The translations under genes and the position numbers were made by a program. Under the pieces are notes generated by a model, which saw only the letters and a list, made by a program, of their open reading frames with translations, ran no database searches and had not been told where the DNA came from. A stretch of DNA of 64,000 nucleotides from Telluria mixta (GTDB taxonomy: Bacteria; Pseudomonadota; Gammaproteobacteria; Burkholderiales; Burkholderiaceae_D), in NCBI RefSeq assembly GCF_029223865.1, contig NZ_CP119520.1, forward strand, positions 2,542,001 through 2,606,000, in the 5' to 3' direction. Shown in pieces: positions 1-64,000 of the stretch (positions within the stretch are counted from its first letter, which is position 1; each line of letters opens with the position of its first letter).

Positions 1-1
1 C

Positions 2-934
2 CGCATGCGCGTACCGCTGGGCGTGATCGGCATCATCTACGAAGCGCGCCCGAACGTGACCGTCGACGCGGCCGGCCTGTGTATCAAGAGCGGCAATGCC
101 GCCATCCTGCGCGGCGGCTCGGAAGCCATCCACTGCAACCGCGCGCTGGCCGCGCTGGTGGCCGAAGGCCTGCGCGGCGCCGGCCTGCCGGAGCACGGCG
201 TGCAGGTCGTCGAGACGACGGACCGCGCCGCCGTCGGCGCCCTGATCACGATGCCGGAATTCGTGGACGTGATTGTCCCGCGCGGCGGCAAGGGCCTGAT
301 CGCGCGCCTGATGAAGGAAGCCACCGTCCCGATGATCAAGCACCTGGACGGCATCTGCCACGTCTACATCGACGCGAAAGCGGACATCGCCAAGGCGCTG
401 CCGATCGCGATGAACGCGAAAACGCACCGCTACGGCACGTGCAACACGATGGAGACGCTGCTCGTCGCCCGCGCCATCGCGCCGACCGTGCTGCCGCAAC
501 TGGCCGAGCTGTACGCGACGAAGGAAGTGGAACTGCGCGCGGATCCGGAAGCGCTGGCGATCCTGCAGGGCTATCCGCATTTGACGCCCGCGACGGAAGA
601 GGACTGGAGCACGGAATACCTGGCGCCGATCCTCGCCGTGAAGATCGTGGACGGCATCGACGCGGCCATCGAGCATATCAACACGTATTCGTCGAAGCAC
701 ACCGACGCCATCGTTACCGAGGATTACACGGACGCGATGCGCTTCCTGCGCGAGGTGGATTCGGCCTCGGTGATGATCAACGCGTCGACGCGCTTCGCCG
801 ACGGCTTCGAATATGGCCTGGGTGCGGAGATCGGCATCTCGAACGACAAGCTGCATGCGCGCGGGCCGGTTGGGCTGGAAGGCCTGACGTCGCTGAAATA
901 CGTGGTCTTTGGCCACGGCGAAGTGCGCAAATAA
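2..934 (+). CDS. proA: Glutamate-5-semialdehyde dehydrogenase (gamma-glutamyl phosphate reductase), 5' end outside window
   Basis: Reduces gamma-glutamyl phosphate to glutamate-5-semialdehyde with NADPH, the second step of proline synthesis, in the cytosol. The reading frame is already open at the left edge and about 310 residues are visible; the family is about 420, so roughly the first 110 are missing. Visible family signatures are [18 protein letters not shown] near the start of the visible part, the catalytic cysteine in [11 protein letters not shown], and the C-terminal [20 protein letters not shown] block. The ATG at 5 is internal, not the true start. The stop codon runs straight into a repeat element. 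Confidence 0.96.
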
Positions 935-1148
935 ATTCGGGGTCAGAGCACATTTTTCGGAAAATTCGGGGTCAGAGCACATTTGAGGACAATTGTTCCT
1001 ACGTGCCTCTAATTGCGGCAGCCTGCATCCGCGAGGCGGGGCAGAGGGACTTTGTCGATCTCTTGGCGCCCGTTGATTCTCAAGAGCCATTGCACTAAAA
1101 AGTGCTCTGACCCCGAATTTTTGCGAAAACGTGCTACGACCCCGAATT
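933..1148. repeat. Repeat cluster: two direct and two inverted copies of a ~22 bp GGGGTCAGAGCAC unit
   Basis: Two direct copies of a 23 bp unit, core TTCGGGGTCAGAGCACATTT, lie at 933-955 and 962-984. Two inverted copies follow at 1098-1120 (one mismatch) and about 1127-1148 (diverged). They bracket about 110 bp (985-1097) with no recognisable gene, though a short frame stays open through it. The arrangement looks like a small mobile or palindromic repeat whose inner part has decayed. The same GGGGTCAGAGC core recurs as an inverted pair at 36719-36772. It could also fold into a long hairpin that ends proA transcription. Confidence 0.75.
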
Positions 1149-1172
1149 GGAGCTCTTGAATAAAGGAATTGC

Positions 1173-1586
1173 ATGTACCTCTGGATCAAAGCGCTGCACA
1201 TCGTCTTCGTCGCCTCGTGGTTCGCCGGCCTGTTCTACCTGCCGCGCATCTACGTGAACCTGGCCCAGGAAAGCAACCCTGCAGTAGTCGAGCGCCTGCT
1301 CGGCATGGGCCGCCGCCTGTACCGCTTCACGACGATCCTGATGGTGCCGGCGCTGTTGCTGGGCCTGTGGCTGTGGCTGGGCTTCGGCATCAAGGGCGGC
1401 TGGCTGCATGCAAAACTGGCGCTCGTGATCCTCGTGATCGGCTACCATCATGCGTGTGGTTCGCTGCTGAAAAAATTCGAACGCGGCGTCAATACGCGCA
1501 GCCATAAGTGGTTCCGCGTGTTCAACGAGGTTCCGGTTCTGCTGCTGCTGGCCATCGTAATCCTGGTCGTCGTAAAGCCGTTCTGA
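1173..1586 (+). CDS. hemJ: HemJ/CopD-type membrane protein, probable protoporphyrinogen IX oxidase
   Basis: A 137-residue protein with four hydrophobic segments. It matches the HemJ (UPF0093) family, which oxidises protoporphyrinogen IX to protoporphyrin IX in the inner membrane for heme synthesis. Family features visible are the N-terminal YLWIKALHIVFVASWFAGLFYLPR, with a conserved histidine at residue 9, and the later GWLHAKLAL segment with its His and Lys. The length is typical. Annotation pipelines often call these CopD-family proteins, so the enzymatic role rests on family assignment. It follows proA across a repeat cluster. The ATG is preceded by a weak AAAGGAATT ribosome site. Confidence 0.85.
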   Translation: MYLWIKALHIVFVASWFAGLFYLPRIYVNLAQESNPAVVERLLGMGRRLYRFTTILMVPALLLGLWLWLGFGIKGGWLHAKLALVILVIGYHHACGSLLKKFERGVNTRSHKWFRVFNEVPVLLLLAIVILVVVKPF

Positions 1587-1611
1587 CCTGAAGATTCAAC
1601 AAGTTTGATTG

Positions 1612-1646
1612 GCGGCCGGGCCTACATCCCCGGCCGCTTCGTTTTT
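1612..1646 (+). terminator. Rho-independent terminator after hemJ
   Basis: A perfect 9 bp stem (GCGGCCGGG with CCCGGCCGC), a 7-base loop and then TTCGTTTTT, 25 bases after the hemJ stop. Confidence 0.8.
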
Positions 1647-1670
1647 AACCAACGGATAAAGGGTACCCCC

Positions 1671-2878
1671 ATGACTTCTTATTTCTGCCCCTGCCCGCGC
1701 GGCATGGAACAGGCACTGGCCGACGAGCTGGCCGAGATCGCACAAACCACCGGCAGCACGTCGCTGAAGGTGCACAACCAGGTGCCGGGCGGCGTGCACT
1801 GCTCGGGCACGGACGCCGACGCGTACCGCATCAACCTGCATTCGCGAATCGCGTCGCGCGTGCTGCTGCGCATCGCCAACCGCACCTACGCCAACGAAAA
1901 CGACATCTACGACCTCGTGCTCGAACAGCCGTGGGAAGACTGGTTCAGCGTCGACCACACGATCCGCGTCGACATCACCGCAATCAAGTCGCCGCTGACG
2001 AGCCTCGAGTTCACCACGCTGAAGATCAAGGACGCCGTCTGCGACCGCTTCCGCGACCAGTTCGGCCGCCGCCCGTCCGTCAACACGCGCACGCCGGACA
2101 TGCGCATCATGGGCTTCCTCGACCAGCGCAACTTCACGATCTACCTCGACACGTCCGGCGAAGCGCTGTTCAAGCGCGGCTGGCGCGAGGAGACGGGCGA
2201 CGCGCCGCTGCGCGAAAACCTCGCCGCCGGCCTGCTGCGCGTGGCGGGCTGGAAGCCGGGCATGACGCTGTTCGATCCGATGTGCGGCTCGGGCACGATC
2301 CTGATCGAGGCCGCGCAGATGGTGCAGGGCATCCCGCCCGGCGCGCGCCGCCGCTTCGCGTTCGAGAAATTCAGGAACTTCAATACCAAGGCCTGGCAGG
2401 AGATGAAGACGGCGATCAAGCCGAACCCGCTGCCGGAGACGCCAACCATTTTCGGCTCCGACATCTCCGGCGACATGGTCGCGATGACGCGCCATAACCT
2501 GCGCTCGGCCGGCATCCTGTTCGAGGTGCCGCTGAAGCAGATCGAGGCGCAGCAGGTGCAGCCGCCCACCAGCGAGCCAGGCCTCCTGGTGACCAATCCC
2601 CGTACGGCGAGCGGATCGGCGTGCGCGGCGACTCCACCATTCCGCAGGACGAGATGGCCGTCGGCTTCTACCAGCAGCTCTCCGCCACCCTAAAGCAGCG
2701 CTTCGCCGGCTGGACGGTGTACCTGTTCACGGCCGACCTGGGCCTGCCGAAGATGCTGCGCCTGAAGGAATCGCGCAAGACCCCGTTCTTCAACGGCGCC
2801 CTCGAATGCCGCCTGTTCCGCTTCGACATGGTGGCCGGCTTCAATCGCCGCGACGCGGCAAAACCGAAAGAAGAATAA
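1671..2878 (+). pseudogene. THUMP-type class I SAM-dependent rRNA/RNA methyltransferase, frameshifted in the NPPY motif
   Basis: A COG0116/RlmL-N-type RNA N2-guanine methyltransferase. The N-terminal half (about residues 1-170) is the THUMP-like RNA-binding part, with FGRRPSVNTRTPDMRI. The catalytic half has the SAM-binding DPMCGSGTILIEAA and FGSDISGDMV. At about 2597-2601 the frame reads TNPRTASG where the family has TNPPYGER. Inserting one base restores NPPYGERIGVRGD and the rest of the gene to the stop at 2876-2878, giving about 402 residues. So one nucleotide is missing inside the catalytic NPPY codons, in a short C run. As written the product is about 340 residues and has lost its active site and C-terminus. 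This is either a sequencing error or a real inactivation; the otherwise intact second half favours an error or a very recent event. Confidence 0.85.
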
Positions 2879-2880
2879 CG

Positions 2881-4155
2881 ATGCTGCCCGAACCCGAACC
2901 GGACAATCTACCGAAAGACCCCGTCACCCCGATCCCGCTGCCGGCACCGCACAAGATCGCGATGCTCTCGGCCGGCGGCCTCGCCACGCTGCTGGCCGCG
3001 CTGTCGATGCTGGGGCCGTTCTCGGTCGACGCCTACCTGCCCGCGTTCCCGGCCATCCAGGCGTCGCTGAACGCGACCGGGCTGGAAGTGCAGCAGACGC
3101 TGACGGCGTACATGCTGGCCTTCGCCGGGATGTCGCTGTGGCATGGCGCGCTGTCGGACGCGTTCGGGCGGCGCAACGTGGTCCTCGTCGGATTGATCGT
3201 GTTCGCGGTCGGCACGCTCGGCTGCGCGTCCGCGCATTCCGTGCACTACCTGTGGATCTTCCGCATCATGCAGGGCGTCTCGGCCGGCGCCGGCGTCGTC
3301 GTGGGCCGGGCGATCATCCGTGACCTGTATTCGGATGCGCCGGCCGCGCGGCTGCTGTCAATGGTGACGATGATCTTCTCGATCGCGCCGGCCATCGCGC
3401 CCGTGCTGGGCGGCTGGGTGGTGGCCGCGTTCGACTGGCGTTCGATCTTCCTCGGCCTGCTGGCCTTTTCCGTCGTGCTGTGGTGGGTGTGCTGGCAGCA
3501 CCTGCCGGAGACGATGCCGGTGGAGCGCCGCCAGCCGTTCAACCCGCGCTTCCTGGCGCGCAGCTACTCGGACATTTTCAGTTCCGTGCTGTTCCAGATG
3601 AAGTCCGGGATCGTCGCGTTCAACTTCGGCGGCATGTTCCTGTTCATCGCGGGCGCGCCCGTGCTGCTGCCCGTGCACCTGCACCTCGGGCCGTCGGATT
3701 TCGCGTGGCTGTTCGTGCCGGCAGTGAGCGGCATCTTCCTGGGCGCGCTGGCCGCCAACCGCCTGGCGGGGAAGATGACGTTCTCGCGCCAGATCGCGAT
3801 CGGCTATGCGCTCATGCTGGCGGCCGTCACCGGCTCCGTCGCGTACCACGCCGTGCTGCCGCCGGCGCTGCCGTGGACCGTGCTGCCGATGTTCTTCTAT
3901 AACTTCGGCAGCTCGATCATCAACCCCAGCGCCACGTTGCTGGCGCTCGACCTGTTCCCGCACATCCGCGGCACGGTGGCGTCGTGCCAGTCGTTCGTGA
4001 CGACCTTGATGGGTGCACTGGTCGCCGGCATCATCGCGCCGGCGCTGACGCATTCCGTGCTGGCGATGGCGCTCGGCCAGGCCGCGTTCGCGCTGGCGTC
4101 GCTGGCGTGCTGGATGACCTCACGCCAGTATCGCCGGTACAAGGCGCTGGCCTGA
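2881..4155 (+). CDS. Bcr/CflA family multidrug efflux MFS transporter
   Basis: A 424-residue major facilitator protein with about 12 membrane segments. The Bcr/CflA family exports drugs such as bicyclomycin and sulfonamides using the proton gradient. Family marks are GPFSVDAYLPAFP at the start of TM1, the motif-A-like GALSDAFGRRNVVLVG after TM2, and GRAIIRDLY with the proline-rich IAPAIAPVLGGW in TM4-5. I chose the ATG at 2881, two bases after the previous stop; a longer in-frame extension overlaps the upstream gene and shows no family similarity. The near-zero spacing suggests co-transcription with the methyltransferase. The substrate cannot be told. Confidence 0.88.
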   Translation: MLPEPEPDNLPKDPVTPIPLPAPHKIAMLSAGGLATLLAALSMLGPFSVDAYLPAFPAIQASLNATGLEVQQTLTAYMLAFAGMSLWHGALSDAFGRRNVVLVGLIVFAVGTLGCASAHSVHYLWIFRIMQGVSAGAGVVVGRAIIRDLYSDAPAARLLSMVTMIFSIAPAIAPVLGGWVVAAFDWRSIFLGLLAFSVVLWWVCWQHLPETMPVERRQPFNPRFLARSYSDIFSSVLFQMKSGIVAFNFGGMFLFIAGAPVLLPVHLHLGPSDFAWLFVPAVSGIFLGALAANRLAGKMTFSRQIAIGYALMLAAVTGSVAYHAVLPPALPWTVLPMFFYNFGSSIINPSATLLALDLFPHIRGTVASCQSFVTTLMGALVAGIIAPALTHSVLAMALGQAAFALASLACWMTSRQYRRYKALA

Positions 4156-4158
4156 CGG

Positions 4159-4602
4159 TCAGTTGGCCTTCGCGCCGCCGGTATAGCTCAGCGTGGCGAG
4201 TTCTTTTTGCGCCTCGTCCGGGCCGACCAGTTCCGGCACGATGTGCCCGGCCATCAGGCCCATCGACACCCTGGTGCGCACGTACTTGACCTCGCCCTTG
4301 TCGAGGGCGAAGCTGAGTTTGTTGCTGACTTCCGTGCTGGTGACGGCTTCGTGGCTGCCGGGCGCGGCGTCCACATAAAAATAGCCGCCCGGCTGCGATT
4401 TGCCGACGGTCGCGCCGTCGAGCATCACCTGCGGCTGGATCGCCGCGCCCAGCATGCTGTCGGTGCGGTAGAAATACACGCGGCCCTGCTCGGCGCCCAG
4501 CTTGGGCGTGCTCGCTTCCTGCTGGGCGAACTTGGGGCCGCTGGCGGCGCAGCCGGCCAGCACGAGGGCGAAAAGAGGCATGGCAATGAGGTGCAGTTTC
4601 AT
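4159..4602 (-). CDS. DUF2846-type lipoprotein
   Basis: A 147-residue predicted lipoprotein. The signal peptide MKLHLIAMPLFALVLAGC ends in a lipobox with Cys18. The mature part carries the DUF2846 pattern: GRVYFYRTD, VMLDGATVGKSQPGGYFYVDAAPGSHEV and a C-terminal KYVRTRVSMG. Function in this family is unknown; it is probably anchored in the outer or inner membrane facing the periplasm. It lies 13 bases after another lipoprotein gene on the same strand, so the two probably form an operon. It converges on the MFS gene with only 3 bases between stops. Confidence 0.8.
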   Translation of the reverse strand: MKLHLIAMPLFALVLAGCAASGPKFAQQEASTPKLGAEQGRVYFYRTDSMLGAAIQPQVMLDGATVGKSQPGGYFYVDAAPGSHEAVTSTEVSNKLSFALDKGEVKYVRTRVSMGLMAGHIVPELVGPDEAQKELATLSYTGGAKAN

Positions 4603-4615
4603 CCGGGGTTCCTGA

Positions 4616-5005
4616 TCAAGGGTTGGTAAAGCGAAGCGGCGCGGTCGCGCCGAGCGGTGAATAGCCGTGTTCGGCGGGCAGGTAAAACCCGACCAGCACG
4701 CCGTCGCGCACGACCAGCCAGGCTTCGTGGATGTGTGCGCCCTCGAGCGTGAACACGTCCCCAACGGGGCGGTAGACGTCACCCTGGTCGACGGTGCCGG
4801 CGGCCCGCCATCTGCCACCAGCCTTGAGCGTGCGCGTATAACCGGTGTCGAGGGTGATGCGGGTTGCTTGCGCCAGTACACGCGTGGCTGGCTGGCCGGA
4901 CAGGGCGAGAGGCTGGAGCCGCGCCGGTGAATGCCGGACCGCCGCACACGCCGTCAGTGTCAGTGCAAGGAGCAGGCAACAAGATCGGGCGCCGAGAAAT
5001 TTCAT
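4616..5005 (-). CDS. Hypothetical lipoprotein
   Basis: A 129-residue protein of unknown function. I chose the start at 5005 because it gives a clean signal peptide MKFLGARSCCLLLALTLTAC with a lipobox cysteine at residue 20; an upstream start at 5044 would add 13 polar residues before the signal. The mature part is small and beta-rich in appearance, with AWLVVRDGVLVGFYLPAEHGYSP near the end. I do not recognise the family. It is first in a probable two-gene operon with the DUF2846 lipoprotein. Confidence 0.65.
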   Translation of the reverse strand: MKFLGARSCCLLLALTLTACAAVRHSPARLQPLALSGQPATRVLAQATRITLDTGYTRTLKAGGRWRAAGTVDQGDVYRPVGDVFTLEGAHIHEAWLVVRDGVLVGFYLPAEHGYSPLGATAPLRFTNP

Positions 5006-5343
5006 GGCGCGATGGTAATGGTTGTTTCTTGCGTAAATACTCACACAAAGTCACTATCGCAATATAATTTCTCCCTCGTGTGTGCTTTCATGGCAAACAT
5101 GATGTTGAGCAATCGTTTTTCGAGATAAATTTGTTTTTTGTCAATACGAGCGACTCGAAGTATGACTCTAAAACACGTCACTTTTGTAGGAAAATATTGT
5201 TCCCGGCCAGAAATGTATATATGCTAAGATAAGTTTTTCATGCTTGGAATAACGATGTAAGAATTGCTCTGTTCCAGGGACCGCAAGAACGCAACTGTGG
5301 CAGCTTCCGCACAAGGGAGGGCGGCCATTACCCAAAAACCAAG
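5006..5343. other. AT-rich intergenic region with candidate promoter(s)
   Basis: About 340 bases without a convincing gene, clearly more AT-rich than its surroundings. It separates the divergent lipoprotein operon and the HDOD kinase gene. One sigma-70-like pair on the plus strand is TTGTCA (5138-5143), a 17-base spacer, then TATGAC (5161-5166). Another weak pair is TTGTTC (5197-5202) with TATGCT (5220-5225). Neither is close enough to consensus to be certain. No terminator or operator was recognised. Confidence 0.35.
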
Positions 5344-7518
5344 TTGGCGGCCGTGCTTGAATCCATACATCAACCTGACCAGGACATCCGCAATCGCCTG
5401 CTGATCGCGCGCTTGCCGGCCATGCCCCAGATCCTCATCAAGCTGCTTGCACACCTGCAGGCGGACGATCTGGGCATGCCCGAACTGGCCGCGCTGGTTG
5501 CCAAGGATGCCGGCATGACCGGCAAGATCCTCACCGTCGCCAACAGCTCCGCGTACCACCGCAACAGCCGCCAGCCGAACCTCGAGCAGGCGATGGTGGC
5601 GCTGGGCACGGACATGATCAAGACGCTGGTCATCAGCGACTCCGTCTTCCAGACCTTCAACAGCTTCCCGAATTCCAGCGCCACCGACCTGCGGGCGTTC
5701 TGGAAGAACTCGTTGACGGCCGCCGTGCTGGCGCGCGAAGTCGCGCGCCGCATCGAGTATTCGCAGCCGGAAGAAGCCTATCTCGCCGGTCTGCTGCACA
5801 ACGTCGGCCGCCTGGCGCTGCTCGCGACGGCGCCCAAGGAATACGCCTTCAACTTCACGGCGCGCGACGACGAGGACCTGTGTGCCGTCGAACAGCGCAC
5901 GCTGCAGATCACGCACGCGGAAGCGGGCGCCTGGCTGATCGAGCGCTGGCAGCTCGATTCCTTCCTCGCCGATTCCGTGCTGTACCACCACGAGCCGAGC
6001 GAACGCCTGGAAGCGGCGCATCCCCTGATCCGCATCGTGCGCGTGGCCCACGTGCTGGCGAGTCACGCCAACGACGACGCCCTCGTGGACGAGGCGCGCG
6101 CGCTGTGCGGCCTGGGGCCGGACGCGCCGGACGAATTGCTGGGCCTCGCCGCGCGCCAGGTCGAGAAGGCCGCGATCCATCTCGGCATCGATCTCGCGGG
6201 TGCCGACGATCTGCCCGTGCCGGCCGCGTTCGCGCCGCCGCCGCCCGTCGATCCCGTGCAGCAGCGCCTGTCCGAGGAAGTCCGCAACCTCGTGCTCGTG
6301 TCCGAAGTCGGCCAGACGTTCGCGCGCCAGCAAGGCGAATCGGGCCTGCTGGAAGCGATGACGCGCTCGGCGCGCATCCTGTTCGATTTCGAGAACGCCG
6401 TCGTGCTGCTGGAGAATCCGACCGGCCAGGCCCTCGTGGGCGCGCCGACCGCGAACCAGCAGCGCATCGCAGAATTTACGGTACCGCTGGCGAAGGGCGG
6501 CGCCGTCGCGCAGGCCGCGCTGGACCGCCGCCTCGGTTTCATCCGCCGCGACGGCCGTCCGCTCGGCCTCGCGGAAGAACAGCTGCTGCGCATGCTGGGC
6601 ACGGAGTCGCTCGTGTGCCTGCCGCTCGTCGCGGGTGCGCGCTGTCTCGGCGTGATGATCGGCGGCGTCGCGGCCTGGCAGCTGCCGGCGTGCCAGAAGC
6701 GCGAGCGCTTCCTGCAGGCGTTCGGCGCGCAGGCCGCGGGCGCGCTCGAGACAGCGATGTCGGAGCGCGGCCACGCGCGCCGCCAGCTCGCCCACGTGGC
6801 CGAGGAATACAGGGAGGCTTCGCGGCGCGTCGTGCACGAAGTGAACAACCCGCTGTCGATCATCAAGAACTACCTGTCGGTCCTGGACAGCAAGCTGGAA
6901 CGCCAGGAACCCGTCAGCGCCGAGCTGTCGATCCTGAACGAGGAGATCGACCGCGTGGGCCAGCTGGTGGGCAGCCTGACCGAGATCCAGCCCAAGGTCG
7001 ACAGTGCGCCGGCGGCCGACGTGGCCCGCGTCGTGGACGACGTGCTGCGCCTGTTCCGCACGACGAATTTCATTCCGGCGAACGTGGAAATCGTCGTGAA
7101 CATGCTTGACGCCGAGAGCCGCATCGAGGGCGATCCGGACATCCTCAAGCAGATCCTCGTGAACCTCGTCAAGAATGCGATCGAGGCGCTGTCCGGCAGC
7201 GGCGGCCGCATCGAGATCGCCAATCGCGGGCACGTGAACCGCGAGCGCAGGCTGTACCTGGAACTGGTCGTCTCCGACACCGGTCCGGGCCTGTCGCGCG
7301 AGGTGCTGGCCAATCTGTTCTCGGCCGTGAAGAGCACCAAGGAGGGACCGCACCACGGTCTCGGCCTGTCGATCGTGCACAGCCTGGTCAAGAAGCTGAA
7401 CGGGCATATCGCCTGCCGCAGCGGCACGACCGGCACCAGTTTTGAAATCCTGCTGCCGGCGCATGCCGGCGCCGGCGCCCCGGCCATTTCGCCGGTGCGC
7501 GCGCTTGGATCCGTATAA
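5344..7518 (+). CDS. HDOD-GAF sensor histidine kinase
   Basis: A soluble signalling kinase of about 724 residues. An N-terminal HDOD domain (about 20-210; RLPAMPQILIKLLAHLQ, VANSSAY, YLAGLLHNVGRLAL) is followed by a GAF-like domain (about 310-480), an H-box with VVHEVNNPLSII (His near residue 498), and a HATPase with N box (LVNLVKNAIEAL), DTGPGLS and GLGLSIVHSL. No membrane segment is visible, so it should sense a cytosolic cue and phosphorylate a receiver. The next gene, 7 bases on, begins with a receiver domain and is the obvious partner. The start is uncertain: no in-frame ATG exists upstream of the HDOD domain, and TTG at 5344 or GTG at 5353 are the best choices; an AAGGGAGG lies at 5313-5320. 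Confidence 0.88.
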   Translation: MAAVLESIHQPDQDIRNRLLIARLPAMPQILIKLLAHLQADDLGMPELAALVAKDAGMTGKILTVANSSAYHRNSRQPNLEQAMVALGTDMIKTLVISDSVFQTFNSFPNSSATDLRAFWKNSLTAAVLAREVARRIEYSQPEEAYLAGLLHNVGRLALLATAPKEYAFNFTARDDEDLCAVEQRTLQITHAEAGAWLIERWQLDSFLADSVLYHHEPSERLEAAHPLIRIVRVAHVLASHANDDALVDEARALCGLGPDAPDELLGLAARQVEKAAIHLGIDLAGADDLPVPAAFAPPPPVDPVQQRLSEEVRNLVLVSEVGQTFARQQGESGLLEAMTRSARILFDFENAVVLLENPTGQALVGAPTANQQRIAEFTVPLAKGGAVAQAALDRRLGFIRRDGRPLGLAEEQLLRMLGTESLVCLPLVAGARCLGVMIGGVAAWQLPACQKRERFLQAFGAQAAGALETAMSERGHARRQLAHVAEEYREASRRVVHEVNNPLSIIKNYLSVLDSKLERQEPVSAELSILNEEIDRVGQLVGSLTEIQPKVDSAPAADVARVVDDVLRLFRTTNFIPANVEIVVNMLDAESRIEGDPDILKQILVNLVKNAIEALSGSGGRIEIANRGHVNRERRLYLELVVSDTGPGLSREVLANLFSAVKSTKEGPHHGLGLSIVHSLVKKLNGHIACRSGTTGTSFEILLPAHAGAGAPAISPVRALGSV

Positions 7519-7525
7519 GGTAACA

Positions 7526-9745
7526 ATGAATCCATTCTCCGCCAGCGCCACGTCGTCCAGCCCCCACGACACGCAATCCTCGCTCGGCATCGACCAGCCC
7601 CGACTCCTGCTCGTCGACGATGAACCGCGCCTGCTCGCCTCCCTGTACGAGTTGCTGCAGGGCCGCGGTTACCAGCTCGTCACGGCCGCCACCGGCAGCG
7701 AAGCCCTCGCGCACCTGTCGCGCCTGCGCTTCGACCTCGTGCTGCTCGACCTGCGCCTGCCCGACATCGGCGGCCACGAGATCATGGACTTCATTAACGA
7801 GAAGGGCATCGACGCAGACGTCATCGTGATGAGCGGCGAGGTCGGCATCGACGCCGCCATCGGCGCGCTGAAACGGGGCGCCTACGATTACCTGCGCAAG
7901 CCGTACAGCCGCGAGGAACTGCTCAAGACCGTCGCGAACGCGCTCAAGCAGCGCCGCCTCGAGCAGGCCAACGCGCGCATCGCGAGCCAGCTGGAAAACT
8001 CGGAAAAGATGTACCGCTACCTGGTGGATTCGTCGCCGGACATCATCTACACGCTGAACCACGAAGGCAAGTTCACCTTCATCAACGACCGCGCCTACCA
8101 GCTGCTCGGCTACAAGCGCGAAGAACTCATCGGCCAGCATTACTCGATCCTCGTGCACGACGAAGACCTGGAGCGCGCGCGCTACGTCTTCAACGAGCGC
8201 CGCGTCGACGAGCGGGCCTCGCGCAACGTCGAGCTGCGCCTGAAGTGCCACGCGGGCGCGAACCAGGAACGCACGTTCAACAACACCCTGATGACGATCT
8301 CGCTGAACGCGATCGGCATGCACGTGCCCGATCAGGAAGTCAGGAAGCTCGAGTTCTACGGCACGTACGGCGTCGCGCGCGACATCACGGACCGCAAGCG
8401 CGCCGAGGAAGTCATCTCGTACCAGGCCTACCACGACATCCTGACCGACCTGCCGAACCGCATCCTGTTCAAGGACCGCCTCGGCCTCGCCGTCATCCAG
8501 GCCAAGCGAAAGCAGACGGAACTCGCCGTCATGTTCATCGACCTGGACCGTTTTAAACTCGTCAACGATACGCTGGGCCACGTGAAGGGCGACGAACTGC
8601 TGCAGCAGGCCGCCGGCCGTTTGAAGGAATGCCTCCGAAAAGGCGACACGCTCGCGCGCCAGGGCGGCGACGAATTCACCATCGTGCTGCCGGAACTGCG
8701 CGACCGCGACGACGCGCGCATGGTGGCCGACAAATTCCTCGAAGTGCTGCAGGAGCCGTTCGACCTGGACGGCCACGCCGTGCACATCTCGGCGTCGATC
8801 GGCATCGCGGTCTATCCGGTCCACGGCGAATCGATCGACGAGCTGCTGCGCCACGCCGACATCGCCATGTACCAGATCAAGGGACAAGGCAAGAACGGCC
8901 ACGCGTTCTACGACCCGTCGATGCAGGACGTGTCGCACCAGAAGATCGCGCTGGAACAGAGCCTGCGCCGCGCGCTCGAGAACAACGAGCTGGAGATGTA
9001 CTACCAGCCGCAGATCGACGCCATCAGCGGCCGCATCGTCGGCGCCGAGGCGCTGATGCGCTGGAACCACCCCACGCGCGGCATCGTGTCGCCGGGCGAA
9101 TTCCTGCCGTTCGCCGAAGAGAACGGCCTGATGCTGCCGATCTCGGACTGGATGATCGGCGCCCTGTGCCGCGACATGCTGCAGTGGAAGAACATCGGCA
9201 ACCAGGTGCGGCTGTCGCTGAACCTGTCGCCGCAATACCTCGACCGCGGCGATTTCTACGAAAAGATGCGCAACGCGCTGCTGCGCTACGGGATCGCGCC
9301 GAGCCAGATCGAAGTCGAGATCACCGAGAACATCTGCATCCGCAACCCGCAGCACGCGATCGAGCAGCTCAACAAACTCGGCCAGCTGGGCGTCTCCGTC
9401 GCGATCGACGACTTCGGCACCGGCTATTCGTCGCTGGCCTACCTGCACCGCTTCCCGGTCCACACGATCAAGATCGACCAGTCGTTCGTCAAGGAGATCC
9501 ACGACGAACACGGGCACTATCCGGTCGTCCTGGCCATCATCTCGATCGCGCGCGGCCTGGGCCTGAACCTGATCGCGGAAGGCGTCGAGACCGACTCGCA
9601 GGCACGCTACCTGCGCGCCAACGGCTGCCTGACGATGCAGGGCTACCTGTACCACCGCCCGATGCCGCTCGGCCGCTTCATCGACGTGCTGCGTACGCAG
9701 GGGCTGCCGGCGGGTGCGTCGAACGTACTCGCCTTCCAGGCCTGA
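7526..9745 (+). CDS. Response regulator with REC-PAS-GGDEF-EAL domains (dual c-di-GMP enzyme)
   Basis: 739 residues. The receiver (about 25-140) has LLVDDEP, the phospho-acceptor Asp in LVLLDLRLPD and the conserved Lys in LRKPYS. A PAS domain (about 165-300) follows, then GGDEF (about 315-480), with intact GGDEF and an RKGD inhibitory site five residues before it, then EAL (about 490-735) with AEALMRW, EITEN, DDFGTGYSSL and AEGVE. Both catalytic sites look intact, so it could make and break cyclic di-GMP depending on phosphorylation and the PAS ligand. It lies 7 bases after the HDOD-GAF kinase and 6 bases before the Sel1 gene, so one operon is likely. Confidence 0.93.
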   Translation: MNPFSASATSSSPHDTQSSLGIDQPRLLLVDDEPRLLASLYELLQGRGYQLVTAATGSEALAHLSRLRFDLVLLDLRLPDIGGHEIMDFINEKGIDADVIVMSGEVGIDAAIGALKRGAYDYLRKPYSREELLKTVANALKQRRLEQANARIASQLENSEKMYRYLVDSSPDIIYTLNHEGKFTFINDRAYQLLGYKREELIGQHYSILVHDEDLERARYVFNERRVDERASRNVELRLKCHAGANQERTFNNTLMTISLNAIGMHVPDQEVRKLEFYGTYGVARDITDRKRAEEVISYQAYHDILTDLPNRILFKDRLGLAVIQAKRKQTELAVMFIDLDRFKLVNDTLGHVKGDELLQQAAGRLKECLRKGDTLARQGGDEFTIVLPELRDRDDARMVADKFLEVLQEPFDLDGHAVHISASIGIAVYPVHGESIDELLRHADIAMYQIKGQGKNGHAFYDPSMQDVSHQKIALEQSLRRALENNELEMYYQPQIDAISGRIVGAEALMRWNHPTRGIVSPGEFLPFAEENGLMLPISDWMIGALCRDMLQWKNIGNQVRLSLNLSPQYLDRGDFYEKMRNALLRYGIAPSQIEVEITENICIRNPQHAIEQLNKLGQLGVSVAIDDFGTGYSSLAYLHRFPVHTIKIDQSFVKEIHDEHGHYPVVLAIISIARGLGLNLIAEGVETDSQARYLRANGCLTMQGYLYHRPMPLGRFIDVLRTQGLPAGASNVLAFQA

Positions 9746-9751
9746 TGCGTT

Positions 9752-11332
9752 ATGACCCCCAGCGAGATCGACGCTCGCCACACCGCTGAGTTCCTGCGGG
9801 TGAAGGCGCTGGCCGAGCGCGGCGTCGCCACGGCCCAGCACAGCCTGGGCTTCATGTACGTGAACGGCCAGGGCGTGCCGCGCAATTTCGAGCTTGCCGT
9901 CGCGTGGTACCGCATGGCCGCCAGCAGCGGCCTCGAACAGGCGCAGTACAACCTCGGCGTGATGTACCAGAAGGGGCAAGGCGTGGCGCAGGACCTGGGC
10001 CAGGCGTTGTACTGGTACCGGCAAGCCGCGGAGCAGGGCTACGTGCAGGCCCAGTACAACCTGGGCTGGCTGTATGCGAAAGGGCAGGGCACGCCAGCCG
10101 ACGTGCACGAGGCGCTGCACTGGTTTAACAAGGCCGCCGAACAGGGCGATCCCGGCGCCCAGCACAATCTCGGCATGATGTACGAGGGCGGCAAGGGCGT
10201 CGCGCAGGACGTCGCGCTGGCCGTCGAGTGGTATCGCAAGGCCGCCGAACAGAATTACGCCCGCTCACAGTTCAATCTCGCGCTCCGGTACGACAGCGGC
10301 CAGGGCATCGCGCGCGACGTGCAGCAGGCCATCCACTGGTTCCGCAAGGCTGCGGAGCAGGGCTATGCGCCGGCCCAGTTCAACCTGGGCCTCCGCTACG
10401 ACAAGGGCCAGGACCTGCCGCAGGACAGCGAGAAGGCGATCCTGTGGTATGGCCGCGCGGGAGAACAGGGCCACGCCAGCTCGCAATTCAACCTCGCGCT
10501 GATCTACGATGCCGGCCACGGCGTCGCGCGCGATCGGCAGCTGGCGCTGGCCTGGTTCCGGCGCGCGGCCGAGCAGGGGCACGCTGCTGCGCAGGACAAC
10601 CTGGGCCTGCGTTACGAAATGGGGACAATGAGCGGCCAGGGTGTCGAGCAGGATCACGCACAGGCCGCGCACTGGTATGCCCTCGCGGCGGCGCAAGGCT
10701 TCGCGGGCGCGCAGTACCATCTGGGCCAACTGTATGACGCGGGCCACGGTGTGGCGCAGGATCCGTCGATCGCGCTGGACTGGTATCGCAAGGCCGCGGA
10801 GCAGGGCCACCTGCGCGCGCAGTTCGATCTCGCGCTGCGTTTTGAAAGCGGCAACGGCGTGCAGCAGGACGAGCGCGAAGCCGCGTACTGGTACCGCAAG
10901 GCAGCCGACCAGGAGTACGCGCCCGCGCAGTACGCGCTGGGCCAACTGCTGGACCGCGACGACACGGGAACGGTCGATCCGCGCCAGGCAACGATGTGGT
11001 ACCGCAAGGCGGCCGAGCAGGGCCACGCGCTCGCGCAGTTCGCGCTGGGCCTGCGCCACGACAGCGGTCACGGCGCCGAGCGCGATTACGAGGCCGCCCA
11101 TTTCTGGTACCTGTGCGCCGCGCGCCAGGGCCACGCGCGCGCCCAGTTCAACCTCGGCGTGATGTATGCGGCGGGGCAGGGCGTGCCGCTCGATCTCGTC
11201 GAAGCCTATGCATGGCTGCACCGCGCGGGCGCCGCAGGTATCGCACCTGCCGCCGGTTACATCCGGCGCGTGGCGGCGCGCATGGAACCTGCGTTGCTGG
11301 CGCAGGCCAACGGTTACATAGGTGCGGCGTAG
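9752..11332 (+). CDS. Sel1-like repeat protein (13 repeats)
   Basis: 526 residues made almost wholly of 13 Sel1-like repeats of about 36 residues, each following the pattern A-x-x-LG-x-x-Y-x-x-G-x-G-V-x-x-D with WYRKAAEQG at the end. Such alpha-solenoids act as scaffolds for protein partners. There is no signal peptide, so unlike many Sel1 proteins this one should be cytosolic. The eighth repeat carries a 7-residue insertion (EMGTMSGQGVEQD). It begins 6 bases after the GGDEF-EAL gene, and a role as scaffold or output of that pathway is an inference. Its last 19 bases overlap the opposite-strand hydrolase gene. Confidence 0.9.
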   Translation: MTPSEIDARHTAEFLRVKALAERGVATAQHSLGFMYVNGQGVPRNFELAVAWYRMAASSGLEQAQYNLGVMYQKGQGVAQDLGQALYWYRQAAEQGYVQAQYNLGWLYAKGQGTPADVHEALHWFNKAAEQGDPGAQHNLGMMYEGGKGVAQDVALAVEWYRKAAEQNYARSQFNLALRYDSGQGIARDVQQAIHWFRKAAEQGYAPAQFNLGLRYDKGQDLPQDSEKAILWYGRAGEQGHASSQFNLALIYDAGHGVARDRQLALAWFRRAAEQGHAAAQDNLGLRYEMGTMSGQGVEQDHAQAAHWYALAAAQGFAGAQYHLGQLYDAGHGVAQDPSIALDWYRKAAEQGHLRAQFDLALRFESGNGVQQDEREAAYWYRKAADQEYAPAQYALGQLLDRDDTGTVDPRQATMWYRKAAEQGHALAQFALGLRHDSGHGAERDYEAAHFWYLCAARQGHARAQFNLGVMYAAGQGVPLDLVEAYAWLHRAGAAGIAPAAGYIRRVAARMEPALLAQANGYIGAA

Positions 11333-12132
11333 CGCAGCGTACGCGCGAGGAAGGTTTCGATCGCGACCGAACTCGCCGTCGGCGCGCTCAGGTGCGGGCA
11401 GTGGCCCACGTTGTCGATGACCTGCAGCGTGCTGTGCGCCAGGTGCTCGTGCAGCCACTCGCCCACTTCGCGCGGCACGATCAAATCGTCGCTGCATTGC
11501 AGGATCAGGGCGGGGACCGTGGAGCGCTCCACCTCGGCGCGGATATCGGTCTGGAAGGTCACGCGCGCGAAATGCTTGGCGATGGCAGGGTCGTTGCGGC
11601 AGAAGCTGCGCGTCAGTTCCTGGCCCAGTTCCGGGCGGTTGGGCGCGCCCATGATCGCAGGCGCCATCTTGCGCGACCAGTCGATGAAGTTGGCCTCCAT
11701 CGCCTGCAGCAGGCCGTCTATGTCTTCGCGGTTGAAGCCGCCGATGTAGTCGTCGTCGTTGATGTAGCAGGGCGACGGTCCGACGAGCACCTGGGCCACG
11801 AAGCGCTCCGGTGCGGCCACCGTCGCCAGCAGCGCGATCGACGCGCCCACCGAGTGGCCGACGACGACGGTCGGGCCGGCCACGCAGGCATCGAGCACGT
11901 CCAGCAAGTCGGCCACGTGGCCGTGCAGGCTGGCGTACTTCGTGCGGTCGTAGGCCGCCCAGTCGGAGAGGCCGCTGCCCGTCAGGTCGTACAGCACGAC
12001 GCGGAAGCGCTCGGCAAACGCCGGCGCCACAAAACGCCACATCGTCTGGTCGCAACCGAAACCGTGCACGAACACCATCGTCGTGGACCCGGTGCCGATG
12101 ACGTGGACGTTGTTGCGGAACTGTACAGACAT
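11314..12132 (-). CDS. RsbQ-like alpha/beta hydrolase
   Basis: 272 residues, the usual length of RsbQ. The catalytic triad is visible as Ser94 (VVVGHSVGAS), Asp in LQCSDDLIVP (about 215) and His in NVGHCPHLS (about 244). RsbQ-specific stretches include YASLHGHVADLLDVLDA and VGPSPCYINDDDYIGGFNREDI. In Bacillus, RsbQ supplies a small hydrophobic ligand to the PAS domain of the RsbP phosphatase; plant D14/KAI2 receptors share the fold. No RsbP or SigB-type gene is here, but a PAS-GGDEF-EAL gene lies 1.6 kb away on the other strand. The start at 12132 gives the family N-terminus (MSVQFRNNVHVIG). Its 3' end overlaps the Sel1 gene tail to tail. Confidence 0.88.
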   Translation of the reverse strand: MSVQFRNNVHVIGTGSTTMVFVHGFGCDQTMWRFVAPAFAERFRVVLYDLTGSGLSDWAAYDRTKYASLHGHVADLLDVLDACVAGPTVVVGHSVGASIALLATVAAPERFVAQVLVGPSPCYINDDDYIGGFNREDIDGLLQAMEANFIDWSRKMAPAIMGAPNRPELGQELTRSFCRNDPAIAKHFARVTFQTDIRAEVERSTVPALILQCSDDLIVPREVGEWLHEHLAHSTLQVIDNVGHCPHLSAPTASSVAIETFLARTLRYAAPM

Positions 12133-12269
12133 GGCAAATCCTGGTCGAAGCGTGAAGCAATCCATCGATATTACCATTGTGAAATCAAAGCCAGATGAAC
12201 GCACTTTGATCTGGCGCAAACCCTGCAACAGTGCGTTCGCGCACGGCACGGCGGGGTCGATTCGCGATA

Positions 12270-12289
12270 TACTGTTCATATATACAGTA
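12270..12289 (+). promoter_or_regulatory. LexA (SOS) box
   Basis: A perfect CTGT-N8-ACAG palindrome extended to TACTGT...ACAGTA, with an all-AT centre apart from one C. It sits 11 bases before the ATG at 12301 and overlaps a possible -10 element, TATACT at 12268-12273, so LexA bound there would block transcription of the radical SAM-UdgX operon. Confidence 0.88.
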
Positions 12290-12300
12290 TTTATCCCACG

Positions 12301-13530
12301 ATGGAACTCAAAGACAAGCTCGAGATCCTGGCCGATGCAGCCAAGTACGACGCGTCCTGCGCCAGCAGCGGCGCGCCCAGGCGCGATTCCGTCGACAAGG
12401 ACGGGCTGGGGGCGACGAACGGCATGGGCATCTGCCACAGCTATACGCCGGACGGGCGCTGCGTGTCGCTGCTCAAGATCCTGCTGACGAACTTCTGCGT
12501 CTACGATTGCCAGTACTGCGTGAACCGGCGCACGTCGAACGTGCCGCGCGCCCGTTTTTCCGTCGACGAGGTCGTGAAGCTCACGCGCGATTTTTACCTG
12601 CGCAACTACATCGACGGCCTGTTCCTCAGCTCCGGCATCATCCAGTCGAGCGACTACACGATGGAGCAACTGGTGGAGGTCGCGCGCCGCCTGCGCGAAG
12701 AGCACCAGTTCCGCGGCTATATCCATCTGAAAACGATCCCGGATGCCGATCCGCGCCTCATCGAGCTGGCCGGCCGCTATGCCGACCGCCTGTCGGTGAA
12801 CATCGAGCTGCCCACGCAGGACAGCGTGACGAAGCTCGCGCCCGAAAAGAACGTCCACACGATCAAGCTGGCGATGGGTTCCATCCGCACGAAGCTGGAC
12901 GAAAAGGACGACCACCCCAAGGCGCCCACGTTCGCGCCGGCGGGGCAGAGCACGCAGATGATCGTCGGCGCGGATGCCAGCGACGACCAGACGATCCTGA
13001 ATACCGCGCAGACGCTGTACGGCAGCTACAAGCTGAAACGCGTGTATTACTCGGCCTTCAGCCCGATCCCGCAAAGCCCGTCCAGCGTGCCGTCCGCGCC
13101 GCCGCCGCTGCTGCGCGAGCACCGGCTGTATCAAGCCGACTTCCTGTTGCGCGGCTATGGCTTCACGGCGAAGGAGCTGATGCCGCAGGCCGGCAACCTG
13201 GCGCTGGACATCGACCCCAAGCTGGGCTGGGCGCTCGCGAACCGCGACCACTTCCCGCTCGACCTGAACCGCGCGGACGAGTCCATGATCGCGCGCGTGC
13301 CGGGTATCGGACTGCGCACCGCGAAGCGCCTGATCGATCTGCGGCGGCTGCGGCGCATCCGCTGGGAAGACCTGTCGCGCCTGCGCTGCAGCCTGAAAAA
13401 GCTGGCGCCGTTCGTGATCACGGCGGACTACAGGCCGGCGCAGGGCGCCGCATCGACCGACCTGCTGCGGCGTAACCTGGCCGACGCCCCGCAGCAGATG
13501 AACCTGTGGCCGGAACTGCAGGCGGCGTGA
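12301..13530 (+). CDS. Radical SAM protein of the putative DNA modification/repair family, with C-terminal helix-hairpin-helix
   Basis: 409 residues. The iron-sulfur motif CX3CX2C is Cys66, Cys70 and Cys73 in NFCVYDCQYC. Near the C-terminus LDLNRADESMIARVPGIGLRTAK is a helix-hairpin-helix, a DNA-binding fold. This matches the family described as putative DNA modification/repair radical SAM proteins, which typically sit beside a uracil-DNA-glycosylase-like gene. The chemistry and substrate are unknown; spore photoproduct lyase is an example of a radical SAM enzyme that repairs DNA. Its stop overlaps the next gene's start (TGATG), so the two are translationally coupled. A LexA box immediately upstream predicts induction by DNA damage. 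Confidence 0.9.
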   Translation: MELKDKLEILADAAKYDASCASSGAPRRDSVDKDGLGATNGMGICHSYTPDGRCVSLLKILLTNFCVYDCQYCVNRRTSNVPRARFSVDEVVKLTRDFYLRNYIDGLFLSSGIIQSSDYTMEQLVEVARRLREEHQFRGYIHLKTIPDADPRLIELAGRYADRLSVNIELPTQDSVTKLAPEKNVHTIKLAMGSIRTKLDEKDDHPKAPTFAPAGQSTQMIVGADASDDQTILNTAQTLYGSYKLKRVYYSAFSPIPQSPSSVPSAPPPLLREHRLYQADFLLRGYGFTAKELMPQAGNLALDIDPKLGWALANRDHFPLDLNRADESMIARVPGIGLRTAKRLIDLRRLRRIRWEDLSRLRCSLKKLAPFVITADYRPAQGAASTDLLRRNLADAPQQMNLWPELQAA

Positions 13531-15029
13531 TGACTGCGGATGCGCTGGTCCGGACAGGGCAGCCGGTGCTGGTCGAGACGTTCGCGGAGTGGCGCGAAGC
13601 GGCGCGCGAACTGCTCGTCCACGGCATACCGCCCGACCAGGTGACGTGGGGCGCGCCGCACATGGGCGACCTGCTGGCGGGCGGCGACCTGTTCACGGGT
13701 GCGCCGGCCGCCGCCGGGGCACCGCATAATCCTTCCATACCGCCGACCGAGCCTTTGCACCCTGCGCCGCACATCCCGCGTTCGCTGATGGAGATGCTGC
13801 AGTCGGCCGCCTGCTGCCGCGTGCCGGACCGCTGGGCTTTCCTGTACCGCGTGATCTGGCGCTGGCAGCAGGGCGAGCACGACGTGCAGTCGCCGGCCGA
13901 CGAGGATGGCGCACGGCTGCACGCGATGGTAAAGGCGGTCCACCGCGAGGAACACGACATGCATGCCTACATCCGCTTCCGCGAGCGCCCGGAAGAAGCC
14001 GGCCCGCCGCGCTTCGTCGCCTGGTACGAGCCGCGCCACGACGTGCTGCCCCAGGTCGCCGAGCATTTTATTTCCCGCATGGGCAAGGTCAGCTGGATGA
14101 TCGCCACACCGGAGGCGAGCGTCCTGTGGGATGGCCAGACGCTGCACAATACCGGACCACTCGTGCGCGATGCGGCCGACCTCGAAGACACTGGCGAGGC
14201 CCTGTGGCTGACGTATTACCGCAGCGTGTTCAACCCCGCCCGCCTGAACACGAACGTGATGCACCAGCATATCCAATCGGACCGGTGGAAGAACCTGCCG
14301 GAGGCGAAGATCGTGCCGCACATGGTCAGCGAAGCGGCGCTGGGCGCACGCAAGGTGGGCCAGTACGAAGCCGTCGGCCAGCGCAAGGGCACGACGATCC
14401 CGATCGCCCCCGAGGACGCCCAGCCGGAACGCCAGCAGCCGTCGAAACTGGACGAATGCCGGCGCTGCGAGCTGTGGCAGTTCGCCACCCAGGCCGTCGG
14501 CGGCGAGGGACCAAGGCGCGCGAAGATCATGTTCGTCGGCGAGCAGCCGGGCGACCAGGAAGATCTCGCCGGACAACCGTTCGTCGGCCCGGCCGGCAAG
14601 CTGCTGGACCGCGTGTGCGAGGCGGCCGGCGTCGACCGCGACACGATCTACGTCACCAACGCCGTCAAGCATTTCAAATGGGAGCCGCGCGGCAAGCGCC
14701 GCCTGCACAAGACGCCGGTCCAGCGCGAGATCGAGGCCTGCCACTACTGGCTCGACAAGGAGCTGGCGAGCGTCAAGCCGACCGTCATCGTGGCCCTGGG
14801 CGCCACCGCGCTCAAATCCGTGCTGCGCACGGCCAACGTCACGCTCAAGAATTCCCTCGGCAAACCGCTGCGCCACGAGGGGCACTGGGTCGTCACGACG
14901 TACCACCCGTCGTACGTGCTGCGCGTGCCGGGCGAGGAGGCGAAGCGCGAGGCGTTCAACACGATGGTCGAGGGCCTGAAACTGGCGCACGAGCTCCTGG
15001 AGCGGCCGGTCGACGTACCCGACGCGTGA
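13530..15029 (+). CDS. DUF4130-UdgX fusion: uracil-DNA glycosylase-superfamily protein
   Basis: 499 residues. The N-terminal half (about 80-260) is a DUF4130 domain, with LMEMLQSAACCRVPDRWAFLYR and a FVAWYEPRHDVLP stretch. The C-terminal half is a family 4/5-like uracil-DNA glycosylase of the UdgX type: a CRRCELW cysteine pair, motif I VGEQPGDQED (about 336-345), the UdgX-specific GKRRLHKTP loop with His393, and TTYHPSYVLR. UdgX proteins form a covalent adduct with uracil-containing DNA through that loop histidine rather than simply excising the base. The ATG at 13530 overlaps the radical SAM stop. The fusion and pairing suggest one repair or tolerance pathway; the function of DUF4130 is not known. 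Confidence 0.92.
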   Translation: MTADALVRTGQPVLVETFAEWREAARELLVHGIPPDQVTWGAPHMGDLLAGGDLFTGAPAAAGAPHNPSIPPTEPLHPAPHIPRSLMEMLQSAACCRVPDRWAFLYRVIWRWQQGEHDVQSPADEDGARLHAMVKAVHREEHDMHAYIRFRERPEEAGPPRFVAWYEPRHDVLPQVAEHFISRMGKVSWMIATPEASVLWDGQTLHNTGPLVRDAADLEDTGEALWLTYYRSVFNPARLNTNVMHQHIQSDRWKNLPEAKIVPHMVSEAALGARKVGQYEAVGQRKGTTIPIAPEDAQPERQQPSKLDECRRCELWQFATQAVGGEGPRRAKIMFVGEQPGDQEDLAGQPFVGPAGKLLDRVCEAAGVDRDTIYVTNAVKHFKWEPRGKRRLHKTPVQREIEACHYWLDKELASVKPTVIVALGATALKSVLRTANVTLKNSLGKPLRHEGHWVVTTYHPSYVLRVPGEEAKREAFNTMVEGLKLAHELLERPVDVPDA

Positions 15030-15143
15030 ATATTGCTGTTGCGACATATGCATGTCAAAGTTGTAACACTTCGTTGCCCGATAGGCTAAGCTCATCCGTG
15101 GCGCTAATCTTTTGCGCACACAACAACAACGATGGGATGCCCG

Positions 15144-16175
15144 ATGAGCAAACGATATGCATGTGCGCTTTACCTGAGTTTCCTGACCCTGCCGGTTCTG
15201 GCCCAGACCACGCCCCAGCCTGAACCCGCACCCACAGCCCAGCCCGTTACCGTCGAGGCCGCCGATGCCGTCCCCGCCACCGTCGTCGTCGAAGGCCGCC
15301 GGCCCGGTCCCGGCGTCTGGAAAGTCTCGAAGGGCGACCACGTGATGTGGGTGTTCGGCCTCTACGCCCCGCTGCCGCAGAAGATGGAATGGGATGCGTC
15401 GCGCGTCGAACGTCTCGTGGCCAGGTCGCAGGAAGTGCTGCTGCCGCCCGGCGCCAACGTCGAGGTCGGGTTCTTCCGGGGTCTGACTTTGCTGCCGTCC
15501 ATGATCGGCATGGAAAAGAATCCGGACGGCGCCCGGCTGCAGGACTTGGTGCCGGCCGACGCGTATGCGCACTGGCAAGTCCTGAAAGACAAATACATCG
15601 GCAAGGACGACGGCATCGAGCGCGACCGGCCGGTCTTCGCGGCCGACAAACTGCTTCACGCGGGCCTGAAGAAGAACGGCCTCGCGCCCAACAACGACGT
15701 GCGCGGCGAAATCGGCAAGATCGCCAGCCAGAACAAGGTCAAGCTGACGCCCACCATCCTGCAGCTCGAACTCGACGATCCGCGCCGCACGCTGAAGGAA
15801 TTCAAGAAGACGCAGATGGCGGACCTGAGCTGCTTCACGAAGACGCTGGACCGCCTGGACACCGACATCGAGACGATGCGGGTCCGTGCCAACGCGTGGG
15901 CCAACGGCAACATCGCCGACATTGCCCGCCTGGACTTTGCCGCACGCGACGAGGCATGCGGCGATGCACTGCTGAACAGCGACCTGGCGAAGACGACGCC
16001 GGCCTTCCAGAACCTGCGCGAACGCATCCGTGCCAACTGGATGAAGATGGCCGAAAAATCGCTGGCCAATAACACGTCGACGTTCGCGCTGCTGATGATG
16101 AAGGACCTCGTCGGTCCGGCGAATTACCTGGCCGACCTGCAGGCGAAAGGCTACACGGTCGAGAGCCCAAGATAA
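15144..16175 (+). CDS. GumN/TraB-like secreted protein, first of tandem pair
   Basis: 343 residues from the ATG at 15144, preferred over 15132 because a GGGA lies at a suitable distance and the signal peptide MSKRYACALYLSFLTLPVLA then starts cleanly. The mature protein is periplasmic or secreted. It resembles the GumN/TraB family in overall layout, but the usual GTxH histidine motif is absent: the equivalent stretch reads VMWVFGLYAPLPQKMEWD. It is about half identical to the next gene by eye, with shared VPATVVVEGRRPGPGVWKVS, DLxCFTKTLD and RVRANAWANG, so the pair arose by tandem duplication. Function unknown. Confidence 0.8.
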   Translation: MSKRYACALYLSFLTLPVLAQTTPQPEPAPTAQPVTVEAADAVPATVVVEGRRPGPGVWKVSKGDHVMWVFGLYAPLPQKMEWDASRVERLVARSQEVLLPPGANVEVGFFRGLTLLPSMIGMEKNPDGARLQDLVPADAYAHWQVLKDKYIGKDDGIERDRPVFAADKLLHAGLKKNGLAPNNDVRGEIGKIASQNKVKLTPTILQLELDDPRRTLKEFKKTQMADLSCFTKTLDRLDTDIETMRVRANAWANGNIADIARLDFAARDEACGDALLNSDLAKTTPAFQNLRERIRANWMKMAEKSLANNTSTFALLMMKDLVGPANYLADLQAKGYTVESPR

Positions 16176-16191
16176 CAAGGACATCACGCCC

Positions 16192-17193
16192 ATGAGGAAG
16201 AGAACCAACCGATACGTGCTCTGGCTGGGCCTGCTGGCCCTGCCGGCGTTCGCGCAGACCCTGGAGCAGGCCGTCGACCCGAACGCCATCCCCGCGACCG
16301 TCGTCGTCGAAGGCCGCCGACCCGGCCCGGGCGTGTGGAAGGTGTCGAAGGGAACGCACGTGATGTGGGTCTTCGGGACATATGCGCCGCTGCCGCGGAA
16401 GATGGAGTGGGATGCGTCGCGCGTGGAGCGTCTCGTGGCGAAGTCACAGGAAGTCCTGATGCCGCCCGTCGCGAAAGCCCATATCGGTTTCTTCAGCGGA
16501 TTGACGGCGTTGCCGAGCCTCATCGGCATCAAGCGCAATCCGGACAATGCGGTCCTGCACGACGTCGTCCCGGCCGACGTCTACGCGCACTGGACGGTAT
16601 TGAAGGCCAAATACATCGGCGACGACGACGGCATCGAGCATTATCGTCCCGTCTTCGCGGGCGAGGAGTTGCTGCTCGCCGGCCTCAAGAAAAGCGGCCT
16701 CTCCTATGGCAACGAGGTGCTCGGCAAGATCGAGGACATCGCGAAAAAGAACAAGGTCAACATGACCGACTCGGGCTACGACGTGATGGTCGACGACCCC
16801 CGCAAGCTCGTGCGGGACTTCAAGAATTCGCAGGTGGACGACCTCGTCTGCTTCACGAAGACGCTCGACACCCTGGACACCGATCTCGAAACGATGCGCG
16901 TGCGCGCGAATGCCTGGGCCAACGGCGACATCGCCGAGATCCGCGGGCTGAATTTCGCCGAGCGCCGCGATGCGTGCCTGGACGCCGTCATGAACAGCTC
17001 GATCGCGAAGGATGCCGCGGCCTTGCGCCAGGTGCGCCAGCGTCTGCGCACGTCCTGGCTGAAGGCGGCGGAAAATGCGCTGGCCAGCAACGCCACCACC
17101 TTCGCCGTGCTGGAGATCCAGGACATCGTCGGCCCGACGAGCTACCTCGCCGGGCTGCAGGCCAGGGGTTACACGGTCGAAAGTCCCAGATGA
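16192..17193 (+). CDS. GumN/TraB-like secreted protein, second of tandem pair
   Basis: 333 residues, the paralogue of the preceding gene and 16 bases downstream of it, so probably co-transcribed. Signal peptide MRKRTNRYVLWLGLLALPAFA. It shares long blocks with its neighbour but has a shorter linker after the signal. The family's catalytic-type histidine is again replaced (VFGTYAPLPRKMEWD). Both copies keep two or three cysteines at matching places (DLVCFTKTLD, RRDACLDA), compatible with a disulfide in the periplasm. It ends one base before the converging serine acetyltransferase gene. Confidence 0.8.
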   Translation: MRKRTNRYVLWLGLLALPAFAQTLEQAVDPNAIPATVVVEGRRPGPGVWKVSKGTHVMWVFGTYAPLPRKMEWDASRVERLVAKSQEVLMPPVAKAHIGFFSGLTALPSLIGIKRNPDNAVLHDVVPADVYAHWTVLKAKYIGDDDGIEHYRPVFAGEELLLAGLKKSGLSYGNEVLGKIEDIAKKNKVNMTDSGYDVMVDDPRKLVRDFKNSQVDDLVCFTKTLDTLDTDLETMRVRANAWANGDIAEIRGLNFAERRDACLDAVMNSSIAKDAAALRQVRQRLRTSWLKAAENALASNATTFAVLEIQDIVGPTSYLAGLQARGYTVESPR

Positions 17194-17194
17194 A

Positions 17195-18118
17195 CTACGC
17201 AGGTTCGCCCGGCACCCCCAGGCCGTCCTCGCGCGACGCGGCCTGGGCCACGCGGGCACCCGGCGGTACGTCGTGCGTCACCCAGACATTGCCGCCGATG
17301 ACGGCGCCCTTGCCGATCGTGATGCGGCCCAGCACGGTGGCGCCGGCATAGATGACGACGTCGTCCTCGACGACGGGATGGCGCGGCAAGCCCTTCTGCA
17401 ACGTGCCGTCGACATTCGCGGGGAAGCGCTTGGCGCCGAGCGTGACGGCCTGGTACAGGCGCACGCGCTGGCCGATGACGGCCGTCTCGCCGATCACGAC
17501 GCCCGTGCCGTGGTCGATGAAGAAGCCGGCGCCGATCGTCGCACCCGGGTGGATGTCGATGCCTGTTTCCGCATGCGCCTGCTCGGCGATGATGCGCGCC
17601 AGCAGCGGCAGGCCGAGCCCGTACAGGCAGTGCGCGAGGCGGTGGTGGATCATTGCGTGGATGCCCGGATAGCACAGCAGCACCTCGTCGACGCTGCGTG
17701 CGGCCGGGTCGCCCTGGAAGGCGGCGATCACGTCGCTGTCGAGCAGGGTGCGGATGCCGGGCAGCGCAGCGCCGAACGCGCGCGTGGCGTCGAGCGCCTG
17801 GGGTTCGATGTCGGTATGGGTCAGGTGGCGCAGCGCGGCGCCGTAGCGCAGTTCGATGCGCACCTGGCGCAGCAGCGCGTGCAGGGCGGTGTCGAGGGCG
17901 TGGGCGACATGGAAATCCTCGCTTTCCTGGCGCAGGTCGGGCGGCCCCAGTCGCAGCGGAAACAGCACGCCTTTCAGCTGCCCGACGATGGTCGCCAGCG
18001 CTTCGCGTGACGGAAACTCGATGCCGCGCACTTCGCCGGCCGGACGATGGGCCTGGCGCCATTGCCGGCGCGCTTCGTTCAAGTCGCGCACGATCGCGCC
18101 GATGTCGAAGTCGGCCAT
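17195..18118 (-). CDS. Serine O-acetyltransferase
   Basis: 307 residues. It transfers acetyl from acetyl-CoA to L-serine, giving O-acetylserine for cysteine synthesis in the cytosol. The N-terminal helical domain is followed by left-handed beta-helix hexapeptide repeats; diagnostic are CYPGIHAMIHHRLAHCLY, GIDIHPGATIGAGFFIDHGTGVVIGET and GGNVWVTHDVPPG. It belongs to the longer EpsC/SatA-like group seen in proteobacteria rather than CysE. I chose the start at 18118 (MADFDIG), with GGGAG about 8 bases upstream; the open frame continues to 18199 without family similarity. It stands alone, divergent from the exopolysaccharide-type genes. Confidence 0.9.
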   Translation of the reverse strand: MADFDIGAIVRDLNEARRQWRQAHRPAGEVRGIEFPSREALATIVGQLKGVLFPLRLGPPDLRQESEDFHVAHALDTALHALLRQVRIELRYGAALRHLTHTDIEPQALDATRAFGAALPGIRTLLDSDVIAAFQGDPAARSVDEVLLCYPGIHAMIHHRLAHCLYGLGLPLLARIIAEQAHAETGIDIHPGATIGAGFFIDHGTGVVIGETAVIGQRVRLYQAVTLGAKRFPANVDGTLQKGLPRHPVVEDDVVIYAGATVLGRITIGKGAVIGGNVWVTHDVPPGARVAQAASREDGLGVPGEPA

Positions 18119-18485
18119 TATTCGTGCTCCCGGAGGTAGTGCCCGTAGGAAAGATATGGCTTCACGGTGCCTCCGCTGTGCTGATGGACGAGTGTTCAAT
18201 ATACGAGCCCGTCCATGGGTAGCCCAACGAATTTTTCGACACTAGCTCATGCTCAAAACATCTAAGCGGGTTCGAGGTGGCTTGTGTGCCGTCAACGGCA
18301 GTTTGCAAAGGATAGTGTTGACGCGATGATACGCGACAGGAAAGAGTGTTGCGCTCGGTTTAGAGACGGCCTGATAATACAAAGTCCGTTTAGGCAACGG
18401 TGCGGCCGTGGCCTGCATGCTATTCTAACGCCCGTTCGTTAAGGCAACTCATCGGTACGGAATAGCTACCTCTCTAAGGTCAGGC
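18119..18485. other. Intergenic region upstream of exosortase-associated genes
   Basis: About 370 bases between the serine acetyltransferase and the small membrane-protein gene. I see no gene, no clear sigma-54 or sigma-70 promoter and no terminator. It must hold promoters for both directions, since the flanking genes diverge. Confidence 0.4.
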
Positions 18486-18632
18486 ATGATTGATACTGCA
18501 GCAATATTGCTCTTCAGCTCGCTCGTCGTGTATACGGTCATCCGGGCCATCAAATTCGACAAGCTGCTTCCCTGGTTTTCCAAAGACGCCCAGCAACCGC
18601 CTCCGCCGGTGAAGAAGAGCTTCCGCAAATAA
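18486..18632 (+). CDS. Small single-pass membrane protein (48 aa), unknown
   Basis: A short gene, ATG at 18486, with AGGTCAGG just upstream as a ribosome site. The product starts MIDTAAILLFSSLVVYTVIRAIKF, one membrane helix, then a proline-rich tail (KDAQQPPPPVKKSFRK). It ends 20 bases before the O-ligase gene on the same strand. Hydrophobic pattern, ribosome site and tight spacing support it as real. It may be a small accessory subunit of the ligase; I do not recognise a family. Confidence 0.65.
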   Translation: MIDTAAILLFSSLVVYTVIRAIKFDKLLPWFSKDAQQPPPPVKKSFRK

Positions 18633-18652
18633 CAATAATTCGGCGTCATACT

Positions 18653-19975
18653 ATGCAGAGTCTTTTCTTGTCGGCGGTCTTTGCCGCTTTCATGGTGGCG
18701 GGTGCCTACGCCCCGTTTGCCGCCGCGCTCGGGTTCATCTGGGTCGACATCGTCCGGCCCCAGCAGCTCGCCTATTCGATCATCAATGGGCAGCCGCTGT
18801 CGTTCATCGCGGCGGTGGTCACGCTGGTGCTGTTCGCCGCCAAAGACAAGAAGGCGCCGCCGAAGTTCGGCCCCATTTTGACCCTGATCGCGCTGTTCCT
18901 CGTGTGGATAACGTTTACGACCGCCCTGTCGACGTTTCCGACGCAAGCCTGGTCGAAATGGGACTGGGCATCGAAGGTCGTCATCTTTGCATTGCTGATT
19001 CCGTATATCTTCCGTTCGCGGGTGCAGATCGAAGCGTTTCTGCTGGTGTTCGTGTTTTCCTCGGGGACGATCCTGTTTTCGGCCGGCATCAAGACGCTGC
19101 TCGGCGGCGGCGGTTACGGCACGCTGGCCGTGCTGGGAACGGGTAACACCGGCCTGTCCGAGAGCAGCACGCTGGCGGTGGTGTGCGTGATGCTGATCCC
19201 GCTGATCATGTTCCTGATGCGCTATACGATGATATTTCCGCGGAACAAGCTGACGCAAGCGTTGTTCCTGGGAATGATCGTCATCGCGCTGTCCGCGGTG
19301 GTCGGCACGACGGCACGCACGGGGATCATCGCGGTCGGCGTGATGTGCCTGATGTCGCTGGCACAGTCGAAAAAGAAAATGTGGTGGATTGCCGGTTTTG
19401 CGCTCACCGCCATCGTCATCATGAATCTCGATCTGTCGTCGACGCGCTGGGGCAACCGCATGTCGACCATCGAAACCTATAATTCCGACGGGTCCGCGAT
19501 GGGCCGGATCAAGGTGTGGCAGTGGACGGTCGAGTATGTAGGCAGCCATCCGCTGGGCGGCGGATTCGATGCCTATCTGCATAACCGTATTCTCGGTGCC
19601 GGGCCCGACGGCGAAACGCAGTATCTGCCGGACGGTCAAATCGGCGGCAAGGCTTTCCACAGCATCTATTTCGAAGTGCTGGGCGAACAGGGCATCCCCG
19701 GTTTCATCATGTATTACCTGATGATCGCGCTGGCGCTCATGAAACTCTTCAAATTGAAGAGAACCTGGAAAGACGATCCCGGGCTGGGGTGGGTGTCCGC
19801 CCTGGCCAATGCCATGGTGACCATGATCATGGTATTCCTCGCCGGCGGTTCGTTCGTCGGCATCGCCTACCAGCCCTACATTTTCTACATCGTCAGCCTG
19901 ACCGTGGCACTCGACCAGTATGTGGCGCGCGTGGTGCGGGATGAACTCAAGACAAAAGGACGTGGGTTATCGTGA
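18653..19975 (+). CDS. Putative O-glycosylation ligase, exosortase A system-associated (Wzy-like)
   Basis: 440 residues with about 10-12 membrane segments. It matches the O-antigen ligase/polymerase-like proteins found with exosortase A, recognisable by the N-terminal YAPFAAALGFIWVDIVRPQQ (DUF5935-like part) and a Wzy_C-like core with TARTGIIAVG, and the periplasmic loop GSHPLGGGFDAYLHN...FHSIYFEVLGEQG with its conserved His and Glu. Such enzymes are thought to polymerise or transfer surface polysaccharide or glycan in strains with PEP-CTERM proteins; the exact acceptor is unproven. The stop overlaps the next start (GTGA). Confidence 0.87.
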   Translation: MQSLFLSAVFAAFMVAGAYAPFAAALGFIWVDIVRPQQLAYSIINGQPLSFIAAVVTLVLFAAKDKKAPPKFGPILTLIALFLVWITFTTALSTFPTQAWSKWDWASKVVIFALLIPYIFRSRVQIEAFLLVFVFSSGTILFSAGIKTLLGGGGYGTLAVLGTGNTGLSESSTLAVVCVMLIPLIMFLMRYTMIFPRNKLTQALFLGMIVIALSAVVGTTARTGIIAVGVMCLMSLAQSKKKMWWIAGFALTAIVIMNLDLSSTRWGNRMSTIETYNSDGSAMGRIKVWQWTVEYVGSHPLGGGFDAYLHNRILGAGPDGETQYLPDGQIGGKAFHSIYFEVLGEQGIPGFIMYYLMIALALMKLFKLKRTWKDDPGLGWVSALANAMVTMIMVFLAGGSFVGIAYQPYIFYIVSLTVALDQYVARVVRDELKTKGRGLS

Positions 19976-21030
19976 AGCTCAACCAACTTGCAGGATTGCG
20001 GGGGATCTGTGCCTGGTGGGTGGTGTTTTACCATTCCCTCGCGTTGATGGATGATTCGGTGCCGCTGCCGGTCAAGCACTTCATCTCGCACGGCTACCTG
20101 GCCGTCGACCTGTTTTTCCTCCTGAGCGGCTTCGTGATCTTCCTGAGCTATCACGCCTCGCTGTCGACGAATTTTCCGCACAGCGTCGGCAAATTTTACT
20201 GGAACCGGTTTTCGCGCATCTATCCGCTGCACGTCGTCATGCTGGCGGGCTACCTGATCCTCTTCGGCGCCTTCACGTTCCTGTCGACCAGCCACACCGC
20301 GCCGGAATCCTATACCTGGGGCGCATTTGTCCAGAGTATGTTTCTGGTGCACATGTGGTTCGGTGGCGATCTCACCTGGAACGTGCCGTCGTGGTCGATC
20401 AGTTCGGAATGGTTCGTCTACCTGTTCTTCCCGCTGATGGCATACAGCCTGCGCAAGCTGCGCGGCGGTATCGTCGCGCACCTGCTGAGCATTGCGCTGG
20501 CCGCCGTCGTCCTGCACGTGATCTACTCGCTGAGCGGGCTCCATTCCATCGGCGCCGACATTTCCCATATGGCCCTCGTGCGCACCATGTTCGAATTCCT
20601 GATGGGCGTGTTCGTCGGCTCGCTGTTCGTCAACCACCGGGATTTCCTGGTGCGCAATGCCCGGGTGGCGCTCGCGGGCTTCGTCGCGCTGTGCGTGCTG
20701 TACGCCACGACGCCGACGCCCGATTACGCGCTGATTCCGATCATCTTTGCGCTCCTGATCGCGTACCTGAGCGTGACGACCTCGTGGATGACCGCCATCC
20801 TGTCCACGCCGGTGCTCGTCTATCTGGGGGAAATCTCGTATTCGACGTACATGGTGCATTACCTCGTCTACGATCTGCTGAAAGCCGTCTTCATGTCCGA
20901 CCCGCACCACATCGACCAGTTGTACCTGTGGCTGTCGTTCGTGGTCGTCTTCGTCCTGTCGGTGCTCCTGCATCACGCCGTGGACATGCCGTCCCAAAAA
21001 TACTTCCGGCGCCGCCTGTCGACGCGCTAG
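19972..21030 (+). CDS. Membrane acyltransferase (acyltransferase 3 family)
   Basis: 352 residues with about 10 membrane segments. The N-terminus LAGLRGICAWWVVFYHS carries the family's arginine and histidine, and VDLFFLLSGFVI and WSISSEWFVYLFFP are standard acyltransferase-3 stretches. Members O-acylate (often O-acetylate) polysaccharides or lipids at the inner membrane. The GTG start overlaps the ligase stop by three bases, so it is translationally coupled and probably decorates the same polymer. Confidence 0.88.
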   Translation: MKLNQLAGLRGICAWWVVFYHSLALMDDSVPLPVKHFISHGYLAVDLFFLLSGFVIFLSYHASLSTNFPHSVGKFYWNRFSRIYPLHVVMLAGYLILFGAFTFLSTSHTAPESYTWGAFVQSMFLVHMWFGGDLTWNVPSWSISSEWFVYLFFPLMAYSLRKLRGGIVAHLLSIALAAVVLHVIYSLSGLHSIGADISHMALVRTMFEFLMGVFVGSLFVNHRDFLVRNARVALAGFVALCVLYATTPTPDYALIPIIFALLIAYLSVTTSWMTAILSTPVLVYLGEISYSTYMVHYLVYDLLKAVFMSDPHHIDQLYLWLSFVVVFVLSVLLHHAVDMPSQKYFRRRLSTR

Positions 21031-21075
21031 GCAACGTTGTCAATCCATGCAAAACCCGCGTAGAATGCGGGCAAC

Positions 21076-21149
21076 GCGGGTGTAGCTCAATGGTAGAGCA
21101 GAAGCTTCCCAAGCTTACGACGAGGGTTCGATTCCCTTCACCCGCTCCA
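21076..21149 (+). tRNA. tRNA-Gly (anticodon CCC)
   Basis: A full cloverleaf with encoded CCA: acceptor GCGGGTG pairs with CACCCGC, the D arm is GCTC/GAGC, the T loop is TTCGATT, and the anticodon loop TTCCCAA gives CCC, reading GGG codons. The top pair of the anticodon stem (27-43) is a G-A mismatch. Confidence 0.95.
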
Positions 21150-21158
21150 GTCTGAAAT

Positions 21159-21189
21159 AAAAAATGCCTGCATCAGCAGGCATTTTTTT
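21159..21189. terminator. Bidirectional rho-independent terminator
   Basis: An 8 bp stem (ATGCCTGC with GCAGGCAT), a 4-base loop, an A run before it and a T run after it, so it works on both strands: for tRNA-Gly on the plus strand and the PEP-CTERM gene on the minus strand. Confidence 0.92.
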
Positions 21190-21211
21190 ATGGAGCGACA
21201 GTCGCGTGCGA

Positions 21212-21715
21212 TCAGCCCTGGCGCTTGCGGCGCAGCGCGCCGAGGCCGGCCAGGCCGAGGCCCAGCAGTGCCAGCGAGGCCGGTTCCGGAACGGCGCGGG
21301 TGACGTGGTCGACGACCACGTTGTCCAGCGAGTTATAGCCGGGGTCGTTGCGGGTGATGAAACTCAGCGTGGCATTGTCCGCCGCGGCGATGAACGACGT
21401 CGTAAAGTGACCGCCGGTCGAGGTGCTGAAGAATTGGGTGCCATTCAGTGCCACGGCCATCGAGCCCCAGCTCACCGCGATGTCGAAATTGATCGTATAG
21501 GTTTCGCCGGCAATCGTGGCGATGACCTGGTTCAGGAAGGCATTGCTGCCCACGGCGCCGTCGTTCCACCGGCTGTTATTGAAGTTGGAATACCCGGTAT
21601 TGCCCGTCAGCGTCCAGTTGCTGCCGCCGGCGGCGAAATCGCCGTTCGTGACGAGGTTGGCGCTCGCGGAGGTGCTGACGGCCAGCAGGGCGATGGCAGA
21701 GAAAAGTTTTTTCAT
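21212..21715 (-). CDS. PEP-CTERM sorting domain protein
   Basis: 167 residues. Signal peptide MKKLFSAIALLAVSTSASA, then a beta-sandwich-like domain starting NLVTNGDFAAGGSNWT, a carbohydrate-binding-like pattern common in this class. It ends in the sorting tail [26 protein letters not shown] minus a few residues: the VPEP motif, one membrane helix and a basic end. Exosortase would cleave it and anchor or release the protein. GGAG lies 8 bases before the ATG at 21715. A sigma-54-type promoter lies about 40 bases upstream. Confidence 0.92.
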   Translation of the reverse strand: MKKLFSAIALLAVSTSASANLVTNGDFAAGGSNWTLTGNTGYSNFNNSRWNDGAVGSNAFLNQVIATIAGETYTINFDIAVSWGSMAVALNGTQFFSTSTGGHFTTSFIAAADNATLSFITRNDPGYNSLDNVVVDHVTRAVPEPASLALLGLGLAGLGALRRKRQG

Positions 21716-21752
21716 GAGACTCTCCAGGAAATTATCGTTATGAAACGGTAAA

Positions 21753-21768
21753 AGCATCTTCCGTGCCA
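21753..21768 (-). promoter_or_regulatory. Sigma-54 promoter candidate for the PEP-CTERM gene
   Basis: Read on the minus strand: TGGCACGGAAGATGCT. It has GG and GC separated by exactly 10 bases and differs from the TGGCACG-N4-TTGCW consensus at one position. It would start transcription near 21742, giving a leader of about 27 bases before the ATG at 21715. Known work on PEP-CTERM systems links them to RpoN and the PrsK/PrsR regulators; no such regulator is visible in this window. Confidence 0.65.
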
Positions 21769-21989
21769 GAAATCTATTTCCTAGCATTTATAAGGACTTA
21801 TCCAAGGGGAAATTTTAATTGCAGATATGCATGTAAAAAAAGCCGACACATGGCCGGCTTCGGTTGAGCTGCATTAAAAAAGGTGCCGGTCTTTACCCGT
21901 AATGCGTTTCGGCCCGGCCGTCCCGCCGTGCGCGCCCTGCGGCTAGCCCTTATGGCACACTGGTGTTGTCGCTCCATCCAGTATCAATC

Positions 21990-24053
21990 ATGCAAGAACA
22001 CGGACGCCAGTCTGATGAACGTATCACCCCTCCGGACATGCCCGAGCACGCCGGCGCCCTGATGTTCCTGAGCGGCGGCGGCGAAGTCGGCGCGATGATG
22101 CGCGCACACGACTGGTCGACGTCGCCGCTGGGCCATCCGCGCACGTGGCCGCAGGCGCTGCGCACGGTGGTCGGCCTGATGCTCAACTCGAAACTCCCCA
22201 TGTTCGTTGCGTGGGGGACGGAACTCGCCTTCCTGTACAACGATCCGTATCGCGAGGTCCTCGGCGACAAGCATCCGGCCGCGCTGGGCAGGCCGTTCCA
22301 CGACATCTGGTCCGAGATCTGGCACGACATCGGCCCGCTGATCGAGCGCGCGCTGCGCGGCGAGGCCACGTATGCCGACCGCCTGTACCTCGTAATGAAC
22401 CGCCACGGCTACGACGAACCGACTTGGTTCACGTTTTCGTATTCGCCCGCGCGCGACGAGAACGGGGCCATCGCCGGCATCTATTGCGCGTGCGTCGAGG
22501 TCACCGACCAGGTGCTCGCCGAGAAATACCGCAACGAGGAGAACGAGCGGCTGCGCGGCCTGTTCTCGCAGGCGCCGGGGATCATGGCCGTGCTGCGCGG
22601 TCCCGAGCACGTGTTCGAGCTCACGAACCAGTCGTACATGCAGCTGGTCGGCCACCGTCAGATCGTCGGCAGGCGCGCGCGCGAGGCGCTGCCGGAAATC
22701 GTCGGCCAGGGCTTCCTCGAACTGCTCGACCGCGTGTACGCGACGGGCGAACCGTTCGTCGGCCATGCGCTGCCCGTGCGCCTGCAGCGCGAGCCGGAAG
22801 GGCCGCTGGAAGAGCGCTACATCGACTTCGTCTACCAGCCGATCCGCGACGAGAACGGGGCCGTCAGCGGCATTTTCGTGGAAGGCAGCGACGTCACCGA
22901 CCGCAAGCTCGTCGAGGACGAACTGCGCGCCGCCAACCGCCAGAAGGACCAGCTCCTCGCGATGCTGGCGCACGAACTGCGCAATCCGCTCGCGCCCATC
23001 ATGACGGCGGCCCAGCTGTTGAAACTCGGCCGGCTGGACGCCAAGAGCGTGGCCAACGCCAGCGAGATCATCGTGCGCCAGGCCGAGCACATGACGGACC
23101 TCGTCAACGACCTGCTGGACGTCTCGCGCGTCACGCGCGGTCTCGTCACCCTGGAGAGGGACGAGCTGGACCTGAACGTGATCGTGTCCGCCGCCGTCGA
23201 GCAGGTGCGGCCGCTGATCGACGCGCGCCGCCATGCGCTGACCCTGCAGCTCTCGGGCCAGCCGGCGCACGTGACGGGCGACCGCACGCGCCTCGTGCAG
23301 GTCATCTCGAACATCCTCAACAACGCCACCAAGTACACGGCGCCCGGTGGCCGCATCGTGCTGGCCGTGACCGTGGGCGACGAGCAGGTGACCGTGTCCG
23401 TGCGCGACAACGGCGTCGGCATCGCGCCCGAAGTCCTGCCGTACATCTTCGACCTGTTCACCCAGGCCGAGCGCACGCCGGACCGGTCGCAGGGCGGGCT
23501 CGGGATCGGCCTGGCGCTGGTGAAAAGCCTCGTCGCGCTGCACGGCGGCACCGTGCACGCCCACAGCGAGGGGCTGGGGCAGGGCAGCGAGTTCTCGATC
23601 TGCCTGCCGTGCGCGGCGCGCGCGCCGGCGGAGGCGGCCAACGATGGCGGCGGGGCAGCGGCGGGCACGGCCCCGGACAATGGCAGTCTGCGCGTGCTGG
23701 TCGTCGACGACAATGCCGACGCGGCCCAGATGCTGGCCGCGCTGCTCGAAGTGCAGGGCCACGCGGTCAGCGTCGAATACGACGCGCGCGGGGCGCTGGC
23801 GCGGGCGAGAAGCGAGCATCCGGACGTCCTGCTGCTCGACATCGGCCTGCCCGACATGGACGGCTACGAACTGGCGCGGCGCCTGCGCGCGCAGCCCGAG
23901 AACGCGGGCGCCACGCTCGTCGCCCTGACCGGCTACGGCCAGAACCAGGACCGCGAGGAGGCGCAGCAGGCAGGCTTCGACCATTATCTCGTCAAGCCGG
24001 CCGACCTGAACGAGGTCAACGAGGTGCTGGCCCAGGCGGAAGCGCGGCGCTGA
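21990..24053 (+). CDS. Hybrid sensor histidine kinase, PAS-PAS-HisKA-HATPase-REC
   Basis: About 687 residues, no membrane segment. Two PAS-type domains occupy about 25-180 (WPQALRTVVGLMLNSKLPMF, then FLYNDPYREVLG) and 185-310. The kinase core follows, with MLAHELRNPLAPI, ISNILNNATKYT, DNGVGIAPE and GLGIGLALVKSLV, and a C-terminal receiver (about 565-685) with VVDDNADAAQ and LLLDIGLPDMDG. It probably senses a cytosolic cue and passes phosphate to its own receiver. The start is uncertain: GTG 21963 and ATG 22050 are alternatives. The next gene is a receiver closely related to its own, suggesting domain duplication. Confidence 0.9.
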   Translation: MQEHGRQSDERITPPDMPEHAGALMFLSGGGEVGAMMRAHDWSTSPLGHPRTWPQALRTVVGLMLNSKLPMFVAWGTELAFLYNDPYREVLGDKHPAALGRPFHDIWSEIWHDIGPLIERALRGEATYADRLYLVMNRHGYDEPTWFTFSYSPARDENGAIAGIYCACVEVTDQVLAEKYRNEENERLRGLFSQAPGIMAVLRGPEHVFELTNQSYMQLVGHRQIVGRRAREALPEIVGQGFLELLDRVYATGEPFVGHALPVRLQREPEGPLEERYIDFVYQPIRDENGAVSGIFVEGSDVTDRKLVEDELRAANRQKDQLLAMLAHELRNPLAPIMTAAQLLKLGRLDAKSVANASEIIVRQAEHMTDLVNDLLDVSRVTRGLVTLERDELDLNVIVSAAVEQVRPLIDARRHALTLQLSGQPAHVTGDRTRLVQVISNILNNATKYTAPGGRIVLAVTVGDEQVTVSVRDNGVGIAPEVLPYIFDLFTQAERTPDRSQGGLGIGLALVKSLVALHGGTVHAHSEGLGQGSEFSICLPCAARAPAEAANDGGGAAAGTAPDNGSLRVLVVDDNADAAQMLAALLEVQGHAVSVEYDARGALARARSEHPDVLLLDIGLPDMDGYELARRLRAQPENAGATLVALTGYGQNQDREEAQQAGFDHYLVKPADLNEVNEVLAQAEARR

Positions 24054-24186
24054 ACGTTCACGCGTGCGCGTATTGCCGCGCGGAACAAGGAGCGCTATCC
24101 TAGGTGCATGCCTCCCGCGTGCGTTGCGCGCCGGGGCGGCGTATTTTCGTACCATGGTAAAAGCGGGCGAATACGGGGACCAGCGT

Positions 24187-24729
24187 ATGTACGAAACCAT
24201 CGAAGAACCGCAAGTCAGCAGCCTCCTCGAACGGCGCGGCGGGCAGGCCGCGCCGCAGGTCGTGGGGCCGGGCATGGGGGACGCGGCGGCGTCCCGGCCG
24301 GCGCATCCGGTGCCGGCGTCCGTGCCGGCCGACATGGCGCGCGGAACCGCGGCGCAGCCGGGCGTGCGGCGCGTGCTCGTCGTCGACGACAACGCCGATG
24401 CCGCGCAAACCGTGGCGATGCTGCTGGAAGTGCTGGGCCACGAGACGGCCGTCGAATACGACCCGCTGCAGGCGCTCGCCGTCGCGCGTGAACAGTCCTT
24501 CGACGCGTTCGTCCTCGACATCGGCTTGCCGGGCATGGACGGCCACGAACTGGCGCGCCAGATCCGCGCGCTGCCGCGGGCGGCCGGGGCGCTGTTCATC
24601 GCGCTCACGGGGTATGGCCAGCAGCAGGACCGCGACGCCTCGAAGGCCGCGGGTTTCCATTACCATTTCGTGAAGCCGGCCGACGTCGATGCGTTGGCGA
24701 AGGCGCTGGCGAAGGGGACCCCGGCCTGA
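24187..24729 (+). CDS. Stand-alone response regulator receiver protein
   Basis: 180 residues from the ATG at 24187 (GGGGA upstream). A low-complexity N-terminal linker of about 60 residues rich in Ala, Pro and Gly precedes one receiver domain: VLVVDDNADAAQ, FVLDIGLPGMDGHE with the acceptor Asp, ALTGYGQQQD, and VKPADVDAL with the conserved Lys. There is no output domain, so it is a shuttle or sink for phosphate, or acts by protein contact. The receiver strongly resembles the C-terminal receiver of the adjoining hybrid kinase. Starts at 24154 and 24064 remain possible. Confidence 0.87.
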   Translation: MYETIEEPQVSSLLERRGGQAAPQVVGPGMGDAAASRPAHPVPASVPADMARGTAAQPGVRRVLVVDDNADAAQTVAMLLEVLGHETAVEYDPLQALAVAREQSFDAFVLDIGLPGMDGHELARQIRALPRAAGALFIALTGYGQQQDRDASKAAGFHYHFVKPADVDALAKALAKGTPA

Positions 24730-24845
24730 GGTGGGGCTCTGAACTCTGGGGCCTGTCATCATCCTGTCACTTTCACTTCTTACACTGCGAGTTGCTGAAC
24801 AGTAATTGAGCGTGCATCCCGGCACGCCCTTCTGACGGAACCCGC

Positions 24846-27530
24846 ATGTCCAAGTCCAGTGCGCACACCGCCCCGCGCACCCACCGATTCCTCGCGCTGC
24901 TGTGGCCCGCGCTGGCCCTGCTCGTCTGTGCTTCCCTCTGGACCGCCACCATCCTGCATGCCGGCGCGGAACGCCGGCGCGCCGGGGAGCAGGCGTTCAA
25001 GGAAGCCGACGCGTATGCCGAAGCCTACGAGCAGTACGTCACGCGCTCGGTCGCCCAGGTCGACCAGATCACCATGCAGCTCAAGCACAGCTGGGAGCAC
25101 GCACACGACCGCAGCCTGATCGAGAACATGCGCCGCGACGGCATGTTCACCGACGCCGCCTTCGTCAACGTGAGCGTGATCGGGCCCGACGGCGCGGTCC
25201 GCTCCTCGAGCCGCATCCACCAGCGCGGGCTGAATTTGTCCCGGGCCGACTTCTTCGTCCAGCACCGCAACGCCATCTCGACCGCCCTGCGCATCGGCAC
25301 GCCGCCGCCGGAACTGGAAGAAGCGCGCGGCACGATCCTGTTCACCCGCCGGCTCGACACGCAAGACGACGGGTTCGACGGCGTGCTGCTGATGGCCGTC
25401 GACGCCGCGTATTTCACGTCGTTCGTCAGCTCGCCCACGCTGGGGCCGGGCAGCCTGCTGGCGCTGGTCGGCACCGACAACGCCCTGCGCGTCGAGCAGG
25501 ACGCCAGCGGCACCGTGCGGGCCATGGGCACCGCCTCGCTGCTGCCGGCGAACGCCGACCGCTGGCCGGTGGCGCGCGGCGTGCAGTTGGTCGCGGGACA
25601 GGGCGGCTTTGCCGACGGCGAGCCGCGCGTGCTGGGCTGGCGCCGTTCCGGCGCGTATCCGCTCGTGGCCCTGGTCGCGCTGTCGCACACGGCCGTGCTG
25701 GAAGCGGCCGATGCCTACTGGACGGACAGCCGCAACCACGCGCTGGTGGCGACCGCCGTGCTGACCCTGCTGGCGCTGGGCGCGAGCATGCTGTCGCTGC
25801 GCGCGGCGGCGCGGGCGCGCGAGCGGGCCGAGATCCAGCGCGCCTACCGCACGGCCACGGAAAGCGGCAACGACGGCTTCTATATGGTCGCGCCGGTGCG
25901 CGACCGCAAGGGCCAGACGGTCGACTTCCGCATCGTCGACTGCAACGAGCGCGGCGCCTTCTTCTACGGCAGCACGCGCGCGCAGCTCGTCGGCAGCCTG
26001 CTGTCGACGCTCCACCACGGCAAGTCCTTCGACGACCTGGCCGCCAACTACCGCACGGCGCTGGCCGTCGGCTTCCACCAGGAAGACCGGCGCATGCCCG
26101 ACAACAACCGGCTGAACATCCGCTGGGGCCACCGCCGCATCGTGCGCGTGGGCGACAACCTCGCCGTCACCTTGCAGGACATCAGCGAGCGCAAGGAACA
26201 CGAATCCCAGCTCGCGCGCTTGGCCAACGAGGACAGCCTCACGGGCCTGCCGAACCGTCACTGGTTCCTGAACTTCGTGCCGGTGGCGCTGGCGCGCGCG
26301 GAGGACGGCGACCACGGTGCGGCGCTGCTGTTCATCGACCTCGACGAATTCAAGCAGGTCAACGATACGCACGGCCACGCCGTCGGCGACCGCCTGCTCC
26401 AGCTGGCGGCCGAGCGCCTGCTGTCGCAACTGCGTCCGGGCGACAGCGTGGCGCGCTTCGGCGGCGACGAATTCGTCGTCCTCCTGAGCCCCTTCGACAG
26501 CGACCAGCAGGTGGGCGTCGTCGCCGGGCGCATTGTCGACGCCTTCAGCAAGCCGTTCCCGATCGCGGACGACCAGCACATGATCGGCGCCTCGGTCGGC
26601 ATCGCCGTGTACCCGCGCGACGGCCTCGATGCGGCCACCCTGATCCGCCACGGCGACATCGCCATGTACGCGGGCAAGGCCGAGGGCAAGGGCCAGTACC
26701 GCTTCTTCGACCCCGCGCAGTCGAACATCCTCAAGACGCGCACCCAGCTGCGCCAGCGCCTGCTGGAAGCGATCGACAAGCGCCAGTTCGTGCTGCACTA
26801 CCAGCCGCGCGTGGACACGCGCACGGGCGAGCTCCTGAGCATGGAAGCGCTGCTGCGCTGGGAGCATCCGCAGCTGGGCATGATCCGCCCGGACGAATTC
26901 ATCCCGCTGGCCGAGTCCAGCGGCCTGATCGTGCCGATCGGCGCCATCGTCATCGACCAGGCCTGCGCCCAGCTGGCCGCCTGGCGTGCGCACGGCGGCG
27001 TGCCGGTGCCCGTGTCGATCAACGTCTCGCCGAAGCAGTTCCTGCGCGGCAGCGTGCAGCGCGAGCTGGAAGACGCGCTGGCCCGCCACGCCGTGCCGGC
27101 CGGCCTGGTCGAAGTAGAGATCACGGAATCCGCGATGATGGGCGACCAGGCCGAGATCCTCGCCGAGCTGGCCGCGATCCGCGCGCTGGGCGTCAAGCTG
27201 CACGTCGACGATTTCGGCACCGGCTACTCGTCGCTGTCGCAACTGCAGCGCATGAAGATGGACGTGCTGAAGGTCGACCGCTCGTTCACGGCCGAGCTGG
27301 GACGCTCGCGCGAGGGTACGGTGTTCTTCCAGGCGATCGTGTCGATGGCGCACGCGCTCGGGATGGAAGTCGTGGCGGAAGGCGTCGAGAACGAGGAGCA
27401 GTTGCAGATCCTGCGGGCGCTGAACTGCAACGAGGTGCAGGGGTATTTCGTCGCACGGCCGCTGCCGGCGGCGGGCATCGCGCCGTTGCTGGCGCAGCGG
27501 TACCTGTTCAAGGAAGCGCTGGCCGCATAA
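24846..27530 (+). CDS. Membrane GGDEF-EAL protein with periplasmic Cache-like sensor and PAS domain
   Basis: 894 residues. TM1 (about 17-39) and TM2 (about 300-320) flank a periplasmic sensor of Cache type (about 45-295). A PAS-like domain follows (about 335-450), then GGDEF at about 539, with an RPGD inhibitory site five residues before it, and EAL (about 650-890) with MEALLRW, EITES, DDFGTGYSSL and AEGVEN. Both catalytic motifs are intact, so it may make or hydrolyse cyclic di-GMP in response to an extracellular ligand. It stands alone; the gap before it has no clear promoter. A GC-rich dispersed repeat follows. Confidence 0.92.
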   Translation: MSKSSAHTAPRTHRFLALLWPALALLVCASLWTATILHAGAERRRAGEQAFKEADAYAEAYEQYVTRSVAQVDQITMQLKHSWEHAHDRSLIENMRRDGMFTDAAFVNVSVIGPDGAVRSSSRIHQRGLNLSRADFFVQHRNAISTALRIGTPPPELEEARGTILFTRRLDTQDDGFDGVLLMAVDAAYFTSFVSSPTLGPGSLLALVGTDNALRVEQDASGTVRAMGTASLLPANADRWPVARGVQLVAGQGGFADGEPRVLGWRRSGAYPLVALVALSHTAVLEAADAYWTDSRNHALVATAVLTLLALGASMLSLRAAARARERAEIQRAYRTATESGNDGFYMVAPVRDRKGQTVDFRIVDCNERGAFFYGSTRAQLVGSLLSTLHHGKSFDDLAANYRTALAVGFHQEDRRMPDNNRLNIRWGHRRIVRVGDNLAVTLQDISERKEHESQLARLANEDSLTGLPNRHWFLNFVPVALARAEDGDHGAALLFIDLDEFKQVNDTHGHAVGDRLLQLAAERLLSQLRPGDSVARFGGDEFVVLLSPFDSDQQVGVVAGRIVDAFSKPFPIADDQHMIGASVGIAVYPRDGLDAATLIRHGDIAMYAGKAEGKGQYRFFDPAQSNILKTRTQLRQRLLEAIDKRQFVLHYQPRVDTRTGELLSMEALLRWEHPQLGMIRPDEFIPLAESSGLIVPIGAIVIDQACAQLAAWRAHGGVPVPVSINVSPKQFLRGSVQRELEDALARHAVPAGLVEVEITESAMMGDQAEILAELAAIRALGVKLHVDDFGTGYSSLSQLQRMKMDVLKVDRSFTAELGRSREGTVFFQAIVSMAHALGMEVVAEGVENEEQLQILRALNCNEVQGYFVARPLPAAGIAPLLAQRYLFKEALAA

Positions 27531-27548
27531 CACCCGTAACGCTTGCTA

Positions 27549-27634
27549 CGTCGTCCCGCGAAGGCGGGGACCCAATGTTGCAAGCGCCGTCGCAGCGCAT
27601 GAAACTTGGGCCCCTGCCTTCGCAGGGGCGACGG
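27549..27634 (+). repeat. Dispersed double-hairpin repeat, copy 1
   Basis: 86 bases with two hairpins: one from a CCCGC/GCGGG stem near 27556-27570 and one from CCCCTGC/GCAGGGG near 27611-27628. The outer ends (CGTCGTCC, GGGGACCCAA, ACTTGGGCCCCTGCC, GCAGGGGCGACGG) match the copy at 60778-60861, which lies in the opposite orientation; the middle differs. Its position after a stop codon suggests a REP-like element that may also act as a terminator. Confidence 0.8.
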
Positions 27635-27649
27635 TGCATGCGTTTCCGT

Positions 27650-28768
27650 TCAGGCGCCCAGCAGACTCCCCGTCCGCCACGCATCCGCCCCCGCGATCTT
27701 ACAGACGTGCATCCCGCGCAGCAGGTGCCGGTGCGCCGTGCTGGCGAACAGCACGCCGGACTGCGTGGGCCGCAGGGTCGTCGTCCTGCCGCTGACCGGG
27801 TCGACGATGTCGGCGACGGCGTCGCCCGCCTGCACCTGGTCGCCCAGCTGTTTCAAAAACACGAGCACGCCCGCATGCGGCGCATGCAGCGGTTCCACGC
27901 CTTCCAAAGGTGTCGACTCGCACAGCGGCGCCGGCAGCGGCTCGACGGGCAGGTCGACGACGCCTTCGCGCGCCAGGTATTGCAGCAGCGCGTGCGCGTC
28001 CTGCTCGGCCAGGTCGTAGCGCACGTCGTTCTCGCCGCGCAGCTCGACCGTCACGCCCACGCAGCCGGAGGGAATCGGGAAACGGTCGCCGAAGTGTTCC
28101 GCCAGTTCCCACCATACGCGGCTGCAGGCTTCGTCGAACGGCTCGCCGCCGGATTCGGTCGCCAGCAGCACAGCGTGCGCGCCCATCAGCGCGGCCAGCG
28201 GTTTCACCCGTTCGGCCAGCGGCGTGCCCGTGTACATGTGCAGCACGGCCTCGTTGTCGCAGTGGAGGTCGAGCATGATGTCGGCGTCGATCGCCATGCC
28301 CAGCAGCGTCTTCTTGAGTTCTTCCGTCGCGTTCTTCGGCAGCCAGGCCGCCACCTCGCGGCGCGCGTGCTCGCGCACGAGAGCTGCGTTGGCGGCGGGG
28401 TCGGAACCCAGCTTGTCCTCAAGCGACGTCTTCAACGCCGCGGCCACGTGCCGGTACGAGCGGTTGAAATTGGTGCCGGTGGCGAGATCGAAACGCCCGA
28501 ACGGCGCGCCGTGGATCACCTGCGACAGCCCGATCGGATTCGCGGCCGGCACCAGGATGATCTCGCCGGTGACTTTGTGTTCCGCATCCAGCCGGTCGAG
28601 CTCACGGCGCAGGACGTGCGCGACGAGCATCGCGGGCACCTCGTCCGCGTGTAGCGAGGCCTGGATGTAGACCTTTTTTCCGCTGCCGGGTGCGCCGTAG
28701 TGGAAGGACGTCAGGCGGTAGGCCGCGACGTTGTCCTCGGTGGCGATGGGATGGATGATGGTCTGCAT
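27650..28768 (-). CDS. Succinylglutamate desuccinylase/aspartoacylase (M14-like) family protein
   Basis: 372 residues. A zinc-dependent deacylase or amidase of the AspA/AstE superfamily. Metal-binding residues are visible in IQASLHADEVPAM (His and Glu) and MLDLHCDNEAV (His); NFNRSY is a substrate-binding stretch. The C-terminal part (about 290-365) looks like a biotinyl/lipoyl-like beta domain (HAPHAGVLVFLKQLGDQVQAGD). The natural substrate is unknown; the full AST or ectoine pathway is not nearby. It stands alone on the minus strand. Confidence 0.85.
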   Translation of the reverse strand: MQTIIHPIATEDNVAAYRLTSFHYGAPGSGKKVYIQASLHADEVPAMLVAHVLRRELDRLDAEHKVTGEIILVPAANPIGLSQVIHGAPFGRFDLATGTNFNRSYRHVAAALKTSLEDKLGSDPAANAALVREHARREVAAWLPKNATEELKKTLLGMAIDADIMLDLHCDNEAVLHMYTGTPLAERVKPLAALMGAHAVLLATESGGEPFDEACSRVWWELAEHFGDRFPIPSGCVGVTVELRGENDVRYDLAEQDAHALLQYLAREGVVDLPVEPLPAPLCESTPLEGVEPLHAPHAGVLVFLKQLGDQVQAGDAVADIVDPVSGRTTTLRPTQSGVLFASTAHRHLLRGMHVCKIAGADAWRTGSLLGA

Positions 28769-28853
28769 GCGGGCTCCTTCGGTGACACGTCATTATGTCC
28801 GAGATCGGCTCCGCACCCCGCTCCATTCCACCCGGCCGCGCCGGACGCTGCGC

Positions 28854-29495
28854 TCAGCCCTTGCGACGGCGCGCAGCGATTGCGCCCAGGGCGCCCAGGC
28901 CCAGCAGGGCCAGCGATGCCGGCTCCGGCACGTCGCCGGACGGGCCGGCGGCGGTCACGTTGAAGTTGCCGTACAGGTTGCCGGAATAATGGGTGTCGTC
29001 GCCGATGCTGCCGCTGACGGCCATGAAGCCCCATGCCTGGCCTGCGGTCAGGTTCAGCGTCACGTCCGCGCGTTCGACGGCGTCGCCGGTGGCACCCGCA
29101 AGGCGCGTCTTGTGATCGGTATCGCCCTGCCAGATGTACATGTCGGTCGCCGAGTTGGCCCACAGTCCGTTCGACGACAGATCGATGACCAGCGCCAGGT
29201 CGCCGCTGTGCGCAGCCGTCGTGGCGAAGACATAGGTCTGCGTCGGGGTGCCGTTGTACGCGTCGCCGGGGCGCGGCGAGCGGAAGCTGTATCCCAGGTC
29301 CGGGCCCTCGATCGCGACGTCGCTGCCCATTTCGTAGGCATTCCAGCCCGACCACGAGACGGTCCAGGTCTGGCCCAGCGCGCCCGTATCCGTATAGGTG
29401 TCGTTCGTCCAGATGTTGGCGACGCCCGCGGCGGCGGGCAGGGACAGCGCGGCCAGGCAGGCGGCCATCGACAGGTTGCGTACAAAGGAAATCAT
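28854..29495 (-). CDS. PEP-CTERM sorting domain protein
   Basis: 213 residues. Signal peptide MISFVRNLSMAACLAALSLPAAA, then a Trp- and Thr-rich beta domain of unknown binding role (IWTNDTYTDTG, WTVSWSGWNAYEMG), ending in DVPEPASLALLGLGALGAIAARRRKG, the VPEP motif, helix and basic tail recognised by exosortase. On its coding strand a TTGACA lies about 55 bases before the ATG, inside TTGACATGTAAATTGC, which could be a -35 element or a poor sigma-54 match (GA instead of GG). No exosortase gene is in this window. Confidence 0.92.
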   Translation of the reverse strand: MISFVRNLSMAACLAALSLPAAAGVANIWTNDTYTDTGALGQTWTVSWSGWNAYEMGSDVAIEGPDLGYSFRSPRPGDAYNGTPTQTYVFATTAAHSGDLALVIDLSSNGLWANSATDMYIWQGDTDHKTRLAGATGDAVERADVTLNLTAGQAWGFMAVSGSIGDDTHYSGNLYGNFNVTAAGPSGDVPEPASLALLGLGALGAIAARRRKG

Positions 29496-29604
29496 CGCGG
29501 TTCTTCTCTGAGGTAAAAACCGAATGTTTTCACATTGGCAATTTACATGTCAAGAAGTAATTTTTAGGCTGCGTCGGTGCCCATGTTTCCGATAGGGCTT
29601 GGGC

Positions 29605-29610
29605 TATAAT
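29605..29610 (+). promoter_or_regulatory. Probable -10 element for trmB
   Basis: A perfect TATAAT, 32 bases before the ATG at 29642. It contains an upstream ATG (29609), which is therefore unlikely to be the start. No good -35 is seen. Confidence 0.5.
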
Positions 29611-29641
29611 GTCGACCCTTTCAGTCCAGTCCAAACCGATC

Positions 29642-30361
29642 ATGTCTTCCGATACGCCTACCAACGAGCAGGGCCGCGCCATGCTCTACGACCCGACCGA
29701 ACGCCGCATCCGCAGTTTCGTCACCCGCGCCGGCCGCCTGTCGACCGGCCAGGCGCGCGCGCTGGAAGCGTACGGCCCGCATTACCTGATCGAGTACCGC
29801 AAGGCCCAATTCGATTTCCACGCCCCGTTCGGCCGCACCGCGCCGCTGATCCTGGAGATCGGCTTCGGCATGGGCGACACGACGGCGCACATCGCCAAGG
29901 CGACGCCGGACAAGGATTTCGTCGGCGTCGAAGTGCACACGCCGGGCGTGGGCAGCCTGCTGAAACTGGCCGGCGAGCAGGACATCCAGAACCTGCGCAT
30001 CATCCAGCATGACGCCGTCGAGGTGCTGAACAACATGATCGCCGATGGGACGCTGGCCGGCGTGCACATCTTCTTCCCCGACCCGTGGCACAAGGCGCGC
30101 CACAACAAGCGCCGCCTGATCCAGCCGCCGTTCGTCCAACTGCTGTGCCAGAAGCTGGCGCAGGGCGGTTATATTCACTGCGCCACCGACTGGGAAGATT
30201 ACGCGGTCCAGATGCTGGAAGTGCTGGGCAACGAGCCGGCGCTGCAGAACACGGCCGAGGGCTATGCGGAGAAGCCGTCGTACCGGCCGCTGACCAAGTT
30301 CGAGAACCGCGGCCTGAAACTCGGCCACGGCGTGTGGGACCTTGTCTTCACGAAGAAGTAA
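29642..30361 (+). CDS. trmB: tRNA (guanine-N7-)-methyltransferase
   Basis: 239 residues. Methylates N7 of guanosine 46 in the variable loop of tRNAs, using SAM, in the cytosol. Family marks are [27 protein letters not shown] (SAM site), [16 protein letters not shown] (catalytic and tRNA-binding) and ATDWEDYA. I chose the ATG at 29642 because 29609 lies inside the -10 element; 29681 is possible too. It converges on recQ with three bases between the stops. Confidence 0.95.
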
Positions 30362-30364
30362 CGG

Positions 30365-32185
30365 TCACACCATTTCGCTGATGATCCCGACGATCTCGTC
30401 GCCATAGGACGTCAGCTTCTTCTCGCCGACGCCCGAGACGCCGCGCAACTGGTCGAGCGACACCGGCTTGACCTTGGCGATCTCGCGCAGGGTGGCGTCC
30501 TGGAACACGACGTATGCGGGCACGCCGTGCGCGCGCGCCGTCTCCACGCGCCACCAGCGCAGCTTGTCGAAGATGGCCTGTTCCGACTTCGACAGCTCGA
30601 CTTCCTCGTAGCTGCCGCGCGGCGTGGACGTGCGCTTGGGTTTCACGGGCTTCTGGTACTGGCGCAACTGCACCTTCTGCTCGCCTTTCAGCACGGGCCG
30701 CGCCGCTTCCGTCAGCTTCAATGAGCTGAACGCGTCGTGGTCGACGGTGACGAGGCCGAGGGCGATCGTCTGGCGCACGATGGCACGCCATTCCTGCTCG
30801 CCGCGCTCGGCGCCGACGCCGAACACGGTCAATTTATCGTGGTGCCACTGGACGATGCGCTCGGACGAGACGCCGCGCAGCACGTCGATCACGTGCCCGG
30901 CCGCGAAGCGCTGGTCGACGCGGTAGATGGCCGACAGCAGCTTTTGCACGGGCACGGTCGCGTCGAACGACGTCGGCGGAATGAGGCACGTGTCGCAGTT
31001 GCCGCACGGACCGGAGCGCTCGCCGAAGTATTCGAGCAGGCGCATGCGGCGGCAGCTGAGCGTCTCGCACAGCCCCAGCATCGCGTCGAGCTTGGACGAC
31101 AGCACGCGCTTGAAATTCTCGTCGGCCTCGGATTCGTCGATCATCCGGCGCTGCAGCACGACGTCCTGCAGGCCGTAGGCCATCCACGCGTTGGACGGCA
31201 GGCCGTCGCGGCCCGCGCGGCCCGTTTCCTGGTAATAGCCTTCCAGCGATTTCGGCAGGTCGAGGTGGCAGACGAAGCGCACATCCGGCTTGTCGATGCC
31301 CATGCCGAACGCGATGGTCGCCACCATCACGATGTTGTCTTCGCGCAGGAAGCGCGCCTGGTTGTCGGCCCGCAGCGAATACTCCATGCCCGCGTGGTAG
31401 GGCAGGGCGCGGATGCCGTTCTCGTTCAGGAATTCCGCCGTCTCCTCGACCTTTTTGCGCGACAGGCAGTAGACGATGCCGGAGTCGCCCGGGTGTTCCG
31501 CCGTGATGAAGTCGAGCAGCTGCTTGCGGCCGTTCGTCTTTTCGACGATGGAATAGCGGATGTTCGGGCGGTCGAAGGACGACACGAACTGGCGCGCCTC
31601 GTCCAGCTGCAGGCGCTGGGCGATCTCGGCGCGCGTGAGCTGGTCGGCGGTCGCCGTCAGTGCGATGCGCGGCACGTGCGGGAAGCGCTCGTGCAGGATC
31701 GACAAGCGGATGTATTCGGGCCGGAAATCGTGGCCCCATTGCGACACGCAGTGCGCCTCGTCGATGGCGAACAGCGAGATGTGCGCGGACTCGAACAGTT
31801 CCAGGCAGCGCGGCGTCATCAGGCGCTCGGGCGCCACGTAGACGAGGTCCAGCTCCCCGGTGCGCACCATGCGTTCGATGCGCAGGGTCTCTTCGAACGT
31901 CTGCGTCGAGTTCAGGAACGCGGCGCGCACGCCCACTTCGGCCAGCGCGTCGACCTGGTCCTGCATCAGCGCGATCAGCGGGGAGACGACGACGCCGACG
32001 CCGTCGCGCAGCAGCGCGGGAATCTGGTAGCACAGCGACTTGCCGCCGCCGGTGGGCATCAGCACGAGCGCATCGCCGCCGGACGCCACGTGCTCGACGA
32101 TGTCGGCCTGCTGCCCGCGGAAGGCGGGATAGCCGAAGACCGTCTGCAGGATTTGCAGCGCGCGTTGCTCGATGTCGCTCGTCAT
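30365..32185 (-). CDS. recQ: ATP-dependent DNA helicase RecQ
   Basis: 606 residues, close to the 609 of E. coli RecQ. A 3'-5' helicase in recombination and replication repair. Visible in order: [12 protein letters not shown] (motif 0), MPTGGGKS (Walker A), [19 protein letters not shown] (DEAH and aromatic-rich loop), [29 protein letters not shown] (motif VI), a zinc-binding cysteine set ([19 protein letters not shown]), RQC winged helix, and a C-terminal HRDC domain. Upstream on the same strand lies uppP, 22 bases away. Confidence 0.96.
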
Positions 32186-32207
32186 GATGGTGCTTGCTGC
32201 TTTCTGA

Positions 32208-33041
32208 TTATTCGGCCCAGACCACCCAGCCGAAATGGGCGGTGATCAGAACGACCACACCGAACACGATACGGTACCAGGCGAAGCCCGTGAAGTCGTG
32301 CGTGCTGATGAAGCGCAACAGCCAACGTACGCACAGGAAGGCGGAAATGAACGCCGCCACGCCGCCGATCAGGAACAGCGGCAGGTCGGACGCATGCAGG
32401 TCGTGGCGCGCCTTGAAGACGGAGTATACGGTCGCGGCCAGCAGGGTCGGAATCGCGAGGAAGAACGAGAATTCCGTCGCAGCCGTGCGCGACAGGCCGA
32501 ACAGCATCCCGCCGATGATCGTCGCACCCGAACGGCTCGTGCCAGGGATCAGCGCGAAGCATTGGGCGCAGCCGACCTTGAACGCGTCGAGGACGGTCAT
32601 GTCGTCCACGGTCTGGATGCGGTGCGCGCCCGGCAGCACCTTGTGGCGGCGTTCCGCCCACAGGATCACGAACGCACCGACGATGAACGCCAGGGCCACG
32701 GGCACCGGCGCGAACAGGTGCGCCTTGATCGCCTTGCTGAACAGGAAGCCCAGCACGGCCGCCGGCAGGAACGCGACGATCAGGTTGATGACGAGCTTTT
32801 GCTGGCGCGGATCGGACGTGATGCCACCCAGCACGGCACCGAGGCGCGCACGGTATTCCCACATCACGGCCAGGATCGCGCCGGCCTGGATGGCGATTTC
32901 GAACACTTGGGCCACTTCGCCAGTGAAATTGATCAGACTACCGGCCAGGATCAGGTGTCCGGTGGACGAGATCGGCAGGAATTCGGTGAAGCCCTCGACG
33001 AGGCCCATGATGATCGCTTTCAGGGCGAGAATGATATCCAT
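32208..33041 (-). CDS. uppP: Undecaprenyl-diphosphatase
   Basis: 277 residues, a multi-pass inner-membrane enzyme that dephosphorylates undecaprenyl pyrophosphate to recycle the lipid carrier for peptidoglycan and surface polysaccharides, and gives bacitracin resistance. Diagnostic stretches are [20 protein letters not shown] near the N-terminus and [13 protein letters not shown] in the middle, which hold the catalytic Glu, Ser and Arg. It may be co-transcribed with recQ downstream. Confidence 0.95.
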
Positions 33042-33149
33042 TGGTGTATGCGGTACGGTAGGGTTGGGGACGCGTGCGCGGCAGGTATTGCGCGGGCCGC
33101 AAGCTTACCATGAGGAAGGGGACTGCCGTCGAGTTACCGTGTCGCCATG

Positions 33150-33422
33150 TCAGGCTGTCAAGCGCTCCAGTTCGGCCAGGAAAAACATCGCGTGCTCGCG
33201 CGTGTCGCCGCACATGTCACGTGATGGCGGCAGGCTGCCGCAGACGCGGGGCCGTTCAGGGTGCCCAAAAATGCGGCAACCGTCGTGCTCGTCCAGCTGC
33301 ACGCAGCGCACGCCCGCTGGCTTGCCGTTCGGCATGCCTGGAATAGGAGACGTGATCGACGGGGCGATACAGCAGGCGCCGCAGCCGGGGCGGCAGGAAA
33401 CAAGGGAAGACGGGGTATGCAT
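33150..33422 (-). CDS. YkgJ-type cysteine cluster protein
   Basis: 90 residues. The cysteine pattern [21 protein letters not shown] and RVCGS matches the YkgJ (CxxCxxCC) family, predicted to bind zinc or an iron-sulfur cluster; function unknown. The start at 33422 (MHTPSSLVS) is chosen by family length; an in-frame ATG at 33443 would add seven residues. It is divergent from the TetR gene. Confidence 0.8.
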
Positions 33423-33490
33423 GTAAAGACCAGAGGCGGGCAAGCAGCCAGTATACTACCGCTTAGTACGACCGCTAATGGCCGCCGTTC

Positions 33491-33519
33491 TTGACTGGCC
33501 CTATCCCCAGGTCTATATT
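33491..33519 (+). promoter_or_regulatory. Sigma-70 promoter of the TetR gene
   Basis: TTGACT (33491-33496), a 17-base spacer and TATATT (33514-33519), 34 bases before the ATG. Just downstream CAAC-N5-GTTG is a short inverted repeat that might be an autoregulatory operator. Confidence 0.7.
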
Positions 33520-33552
33520 TGCTGACTCAACAGTTAGTTGTCGGACAGAAGC

Positions 33553-34200
33553 ATGCCATGCCCTTTTGACACCAAGCCGCGCTGGGAGCGCCGGAAGGAC
33601 GCGCGGCCCCAGGAGTTGCTGGAGGCGGCCATCGACCTGTTCGTCGAGCGTGGCTACGCCGCCACACGCCTGGAAGACGTCGCGCGCCGCGCCGGCGTGT
33701 CGAAGGGCACCTTGTACCTGTATTACGAAAACAAGGAAGAGTTGTTCAAGGCCGTCGTGCGCAGCAATATCGTGCCCGTGATCGGCGAGGCGGAAGCGTC
33801 CGTCGCCGAGTTCGACGGCCACAGCGCCGACCTGCTGCGCCAGCTGATCCACTCCTGGTGGCAGCGGCTGGGTGCGACCAAGGCATCCGGCATCATCAAG
33901 CTCGTCATGGCCGAAGCGGACAATTTTCCGGAACTGGCCCGCTTTTACCAGGAAGAAGTCATTACCCGCGGCACCAAGGCCATGGCGTCGATGCTCGAAC
34001 GGGGCATCGCGCGCGGTGAATTCCGCCCGATCGACGTCAATACGATGACCCAGGTGCTCGTCGCCCCGATGCTCACCCTGATCATCTGGAAGCATTCGGT
34101 GGGCCCATGCCCCCGCGCGGAACTGGAACCGCAGGCCTTCCTCGATACCTTCCTCGACATGGCGCTGCATGGTCTTTTACCGGCCGCGCCTCCCGTTTGA
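33553..34200 (+). CDS. TetR/AcrR family transcriptional regulator
   Basis: 215 residues. The N-terminal helix-turn-helix is typical (LLEAAIDLFVERGYAATRLEDVARRAGVSKGTLYLYYENKEELF, read in two parts at about 22-65). The C-terminal domain is of the AcrR/TetR_C type. The ATG at 33553 is preferred to a TTG at 33538. It lies upstream of the Pcm-like, rhodanese and TolC-type genes in the same direction, so a regulatory link to the efflux channel is plausible but not shown. Confidence 0.9.
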   Translation: MPCPFDTKPRWERRKDARPQELLEAAIDLFVERGYAATRLEDVARRAGVSKGTLYLYYENKEELFKAVVRSNIVPVIGEAEASVAEFDGHSADLLRQLIHSWWQRLGATKASGIIKLVMAEADNFPELARFYQEEVITRGTKAMASMLERGIARGEFRPIDVNTMTQVLVAPMLTLIIWKHSVGPCPRAELEPQAFLDTFLDMALHGLLPAAPPV

Positions 34201-34229
34201 CCCCTGTTTTCCTACGTCAAGACGCCGAA

Positions 34230-34251
34230 TTCCGGGGTTCATGCCCCGGAA
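34230..34251 (+). repeat. Perfect hairpin between tetR and pcm-like gene
   Basis: TTCCGGGG, a 6-base loop and CCCCGGAA. No T run follows, so it may be a weak terminator, an operator or an mRNA element. Confidence 0.45.
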
Positions 34252-34363
34252 ACTGCAGACTGTCGCAATTTCCCCTGGCACTCAGCCGCATGTCGTTAAG
34301 ATATGTTTGCTGAAGCCGTTCAACGATAAAATATCGGATTATTTATTTCCACCGAGTCTAAAG

Positions 34364-35017
34364 ATGAATATCGAACAAGCCCGCTTCAACATGATCGAAC
34401 AGCAGATCCGTCCGTGGAACGTGCTGGACCAGGATGTGCTCGACCTGCTGCACGTCGTCAAGCGCGAACAGTTCGTGCCGGCGGCGTACCAGAACCTGGC
34501 GTTCGCCGACGTCGAGATCCCGCTGCCGGGCGGTGAAGCCATGCTGGCACCCAAGTTCGAGGCGCGCATCCTGCAGGAAACCGGTGTGAAGAAGCACGAG
34601 ACCGTGCTGGAAATCGGCACGGGTTCGGGCTACATGGCCGCCCTGCTGGCGCACCGCGCCGCCAAGGTGACGACCGTGGAAATCAATCCGGAAACGGCGG
34701 AACAGGCCAAGAAGAACCTGGCCAATGCCGGCGTACACAACGTGACGGTCGAAGTCGGCAACGGCGCCCAGGGTTGGGAAAAGGGCGCGCCGTACGACGT
34801 GATCGTGATCTCGGGCGCGCTGGAAGTGCTGCCGGAAGCCATCCTGAAGCAGGTGAAGGTGGGTGGCCGCGTCGCCGCCATCGTCGGCCAGGCGCCGGTG
34901 ATGGAAGCATCGATCATCACCCGCACCGGCGAGGACGCGTACAGCACGGTCAAGGTGTTCGAGACCAACGTGCGCTACCTGAGCGGCGCCCCGGTGCCGT
35001 CGCACTTCCAGTTCTGA
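34364..35017 (+). CDS. Protein-L-isoaspartate O-methyltransferase family protein
   Basis: 217 residues. Resembles Pcm, which repairs isoaspartyl residues with SAM. The SAM-binding motif is VLEIGTGSGYMAALLA, with VEINPE and VEVGNGAQGW after it, and the N-terminal IEQQIRPWNVLDQDVL is typical of the betaproteobacterial copy beside tolC. The canonical catalytic stretch is only partly kept, so activity on isoaspartate is not certain. A rhodanese gene follows after 13 bases, then the TolC-type gene; this three-gene order is common in Burkholderiales. Confidence 0.88.
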   Translation: MNIEQARFNMIEQQIRPWNVLDQDVLDLLHVVKREQFVPAAYQNLAFADVEIPLPGGEAMLAPKFEARILQETGVKKHETVLEIGTGSGYMAALLAHRAAKVTTVEINPETAEQAKKNLANAGVHNVTVEVGNGAQGWEKGAPYDVIVISGALEVLPEAILKQVKVGGRVAAIVGQAPVMEASIITRTGEDAYSTVKVFETNVRYLSGAPVPSHFQF

Positions 35018-35030
35018 GGCGGGCACAAGG

Positions 35031-35354
35031 ATGCAGCATATTACCGCTCCCGAGCTGGCCACCTGGCTGGCCGACCCGTCGCGTCCGAAGCCGTTGCTTC
35101 TCGACGTGCGGGAAAACTGGGAATTCGAGACCTGCCACATCGAGGGCTCGACCCAGATTCCGATGAACCTGATTCCGGTCCGCGTGAGCGAACTGGAGGA
35201 CGGCCAGGACATCGTTTGCGTGTGCCACCACGGCGCACGCAGCATGCAGGTGGCCGCCTTCCTGGAACGCAACGGATTCAGCAACATTACCAACCTTACA
35301 GGCGGGATACACGCCTGGGCCGTGCAGGTCGACCCTTCGATGCCGAAGTATTGA
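35031..35354 (+). CDS. Rhodanese-like domain protein
   Basis: 107 residues, a single rhodanese domain. The active-site loop is Cys65 in VCHHGARS; LLLDVRENWEFETCHIEGS is the typical first half. Likely a cytosolic sulfurtransferase (GlpE-like), physiological acceptor unknown. Middle gene of the pcm-like/rhodanese/tolC set. Confidence 0.9.
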   Translation: MQHITAPELATWLADPSRPKPLLLDVRENWEFETCHIEGSTQIPMNLIPVRVSELEDGQDIVCVCHHGARSMQVAAFLERNGFSNITNLTGGIHAWAVQVDPSMPKY

Positions 35355-35395
35355 CGCTGCGTCCTTAACTATTGATGACTCCGACGGAGAAAGTA

Positions 35396-36715
35396 ATGCA
35401 GAAGCCCCTCATCGCCGTACTGTTGGCCAGCGCGTTTTCGCTCAATGCCCAGGCGGCCGATCTGATCCAGGTGTACCAGCAGGCACTGGCGAACGACGCC
35501 AGCTATGCCAGCGCCCGCGCATCCGCCGCGGCAGGGCGCGAACGTATCACCCAGGGGCGTTCCGGCCTGCTGCCGACCGTCGGCATCAATGGCGATATCA
35601 CGAAGAACAACAGCGATTTCTCGCCATGGAACAACACACCGTCCTCCGGCAGTAACCTGCGCACCAACGAAATCCAGGTGACCCTGCAGCAGCCGCTGTT
35701 CCACTGGGACCGCTGGGAGACGTACCAGCAGAGCAAGCTGGCGCAAGCCATCTCCGAAGCCCAGTTCGCACAGGCCCAGCAAGACCTGATCACGCGCGTC
35801 GCGCAGGCGTATTTCGACGTGCTGGCCGCCCAGGACACGCTGGAATCCACGCGGGCGCAAAAGGTCGCAGTGACGGAGCAGCTGGCTTCCGCCAAGCGCA
35901 ACTTCGAAGTCGGCACGCAGACCATCACCGACACCCATGAAGCTCAGGCCGCGTACGACCTCGTGGTGTCGCAGGAAATTGCTGCCGTCAACGATCTAGA
36001 AACCAAGAAGACGGCGCTGCAAGCCATCATCGGCACGGCGCCGGCCACGCTGGCCACGCTGCGCACGGGCGTGTCCCTGACGGCGCCGCAGCCGATCAAC
36101 GTGGACCAGTGGGTGTCCGCCGCCGAGAACCAGAACTACGCCGTGACCGTGGCCCAGCTGCAATTAGAATCGGCCAAGCGCGACATCTCGAAGAACCGCG
36201 CCGGCCACTATCCGACCGTGGACCTCGTCGCATCGTCGCTGCACCGCGACGTCAATGGCCAGACGATCCAGTCGGGCAAGAGCACCAGCAACTCGATCGG
36301 CATCCAGTACAGCATCCCGATCTTCAACGGTTTCGCCGTGACGAGCAAGGTGCGCGAATCGATCGCGCTGGAAGACAAGGCCCGCAACGACCTGGAAGCG
36401 AACCGCCGCAACGCCGCGCTGGTGGCGCGCCAATCGTTCCTCGGCGTGAACAGCGGCCTCGCGCAAGTGAAGGCGCTGGAAGCGGCCGAAGTGTCGAGCA
36501 ATTCCGCGCTGGAATCGAACAAACTCGGTTATCAGGTCGGCGTGCGTATCAACATCGACGTGCTGAATGCGCAGCGCCAGTTGTACCAGACCCGTACGGA
36601 CTTGGCCCGCGCGCGCTACAACACGATCCTGGCCGGCCTGAAGCTGAAGGCCGCCGCTGGTTCGCTGCGCGAGGAAGACCTGCAGCCCATCAACGCCCTG
36701 CTGCAACAGCCTTGA
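35396..36715 (+). CDS. TolC family outer-membrane efflux channel
   Basis: 439 residues. Signal peptide MQKPLIAVLLASAFSLNAQA, then the two OEP repeats with long amphipathic helices (DLIQVYQQALANDASY, PLFHWDRWETYQQSKLAQ, GLKLKAAAG). It forms the trimeric outer-membrane tunnel used by type I secretion and drug efflux. Start chosen for the signal peptide and GGAGA upstream; an upstream TTG (35372) would add 8 residues. No pump or adaptor genes lie nearby, so it probably serves several systems as TolC does. Confidence 0.93.
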   Translation: MQKPLIAVLLASAFSLNAQAADLIQVYQQALANDASYASARASAAAGRERITQGRSGLLPTVGINGDITKNNSDFSPWNNTPSSGSNLRTNEIQVTLQQPLFHWDRWETYQQSKLAQAISEAQFAQAQQDLITRVAQAYFDVLAAQDTLESTRAQKVAVTEQLASAKRNFEVGTQTITDTHEAQAAYDLVVSQEIAAVNDLETKKTALQAIIGTAPATLATLRTGVSLTAPQPINVDQWVSAAENQNYAVTVAQLQLESAKRDISKNRAGHYPTVDLVASSLHRDVNGQTIQSGKSTSNSIGIQYSIPIFNGFAVTSKVRESIALEDKARNDLEANRRNAALVARQSFLGVNSGLAQVKALEAAEVSSNSALESNKLGYQVGVRINIDVLNAQRQLYQTRTDLARARYNTILAGLKLKAAAGSLREEDLQPINALLQQP

Positions 36716-36718
36716 ACA

Positions 36719-36772
36719 CCGGGGTCAGAGCCCGAATTTTGGCAATTTCCTGAAAACGGGCTCTGACCCCGG
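36719..36772. repeat. Inverted repeat carrying the GGGGTCAGAGC core
   Basis: A perfect 16 bp inverted repeat (36719-36734 and 36757-36772) with a 22-base loop. The core GGGGTCAGAGC is shared with the cluster after proA. It lies 4 bases after the tolC-type stop. Confidence 0.85.
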
Positions 36773-36776
36773 TTTT

Positions 36777-36804
36777 GAAAACGGCGCTACGTGCGCCGTT
36801 TTTT
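36777..36804 (+). terminator. Rho-independent terminator after the tolC-type gene
   Basis: ACGGCGC, loop TACGT, GCGCCGT and then a run of six T, with an A run before it. Confidence 0.88.
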
Positions 36805-36915
36805 ATTGCCCTCGAAAATCTCGCTTGAGACGCCCGAAGCAAGCTCTGCATTCATCGAACTCGCGCGACACGCACTCCTACACTCAAGCGTGAACCATTC
36901 GAAAGCGAGGTCGCC

Positions 36916-38109
36916 ATGTTCACGTTCTCCCGCGCATTTGCATCCGCCGCTGCGCTCGCAATGACACTGACGCTGTCCGCCTGCGGCGGTGGCCACCATC
37001 ACGGCAATCCGGGCGGGCCCGGACCGGGGCCCATCAGCAACGGTCCCACCTACGACGTCATCCCGATCGGCCTGCCCGGCGCCACGTATGGCGAGGTCAC
37101 GCGCCGCGGCATCGCGAACGGCGGCGTCGTCGCCGGCACATCGCGCGGCGCGGACGGCACCGGGCACGCTTTCCTCTACAACGGCAGCAAGACGATCGGG
37201 CTGGGGACGCTCGGCGGCGATTTTTCGCAGGCCCTGGCCGTGAACGCCTGTGGCCATGTAACGGGCTGGTCCGCGACAAAGGCCGGCACCGCGCACGCCT
37301 TCCTGTACGACGGCACCATGCACGACCTGGGCACGCTCGGCGGCAGCGATTCCGAAGGCACCGTGATCACCCACTGCGGACAAATCACGGGCTGGGCGGC
37401 GACGGCCGCCGGGCAGACCCATGCGTTCCTGTACGACGGCAGGAAGCTGAACGACCTCGGTTCGCTCGGCGGCAATTCGTTCGGCAACGGGCTGAACAAT
37501 CTGGGCGTAGTAGTGGGCTATTCGTTTGGACCGCACAATGCCTGGTTCCACGCCTTCCTGGTCGACAGCCGCACGGGCGGGCCGTTGGTGGACCTCGGCT
37601 CGCCGGTCGGCAATTCCGTCGCCGTCGACATCAATGACGCCGGCCAGGTCACCGGCTGGTTCCGCAACGGCGAGGGGGCGCCGACCGGTGCCTTCCTGTA
37701 CGAACTGGGCAAGATCCGCGACATCGGCACGCTCGGCGGCGCCAGCGCGGAAGCCTTCCAGATCAATGGTGCGGGCCTCGTTATCGGCGCCTCCGCGACT
37801 GCCGACGGCAGCAACCGCGGCTTCGTCTACGACGGCACGACCATGACGAGCATCGGCTCTCTCCCGGGCGGCAATGTCTCGATCGCGGAAGCGATCAATG
37901 GGAGCGGCCTCGTCGTCGGCTCGGCCGCGACGGCGACCGAGGAGCACGCCGTGTCCTGGACCCGCAAGGACGGCATCGTCGACCTGAACGGCCGGCTCTA
38001 CGCGCCGCCCGCCGGCCTCGTGCTCGTGCGCGCGCTCGCGGTGGCCGATGACGGCTACATCGTCGTGCGCACGAACCAGGGCCTGGCGCTGCTCAGGCCC
38101 TGGAAGTAA
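36916..38109 (+). CDS. HAF-repeat lipoprotein
   Basis: 397 residues. Signal [23 protein letters not shown] with a lipobox cysteine at 23, then a Gly/His/Pro linker and about seven HAF-type repeats of 40-50 residues, each with HAFLYDG followed by DLGTLGG and GxxTGW. Such repeats probably fold as a beta-propeller or solenoid on the cell surface or in the periplasm; function unknown. It stands alone. Confidence 0.85.
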
Positions 38110-38113
38110 AGCC

Positions 38114-38770
38114 TTACGCGGCTTGCTGCTCGTTGCGCGACCGCCAGGCGATCAGCTCGGCGATCGTGAGGATCGGAAAGCCGCGTTCGCGCGCGAAGCG
38201 TTCGATGGCGTCGCCGCGCATCATCGTGCCGTCCTCGTTCATCAGCTCGCACAGCACGGCCGCCGGTTGCAGGCCGGCCAGCACGGCCAGGTCGACGGAG
38301 CCTTCCGTATGGCCCTTGCGGCCCAGCACGCCGGCCGGATTGGCACGCAGCGGGAACACGTGGCCCGGGCGCACGAGGTCGGAGGGCTTCGCATCCGGGG
38401 CGATGGCCGCGCGGATCGTCGTCACGCGGTCCGCCGCGGACACGCCCGTGGTCACGCCGTCGCGCGCTTCGATCGAGACGGTGAACGGCGTGCCGTAGCG
38501 GCTGCCGTTGTCCGCCGCCATCGGCGGCAGGTCGAGCGCACGGACCTTGTCGGCCGACAGGCACAGGCAGACGATGCCGCTGCATTCGCGGATCATCAGC
38601 GCCATGGTTTCGACGGTCAGTTTTTCGGCGGCGACGATCAGGTCCGCTTCGTTCTCGCGGTCGAAATCGTCGAGCAGGATCACGGGAATGCCGGCGCGCG
38701 TGGCATCGAGGGCGGCGGCGATGCGGCCGTCGAGATCCTCGCTGAAGAGAGTAAAGGTTTGGGTGGTCAT
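38114..38770 (-). CDS. ribB: 3,4-dihydroxy-2-butanone 4-phosphate synthase
   Basis: 218 residues. Converts ribulose 5-phosphate to 3,4-dihydroxy-2-butanone 4-phosphate and formate, for the xylene ring of riboflavin. Marks: [14 protein letters not shown] (metal and substrate site), [28 protein letters not shown] and HTEGSVDLA. It lacks the fused GTP cyclohydrolase II half, as in E. coli RibB. The start at 38770 has GAGGAGCG upstream. An open in-frame stretch runs on to 38890, just inside the riboswitch tail, but has no family similarity. An FMN riboswitch lies 110 bases upstream. Confidence 0.95.
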
Positions 38771-38880
38771 TGAGACGCTCCTCGCAAAAAATATAAACGC
38801 AGCGAAAAACGCATCAGGGCAAAGCGAAACGACGCGCGCGACCATGCCGGACGGCACAGCGCACACATGATGACGCACAT

Positions 38881-39017
<137 letters not shown>

Positions 39018-39071
39018 GTTAAATTGTCGCCCGTCGCGAAACGGGCGCGGTGATTGTAGCAGGGTGGGAGA

Positions 39072-39485
39072 TCAGCTGCTGAGGCCGCCGCCGCCGGCGT
39101 TGTCGGCACGCTCGATCAGTTCGACCTTGTAGCCGTCCGGATCGGTGATGAAGGCGATCACCGTCGTGCCGCCCTTGACGGGGCCCGGCTCGCGCGTGAT
39201 GTTGCCGCCGGCCGCGCGGACCTGGTCGCAGGTTTTGTAGATGTCGTCGGCCGAGATGGCGATGTGGCCGTAGGCCGAGCCCATGTCGTATTTGTCGACG
39301 CCCCAGTTATAGGTCAGCTCGAGTTCCGCGTGGTCCGGATTGTTGCCGTAGCCGACGAAGGCCAGGGTGTATTTGTATTCCGGGTTCTCGCTCGTGCGCA
39401 GCAGTTTCATGCCGAGCACCTTGGTGTAGAAATCGATGGAGCGCTGCAGGTCGCCGACGCGAAGCATGGTGTGCAGGAGGCGCAT
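39072..39485 (-). CDS. gloA: Lactoylglutathione lyase (glyoxalase I)
   Basis: 137 residues. Isomerises the methylglyoxal-glutathione hemithioacetal to S-lactoylglutathione. The metal ligands expected for the E. coli type are all visible: His5, Glu56, His74 and Glu122. Start [13 protein letters not shown] is typical. Monocistronic by position. Confidence 0.95.
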
Positions 39486-39574
39486 TGTTGTCCTTGTTGG
39501 TTCGTGGGGAAAACGGGAATTTTATGCGCTCGTGTGGATTCGTGCAGGCGTGCCGCGCGCGGCACGCCCCGTGT

Positions 39575-40003
39575 TTACGCCTGGAGTTTTGCGTCCAGCG
39601 TGATATTGGCATTGAACAGCTTGGATACCGGACACCCTTCCTTGGCCTTGCGCGCCGCTTCCTGGAACGCTTCCTCGCTCGCGCCGGGAATCGTGGCGAC
39701 GAGCTCCAGGTGCACGGCCGGAATGGCGAAGCCGCCGTCGGCCTTGTCCAGCGACACGGTGGCCGTCGTCTCCAGCTTCTGCGCCGTCATGCCGGCTTCG
39801 CCCAGTTGGGCCGACAAGGCCATCGTGAAGCAGCCGGCGTGCGCGGCCGCCAGCAGTTCTTCCGGATTCGTGCCCGCGCCATTCTCGAAGCGGGTGTTGA
39901 AGCCGTATTGTGCCTGGTTGAGGACGCCACTCTGCGTGGACACGGTGCCCTTGCCATCTTTCAGTCCGCCGCTCCAGACGGCGCTTCCCTTACGTTTGAT
40001 CAT
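39575..40003 (-). CDS. OsmC family peroxiredoxin
   Basis: 142 residues. Reduces organic hydroperoxides using two catalytic cysteines, visible as Cys58 ([14 protein letters not shown]) and Cys124 ([11 protein letters not shown]). Start [19 protein letters not shown] is typical of OsmC. Its start overlaps the stop of the sorbosone-dehydrogenase-like gene (ATGA), so the two are translationally coupled, hinting at protection from an oxidant linked to that enzyme. Confidence 0.93.
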
Positions 40004-41322
40004 TGTTTTGCTCCCTGGTTGGTGGCGGCCGGTGTGATCCGCCAGACGATGTTGCCGACGTCATCCGCCAGCAAAATGGCGCCGGTCCGGTCGACCGCGA
40101 CCCCGACCGGGCGCCCGTACGCGTGCTCGTCCTTGCCGAGGAAGCCCGTCAGGACGTCCTGTGGCGGACCGCTCGGCTTGCCGTTGGTGAACGGCACGAA
40201 CACGAGCTTGTAGCCGGAATACGGCTTGCGGTTCCACGAGCCGTGCTGGCCGATCAGCGCGCCGTTCTTGAACTGCGGCAGCAGGTCGCCGTTGTAGAAC
40301 GCGAGGCCCAGCGAGGCCGTGTGTGCGCCCAGCGCGTAATCCGGCGGGATTGCCTTCGCGACGAGTTCGGGGTTCTGCGGCTTGACGCGCGTGTCGACAT
40401 GCTGGCCGTAATAACTGTACGGCCAGCCGTAGAAGGCGCCATCCTTCACGGCCGTCATGTAGTCCGGCACGAGGTCGTTGCCCAGTTCGTCGCGCTCGTT
40501 GACGGCGGCCCACAAGGCCTTCGTCTGCGGCTGGAAGTCCATTCCGTTCGGATTGCGCAGGCCGCTCGCGTAGATGTGCGACTTGCCGCTGGCGATGTCG
40601 TACTCCCAGATGGCGGCGCGGCCCTTTTCGATCTCCATGCCGTTCTCGGCCACGTTGCTGTTCGAGCCGACCGTGATGTACAGCTTCTTGCCGTCGGGCG
40701 CGGCAACGACGTTCTTCGTCCAGTGGTGGTTGATCCCGGACGGCAGGTCGAGCACCTTGGTGCCCTTGGCCGTGATGCTCGTCTCGCCGGTTTTATACGG
40801 GAACTTCCACAGCGCATCGGCATTGGCGACGTACAGGTCGTTGCCGACGAGGGTCATGCCGAACGGCGACGTCAGGCCCTGCATGAACGTGGTCTTCGTG
40901 TCGGCCGTGCCGTCCGGTTTGAAGCCGCGCAGCAGGATGATTTTATCGGGCGATTCGACCCCCGCGCCCGCTTCCTTTTGCGCCAGGCCCTGTACCTTGG
41001 CGCGGATGCCTTTTTCCTTGGGCGCGTTGCCGGGCTTGTTGCTCTCGGCGACGAGCACGTCGCCGTTCGGCAGCACGTACAGCCAGCGCGGATGGTCGAG
41101 GCCGGTCGCGTACGCGGTGACGGCCAGGCCCGCGGCCGGCGTCGGACGCGTCCCTTGCGGCCACGCGTCCGCCTTGGCGATGTTGATGGTCGGGATCAGC
41201 GATTTTTCGGGTGCCGGCAGGGCCGGATTCGGCCCCCAGCCGACGGGATATTGCTGGGCCTGGGCGGCGCCGGCGCCCAGCAGAGGAAGGAGCAGGAGCG
41301 CAAGCCTGGCCGGTGTTCTCAT
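40000..41322 (-). CDS. Sorbosone dehydrogenase-like PQQ/beta-propeller oxidoreductase, exported
   Basis: 440 residues. Signal peptide [22 protein letters not shown]. The mature protein has the beta-propeller pattern of the soluble PQQ glucose/sorbosone dehydrogenase family: [53 protein letters not shown] and [18 protein letters not shown]. It likely oxidises a sugar or aldose in the periplasm. PQQ dependence is inferred from the family. It overlaps genes on both sides by 4 bases (ATGA), making a three-gene operon. Confidence 0.88.
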
Positions 41323-41630
41323 CGATTCTTCCCTCCGTCCGGAATGGTCGAATCGTGGTCGCGCATGTCGCGGTGGCGGTCGGGCTGCGGGTTGGCCTGG
41401 CCCGTGGCATCCGGTGCCGGGTTCACGGCTTCGCTGACGCCCGGGGTCGCGCGCGCGTCGGTATCGACGAGGCCTTGCTCGAGGTCTTCCGCCGCCTGCT
41501 TCATGATGCCGCGCGGCCTGACGCCCTGGCCGTCCGGCGACTCGTCGCGCTCGTGCGGCTCGCGCTTGTAGCTCTGCTCTTCGATCTTCCGATCGGTATT
41601 CACGACGCGGTCTTTTTCTTCCTGCACCAT
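41319..41630 (-). CDS. Small hydrophilic protein, unknown
   Basis: 103 residues, highly charged and almost without hydrophobic segments ([21 protein letters not shown]...), probably disordered, rich in Asp, Arg, Pro and Gln. No family recognised. The stop overlaps the start of the sorbosone-dehydrogenase-like gene, and GGAGG lies about 5 bases upstream of its ATG, so it is the first gene of the operon. Its composition resembles stress-type hydrophilic proteins. Confidence 0.7.
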
Positions 41631-41699
41631 AGCAACCTCCTTCGATTCAATTGATTAAATCCTAATCCTTCAAATCGAACGCGGTCGCGCAATTGGAAG

Positions 41700-42662
41700 A
41701 TGCTTTTTTGCAATGAACTGTTTAACATGTTGGTTCATATGACAAACCTGACGAACGTCGTGAACACGCCAGCCCATCTCCATCACACTGCCAGCGATTG
41801 CCCGAACTGCAGCGCCATCGTTTCCGGTAATTTTTGCCACGAATGTGGTCAGGAAACGGTTCTGCATCCGCCCAGCACGCGCGAGTTCCTGCACGAGTTC
41901 ATCGGCCATTACGTCGCGTTGGAAGGCAAGCTTTGGAAGTCGCTGCTGCTGCTTTTGTTCCGGCCAGGACAGCTGACTTTGGAATACATCAATGGCCGCC
42001 GTGTGCGTTACATCCAGCCGCTGCGCCTGTACCTGACGTTCAGCCTGATCTTCTTCGCCGTCGCGAAATTCGGCGGCCACGACCAGGTCCCGGCACCGGC
42101 CGGGCAGGAACACGCGCCCGCGGCCGCACACGGCAAGGCGGACAAGCAGGGCGGGCTGATGCGCGAAGACGCGCCGGGTGAAATCGCCGAGGGGACGGTG
42201 GACCTGCGCAAGAGCATCGGCAGCGTCAACGAGCACTGGGGCGAGCAGGCGGACCGGTTCGCCAGGATGTCGCCGGCGGAGCGGGACAAGGTGATGCGGA
42301 CGGCCTTCAGCAGTTATGTGCCGTATGCCGTCTTCCTGATGATGCCGCTGTTCGCGCTGTACCTCAAGATACTGTACCTGGGATCGGGACGGCGCTACGG
42401 CGAACACCTGCTGTTCGCGCTGCACGTGAATGCGTTCGCGTTCCTGGCCCTGACCCTGCTGATGGTGGTGCCGGATATCGTCGGCATCGTCTCCTTCGTG
42501 CTGTGGGTGTGGCTCCTGCTCTACACGCCCATCGCGATGCGGCGCGTGTACGGCGGCTCGCGCCTGGTGACCGGCCTGCGCTGGTTCGTGCTGATGGCGC
42601 TGCACGTGACCGGGGTGGGGGTGGCGATCGGCGCCGCGTTCGCGTTCGGCATCCTGCATTGA
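41700..42662 (+). CDS. DUF3667-type membrane protein with zinc ribbon
   Basis: 320 residues. The N-terminus has a CPNC...CHEC zinc ribbon (about 31-46), then FIGHYVALEGKLWKSLLLLLFRPGQLTLEYINGRRVRYIQPLRLYLT split over about 65-115, which is the DUF3667 signature. Four or five membrane segments follow. Function unknown. The start is unclear: ATG at 41700, 41727 or 41739 all lack a good ribosome site. Confidence 0.82.
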   Translation: MLFCNELFNMLVHMTNLTNVVNTPAHLHHTASDCPNCSAIVSGNFCHECGQETVLHPPSTREFLHEFIGHYVALEGKLWKSLLLLLFRPGQLTLEYINGRRVRYIQPLRLYLTFSLIFFAVAKFGGHDQVPAPAGQEHAPAAAHGKADKQGGLMREDAPGEIAEGTVDLRKSIGSVNEHWGEQADRFARMSPAERDKVMRTAFSSYVPYAVFLMMPLFALYLKILYLGSGRRYGEHLLFALHVNAFAFLALTLLMVVPDIVGIVSFVLWVWLLLYTPIAMRRVYGGSRLVTGLRWFVLMALHVTGVGVAIGAAFAFGILH

Positions 42663-42707
42663 AGCGAGCACGACCGTCCGCTTGCCGGAAGTCCATCCGC
42701 CCAACTA

Positions 42708-42727
42708 TACTGTGCGTTTGTACAGTA
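42708..42727 (+). promoter_or_regulatory. LexA (SOS) box upstream of nadK-recN
   Basis: A perfect CTGT-N8-ACAG palindrome extended to TACTGT...ACAGTA. It overlaps TATACT (42706-42711), which pairs with TTGCCG (42682-42687) at an 18-base spacing, so LexA would cover the -10 element. Confidence 0.9.
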
Positions 42728-42807
42728 TTTGCTGAGTTGCGATAGTGCAGAAGCCGGGCGAATCGGTTAATCTTCTGTCTCCCTATCACCTGCTGCCGAG
42801 AGTCGTA

Positions 42808-43710
42808 ATGTCCGTGACGCCTGAACCGCAACAAACCATCGCGCTCGTCGTACGGCACAACACGGCCGGGATCGACGAGCACGTGCAGGCCATCGTCGAC
42901 TTCCTGCAGGGGGCCGGCTACCGCGTCGTGTTCGAGCAGGAAACGGCGGGGCACGTGAAGGTCGCCGGCGTGGACGCCATGACGGTGGACGAGATCGGCG
43001 CGCACTGCGGCACCGCCATCGTCGTCGGCGGCGACGGCACGATGCTCGGCATCGCCCGCCAGCTGGCGCGCTACCGCGTGCCGCTCATCGGCATCAACCA
43101 GGGCCGCCTGGGCTTCATGACCGACATCCCCATCGACCGCATGCTGCCCGCGCTGGGCGAGATCCTCAGCGGCAAGGCCAAGGCCGAGGAGCGCTCGCTG
43201 CTGGAAGCGCGCGTCGTGCGCGACGGCGTCGAGATCCACTGCTCCGTCGCCGTCAACGACGTCGTCGTCGCGCGCGGCACGGGTGCCGGCATGGCCGAGC
43301 TGAAGGTGACGGTGGACGGCAAGTTCATGTACAACCAGCGTTCGGACGGCCTGATCGTCTCGACGCCTACCGGCTCCACGGCGTACGCGCTGTCGGCCGG
43401 CGGTCCGCTGCTGCATCCCACGCTGGCCGGCATCGTGCTGGTGCCGATCGCGCCGCACGCGCTGTCCAACCGCCCGATCGTCGTGCCGAACACGAGCGAC
43501 ATCGTCGTCGAGATCATCAACGGCCGCGACATCAGCGTGAACTTCGACATGCAGACGTTCACGAGCCTGCAGCACGGCGACCAGATCATGATCTCGCGCT
43601 CGCCCAACACCATCACCTTCCTGCATCCGGAAGGGTGGAGCTACTACCACACCCTGCGCGAGAAGCTGCACTGGAACGAATATCCGTCCGGTGACGGCAA
43701 GCTCAAGTAA
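42808..43710 (+). CDS. nadK: NAD kinase
   Basis: 300 residues. Phosphorylates NAD to NADP with ATP. Marks: [38 protein letters not shown] and [19 protein letters not shown]. The ATG at 42808 is chosen because the family start ([15 protein letters not shown]) fits; a GTG at 42745 would add 21 residues. It is followed by recN after about 30 bases and so lies in a LexA-controlled unit, a common arrangement in this group. Confidence 0.95.
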
Positions 43711-43740
43711 ATCAGCATCCATCAGGAGATGAGTTTCTTC

Positions 43741-45405
43741 ATGTTGCGCACACTGACCATCCGCGACTTCGTCATCGTCGACACGATCGAGCTCGAGTTC
43801 TCGAACGGCTTCACGGTGCTCACCGGCGAGACCGGCGCCGGCAAGTCGATCCTGATCGACGCGCTTCAGCTCGCGCTTGGCGGCCGCGGTGAGGCAAGCA
43901 TGGTGCGCGAAGGCGCGGCCAAGGCCGACATCAGCGCCGACTTCGCGCTGACCCAGGCCGCGAGCATCTGGCTGGAACAGAACGAGTTCGAAACCGACGA
44001 AGGCGGCGCGCTGCTGCGCCGCGTGATCGACAACGCCGGCCGCTCCAAGTCCTATATCAACGGCATCGCCGCCACCGCGAGCCAGTTGCGCGAGCTGGGC
44101 GAACTGCTCGTCGACATCCACGGCCAGCACGCGCACCAGTCGCTGTTGAAACTCGACGCCCAGCGCGCGCTGCTCGACAACCAGGTCGCCGTGCGCGATC
44201 CGGGCGCAAGCGCGCAGGTGCAGGAAGTCGCGCATGCCTATAAGGCGTGGAAGGCGCTGGCGCGCCAGCGCGAGGAATTCGAGACGAACGCGAAGAACGT
44301 GCTGCTGGAACGCGAGCGTCTCGAGTGGCAGGTCGGCGAGCTGGATAAACTCGCGGTGAAGCCGGGCGAGTGGGCGGAGATCACGAATGAACACAGCCGC
44401 CTGTCGCATGCCGCGAGCCTGATCGAAGGGGCGCAGGAAGCATTGGAAGCGCTGTCGGAATCGGAGCAACCGATCCTGTCGCAGCTGTCGTCGCTGAACC
44501 AGAAGCTGTCGAAGCTGGCCGGCGTCGACGCGGGCCTGCAGGCCGTGCTCGATTGCATGGAGCCGGCGCGCATCCAGTTGCAGGAAGCCGTGTACGCGCT
44601 GAACACGTATGTCGACAAGGTCGAGCTCGATCCGGACCGCTTGTCCCAAGTGGACGCGCGCATGGACGCCATCCACAGCACGGCCCGCAAATTCCGCGTG
44701 ACGCCGGAAGAACTGCCGGAAGAACACGCGACCCTGAAGGCCAAGCTGCAGCAGCTGGCCGACGCGAGCGACGTGGACGGCCTGCGCAAGCAGGAAGAGA
44801 AGGCGAAGGCGGTCTACCTGGCGGCCGCGCAAAAGCTGTCCGCGACGCGCGCACAGGCGGCCCAGCGTTTGTCGTCGCAGGTGTCGGAAGCGATGCAGGA
44901 ACTGTCGATGAGCGGGGGCCGCTTTGTCGTCGCGCTGAACCCGTGCGAACCGGCCGTGTACGGCTGCGAGCAGGTCGAGTTCCTCGTGGCCGGCCACGCC
45001 GGCGTGGCGCCGCGGCCGCTGGCCAAGGTGGCGTCGGGCGGCGAACTGGCGCGCATCTCGCTGGCGATCTCCGTCATCACGGCGAACGCGACCACGGTGC
45101 CGACCTTGATCTTCGACGAGGTCGACACCGGTATCGGCGGCGGCGTGGCGGAAGTCGTCGGCCGTCTGTTGAAGCGCCTGGGGCAGAGCCGGCAAGTGCT
45201 GTGCGTCACGCACCTGCCGCAGGTCGCGAGCCAGGCGAACCAGCACTTCCAGGTGGCCAAGGGCACGACGGATGGCGGCAAGACCGTGTCGCGCATCGAC
45301 GTCCTCGACAACAAGGCCCGCGTGGAAGAGGTGGCGCGCATGTTGGGCGGCATCGAGATCACCGAAACGACGCGCAAGCATGCGCGCGAACTGCTGGCTT
45401 CCTAA
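43741..45405 (+). CDS. recN: DNA repair protein RecN
   Basis: 554 residues. SMC-like ATPase acting at double-strand breaks. Walker A GETGAGKSILIDALQLALGG split at about 29-48; coiled-coil arms between about 150 and 370; signature ASGGELARISLA and Walker B LIFDEVDTGIGG near 440-470. The ATG at 43741 (MLRTLTIRDFVIVD) fits the family; the ATG at 43729 sits on the AGGAG itself. The LexA box before nadK should give damage induction. Confidence 0.95.
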   Translation: MLRTLTIRDFVIVDTIELEFSNGFTVLTGETGAGKSILIDALQLALGGRGEASMVREGAAKADISADFALTQAASIWLEQNEFETDEGGALLRRVIDNAGRSKSYINGIAATASQLRELGELLVDIHGQHAHQSLLKLDAQRALLDNQVAVRDPGASAQVQEVAHAYKAWKALARQREEFETNAKNVLLERERLEWQVGELDKLAVKPGEWAEITNEHSRLSHAASLIEGAQEALEALSESEQPILSQLSSLNQKLSKLAGVDAGLQAVLDCMEPARIQLQEAVYALNTYVDKVELDPDRLSQVDARMDAIHSTARKFRVTPEELPEEHATLKAKLQQLADASDVDGLRKQEEKAKAVYLAAAQKLSATRAQAAQRLSSQVSEAMQELSMSGGRFVVALNPCEPAVYGCEQVEFLVAGHAGVAPRPLAKVASGGELARISLAISVITANATTVPTLIFDEVDTGIGGGVAEVVGRLLKRLGQSRQVLCVTHLPQVASQANQHFQVAKGTTDGGKTVSRIDVLDNKARVEEVARMLGGIEITETTRKHARELLAS

Positions 45406-45413
45406 GGACCTTC

Positions 45414-46517
45414 ATGCCCTTCAATAAAGAACCGGTGCACCAGCACGGCACCGTCGCGAAGAGCGCCATCGTCCTCGTCAACCTCGGCACGCCCGACGCG
45501 CCGACGCGGCCCGCGGTGCGGCGCTACCTGAAGCAGTTCCTGTCCGACCCGCGTGTCGTGGAAATCCCGCGCGCCGTGTGGAATCTGATCCTGCACCTGG
45601 CGATCCTGCCGTTCCGCTCGGGGCAGTCGGCGCAAAAATACGCGACGATCTGGAGCCGCGAGGGCTCGCCGCTGAAGGTCTACACGGAACGGCAGGCGAA
45701 CAAGCTGCAGGCGCTGCTCGAACAGCGCGGCCACCACGACGTCGAGGTGGCGATGGCGATGCGCTACGGCTCGCCCGCGCTGCCGGACGTGCTGGATGAA
45801 CTGAAGGCGCGCGGCGTCGAGCGCATCGTCGTGCTGCCCGCGTACCCGCAATACTCCGGCACGACGACCGCGTCGATCTGGGATGCCGTCTTCGACCACT
45901 ACAAGAAGGTGCGCAACATCCCCGAGCTGCGTCTCGTGAAGCACTACCACGACCACGAGGGCTATGTCGATGCGCTGGCCGCGTCCGTGGAGACGTACTG
46001 GGAGACGCACGGCCGCGGCGAGAAGCTGGTGATGAGCTTCCACGGCGTGCCCAAGCGCACCCTGCTGCTGGGCGATCCGTACCACTGCGAATGCCACCGG
46101 ACGGCCCGCCTGCTGGCGGCGCGCCTGCGCCTGGCGCCGGACCAGTACATGGTGACGTTCCAGTCGCGCTTCGGCAAGGCCGAGTGGCTGCAGCCGTACA
46201 CGGCGCCGACCGTGCAGCAGCTGGCGCGCGATGGCGTCAAGCGGATCGACGTCCTGTGTCCCGGTTTTACGAGCGACTGCCTGGAGACGCTGGAAGAGAT
46301 CAACATGGAAGTCCGCCACGACTTCGAATCGAACGGCGGCCAGGAATATCACTACATTCCCTGCCTGAACGACAATCCGGCCTGGATCGTCGGCATGGCC
46401 GAGATCGCCGAGCAGCACCTGATCGGCTGGCCGACGATGCTCACGCCCGCGCAACGCGAGGCGCAGCGCAAGGATGCCGAAATCGCACGCGAGCACGCGG
46501 TGAAACTCGGGGCATAA
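45414..46517 (+). CDS. hemH: Ferrochelatase
   Basis: 367 residues. Inserts ferrous iron into protoporphyrin IX, the last heme step, at the inner face of the membrane. Marks: AIVLVNLGTPDAPT, LPAYPQYSGTTTAS, VMSFHGVPKR (catalytic His) and VLCPGFTSDCLETLEEI (catalytic Glu). It starts 8 bases after recN, so probably belongs to the nadK-recN unit. Confidence 0.95.
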   Translation: MPFNKEPVHQHGTVAKSAIVLVNLGTPDAPTRPAVRRYLKQFLSDPRVVEIPRAVWNLILHLAILPFRSGQSAQKYATIWSREGSPLKVYTERQANKLQALLEQRGHHDVEVAMAMRYGSPALPDVLDELKARGVERIVVLPAYPQYSGTTTASIWDAVFDHYKKVRNIPELRLVKHYHDHEGYVDALAASVETYWETHGRGEKLVMSFHGVPKRTLLLGDPYHCECHRTARLLAARLRLAPDQYMVTFQSRFGKAEWLQPYTAPTVQQLARDGVKRIDVLCPGFTSDCLETLEEINMEVRHDFESNGGQEYHYIPCLNDNPAWIVGMAEIAEQHLIGWPTMLTPAQREAQRKDAEIAREHAVKLGA

Positions 46518-46541
46518 GCGCCGTCGCCCGATGGCGAAATG

Positions 46542-46649
46542 CTAGAATGCCACGTTTTGCGGCGCCGACCCGAGCTCCGCCAGGCAGATCGCAGCCAGCG
46601 CAAGCAGGGTGTAGATGAGCACGGCGCCGCTGATCAGATGCAGTTTCAT
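46542..46649 (-). CDS. Very small membrane peptide (35 aa), unknown
   Basis: ATG at 46649 on the minus strand with GGGAAAG 6 bases before it. The product begins MKLHLISGAVLIYTLLALAA and has one membrane helix and a short polar tail. It lies in the 360-base gap between hemH and grpE. It has a start, ribosome site and helix, but conservation is unknown. Confidence 0.45.
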   Translation of the reverse strand: MKLHLISGAVLIYTLLALAAICLAELGSAPQNVAF

Positions 46650-46785
46650 GTTCTTTCCCATCGGGTCGATAGACGGATGTCTTAACGACAGGATAGTAGA
46701 ACGGCTGGCTGTCGATGGTGACTACGAGCAAGTAAATCTTGTAACAAAAGAATACGCGCGTCTGCATATTATTTCTGCAATTCCC

Positions 46786-46813
46786 CTTGAAAATGTAGGC
46801 GAATGCCCAATAT
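46786..46813 (+). promoter_or_regulatory. Sigma-32 heat-shock promoter of grpE
   Basis: CTTGAA (46786-46791), a 14-base spacer and CCCAATAT (46806-46813), close to the sigma-32 consensus CTTGAA-N13/14-CCCCATNT. The leader to the grpE ATG is about 60 bases. Confidence 0.85.
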
Positions 46814-46881
46814 GGGGCGCTGTGTGACTGCAACAGTCGTCCGACCAATCAGCCAAGTCCTTGATTTCAGGAGTTTTTTCG

Positions 46882-47433
46882 ATGCAAGACCAAGAAAACC
46901 AAGAGGTGAGCAATCAGCCGGAAGCCGCCGATGCGGCTGCAGCCGCGGCAGCGCAGGCCGCACCGGCCAACGAGCCCGGCCTCGAAGAGCAGCTGAGCGC
47001 CACCGAAGCCAAGCTGGCCGAGATGCACGATGCCTTCATGCGTGCCAAGGCCGAAGCGGACAACATCCGCCGCCGTGCCCAGGAAGATGTGAGCAAGGCC
47101 CATAAATTCGCCATCGAAAGCTTCGCCGAGGCCATGGTGCCCGTGCGCGACAGCCTCGAGATGGCGCTGAAAGTCGAAGCGCCGACGGTCGAATCGATCA
47201 AGGAAGGCGTCGAGATGACCCTGAAGCAGCTCACCGCCGCGTTCGAGAAGAACCGCCTGGTCGAAGTGATGCCGCAACCGGGCGACAAGCTCGACCCGAA
47301 CAAGCACCAGGCCGTGGCCGTGGTGCCGTCCGACCAGGAAGCGAACACCGTGGTGGCCGTGCTGCAGAAGGGTTACATGATCGCCGACCGCCTGCTGCGC
47401 CCGGCCATCGTGACCGCCGCCGCACCGAAATAA
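46882..47433 (+). CDS. grpE: Nucleotide exchange factor GrpE
   Basis: 183 residues. Releases ADP from DnaK. An acidic Ala-rich N-terminus (about 1-40) is followed by a long helix ([28 protein letters not shown] in two parts) and a beta domain ending [21 protein letters not shown], the GrpE signature. ATG at 46882 with CAGGAG 8 bases before it. Its own sigma-32 promoter lies upstream. Confidence 0.96.
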
Positions 47434-47457
47434 TGTTGCTTCAAGGCTGAATAAGCT

Positions 47458-47485
47458 CTTGAAACTAGGCGACATTTCCCAATAT
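47458..47485 (+). promoter_or_regulatory. Sigma-32 heat-shock promoter of dnaK
   Basis: CTTGAA (47458-47463), a 14-base spacer and CCCAATAT (47478-47485), the same -10 and spacing as the grpE promoter. No CIRCE-type repeat is seen. Confidence 0.88.
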
Positions 47486-47526
47486 TCGACACATCTGAAA
47501 AACTGAGTACTAAAAAGGAAAATATT

Positions 47527-49467
<1,941 letters not shown>

Positions 49468-49520
49468 TGACGTCCTGACGGGGCGGGCCTGGTGACAGGC
49501 CGGCCCCGTCGCCGCAACCC

Positions 49521-49562
49521 GCCGAGCCGAAGCGACCTCATGGTGCACGGCTCGGCTTTTTT
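49521..49562 (+). terminator. Rho-independent terminator after dnaK
   Basis: A perfect 9 bp stem (GCCGAGCCG with CGGCTCGGC), an 18-base loop and six T. Since dnaJ follows, dnaJ probably has its own promoter; TATACT at 49640-49645 is a possible -10. Confidence 0.85.
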
Positions 49563-49727
49563 GTGGTGTCCAACATCATCGGGCCCGCGCCAGCCGTTGT
49601 TTTTACGGCCGAGTCGCGCAAGCCCGTAATGCTCACTGTATACTCGTATCCTTTTGGGCTGTGCGTTCGCAGGTCGTTGCCTGGTCCGCCACAGTTCTTT
49701 TGTAGATAGACAGCAAGGTGCCGACAA

Positions 49728-50849
49728 ATGGCAAAGCGTGATTTTTACGAGATCCTCGGCGTCGCGAAGACTGCTTCGGAAGACGAGATCAAGAAGGCCT
49801 ATCGCAAGCTTGCGATGAAGTACCATCCGGACCGCAATCCCGATAACAAGGAAGCGGAAGAGAAGTTCAAGGAGGTCAAGGAAGCCTACGAGATGCTGAC
49901 CAATCCGGAAAAGCGCGAGGCTTATGACCGCTACGGTCACGCTGGCGTCGATCCGAACGGCGGCATGGGCGGCGGCTTCGGTGCCGGCGGCTTCGGCGAT
50001 GCGTTCGGCGACATCTTCGGCGACATCTTCGGCGGCGGTCGCGGCCGCAGCTCGGGCCCGCAGGTGTACCGCGGCGCCGACCTGCGCTACAACCTGGAAA
50101 TTACGCTGGAACAGGCAGCCGCCGGCTTCGACACGACGATCCGCGTGCCGAGCTGGGACAAGTGCGACACCTGCCACGGCAGCGGCGCCAAGCCGGGCAC
50201 GTCGCCCGTCACCTGCACGACGTGCCACGGCCACGGCCAGGTGCGCATGCAGCAGGGCTTCTTCTCGATCCAGCAAACTTGCCCGAAGTGCCACGGCAGC
50301 GGCAAGATCATCCCGGAACCGTGCGCATCCTGCGGCGGCGCCGGACGCATCAAGCGCAACAAGACGCTGGAAGTCAAGATCCCGGCGGGTATCGACAGCG
50401 GCATGCGCATCCGCTCGACCGGCAACGGCGAGCCGGGCACGAACGGCGGGCCGCCGGGCGACCTGTATGTCGAGATCCACATCAAGCCGCACACCGTGTT
50501 CCAGCGCGAAGGCGACGACCTGCATTGCGAAATGCCGATCTCGTTCAGCAAGGCTGCACTGGGCGGCGAGATCGAGGTGCCGACCCTGGCCGGCAAGGTC
50601 TCGTTCACGATCCCTGAAGGTACCCAGACGGGCAAGACCTTCCGCCTCAAGGGCAAGGGCATCAAGGGCGTGCGCTCGGGTTACTCCGGCGACCTGTTCT
50701 GCCACGTCGTGGTCGAGACGCCCGTCAAGCTCACCGAGAAGCAGAAGGACCTGCTGCGCGAATTCGATCGTCTGACGGTCGAGGGCGGCGCGAAGCACAG
50801 CCCGCAGAGCAAGGGCTGGATGGACAAGGTAAAGGACTTCTTCGAGTAA
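49728..50849 (+). CDS. dnaJ: Chaperone protein DnaJ (Hsp40)
   Basis: 373 residues. J domain with HPD in [10 protein letters not shown] (about residue 33), a Gly/Phe-rich linker, four zinc-binding CxxCxGxG-type repeats ([32 protein letters not shown]) and the C-terminal substrate domains. Stimulates DnaK ATPase. Confidence 0.97.
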
Positions 50850-50861
50850 GATGTCGGATGG

Positions 50862-50895
50862 ACCGCCGGGCGCGCGAGCCCCGGCGGTTTTTTTT
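50862..50895 (+). terminator. Rho-independent terminator after dnaJ
   Basis: ACCGCCGGG, a 9-base loop, CCCGGCGGT and eight T. Confidence 0.93.
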
Positions 50896-50943
50896 GACCA
50901 GAATGTGGTCGATTAAACAAGTTTTAGAGCAAGGTAAAACGCC

Positions 50944-51606
50944 ATGGCAAAGACCCCCACCGGCCTCACCGCCGCAGACCTCTTCGAACGCAACCGCCAA
51001 TGGGCCGCGTCGATGATCCAGGAGGATCCCGACTTCTTCAAGGACCTGGCCTCCCAACAATCTCCGGAATACCTGTGGATCGGCTGCTCCGACAGCCGCG
51101 TGCCCGCGAACGAACTCGTCGGCATGGCGCCGGGAGAACTATTCGTCCACCGCAATATCGCCAACGTCGTGTCGCACTCCGACCTGAACTGCCTGACCGT
51201 GCTGCAGTTTGCCGTCGACGTGCTGAAGGTCAAGCACATCATCCTGTGCGGCCACTACGGCTGCTCCGGTGTGGGCGCGGCACTGAACAACACCCGCGTC
51301 GGCCTGGCCGACAACTGGCTCGGCCACGTGCGCGACGTGCGCGACAAGCACGGCAAATACCTGGGCAATGTCGCCGGTACGGCCGCCACCAACCGCCTCG
51401 TGGAACTGAACGTGGCCGAGCAGGTCATCAACATCGCCCAGACCACGGTCGTGCGCGACGCGTGGGAACGCGGCCAGGACATCACCATCCATAGCTGGGT
51501 CTACGGCGTGCACGATGGCCTGCTGCGCGACCTCGGCGTCACCGTCCGCAGCTACGAGGAGATCCAGCCGAAGCTGGACAAGATCCTGCAGGGTTACCTC
51601 AAGTGA
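50944..51606 (+). CDS. can: Beta-class carbonic anhydrase
   Basis: 220 residues. Hydrates CO2 to bicarbonate. The zinc ligands are Cys48 (WIGCSDSRVP), His104 and Cys107 (LCGHYGCSG), with the Asp50-Arg52 dyad. The stop overlaps the start of the MazG-like gene (TGATG). Confidence 0.95.
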   Translation: MAKTPTGLTAADLFERNRQWAASMIQEDPDFFKDLASQQSPEYLWIGCSDSRVPANELVGMAPGELFVHRNIANVVSHSDLNCLTVLQFAVDVLKVKHIILCGHYGCSGVGAALNNTRVGLADNWLGHVRDVRDKHGKYLGNVAGTAATNRLVELNVAEQVINIAQTTVVRDAWERGQDITIHSWVYGVHDGLLRDLGVTVRSYEEIQPKLDKILQGYLK

Positions 51607-51971
51607 TGCAGCCCGGCGGCGAACTCGACCAGCTGCGCGCCATCGTGCGCCAGTTCGTCGAGGAGCGTGACTGGGACCAGTTCCACACGCCCAAGAACCT
51701 GGCATCCGCGCTGACGGTGGAAGCGGCCGAGCTGCTGGAACACTTCCAGTGGCTGCAGCACGGCCGTGCCGACGAGCTCGGCGCGGACAAGCTCGTGGAA
51801 GTGCGTCACGAGATGGCCGACGTGCTTGTCTATCTCGTGCGCCTGGCCGACAAGCTGGACGTCGACCTTCTCGCCGCCGTGCAGGAAAAGATGGTGCTCA
51901 ATCGCGCCAAGTACCCAGCCGATCAGGTGCGCGGGGACGCTCGCAAGTATTACGAGTACAAGCCCAGGTAA
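51606..51971 (+). CDS. MazG-like nucleotide pyrophosphohydrolase
   Basis: 121 residues. All-alpha NTP pyrophosphatase type, similar to RS21-C6/dCTPase-like proteins: FVEERDWDQFHTPKNLA, EAAELLEHFQW (metal-binding EExxE-like) and VRHEMADVLVYLVRLAD (E-x3-D). It likely removes noncanonical or excess dNTPs. Coupled to can by an overlapping start. Its last 22 bases overlap a gene on the other strand. Confidence 0.88.
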   Translation: MQPGGELDQLRAIVRQFVEERDWDQFHTPKNLASALTVEAAELLEHFQWLQHGRADELGADKLVEVRHEMADVLVYLVRLADKLDVDLLAAVQEKMVLNRAKYPADQVRGDARKYYEYKPR

Positions 51972-52273
51972 TACGTCAGCACCCCCTCGGAACGCTCGAT
52001 CCCGAGAATATCCATCAATTGCCTGAGCCCCGCGGCGACGCGTTCGCGCGTCTCTGCGGGCGCGTCCCGGGCATCCTCCAGCGCAGGCTGGAACTGTTTC
52101 AGCACCCAGAATTTCGTCGGGTGCGCCGCGACCCCGGCGAGCAGCCGGTCCGCAACGCGCGCGAGATTATCGTCCAACCCGGGCCCATCCCGGAACGCCC
52201 GCAGCGCCTCCACCGTACGCGGTACGATGAACAGCGGCGCGTCGCGCACCCGCTGAAACGGATCCTCCGCCAT
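51950..52273 (-). CDS. Hypothetical protein (107 aa) coupled to gabD
   Basis: 107 residues, soluble and helical in look (MAEDPFQRVRDAPLFIVPRTVEALRAF..., ending TYYLGLYS). I do not recognise a family. Its ATG overlaps the gabD stop (ATGA), so it is translationally coupled to that gene, and its 3' end overlaps the MazG-like gene tail to tail. Confidence 0.72.
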   Translation of the reverse strand: MAEDPFQRVRDAPLFIVPRTVEALRAFRDGPGLDDNLARVADRLLAGVAAHPTKFWVLKQFQPALEDARDAPAETRERVAAGLRQLMDILGIERSEGVLTYYLGLYS

Positions 52274-53727
52274 CACATCCCGCCCAGGCAGATGTACTTG
52301 ATGACGAGATAGTCGTCCATCCCGTACTTCGACCCTTCGCGCCCCAGGCCGGACTGCTTGACGCCGCCGAACGGCGCGACCTCGTTCGAGATCAGGCCCG
52401 TGTTCACGCCCACCATCCCCGACTCGATCTGCTCGGCGACGCGCCACACGCGGCCGACGTCGCGTGCGTAAAAGTACGACGCCAGCCCATATTCCGTCGC
52501 GTTGGCGAGCGTAATCGCTTCCTCTTCGGTCTTGAAACGGAACAGCGGCGCCACGGGGCCGAACGTTTCCTCGTCGGAGATCAGCATCTGCGGCGTGACG
52601 TCGGCCAGCACGGTCGGCTCGAAGAAGGTGTGGCCGAGCGGATGGCGCTTGCCGCCCAGCAGCAGGCGCGCACCCTTGCCGAGCGCATCGGCGATGTGGT
52701 GTTCGACCTTCTCGACGGCTTTTTCTTCGATCAGCGGCCCCTGGTTCACGCCCGGCTCCATGCCGTTGCCGACCTTCAGTTTCGCGACGGCGGCCGTCAG
52801 CTTTTCCGCGAACGCCTCGTAGACGCCATCCTGCACGTAGATGCGGTTGGCGCACACGCAGGTCTGCCCCATGTTGCGGTATTTCGAGGCCATGGCACCT
52901 TCGACGGCGGCATCGAGGTCGGCGTCGTCGAACACGATGAACGAGGCGTTGCCGCCCAGTTCCAACGACAGTTTCTTGACCGTCGGCGCGCATTGCTCCA
53001 TCAACAGGCGGCCGACCGGCGTGGAACCCGTGAAACTGAGCTTGCGCACGATGGGGTTCGCACACATCTCCGCGCCGATCGTCCTGGAGTCGCCGATCAC
53101 GATGGAAAACACGCCCTTCGGCACGCCGGCCCGCTCCGCGAGTACGGCGAGCGCGAGGGCGGAATAGGGCGTCAGCTCCGCCGGTTTCAGCACGATGGGA
53201 CAGCCGGCCGCGAGCGCCGGCGCGACCTTGCGGGTGATCATCGCTGCCGGGAAATTCCATGGCGTGATCGCGGCGCACACGCCGATCGGTTCCTTCGTGA
53301 CGACGATGCGGCGGTCGCGCGCGGGCGATTCCAGCACGTCGCCTTCGATGCGCTTGGCCTGCTCGCCGAACCATTCGAGGAACGATGCGGCGTACGCGAT
53401 CTCTCCCTTCGATTCGGCCAGCGGCTTGCCCTGCTCGGCCGTCATGATGGCGGCCAGGTCGTCGGCGTCTGCCAGCATCAGGTCGTTCCACTTGCGCAGG
53501 ATGAGGGCGCGTTCGCGCGCCGTCTTCTTGCGCCAGGCGGGCCAGGCGGCCTGCGCCGCCTCGATGGCGCGCCGGGTTTCCTGTGCGCCCATGTGCGGCA
53601 CGGTGCCGAGCGTTTCGCCAGTGGCGGGGTTGATCACGGGGACGGTCTTGCCGTCGTCGGCATCGCACCAGGCGCCGTCGATGTAGGCCTGCTGGCGCAG
53701 CAGGGCAGGATCTTTGAGGTTCAGCAT
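52273..53727 (-). CDS. gabD: NAD(P)-dependent succinate-semialdehyde dehydrogenase
   Basis: 484 residues. Oxidises succinate semialdehyde to succinate, the last step of GABA degradation. Marks: TPWNFPAAMITRK, FTGSTPVGR, LELGGNASFIVF (catalytic Glu), NMGQTCVCANR (catalytic Cys) and the C-terminal EVAPFGGVKQSGLGREGSK. The start at 53727 (MLNLKDPALLRQQAYIDG) fits the family; the longer frame to 53832 does not. It is divergent from puuD-like gene across 230 bases. Confidence 0.92.
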   Translation of the reverse strand: MLNLKDPALLRQQAYIDGAWCDADDGKTVPVINPATGETLGTVPHMGAQETRRAIEAAQAAWPAWRKKTARERALILRKWNDLMLADADDLAAIMTAEQGKPLAESKGEIAYAASFLEWFGEQAKRIEGDVLESPARDRRIVVTKEPIGVCAAITPWNFPAAMITRKVAPALAAGCPIVLKPAELTPYSALALAVLAERAGVPKGVFSIVIGDSRTIGAEMCANPIVRKLSFTGSTPVGRLLMEQCAPTVKKLSLELGGNASFIVFDDADLDAAVEGAMASKYRNMGQTCVCANRIYVQDGVYEAFAEKLTAAVAKLKVGNGMEPGVNQGPLIEEKAVEKVEHHIADALGKGARLLLGGKRHPLGHTFFEPTVLADVTPQMLISDEETFGPVAPLFRFKTEEEAITLANATEYGLASYFYARDVGRVWRVAEQIESGMVGVNTGLISNEVAPFGGVKQSGLGREGSKYGMDDYLVIKYICLGGM

Positions 53728-53957
53728 GGGAAAAACGATAGCACGATGCCGCGAATCGGGTCGTTTGTGTTGGCATCGTTCTTCAGTTGACGTTAAGCTT
53801 TTGCTACGGGTTACAACAGCGAACCCGCTCAACTAGCAGATCCCAGGAAGCGTTGGCATTGGGAACGCGGTTTCCTTGATCTGAAACAACGGCCACTCGC
53901 ATTCGGACCACTTTGTACGTATGATGGTTCCTGTGCGCTCACTACAAGGTAGAGACC

Positions 53958-54716
53958 ATGCGCCCGATCGTTTTCGTCCCCGCTTGCACCCGCGATTTCG
54001 GTGAACACCCTTACCACGCGGCCCAGCACAAGTATGTCGACGCCGTCGTCCTCGGTGCCGACTGCGCGCCGCTGATCCTGCCGTCGCTGGGGGAGGCGCT
54101 CGACCTGGAGACGATGCTCGCCCTGTGCGACGGGATCATGCTGACGGGCTCGGCATCGAATGTGCACCCCAGCTATTACTCCGAAGAATTGCTCGATCCG
54201 TCGCTGCCGCAGGACCCGGCGCGCGACCAGACCACGTTGCCGCTGATCCGCGCGGCCGTGAAACGCGGCATTCCGATCATCGCGATCTGCCGCGGTTTCC
54301 AGGAAATGAACGTGGCGCTGGGCGGCAGCCTGTTTCAGGCTGTGCAGGCGGTGCCCGGGCACTTCGACCACCGCGAGAATCCCGAACTGGGCATGGACGA
54401 GCAATATGGCGACGCTCACAAGGTCCAGCTCGTCGAGGGTGGGATGCTGCACGAGATCATTGGCCTGCCGGAAATCCCAGTGAATTCCCTCCATGGACAG
54501 GGCGTGAACGAACTGGCGCCGGGCCTCGTCGTCGAGGCGACGGCGGAGGATGGGCTCGTGGAAGCCTTCTCGGTGAAGGGTGCGCCCGGTTTTACCCTGG
54601 CCGTGCAATGGCACCCGGAATGGCGCATCGTCCACAATCCCCATTCGATGAAGATGTTCGGCGCATTCGGCGCCGCCTGCCGCGCCTACAGATCAACCAA
54701 ACGGACACCGACATGA
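53958..54716 (+). CDS. puuD: Gamma-glutamyl-gamma-aminobutyrate hydrolase (class I glutamine amidotransferase-like)
   Basis: 252 residues. In putrescine catabolism PuuD hydrolyses gamma-glutamyl-GABA to glutamate and GABA. The catalytic triad is Cys111 (AICRGFQEMN), His219 and Glu221 (VQWHPEW). MLTGSASNVHPSYY is the typical family stretch. First gene of the plus-strand Puu run. Confidence 0.92.
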   Translation: MRPIVFVPACTRDFGEHPYHAAQHKYVDAVVLGADCAPLILPSLGEALDLETMLALCDGIMLTGSASNVHPSYYSEELLDPSLPQDPARDQTTLPLIRAAVKRGIPIIAICRGFQEMNVALGGSLFQAVQAVPGHFDHRENPELGMDEQYGDAHKVQLVEGGMLHEIIGLPEIPVNSLHGQGVNELAPGLVVEATAEDGLVEAFSVKGAPGFTLAVQWHPEWRIVHNPHSMKMFGAFGAACRAYRSTKRTPT

Positions 54717-54841
54717 CCCCCGACGCGAAATGGGCGGTCACGCCCGTCCCATAGCTTCCCTGATCCCTGCTCGATCCCACGCAGCCCGCGGGCGGCGCGC
54801 TTGCGCTCGCGTGCAATCCATTAACGGACAGAGAGAACATC

Positions 54842-56212
54842 ATGGCTATCCGCGACAATTTTTCATACAACGACATGGACGAGTGGCTCAACGGTAAACG
54901 AGTCACCGAAATCGAATGCCTGGTGCCCGACCTGACGGGCGTCGCGCGTGGAAAGATTCTTCCGCGCGTAAAATTTACCGAAGACCGCGGCATGCGCCTG
55001 CCGGAAATCGTGCTGGGCATGACCGTGACGGGCAATTCGCCGTCCGACGACGACGCCTTCGACCGCGCGATCTCGACGACGGACCGCGACATGATCCTGA
55101 AGGCCGATCCCGGCACGATCACGATGGTGCCGTGGGCCGTCGACCCGACGGCGCAGGTGATTCACGACTGCTATTTCTCCGACGGCAAATTGGTCGATTT
55201 CGCGCCGCGCAGCGTGCTGCGCCGCGTGCTGAAACTGTACGAGAAAAAGGGGTGGAAGCCGCTCGTCGCGCCGGAACTGGAGTTTTATCTCACGGCGAAG
55301 AACATCGACCCCGACTTGCCGCTGGCCGCGCCGATCGGCCGCAGCGGACGCTCCGAGACGAGCCGCCAGGTCTACAGCATCGACGCCGTCAACGAATTCG
55401 ATCCGCTGTTCGAGGACATCTACGATTACTGCGACATGATGGGCCTCGACGTCGACACCCTGATCCACGAGATCGGCGCGGGCCAGATGGAAATCAATTT
55501 CCAGCACGGCGAACCGCTGGGCCTCGCGGACAAGGTTTTCTATTTCAAGCGCACCCTGCGCGAAGCGGCTTTAAAACATGACATGTACGCCACCTTCATG
55601 GCCAAGCCGATGGCTGGCGAGCCCGGCTCGGCGATGCACGTGCACCAGAGCGTCGTCGACGCGGAATCCGGCCGCAACATCTTCAGCAATGTCGACGGCT
55701 CGCCGTCGGATCTCTTCCGCCACTACATCGGCGGCCTGCAGAAATACATGCCGTCCGCGATGGCGATCGTCGCGCCGTACGTGAATTCGTACCGCCGCAT
55801 CGTGCGCCACACGGCCGCCCCCATCAACCTGCAATGGGGCGTGGACAACCGCACCGTGGGCTTCCGGGTGCCCGTGTCCGGCTCGCAGGACCGACGCGTG
55901 GAAAACCGCGTGATCGGTGCCGATGCGAACCCGTATCTCGCGCTGGCCGTTACCCTGGCCTGCGGCTACCTCGGTATCCAGGAACAGCTGGAGCCGACGC
56001 CGATGGTCGAAGGCAGCGCCTACAAGATGAAGGTCGAGCTGCCGCAGGGCCTGTCCGAAGCGCTGACCCTGCTGCGCGGCGAGGACCGCCTGCGCGACAT
56101 CCTCGGCGAGCGCTTCATCGACGTCTATTCCGCGGTCAAGGAACTGGAGCACCAGGAATTCATGACCGTTATCAGCCCGTGGGAACGGGAGCACCTGTTA
56201 CTGCACGTATGA
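54842..56212 (+). CDS. puuA: Glutamine synthetase family protein, probable gamma-glutamylputrescine synthetase
   Basis: 456 residues. Glutamine synthetase fold: LVPDLTGVARGKIL near the N-terminus, VAPELEFYL, AGQMEINF, GSAMHVHQSV and NRTVGFRVP with ENRVIGADANPYLA. PuuA-type members ligate glutamate to putrescine with ATP. The context (PuuD, aminotransferase, PuuC) supports that role over nitrogen assimilation. A start at 54842 with GAGAGAAC upstream. Confidence 0.9.
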   Translation: MAIRDNFSYNDMDEWLNGKRVTEIECLVPDLTGVARGKILPRVKFTEDRGMRLPEIVLGMTVTGNSPSDDDAFDRAISTTDRDMILKADPGTITMVPWAVDPTAQVIHDCYFSDGKLVDFAPRSVLRRVLKLYEKKGWKPLVAPELEFYLTAKNIDPDLPLAAPIGRSGRSETSRQVYSIDAVNEFDPLFEDIYDYCDMMGLDVDTLIHEIGAGQMEINFQHGEPLGLADKVFYFKRTLREAALKHDMYATFMAKPMAGEPGSAMHVHQSVVDAESGRNIFSNVDGSPSDLFRHYIGGLQKYMPSAMAIVAPYVNSYRRIVRHTAAPINLQWGVDNRTVGFRVPVSGSQDRRVENRVIGADANPYLALAVTLACGYLGIQEQLEPTPMVEGSAYKMKVELPQGLSEALTLLRGEDRLRDILGERFIDVYSAVKELEHQEFMTVISPWEREHLLLHV

Positions 56213-56242
56213 CCATGCGACGACGACGACAAGGAGATCATC

Positions 56243-57682
56243 ATGACTTTCGACACCATGGCATTCGAGGCAGGCCTGCGCGCGCCGGTCCGTGAGGACC
56301 ATGACACCCGGACTTTGCAACAGCTCGACAGCGCCCACTTCCTGCACCCGTTCACCGACCACGGCGCCCTGAGCACGAAGGGCGCGCGCGTGATGGTGCG
56401 CGGCGAGGGCGTTTATTTATGGGATTCGGACGGCAATAAAACCATCGACGGCATGTCCGGCCTGTGGTGCGTGAACGTGGGCTATGGCCGCACGTCCATC
56501 ACGCAAGCCGTCGCGCGGCAGATGGATGTTCTGCCGTTCTACAACAGCTTCTTCAACACGACGAACGTGCCGGCCGTGAAGCTGGCGGAAAAGCTGGCGG
56601 GCCTGGCACCGCCCGGCTTCGAGCACGTGTTTTTCACCAGTTCCGGTTCGGAAGCCAACGACACGGCGCTGCGCATGGTCTGGCGCTACTGGCAGTTGAT
56701 GGGGCAGCCGGAGCGGCAGATCGTCATCAGCCGCCGCAACGCCTACCACGGCAGCACGATCGCCGGGGCGTCGCTGGGCGGCATGGCGGCCATGCACGCC
56801 CAGGGCGCGCTGCCGATCCCGCACATCCACCACATCGAGCAACCGAATTTCGCCGAGCATGGCCGCGGCCTCTCGGAAGCGGAATTCGGGCTGCTGGCGG
56901 CCGACTGGCTCGAACAGAAGATTTTGGAACTGGGACCGGAGAAGGTCGCGGCGTTCATCGGCGAACCGGTGCAGGGCGCGGGCGGGGTCGTCATCCCGCC
57001 GCAGACATACTGGCCGCAAATCCAGCGCATCTGCGACAAGTACGGCATCCTGCTCATCTCGGACGAGGTCATCTGCGGCTTCGGCAGGCTGGGCACGTGG
57101 TTCGGCTGCGAGCGCATGGGCACGCGGCCGGATCTGATCCCGTTCGCGAAAGGCGTTACGTCAGGCTACGTGCCGCTGGGCGGGGTGCTGGTCGGCGAAC
57201 GGGTGGCGCGCGCGCTGATCGAGCGCGGCGGCGATTTCAACCACGGTTTTACCTATTCCGGCCACCCCGTCGCCTGCGCGGCGGCGCTGGAGAACCTGCG
57301 CATCGTCGAAGAGGAAAAACTGGTCGACAAGGTCGCACGCGAGACGGGGCCGCATTTGAAAGCCGCGTTCGCCCGCCTGGCCGAGCACCCGCTCGTCGGA
57401 CACGCCGAGAGCATCGGCATGGCGGCCGGACTGAACCTCGTGCGACGCAAGGCCGCGACGCTGCACGACTGCGAACCGTTCGCGCGCGACCTGGCGGTGG
57501 GCATGGTGTGCCGGCAGCACATGTTCGACAACGGCGTCATCATGCGCGCCGTCGGGGACCGGATGATCGTCGCGCCACCGCTCGTGATGACCTGTGCGCA
57601 GATCGACGAGATGGTGGCGCGGATACGGGATTGCCTCGACCTGACGCTGGCGGACGTCGTGGGTCGCGGCTGGATGGATTAA
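56243..57682 (+). CDS. Class III aminotransferase, probable putrescine/polyamine:pyruvate type (SpuC-like)
   Basis: 479 residues, PLP-dependent fold type I. The PLP lysine is Lys303 in PFAKGVTSGYVPLGG; SSGSEANDTALRMVWRYW and LLISDEVICGFGRLG are standard. Similar to SpuC/beta-alanine:pyruvate enzymes, so it may transaminate putrescine or gamma-glutamylputrescine with pyruvate. It lies 30 bases after puuA. Confidence 0.88.
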   Translation: MTFDTMAFEAGLRAPVREDHDTRTLQQLDSAHFLHPFTDHGALSTKGARVMVRGEGVYLWDSDGNKTIDGMSGLWCVNVGYGRTSITQAVARQMDVLPFYNSFFNTTNVPAVKLAEKLAGLAPPGFEHVFFTSSGSEANDTALRMVWRYWQLMGQPERQIVISRRNAYHGSTIAGASLGGMAAMHAQGALPIPHIHHIEQPNFAEHGRGLSEAEFGLLAADWLEQKILELGPEKVAAFIGEPVQGAGGVVIPPQTYWPQIQRICDKYGILLISDEVICGFGRLGTWFGCERMGTRPDLIPFAKGVTSGYVPLGGVLVGERVARALIERGGDFNHGFTYSGHPVACAAALENLRIVEEEKLVDKVARETGPHLKAAFARLAEHPLVGHAESIGMAAGLNLVRRKAATLHDCEPFARDLAVGMVCRQHMFDNGVIMRAVGDRMIVAPPLVMTCAQIDEMVARIRDCLDLTLADVVGRGWMD

Positions 57683-57683
57683 G

Positions 57684-59141
57684 TTAAGCGCTGACCGCCG
57701 TCTTGTGCGGCTCGTGCCGGTTCTTGAGCACCTGCGGCGCCAGCGAACCGATGAACATGCCGGCAAACGCCGCCAGCAGGCCCGCCAGCTGGCCCGGGAA
57801 GACTTCGCCCAGCGGCGAGATCTGCGGGAAGAACACGATCCACGTGGCGATGCCGGCGACCAGCGACAGGATCGCGCCCTGCGTCGTCGCGCGCTTCCAG
57901 TACAGGCCGGTAACGAGCGGCACGAAGGCGCCGACGAGGGTCACCTGGTACGCGGACGACACGAGGTCGTAGATCGACGTGCCCTTCATCGCGATGGCGT
58001 AGGCCAGCACGAGCGAGGCGAACACGACGATGGTGATGCGCATCGCGAGCAGTTGCTGGCGGTCGTTCATGCCCGGGCGCAGGTTTTTCAGGATGTTTTC
58101 CGTGAAGCTCGTCGACGGGGCCAGCAGGGTGGCCGACGACGTGCTCTTGATGGCGGACAGCAGGGCGCCAAAGAACAGGATCTGCATGATCAGCGGCATC
58201 TTCGTCATCACGAACGTGGGCAGCACGCGCTGGTAATCGCTCTTGGCCAGTTCCATCGCATCATTGCCCATCACGATCACGGCGCACGCGACGACGAACA
58301 TCGGCACGAACGCGAAGATGATGTAGCTCGCGCCGCCGATCACGGCACCCGCGCGGGCGGTGGGGGCGTTCTTGGCGGACATCACGCGCTGGTACACGTC
58401 CTGTTGCGGGATCGAGCCCAGCATCATCGTCACGGCCGAACCGACGAAGAAGGCGATGTCGGTGAATTTTGCTTCCGGCAGGAAGTGCCACAGGTTCGCG
58501 TTGTGGGCCATGTCGATGACGGCACCGGTGCCGCCGGCCAGTTTCGCCGAGAACACGGCGATGATGGACAGGCCGACCACGAGCACGATCATCTGGATGA
58601 AGTCGGTGATGGCGACGGCCAGGAAGCCGCCGATGACGACATAGATCAGCACGGCGAGCGTGCCGACGATCATGCCGGCCGTCTCCGACATCGCGCCGCC
58701 CGTCAGCACGGAGAACACGAGGCCAAGCGCCGTGATCTGCGCCGCCACCCAGCCGAGGTAGGACAGGATGATGGCGGCCGAGCAAAAGACTTCGATGCCC
58801 TTGCCGTAGCGGGCGCGGTAGTAGTCGCCGATCGTCAGCAGGTTCAGTTTATAGAGGCGGGCGGCGAAGAACAGGCCGACGAGGATCAGGCAGGTGCCGG
58901 CGCCGAACGGGTCTTCCACCAGCGCGCCCAGGCCGCCCTGCACGAATTTCGCCGGGATGCCCATCACGGTTTCGGCGCCGAACCAGGTCGCGAACGTCGT
59001 CGTGATGACCATGATCAGGGGCAGGCTGCGGCCGGCGACGGCGAAGTCGGACGTGTTCTTGATCCGCGTGCCGGCCCAGACGCCCAGGCCGAGCGTACCG
59101 AGCAGGTAGAGCACAACGGACGTAATCAGAATGGTGTTCAT
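57684..59141 (-). CDS. Sodium:solute symporter (SSS family)
   Basis: 485 residues with about 13 membrane segments. Marks: LGVWAGTRIKNTSDFAVAGRSL, FATWFGAETVMG, GDYYRARYGKGIEV and QQDVYQRVMSAKN. Position between the aminotransferase and the aldehyde dehydrogenase suggests it imports the amine or amino acid used by this cluster; the substrate is not shown. GGAG lies 9 bases before the ATG. Confidence 0.9.
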   Translation of the reverse strand: MNTILITSVVLYLLGTLGLGVWAGTRIKNTSDFAVAGRSLPLIMVITTTFATWFGAETVMGIPAKFVQGGLGALVEDPFGAGTCLILVGLFFAARLYKLNLLTIGDYYRARYGKGIEVFCSAAIILSYLGWVAAQITALGLVFSVLTGGAMSETAGMIVGTLAVLIYVVIGGFLAVAITDFIQMIVLVVGLSIIAVFSAKLAGGTGAVIDMAHNANLWHFLPEAKFTDIAFFVGSAVTMMLGSIPQQDVYQRVMSAKNAPTARAGAVIGGASYIIFAFVPMFVVACAVIVMGNDAMELAKSDYQRVLPTFVMTKMPLIMQILFFGALLSAIKSTSSATLLAPSTSFTENILKNLRPGMNDRQQLLAMRITIVVFASLVLAYAIAMKGTSIYDLVSSAYQVTLVGAFVPLVTGLYWKRATTQGAILSLVAGIATWIVFFPQISPLGEVFPGQLAGLLAAFAGMFIGSLAPQVLKNRHEPHKTAVSA

Positions 59142-59277
59142 ATCGGTGTGCTCCGGGCGCGGAATAGAAAATGCGGGTGGGAAAAATTCGCGATTATAGC
59201 GGCAGAAATCGGCATTTGGATCGATTTTGTTTGCTAGTATCGGCCTGACAACACGTTGTAATCTGCACGGAGTCATT

Positions 59278-60762
59278 ATGACCACGCAAAGCTGGCATGA
59301 GCGTTCCAAAAGGGTGCAAATCGACGGCCGCGCCGTCATCGGAGGCCGGCGTGCCGACGCGCTCTCCGGCGCCCGTTTCGACAATATTTCTCCCATCGAC
59401 GGCCGTAAATTGGGCGACGTGGCCCGCTGCGATGCGGCCGACGTCGATGCCGCCGTCGCCAGCGCCCGCGCCGCCTTCGAGGATGGCCGCTGGGCCGGCA
59501 AGGCCCCCGCCGAGCGCAAGCGCACCCTGATCCGCTTCGCCGACCTGATGCTCGCGCACGAGGACGAACTGGCCCTGCTGGAAACCCTCGACATGGGCAA
59601 GCCCATCCGCTACAGCAAGAGCGTGGACGTGCGGCTCGCCCAGAACTGCATCCGCTGGTACGGCGAGGCCATCGACAAGATCTACGACCAGGTCGCGCCG
59701 AGCCCGCAGGACAGCCTGGCGCTGATCACGCGCGAACCGGTCGGCGTCGTCGCCGCCATCATCCCGTGGAATTATCCGATGCTGATGGCTGCGTGGAAGA
59801 TCGGGCCGGCACTCGCCGCCGGTAACAGTGTCGTGCTGAAGCCGTCGGAAAAGGCGCCTTTGAGCTCTCTGCGGCTGGCCGAGCTGGCGCTGGAGGCGGG
59901 CGTGCCGGAAGGCGTATTCAACGTGCTGCCCGGCTACGGCGACGAGGCAGGCAAAGCGCTCGCGCTGCACATGGACGTCGACTGCATCGGTTTTACCGGT
60001 TCCACGCGCGTGGGTAAGCAGATCCTGCAGATGGCGGGGCAGTCGAACCTGAAACGCGCGTGGACGGAACTGGGCGGCAAGTCCGCCAACATCGTGTGCG
60101 CGGACTGTCCCGACCTCGACGCGGCAGTGGCGGGCGCCATCGGTTCCATCTATTTCAACCAGGGCGAAAGCTGCAACGCGCCGTCGCGGCTGTTCGTCGA
60201 AGAGTCGATCCGCGAAGCCTTCCTCGACAAGGCCCTCGCCTTGATCCCGCAGTATGCGCCGGGCGACCCGCTCGACGAATCCACCGTGATGGGCGCCATC
60301 GTCGATTCGATCCAGATGAAGACCGTGCTGGGCTTCATCGAAGACGGCAAGGCGGCCGGCGCGCGCCTGCTCGCGGGCGGCAACGCGGCGCGCGCGGAGA
60401 CGGGCGGCCTGTACATCGAACCCACGCTGTTCGACGACGTGGACGCGACGATGCGCATCGCGCGCGAGGAAATCTTCGGGCCCGTGCTGTCCGTGCTGTC
60501 GTTCACGGACCTTGACGAGGCCGTGCGCCAGGCGAATGCGACGCCGTACGGCCTGGCGGCGGCCGTGTGGACGTCCGACATGAGCAAGGCAATCCGCACG
60601 TCACGCAAGCTGCGCGCGGGCACCGTGCATGTGAACCAGTACGACAACGACGACATCACGGTGCCGTTCGGCGGGTATAAACAGTCGGGCAATGGGCGGG
60701 ACAAGTCGCTGCATGCGTTCGACAAGTACACGGAACTGAAAACCACGTGGATTCAAATTTGA
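59278..60762 (+). CDS. puuC: Aldehyde dehydrogenase, probable gamma-glutamyl-gamma-aminobutyraldehyde dehydrogenase
   Basis: 494 residues. Oxidises gamma-glutamyl-gamma-aminobutyraldehyde to gamma-glutamyl-GABA with NAD(P). Marks: IPWNYPMLMAAWKIGPALAAGN, FTGSTRVGKQI, TELGGKSANIV (catalytic Glu), NQGESCNAPSR (catalytic Cys) and FGGYKQSGNGRDKSLHAFDKYTE. Divergent from the symporter; followed by a dispersed repeat. Confidence 0.9.
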   Translation: MTTQSWHERSKRVQIDGRAVIGGRRADALSGARFDNISPIDGRKLGDVARCDAADVDAAVASARAAFEDGRWAGKAPAERKRTLIRFADLMLAHEDELALLETLDMGKPIRYSKSVDVRLAQNCIRWYGEAIDKIYDQVAPSPQDSLALITREPVGVVAAIIPWNYPMLMAAWKIGPALAAGNSVVLKPSEKAPLSSLRLAELALEAGVPEGVFNVLPGYGDEAGKALALHMDVDCIGFTGSTRVGKQILQMAGQSNLKRAWTELGGKSANIVCADCPDLDAAVAGAIGSIYFNQGESCNAPSRLFVEESIREAFLDKALALIPQYAPGDPLDESTVMGAIVDSIQMKTVLGFIEDGKAAGARLLAGGNAARAETGGLYIEPTLFDDVDATMRIAREEIFGPVLSVLSFTDLDEAVRQANATPYGLAAAVWTSDMSKAIRTSRKLRAGTVHVNQYDNDDITVPFGGYKQSGNGRDKSLHAFDKYTELKTTWIQI

Positions 60763-60777
60763 CAGCTACATGCAAAA

Positions 60778-60861
60778 CCGTCGCCCCTGCGCAGGCAGGG
60801 GCCCAAGTTTTTTGCGTGGCCATGTACGCGAAATTGGGTCCCCGCCTCTGCGGGGACGACG
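60778..60861 (-). repeat. Dispersed double-hairpin repeat, copy 2
   Basis: 84 bases, the inverted counterpart of 27549-27634. On the minus strand it reads CGTCGTCCCCGCAGAGGCGG at one end and CCCCTGCCTGCGCAGGGGCG near the other, with GGGACCCAA and ACTTGGGCC inside. It lies between the stops of puuC and the LytTR regulator and might end both. Confidence 0.8.
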
Positions 60862-60883
60862 TTTCATGTGCGCAGGCGACGTT

Positions 60884-61636
60884 TTAAATCGCCATCTCCC
60901 GCAGCACCTTCGACGCCTCCCGGCTCGCCGTCAGCACGGCGCCATCGCGCATCGTGATCTCGAGCTGCGATTGGTCGTCCGCGCGCATGGAGTCGACGAA
61001 GTCGAGGTTCACGAGCGCCGAGCGGTGGATGCGGATGAAGCGGCCCGGGTCCAGTTGCGCTTCCAGTTCCGAGATCCCGATGCGCACGAGGAAGGTGTGG
61101 CCGCGCGCGGCGATCGCCGTGTATTTCGCATCCGCCTTCAGGTAGGCGATCTCGTTCACGGACAGCGGAAAGATGCGGCCGCGGTCGCGCACGAGGATGC
61201 GTTCGATGCGTGCCGGCGCATGCTGCACCGCCTGCGCGAGCGCGCCGTCGACGAGGTCGCGCGCGGGGACGGACGATCCCGGCATCTCCAGCAGGCGCGC
61301 GACGGCCGCGTCGAAGCGGGCACGCGTGAACGGTTTGAGCAGGTAGTCGACGGCATTCAGTTCGAACGCGGTGACGGCGTACTGGTCGTACGCGGTCGTG
61401 AACACGATGTCCGGCACGACGGCCAGGCGGCGCAGCACGTCCAGGCCCGTCATCTCGGGCATCTGGATGTCCATGAAGACGATGTCGGGGCGGATGCGGT
61501 CGATCTGCGCGAGCGCGCTGGCGCCGTCCGCCGCTTCGCCCACGAGGCGCAGGCCCGCATGGGCGTAGATGAAGTCGCGCAGGACGTCGCGCGCGAGCGG
61601 TTCGTCCTCGGCGATGAACACGGTCCGGGCATTCAT
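60884..61636 (-). CDS. LytTR family response regulator
   Basis: 250 residues. Receiver (about 4-120) with FIAEDEPLARD, the acceptor Asp in VFMDIQMPEM and Lys in LLKPFTR; LytTR DNA-binding domain (about 145-250) with EIAYLKADAKYTAI and RIHRSALVNLDFV. The start overlaps the kinase stop (ATGA). Probable target genes nearby are unknown. Confidence 0.93.
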   Translation of the reverse strand: MNARTVFIAEDEPLARDVLRDFIYAHAGLRLVGEAADGASALAQIDRIRPDIVFMDIQMPEMTGLDVLRRLAVVPDIVFTTAYDQYAVTAFELNAVDYLLKPFTRARFDAAVARLLEMPGSSVPARDLVDGALAQAVQHAPARIERILVRDRGRIFPLSVNEIAYLKADAKYTAIAARGHTFLVRIGISELEAQLDPGRFIRIHRSALVNLDFVDSMRADDQSQLEITMRDGAVLTASREASKVLREMAI

Positions 61637-62715
61637 GTGAATTCCTTGTCGTTGGCGGGCAGGGGAATGGCCATCGTGACGACGAAGCCGGCGCCCGGTG
61701 CCGTCTCGATGGCGAGGCCCTCGTCGGTGCCGTATTCCAGTTGCAGGCGGCGCTCGACGGTGCGCAGGCCCAGGCCGTTCGACGCGCGCACGCGGCCGAT
61801 GTCGGCGCCGGGGCCGTCGTCGCCGACGGACAGCACGAGCTTGCCCGTGCGCGCATCGAGGCGCGTGCGGATCAGCATCCGGCCCGGCCGGCTGTGCGGA
61901 TTGAAGGCGTGCTTGATGCTGTTCTCGACGAGCGGCTGCAGCGACAGCGCGGGCAGCAGGTGGCTGGAGGCGGCGTCGTCCAGTTCCCAGTCGACGTGCA
62001 GGCGCGATCCGAGGCGCAGGCTTTCCAGTTCCAGGTAGTCGCGCACGAAGCGCAGTTCGTCGTCCAGCGTCACGCGGTCGTTGCCCGTCTTTTCCGTGTC
62101 CAGCACGTAGCGCAGCATGTCGGAGAACTGGAACAGCGCGGTCTCGGCGGCGTTCGGGTCCTTGCGGGTCAGGGCGATGATCGAGTGCAGCGTGTTGAAC
62201 AGGAAGTGCGGATTGAGCTTGCTGCGCAGCGCGTTCAGCTCCGTCGCGACGAGGAGCGCGTGCGCCTGCTGCACCGCGACTTCCTGGCGGCGGCGGGCAT
62301 CGTTGGCGCGGATCATGTGGAACGTCGTCGCGATGACGCCGTAGCTCATCATCGCGTACAGCACTGGCCAGACGTAGAACGACAACGGCTGCGTCGCGCC
62401 ATAGATCAGCGCAGGCAGGGCGTACGAGAGAATGCCATAGGCCGGCGCACCCACGCCGTGGATCAGGCATCGCGTCGCGAACGAGGTGTTCCTTCGCTCC
62501 ATCCACCCGCTGAGCGGCCAGTGCAGGGCCAGCACGAGGGCCTGCGGCACGATCCACAGCATCGGGACCAGGCCGCGCCAGCCGTAGCCTTGCTGGCTGG
62601 GGTCGGCGAGCCGCAGCACCACCGCGAGCAGCAGCATGTACGCGAGCCAGCCGCAGGCGTAGTTGCGCCACATGCGGGCGGTCGGCGTCTTCATGGTCGT
62701 CGTCAGCTGTTCCAT
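61633..62715 (-). CDS. LytS-like sensor histidine kinase
   Basis: 360 residues. About 4-5 N-terminal membrane segments (20-150), then the His_kinase domain with LRSKLNPHFLFNTLHSI (phospho-acceptor His) and an ATPase domain with LQPLVENSIKHAF and GLGLRTVERRL. It phosphorylates the coupled LytTR regulator. Ligand unknown. Confidence 0.93.
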   Translation of the reverse strand: MEQLTTTMKTPTARMWRNYACGWLAYMLLLAVVLRLADPSQQGYGWRGLVPMLWIVPQALVLALHWPLSGWMERRNTSFATRCLIHGVGAPAYGILSYALPALIYGATQPLSFYVWPVLYAMMSYGVIATTFHMIRANDARRRQEVAVQQAHALLVATELNALRSKLNPHFLFNTLHSIIALTRKDPNAAETALFQFSDMLRYVLDTEKTGNDRVTLDDELRFVRDYLELESLRLGSRLHVDWELDDAASSHLLPALSLQPLVENSIKHAFNPHSRPGRMLIRTRLDARTGKLVLSVGDDGPGADIGRVRASNGLGLRTVERRLQLEYGTDEGLAIETAPGAGFVVTMAIPLPANDKEFT

Positions 62716-62871
62716 GCAGAAAGTATGACGCAGGACGGCGGCGGGCGCGATGTCCTTGACGCGAAGTGCGGTATCGCGGCAACGAATTGAGGAAACGGGA
62801 CAGTCCGACCCGCGCGCGGCCTAAAAATCGCCGATGCTATATTGACCCGCATCGAGTCAAGCGAGAGCGTG

Positions 62872-64000
62872 ATGGATTCCGAAGCGCATAATCCGATGCG
62901 CGATTTTCTGCGCGAACACAATATCCACGAAGTCGAGTGCGTCATCGCCGATATGACGGGCATTGCCCGCGGCAAGATCCTTCCGAAAGACCTGTTCCTG
63001 GCGGGCGAGCACATGCGGCTGCCGAAGAGCGTACTGCTGAACACGGTCCACGGCGAACAGCCGAACAACACGCCGTATGTCGGCTCCATCGATCCCGACA
63101 TGGTCTGTGTCCCCGACCCTGCCACGATCCGCGTCGTGCCCTGGGCCACGGAGCGCGTGGCGCTCGTGATCCACGATTGCACGAACTTCGACGGCACCCA
63201 GGTCGACCTGGCCCCGCGCTCCGTGCTGCGCCGCGTGCTGGGCCTGTACGCCGAACGGGGCTGGCGACCCGTCGTGGCGCCGGAAATGGAGTTTTACCTC
63301 GTCGCACGCACGACGAATCCGCACGAGCCGCTGAGCCCGCCGACGGGCCGCAGCGGCTTCACGGAGCAGGGCCGGCAATCCTATTCGATCGATGCCGTCA
63401 ACGACTTCGATCCATTCTTCCTGGAATTGTCGGCGTTCTGCAAGCAGCACGAGCTCGGGGTCGAGACGCTGATCCACGAGGCCGGCGCCGGCCAGATGGA
63501 AATTAATTTTACGCATGGGGACGCGCTGGAACTGGCCGACCGCGTGTTCCTGTTCAAGCGGGCCGTGCGGGAAACGGCGCTGCGCCACGGCATCTTTGCC
63601 ACATTCATGGCCAAGCCGATGGAGACGGAGCCGGGCAGCGCCATGCACGTGCACCAGAGCATCGTCGACGCGGACGGCCGCAACATCTTTTCCAACGAGG
63701 ACGGTTCGGAAAGCGTGCTGTTCCGCCACTTCATCGGCGGGCTCGAACGCTACGTGCCGGCGGCGACCCTGCTGTTCGCGCCGCACGTGAATTCCTACCG
63801 GCGCCTGTCGCGCTTCCAGTCGGCGCCGATGAACGTGCACTGGGGCTACGACAACCGCACGTGCGGCATCCGCATCCCGAACTCGAACCCGGCCAGCCGC
63901 CGCGTGGAAAACCGCGTGCCGGGCGTGGATGTGAATCCTTATCTCGCGATGGCGGCCACGCTCGCCTGCGGCTTGCTCGGCATGGTCGAAGGGCTGGAGC
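62872..64000 (+). CDS. Glutamine synthetase family protein, second PuuA-like copy, 3' end outside window
   Basis: 376 codons are visible and the frame is still open at the edge. It aligns along its length with the puuA copy at 54842: CVIADMTGIARGKILP, VAPEMEFYLVA, AGQMEINFTHGD, GSAMHVHQSI and NRTCGIRIPNS with NRVPGVDVNPYLAMA. About 80 residues should be missing. The start at 62872 has GAGAG upstream. It may be a paralogue with another amine as substrate. Confidence 0.88.
   Translation, partial: MDSEAHNPMRDFLREHNIHEVECVIADMTGIARGKILPKDLFLAGEHMRLPKSVLLNTVHGEQPNNTPYVGSIDPDMVCVPDPATIRVVPWATERVALVIHDCTNFDGTQVDLAPRSVLRRVLGLYAERGWRPVVAPEMEFYLVARTTNPHEPLSPPTGRSGFTEQGRQSYSIDAVNDFDPFFLELSAFCKQHELGVETLIHEAGAGQMEINFTHGDALELADRVFLFKRAVRETALRHGIFATFMAKPMETEPGSAMHVHQSIVDADGRNIFSNEDGSESVLFRHFIGGLERYVPAATLLFAPHVNSYRRLSRFQSAPMNVHWGYDNRTCGIRIPNSNPASRRVENRVPGVDVNPYLAMAATLACGLLGMVEGLE

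Follow-up and report, generated by a model that had tools for sequence, protein, structure and literature searches.

A putative SOS operon for a replication-clamp-tethered radical SAM DNA-repair enzyme accompanied by DUF4130 and UdgX

Analysis of a 64,000-nucleotide stretch of Telluria mixta DNA (the window, by which we mean the whole stretch) points to an SOS operon for a radical DNA-repair enzyme tethered to the replication clamp, a reading to which we give about an even chance on the strength of its sequence features (Table 1). The operon encodes three families, TIGR03916 (radical SAM, rSAM_link_UDG), TIGR03915 (DUF4130) and TIGR03914 (UdgX), in the same order as in previously recognized operons of these families and all over their curated cut-offs, and represents the version with a CTGTN8ACAG box. 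A clamp-binding-like tail and three extra conserved cysteines in the radical SAM protein are clues beyond those listed in an earlier sequence-only reading of this DNA, which also left DUF4130, the constant partner, undiscussed. The tail and the cysteines make the function testable: if the radical enzyme rides the sliding clamp in the SOS response, it would represent an overlooked branch of repair, namely radical-based direct reversal at forks. We take COG4277 to be the same family as TIGR03916. As far as the accessible parts of the reports go, both the family and its regulation by the SOS response have already been published for other phyla: in Bacteroidetes the COG1573-COG4277 operon is described as SOS-controlled, with Verrucomicrobia and Alphaproteobacteria cited for the same (PMC8565304), and LexA control was inferred for CAC3343-CAC3344, a radical SAM protein and an unknown protein of Clostridium acetobutylicum (PMC3828012). 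The accessible parts of the published accounts of COG4277-COG1573 operons mention neither the clamp-like tail nor the extra cysteines, and do not describe UdgX as optional. A literature search covering partial texts found no paper assigning a function to TIGR03916 or TIGR03915, in agreement with the sequence-only reading, which knew of no demonstrated function.

Table 1. Features of the operon, in window coordinates
Feature	Position	Strand	Evidence
LexA box TACTGTTCATATATACAGTA, full 6+6 arms	12270..12289		sequence, genome-wide and relative counts
Radical SAM gene, TIGR03916, 409 aa	12301..13530	+	541 bits, cut-off 343.5
Cys20 codon, first of three extra conserved cysteines	12358..12360	+	36/36 in A3; 121/123 in second set
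Cys45-His46 ... Cys54 codons	12433..12462	+	36/36 in A3; 123/123 each in second set
CX3CX2C radical SAM cluster motif, Cys66/Cys70/Cys73	12496..12519	+	CVYDCQYC, residues 66-73
Helix-hairpin-helix VPGIGLRTAKRLI	13297..13335	+	HHH_3/HHH_5 sub-cut-off; RuvA alignment
C-terminal QMNLW, sliding-clamp-binding-like pentapeptide	13495..13509	+	motif in relatives
TGATG stop/start overlap	13528..13532	+	sequence; translational coupling
DUF4130-UdgX fusion gene, 499 aa	13530..15029	+	TIGR03915 and TIGR03914 over cut-offs
DUF4130 / TIGR03915 domain	13575..14306	+	185 bits, cut-off 112.25
UdgX domain, TIGR03914	14394..14984	+	260 bits, cut-off 189.95
UdgX motif A GEQPG	14538..14552	+	sequence, structure alignment
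UdgX R-loop KRRLH with nucleophilic histidine	14694..14708	+	sequence, structure alignment
UdgX motif B HPSYVLR	14904..14924	+	sequence, structure alignment

The layout is as the sequence-only reading described it, with the radical SAM gene upstream of the DUF4130-UdgX fusion and the final base of its TGA (13528-13530) shared with the ATG of the fusion gene at 13530. For the radical SAM protein NCBIfam (E 0.001) gives TIGR03916 only, and Pfam (E 1) gives generic Radical_SAM, HhH and Fer4_12. Both libraries include models of the spore photoproduct lyase family, and this family is not among the matches listed. Spore photoproduct lyase (SplB, COG1533) is likewise a radical SAM enzyme linked to DNA, and its SOS control is reported in several groups in the available parts of two papers (PMC3323433, PMC8565304). 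Relatives were compared in a set of 80 loci which, being the best 80 of at least 591 confirmed, leans towards the window's radical SAM protein; the homologue searches cover the best 120 of about 8000 scored, and relatives share descent, so that none of the counts given here represents independent trials. Cys66, Cys70 and Cys73 are invariant in an alignment of 36 rows (A3), comprising the window protein and 35 of the 80 loci. The helix-hairpin-helix (HhH) claimed by the sequence-only reading aligns with RuvA (E 0.004), and HHH_3 passes the Pfam cut-off in two relatives (L188 and L190), but in the window protein itself the match stays below it (20.9 bits against 27). Sequence search for solved relatives gave nothing close to the radical SAM protein, this RuvA match being the best. 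Its structural model (pLDDT 81.9) has lipoyl synthase, HydE and biotin synthase as closest folds, the latter two within about one Z unit of lipoyl synthase, with which the protein has 11% identity and to which it adds the HhH and the clamp-like tail.

Three further cysteines, Cys20, Cys45 and Cys54, are conserved to the same degree as the radical SAM cysteines, both in A3 and in a second set of 123 sequences, which suggests that they are ligands of a second iron-sulfur cluster. Lipoyl synthase has an auxiliary-cluster motif with the spacing CX4CX5C; this spacing is absent from the radical SAM protein, where the three cysteines are instead arranged as C-X24-C-X8-C. A second cluster would be invisible in the model because Cys20 lies inside, and Cys45 and Cys54 border, stretches with pLDDT below 50 (residues 20-44 and 49-52). 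A divergent relative from Gemmatirosa (303 bits, below the cut-off) does not align across the Cys20-Cys45 part.

At its C-terminus the radical SAM protein carries what looks like a putative docking peptide for the beta sliding clamp. Beta-clamp-binding peptides follow a consensus of the QL[SD]LF type, of which QMNLW is a variant, and relatives have QLSLF, QLALF or QLDLF. The glutamine (Q399) is present in all 36 A3 rows; among the best 80 of at least 591 loci a loose form of the motif is found in 72 tails (4.7% of shuffled tails) and a strict form in 54 (0.6% of shuffled tails). The eight that miss the loose form end in QLGF(G/A)F (four), QIELPF (one) or QLELN/QAELD followed by an extension (three). 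In the same best-80 set a third pattern fits 46 of the 56 loci with UdgX and 16 of the 21 without it. The motif also recurs in 120 of the 123 sequences of the second set, which is rich in Moraxellaceae and Flavobacteriia, and as QLSLW and QLSLF in relatives from Gemmatimonadota and Bacillota; an Acinetobacter baumannii relative ends in QLSLGF, and one of 29 same-genus copies (L228) lacks the motif. The DinB (Pol IV) of the same genome, which differs in its family models, ends in VEQLSLFDERATH and has QLSLF near its C-terminus, a pentapeptide identical to that of many TIGR03916 proteins. Short C-terminal peptides can recur for reasons other than clamp binding; a literature search found no paper on a TIGR03916 clamp tail.

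The box upstream of the operon reads TACTGT-TCATATAT-ACAGTA and lies 11 bases upstream of the ATG that starts the radical SAM gene at 12301. It had been called perfect, which is true of the arms alone, since all 12 arm bases are intact and two of the eight spacer bases deviate from the E. coli consensus. In the whole genome TACTGTN8ACAGTA occurs at six sites, including this one, against 0.07 expected, and exact ACTGTN8ACAGT at 11 against 2.4 expected from base composition. The other ten exact sites include those upstream of lexA (PF01726 match at 3762981-3763175 on the minus strand, own box at 3763202-3763219), dinB, imuA and nadK-recN, and a site upstream of the gene for a different radical SAM protein, of the PA0069 family (L025). 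Shorter or looser motifs were rejected as genome-wide evidence, their reversed controls being equally frequent: the reversed control gives 44 sites to the 36 of CTGTN8ACAG, and 61 to the 47 of ACTGTN8ACAGT when at most one mismatch is allowed, and within the 64-kb window CTGTN8ACAG has two sites, a number reached in five of 100 shuffles. The SOS assignment rests on the longer exact arms and on conservation.

Within the genus, CTGTN8ACAG is exact in all 29 other loci compared (29 of the 56 other positive genomes, namely those among the 30 best-scoring loci), and the spacers vary. For wider comparison 79 of the best 80 of at least 591 loci were sorted manually into lineage groups according to their record titles (27+44+5+3, leaving out L179, titled only "Pseudomonadota"). 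The 27 beta- and gammaproteobacterial loci of this set have the box exactly in 17 (shuffles 0.3%) and with at most one mismatch in 26 (shuffles 5%), and 41 of its 44 alphaproteobacterial loci have exact GTTC/GAAC-N7 repeats (shuffles 0.2%). A reversed control on upstream regions ending at the start codon, allowing one mismatch, gave one of 27 and four of 44, respectively. Exact GTTC/GAAC-N7 repeats were also present in 27 of 27 loci from other classes of the phylum, a count without a shuffle control. In xanthomonad-type loci the pair stands under a different palindrome, and in a Psychrobacter-like genome (L062) the pair is present and the box was not found. Because the arms persist in relatives while the spacers vary, and because Alphaproteobacteria use their own LexA motif, SOS control of the operon is very likely as judged from sequence; the regulation proposed by the sequence-only reading finds support in these conserved, lineage-specific boxes.

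Among 249 Pseudomonadota genomes TIGR03916 is found in 39 and TIGR03915 in 41, about one in six. DUF4130 is over its cut-off in all 39 radical SAM genomes, and UdgX in 29; two of the ten without it (G099 and G183) have a weaker UdgX match (E about 1e-31 to 1e-32) that is probably another family-4-like UDG. In the best 80 of at least 591 loci DUF4130 lies downstream of the radical SAM gene in 77, the other three being near contig ends, and 21 have DUF4130 with no UdgX match in the stretch examined (two of these, L124 and L134, are close to contig ends). Conversely, six of 38 UdgX genomes lack both DUF4130 and the radical SAM gene over the cut-offs, and in two of the six (L195 and L196) a DUF4130 stump, read by eye, precedes UdgX. 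On this sequence evidence, the radical SAM protein and DUF4130 are the core of the system and UdgX is an add-on. UdgX was rejected as an obligatory part on this co-occurrence, ten of the 39 genomes being without it. TIGR03916 relatives occur furthermore in Verrucomicrobiota, Bacteroidota (by source names) and, over the cut-off, Bacillota; Gemmatimonadota have a divergent relative below it.

The UdgX domain aligns over residues 306-488 (E 1.5e-51) to structures of Mycobacterium smegmatis UdgX. It has in common with M. smegmatis UdgX (PDB 6AJO, 8IIE and others) the GEQPG motif, the KRR(L/I)H loop and the HPS motif B, and differs from it in being fused behind DUF4130 and placed under a LexA box. 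GEQPG is found in 84 of 85 UdgX relatives and the loop pattern K(R/K)RxH fits 63. Among the other 22 loops R-(L/I)-H is retained in 18, as judged by eye, and L094 differs; the inspection covered 19 of the 22. Both motifs were correctly noted in the sequence-only reading, which had the loop histidine bonding uracil-DNA; according to the available part of a study of UdgX, the histidine bonds C1' of the deoxyribose once uracil has departed, not uracil (PMC10359453). These intact motifs, and the presence of UdgX in most radical SAM genomes, would suit an account centred on base excision, in which UdgX removes or caps uracil during the SOS response and the radical SAM protein is a helper; in its accessible part, one report indeed treats COG1573-COG4277 as a putative UDG base-excision system against misincorporation by SOS polymerases (PMC8565304). 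We regard this as unlikely in view of the ten genomes and 21 loci in which radical SAM and DUF4130 genes do without UdgX. Moreover, UdgX-less operons of Pseudomonas and Salinicola retain the LexA box, exactly or with one mismatch, and seven of eight UdgX genes located apart from a radical SAM gene have no exact box, the eighth being a decayed remnant of a radical SAM/DUF4130-UdgX operon.

DUF4130 itself is termed a predicted mutagenesis-related enzyme in the available part of one paper (PMC3765255), and its model (pLDDT 81.8) gave no confident fold match, the RecJ/DHHA1 fold being the candidate compared. This prediction, together with the likeness of the tail to that of DinB, raises the rather doubtful alternative that the operon assists SOS mutagenesis by ImuA-ImuB-DnaE2 or Pol IV, altering a template base for translesion bypass. 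An ImuB-like gene lies near nine loci, one of which has no radical SAM gene, and in two genomes one LexA-type box is shared by the DUF4130-UdgX gene and an ImuA-like gene transcribed divergently (35 and 38 bits against a family cut-off of 150). However, the nine are only nine of 120 loci searched, and the window operon is not near a mutasome, imuA being about 1 Mb away.

The fusion and the translational coupling seen in the window, and the UdgX-DUF4130 fusion in 55 of 56 UdgX loci (best 80 of at least 591), could also fit the proposal of the sequence-only reading that UdgX tags or shields the site on which the radical SAM enzyme then acts. We hold this to be improbable: operons with radical SAM and DUF4130 genes exist without UdgX and keep the box, which speaks against UdgX as a necessary half, and the six UdgX genomes without the core indicate that either half survives alone. 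A non-repair role, in which damage induces a defence protein or a modifying radical SAM enzyme, would sit easily with the want of a close solved relative, yet is very improbable given that the HhH, the UdgX fusion, the clamp-like tail and the LexA-type boxes in several classes point to DNA. Anti-phage defence in particular was rejected, no PADLOC defence model matching.

Returning to the clamp-tethered radical repair enzyme, we propose that upon damage LexA cleavage would derepress the operon alongside lexA, dinB, imuA and nadK-recN, as its conserved site suggests. With SAM and the iron-sulfur cluster of its CX3CX2C motif, the TIGR03916 protein would generate a 5'-deoxyadenosyl radical, Cys20, Cys45 and Cys54 probably holding a second cluster. 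Its HhH may bind DNA and its C-terminal Q-L/M-x-L-F/W may dock on the beta sliding clamp, bringing the enzyme to stalled forks alongside translesion polymerases, a setting with which the ImuB-like and ImuA-like neighbours in the loci mentioned above agree. From its constant co-occurrence, DUF4130 could help to recognize the lesion or catalyse a second step. The fused UdgX, whose covalent chemistry is known from the M. smegmatis protein, might cap uracil-derived abasic sites at those stalled forks; the core is independent of it. The most likely type of reaction would be direct reversal of a base lesion in the manner of spore photoproduct lyase. The link to DNA repair drawn in the sequence-only reading is consistent with the operon context, the HhH, the UdgX motifs and the clamp-like tail; modification, or an accessory part in mutagenesis, would have the same appearance. 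Tentatively, and with somewhat less than even confidence, we suggest that TIGR03916 is, to our knowledge, the second DNA-acting radical SAM family and the first at the replication fork: LexA-controlled, clamp-tied, with two clusters, and reversing lesions with DUF4130, UdgX being an optional cap for abasic sites.

In five loci (L075, L077, L080, L179 and L180) a hemerythrin-like gene lies between the two genes; Pfam Hemerythrin is over its cut-off in all three tested (L075, L179 and L180), and L080 is the weakest case. The encoded protein might protect an oxygen-sensitive cluster, and is left out of the mechanism because it is not general. Lastly, relatives of the radical SAM protein turn up in ten records from phage collections, of which eight are unannotated faecal contigs.

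The chromosomal arrangement claimed in the sequence-only reading was borne out, as a palindromic LexA box lies just upstream of the radical SAM gene, and the stop codon of this gene shares one base with the start of the DUF4130-UdgX gene (table below). The TIGR03916 family is already known, as are its tripartite organisation and its regulation by the SOS response. One paper reports SOS regulation of the operon in Bacteroidetes and cites Verrucomicrobia and Alphaproteobacteria (PMC8565304). Two others report inferred LexA control of CAC3343-CAC3344 in Clostridium acetobutylicum (PMC3828012), and upregulation on severe desiccation of a gene annotated as a TIGR03916-type radical SAM protein in Acinetobacter sp. 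Tol 5 (PMC13130816). What the present locus adds is a set of testable clues to what radical SAM-DUF4130-UdgX operons do. The open-access literature searched, to which most subscription papers do not belong, reports neither a function for the family, in agreement with the earlier statement that none had been demonstrated for the pair, nor its clamp tail, a C-terminal peptide resembling sliding-clamp-binding motifs (QMNLW in the window); the terms SOS and operon are likewise absent from two UdgX papers checked by term.

Features of the operon and of other SOS loci of the host (window coordinates unless marked)
Feature	Position	Strand	Details
LexA-type palindrome, TACTGT-N8-ACAGTA	12270-12289		20 bases; 11 bases before ATG at 12301
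Radical SAM gene, TIGR03916	12301-13530		541 bits (cut-off 343.5)
TIGR03915/DUF4130 joined to TIGR03914/UdgX	13530-15029		single gene; family model matches
Second full-arm LexA box	42709-42726		5' of nadK-recN
nadK	42745-43710		3' of second full-arm box
recN	43729-45405		RecN, 580 bits
lexA	HTH 3762981-3763175 (own genome)	-	exact box at 3763202

The radical SAM gene is present in 57 of the 61 genomes of the genus, and two Massilia proteins are 93-94% identical to the window protein. The box, whose co-occurrence across genomes the earlier reading had proposed to search, is exact in all 29 other same-genus loci examined (29 of the 56 other positive genomes, from the 30 best-scoring loci), with a variable spacer and a nearly constant distance to the start. 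Among 80 named loci, the best of 591 confirmed and leaning towards the window protein, the beta/gammaproteobacterial motif is exact in 17/27 loci (26/27 with at most one mismatch), the alphaproteobacterial motif in 41/44, and the Verrucomicrobia motif in 1/5 (3/5 with at most one mismatch); mononucleotide shuffles gave exact matches in 0.3%, 0.2% and 0.0%, respectively. A further 38 Pseudomonadota loci comprise 35 with an exact box of either type, one with a single mismatch and two, L062 and L078, where no box was found; the L062 product shares 96% identity with a Psychrobacter protein. These differing LexA motifs upstream of the same operon argue for SOS control more strongly than any single box.

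In place of a LexA box, L078 and three xanthomonad loci (L125, L136 and L137) display GTCTCAN5TGAGAC 39 bp upstream of the radical SAM start. The Xanthomonas dyei genome contains six such sites with at most one mismatch, against none for the reversed control; a DEAD/DEAH-box helicase gene begins close to the other exact site, and one site lies 190 bp upstream of mraZ. This palindrome could possibly mark a separate DNA-damage regulator.

Within the 7.44 Mb single-contig host genome, loose LexA-motif matches prove nothing, because the CTGTN8ACAG core (36 sites versus 44) and ACTGTN8ACAGT with one mismatch permitted (47 versus 61) are no commoner than their reversed controls. Exact ACTGTN8ACAGT occurs at 11 sites against 2.4 expected from window base composition, and addition of the outermost T and A leaves 6 against 0.07. 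Five of the ten other exact sites precede lexA, dinB, imuA, nadK-recN and a PA0069-family radical SAM gene, and nadK-recN with its box is thus another SOS operon inside the same window. One further site lies about 460 bp upstream of priA and one precedes a tyrosine recombinase gene; no likely SOS gene could be assigned to two of the ten. The PA0069 gene (NF033668; L025, near 4005510 in the host genome) belongs to another radical SAM family and has its own full-arm box. At L022 (near 2849483), such a box 140 bp upstream of a histone-H1-like gene (69 bits, family cut-off 80) makes the latter an unusual candidate SOS gene.

Of 249 Pseudomonadota genomes, 39 score over cut-off for the radical SAM family (any match, 46), 41 for DUF4130 (42) and 38 for UdgX (192, mostly other family-4-like UDGs judging by scores). 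In all 39 radical SAM genomes DUF4130 shares a contig with the radical SAM gene, usually next to it and never more than about 3 kb from it. The proposed pairing of radical SAM with UdgX holds as adjacency in the window, but UdgX is not a constant partner, no match over cut-off being found genome-wide in 10 of the 39. Conversely, the radical SAM gene is missing from nine of the 38 genomes with UdgX; of these nine, two retain DUF4130, one a fragment, and six have no DUF4130 over cut-off. Eight UdgX genes lie apart from a radical SAM gene (one a second copy in genome G043), and seven lack an exact LexA box, L200 among them having a one-mismatch match; the eighth, L198, keeps an exact box and a DUF4130 stump. 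Short C-terminal stumps are all that L195, L196 and L198 retain of DUF4130, a pattern indicative of operon decay sparing UdgX. Given this co-occurrence and box distribution, SOS control appears to track the radical SAM-DUF4130 pair, with UdgX a gainable and losable module. UdgX itself shows motif A as GEQPG in 84/85 relatives and the loop histidine in at least 81/85. A divergent radical SAM relative on Gemmatirosa plasmid 1 (L188; 303 bits, cut-off 343.5) has no DUF4130 match nearby and leaves the first 51 TIGR03916 model positions unaligned; it possesses the helix-hairpin-helix (HhH) and QLSLW within its C-terminal part.

From the observed sequence features, conservation and co-occurrence we infer the biochemical steps of a probable mechanism. 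Release of LexA would switch on the operon together with translesion polymerases; the clamp tail would carry the radical enzyme to forks; the HhH and DUF4130 would recognise DNA and the lesion; the SAM radical would repair or remodel the base; and UdgX, where present, would covalently cap uracil-derived abasic sites at forks. An ImuB-like gene (query with the Pfam IMS domain) is nearby in 9/120 loci, the three named ones alphaproteobacterial. In two loci of genus g71 (L100, L101), DUF4130-UdgX without a radical SAM gene is divergent from an ImuA-like gene, the two having in common a single LexA-type box, GTTCATGATATGTTC, which also precedes the operon in Bradyrhizobium (L126, L129).

In five loci (L075, L077, L080, L179 and L180, the last from the sphingomonad Stakelama), what appears to be a hemerythrin-like gene separates the radical SAM gene from the DUF4130 gene; Pfam confirms it in L075, L179 and L180, and its product perhaps protects an oxygen-sensitive cluster. 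Downstream of the window operon, two tandem TraB/PrgY/gumN-family genes (15132-17193; 347 and 333 aa, 61% identical) represent a duplication.
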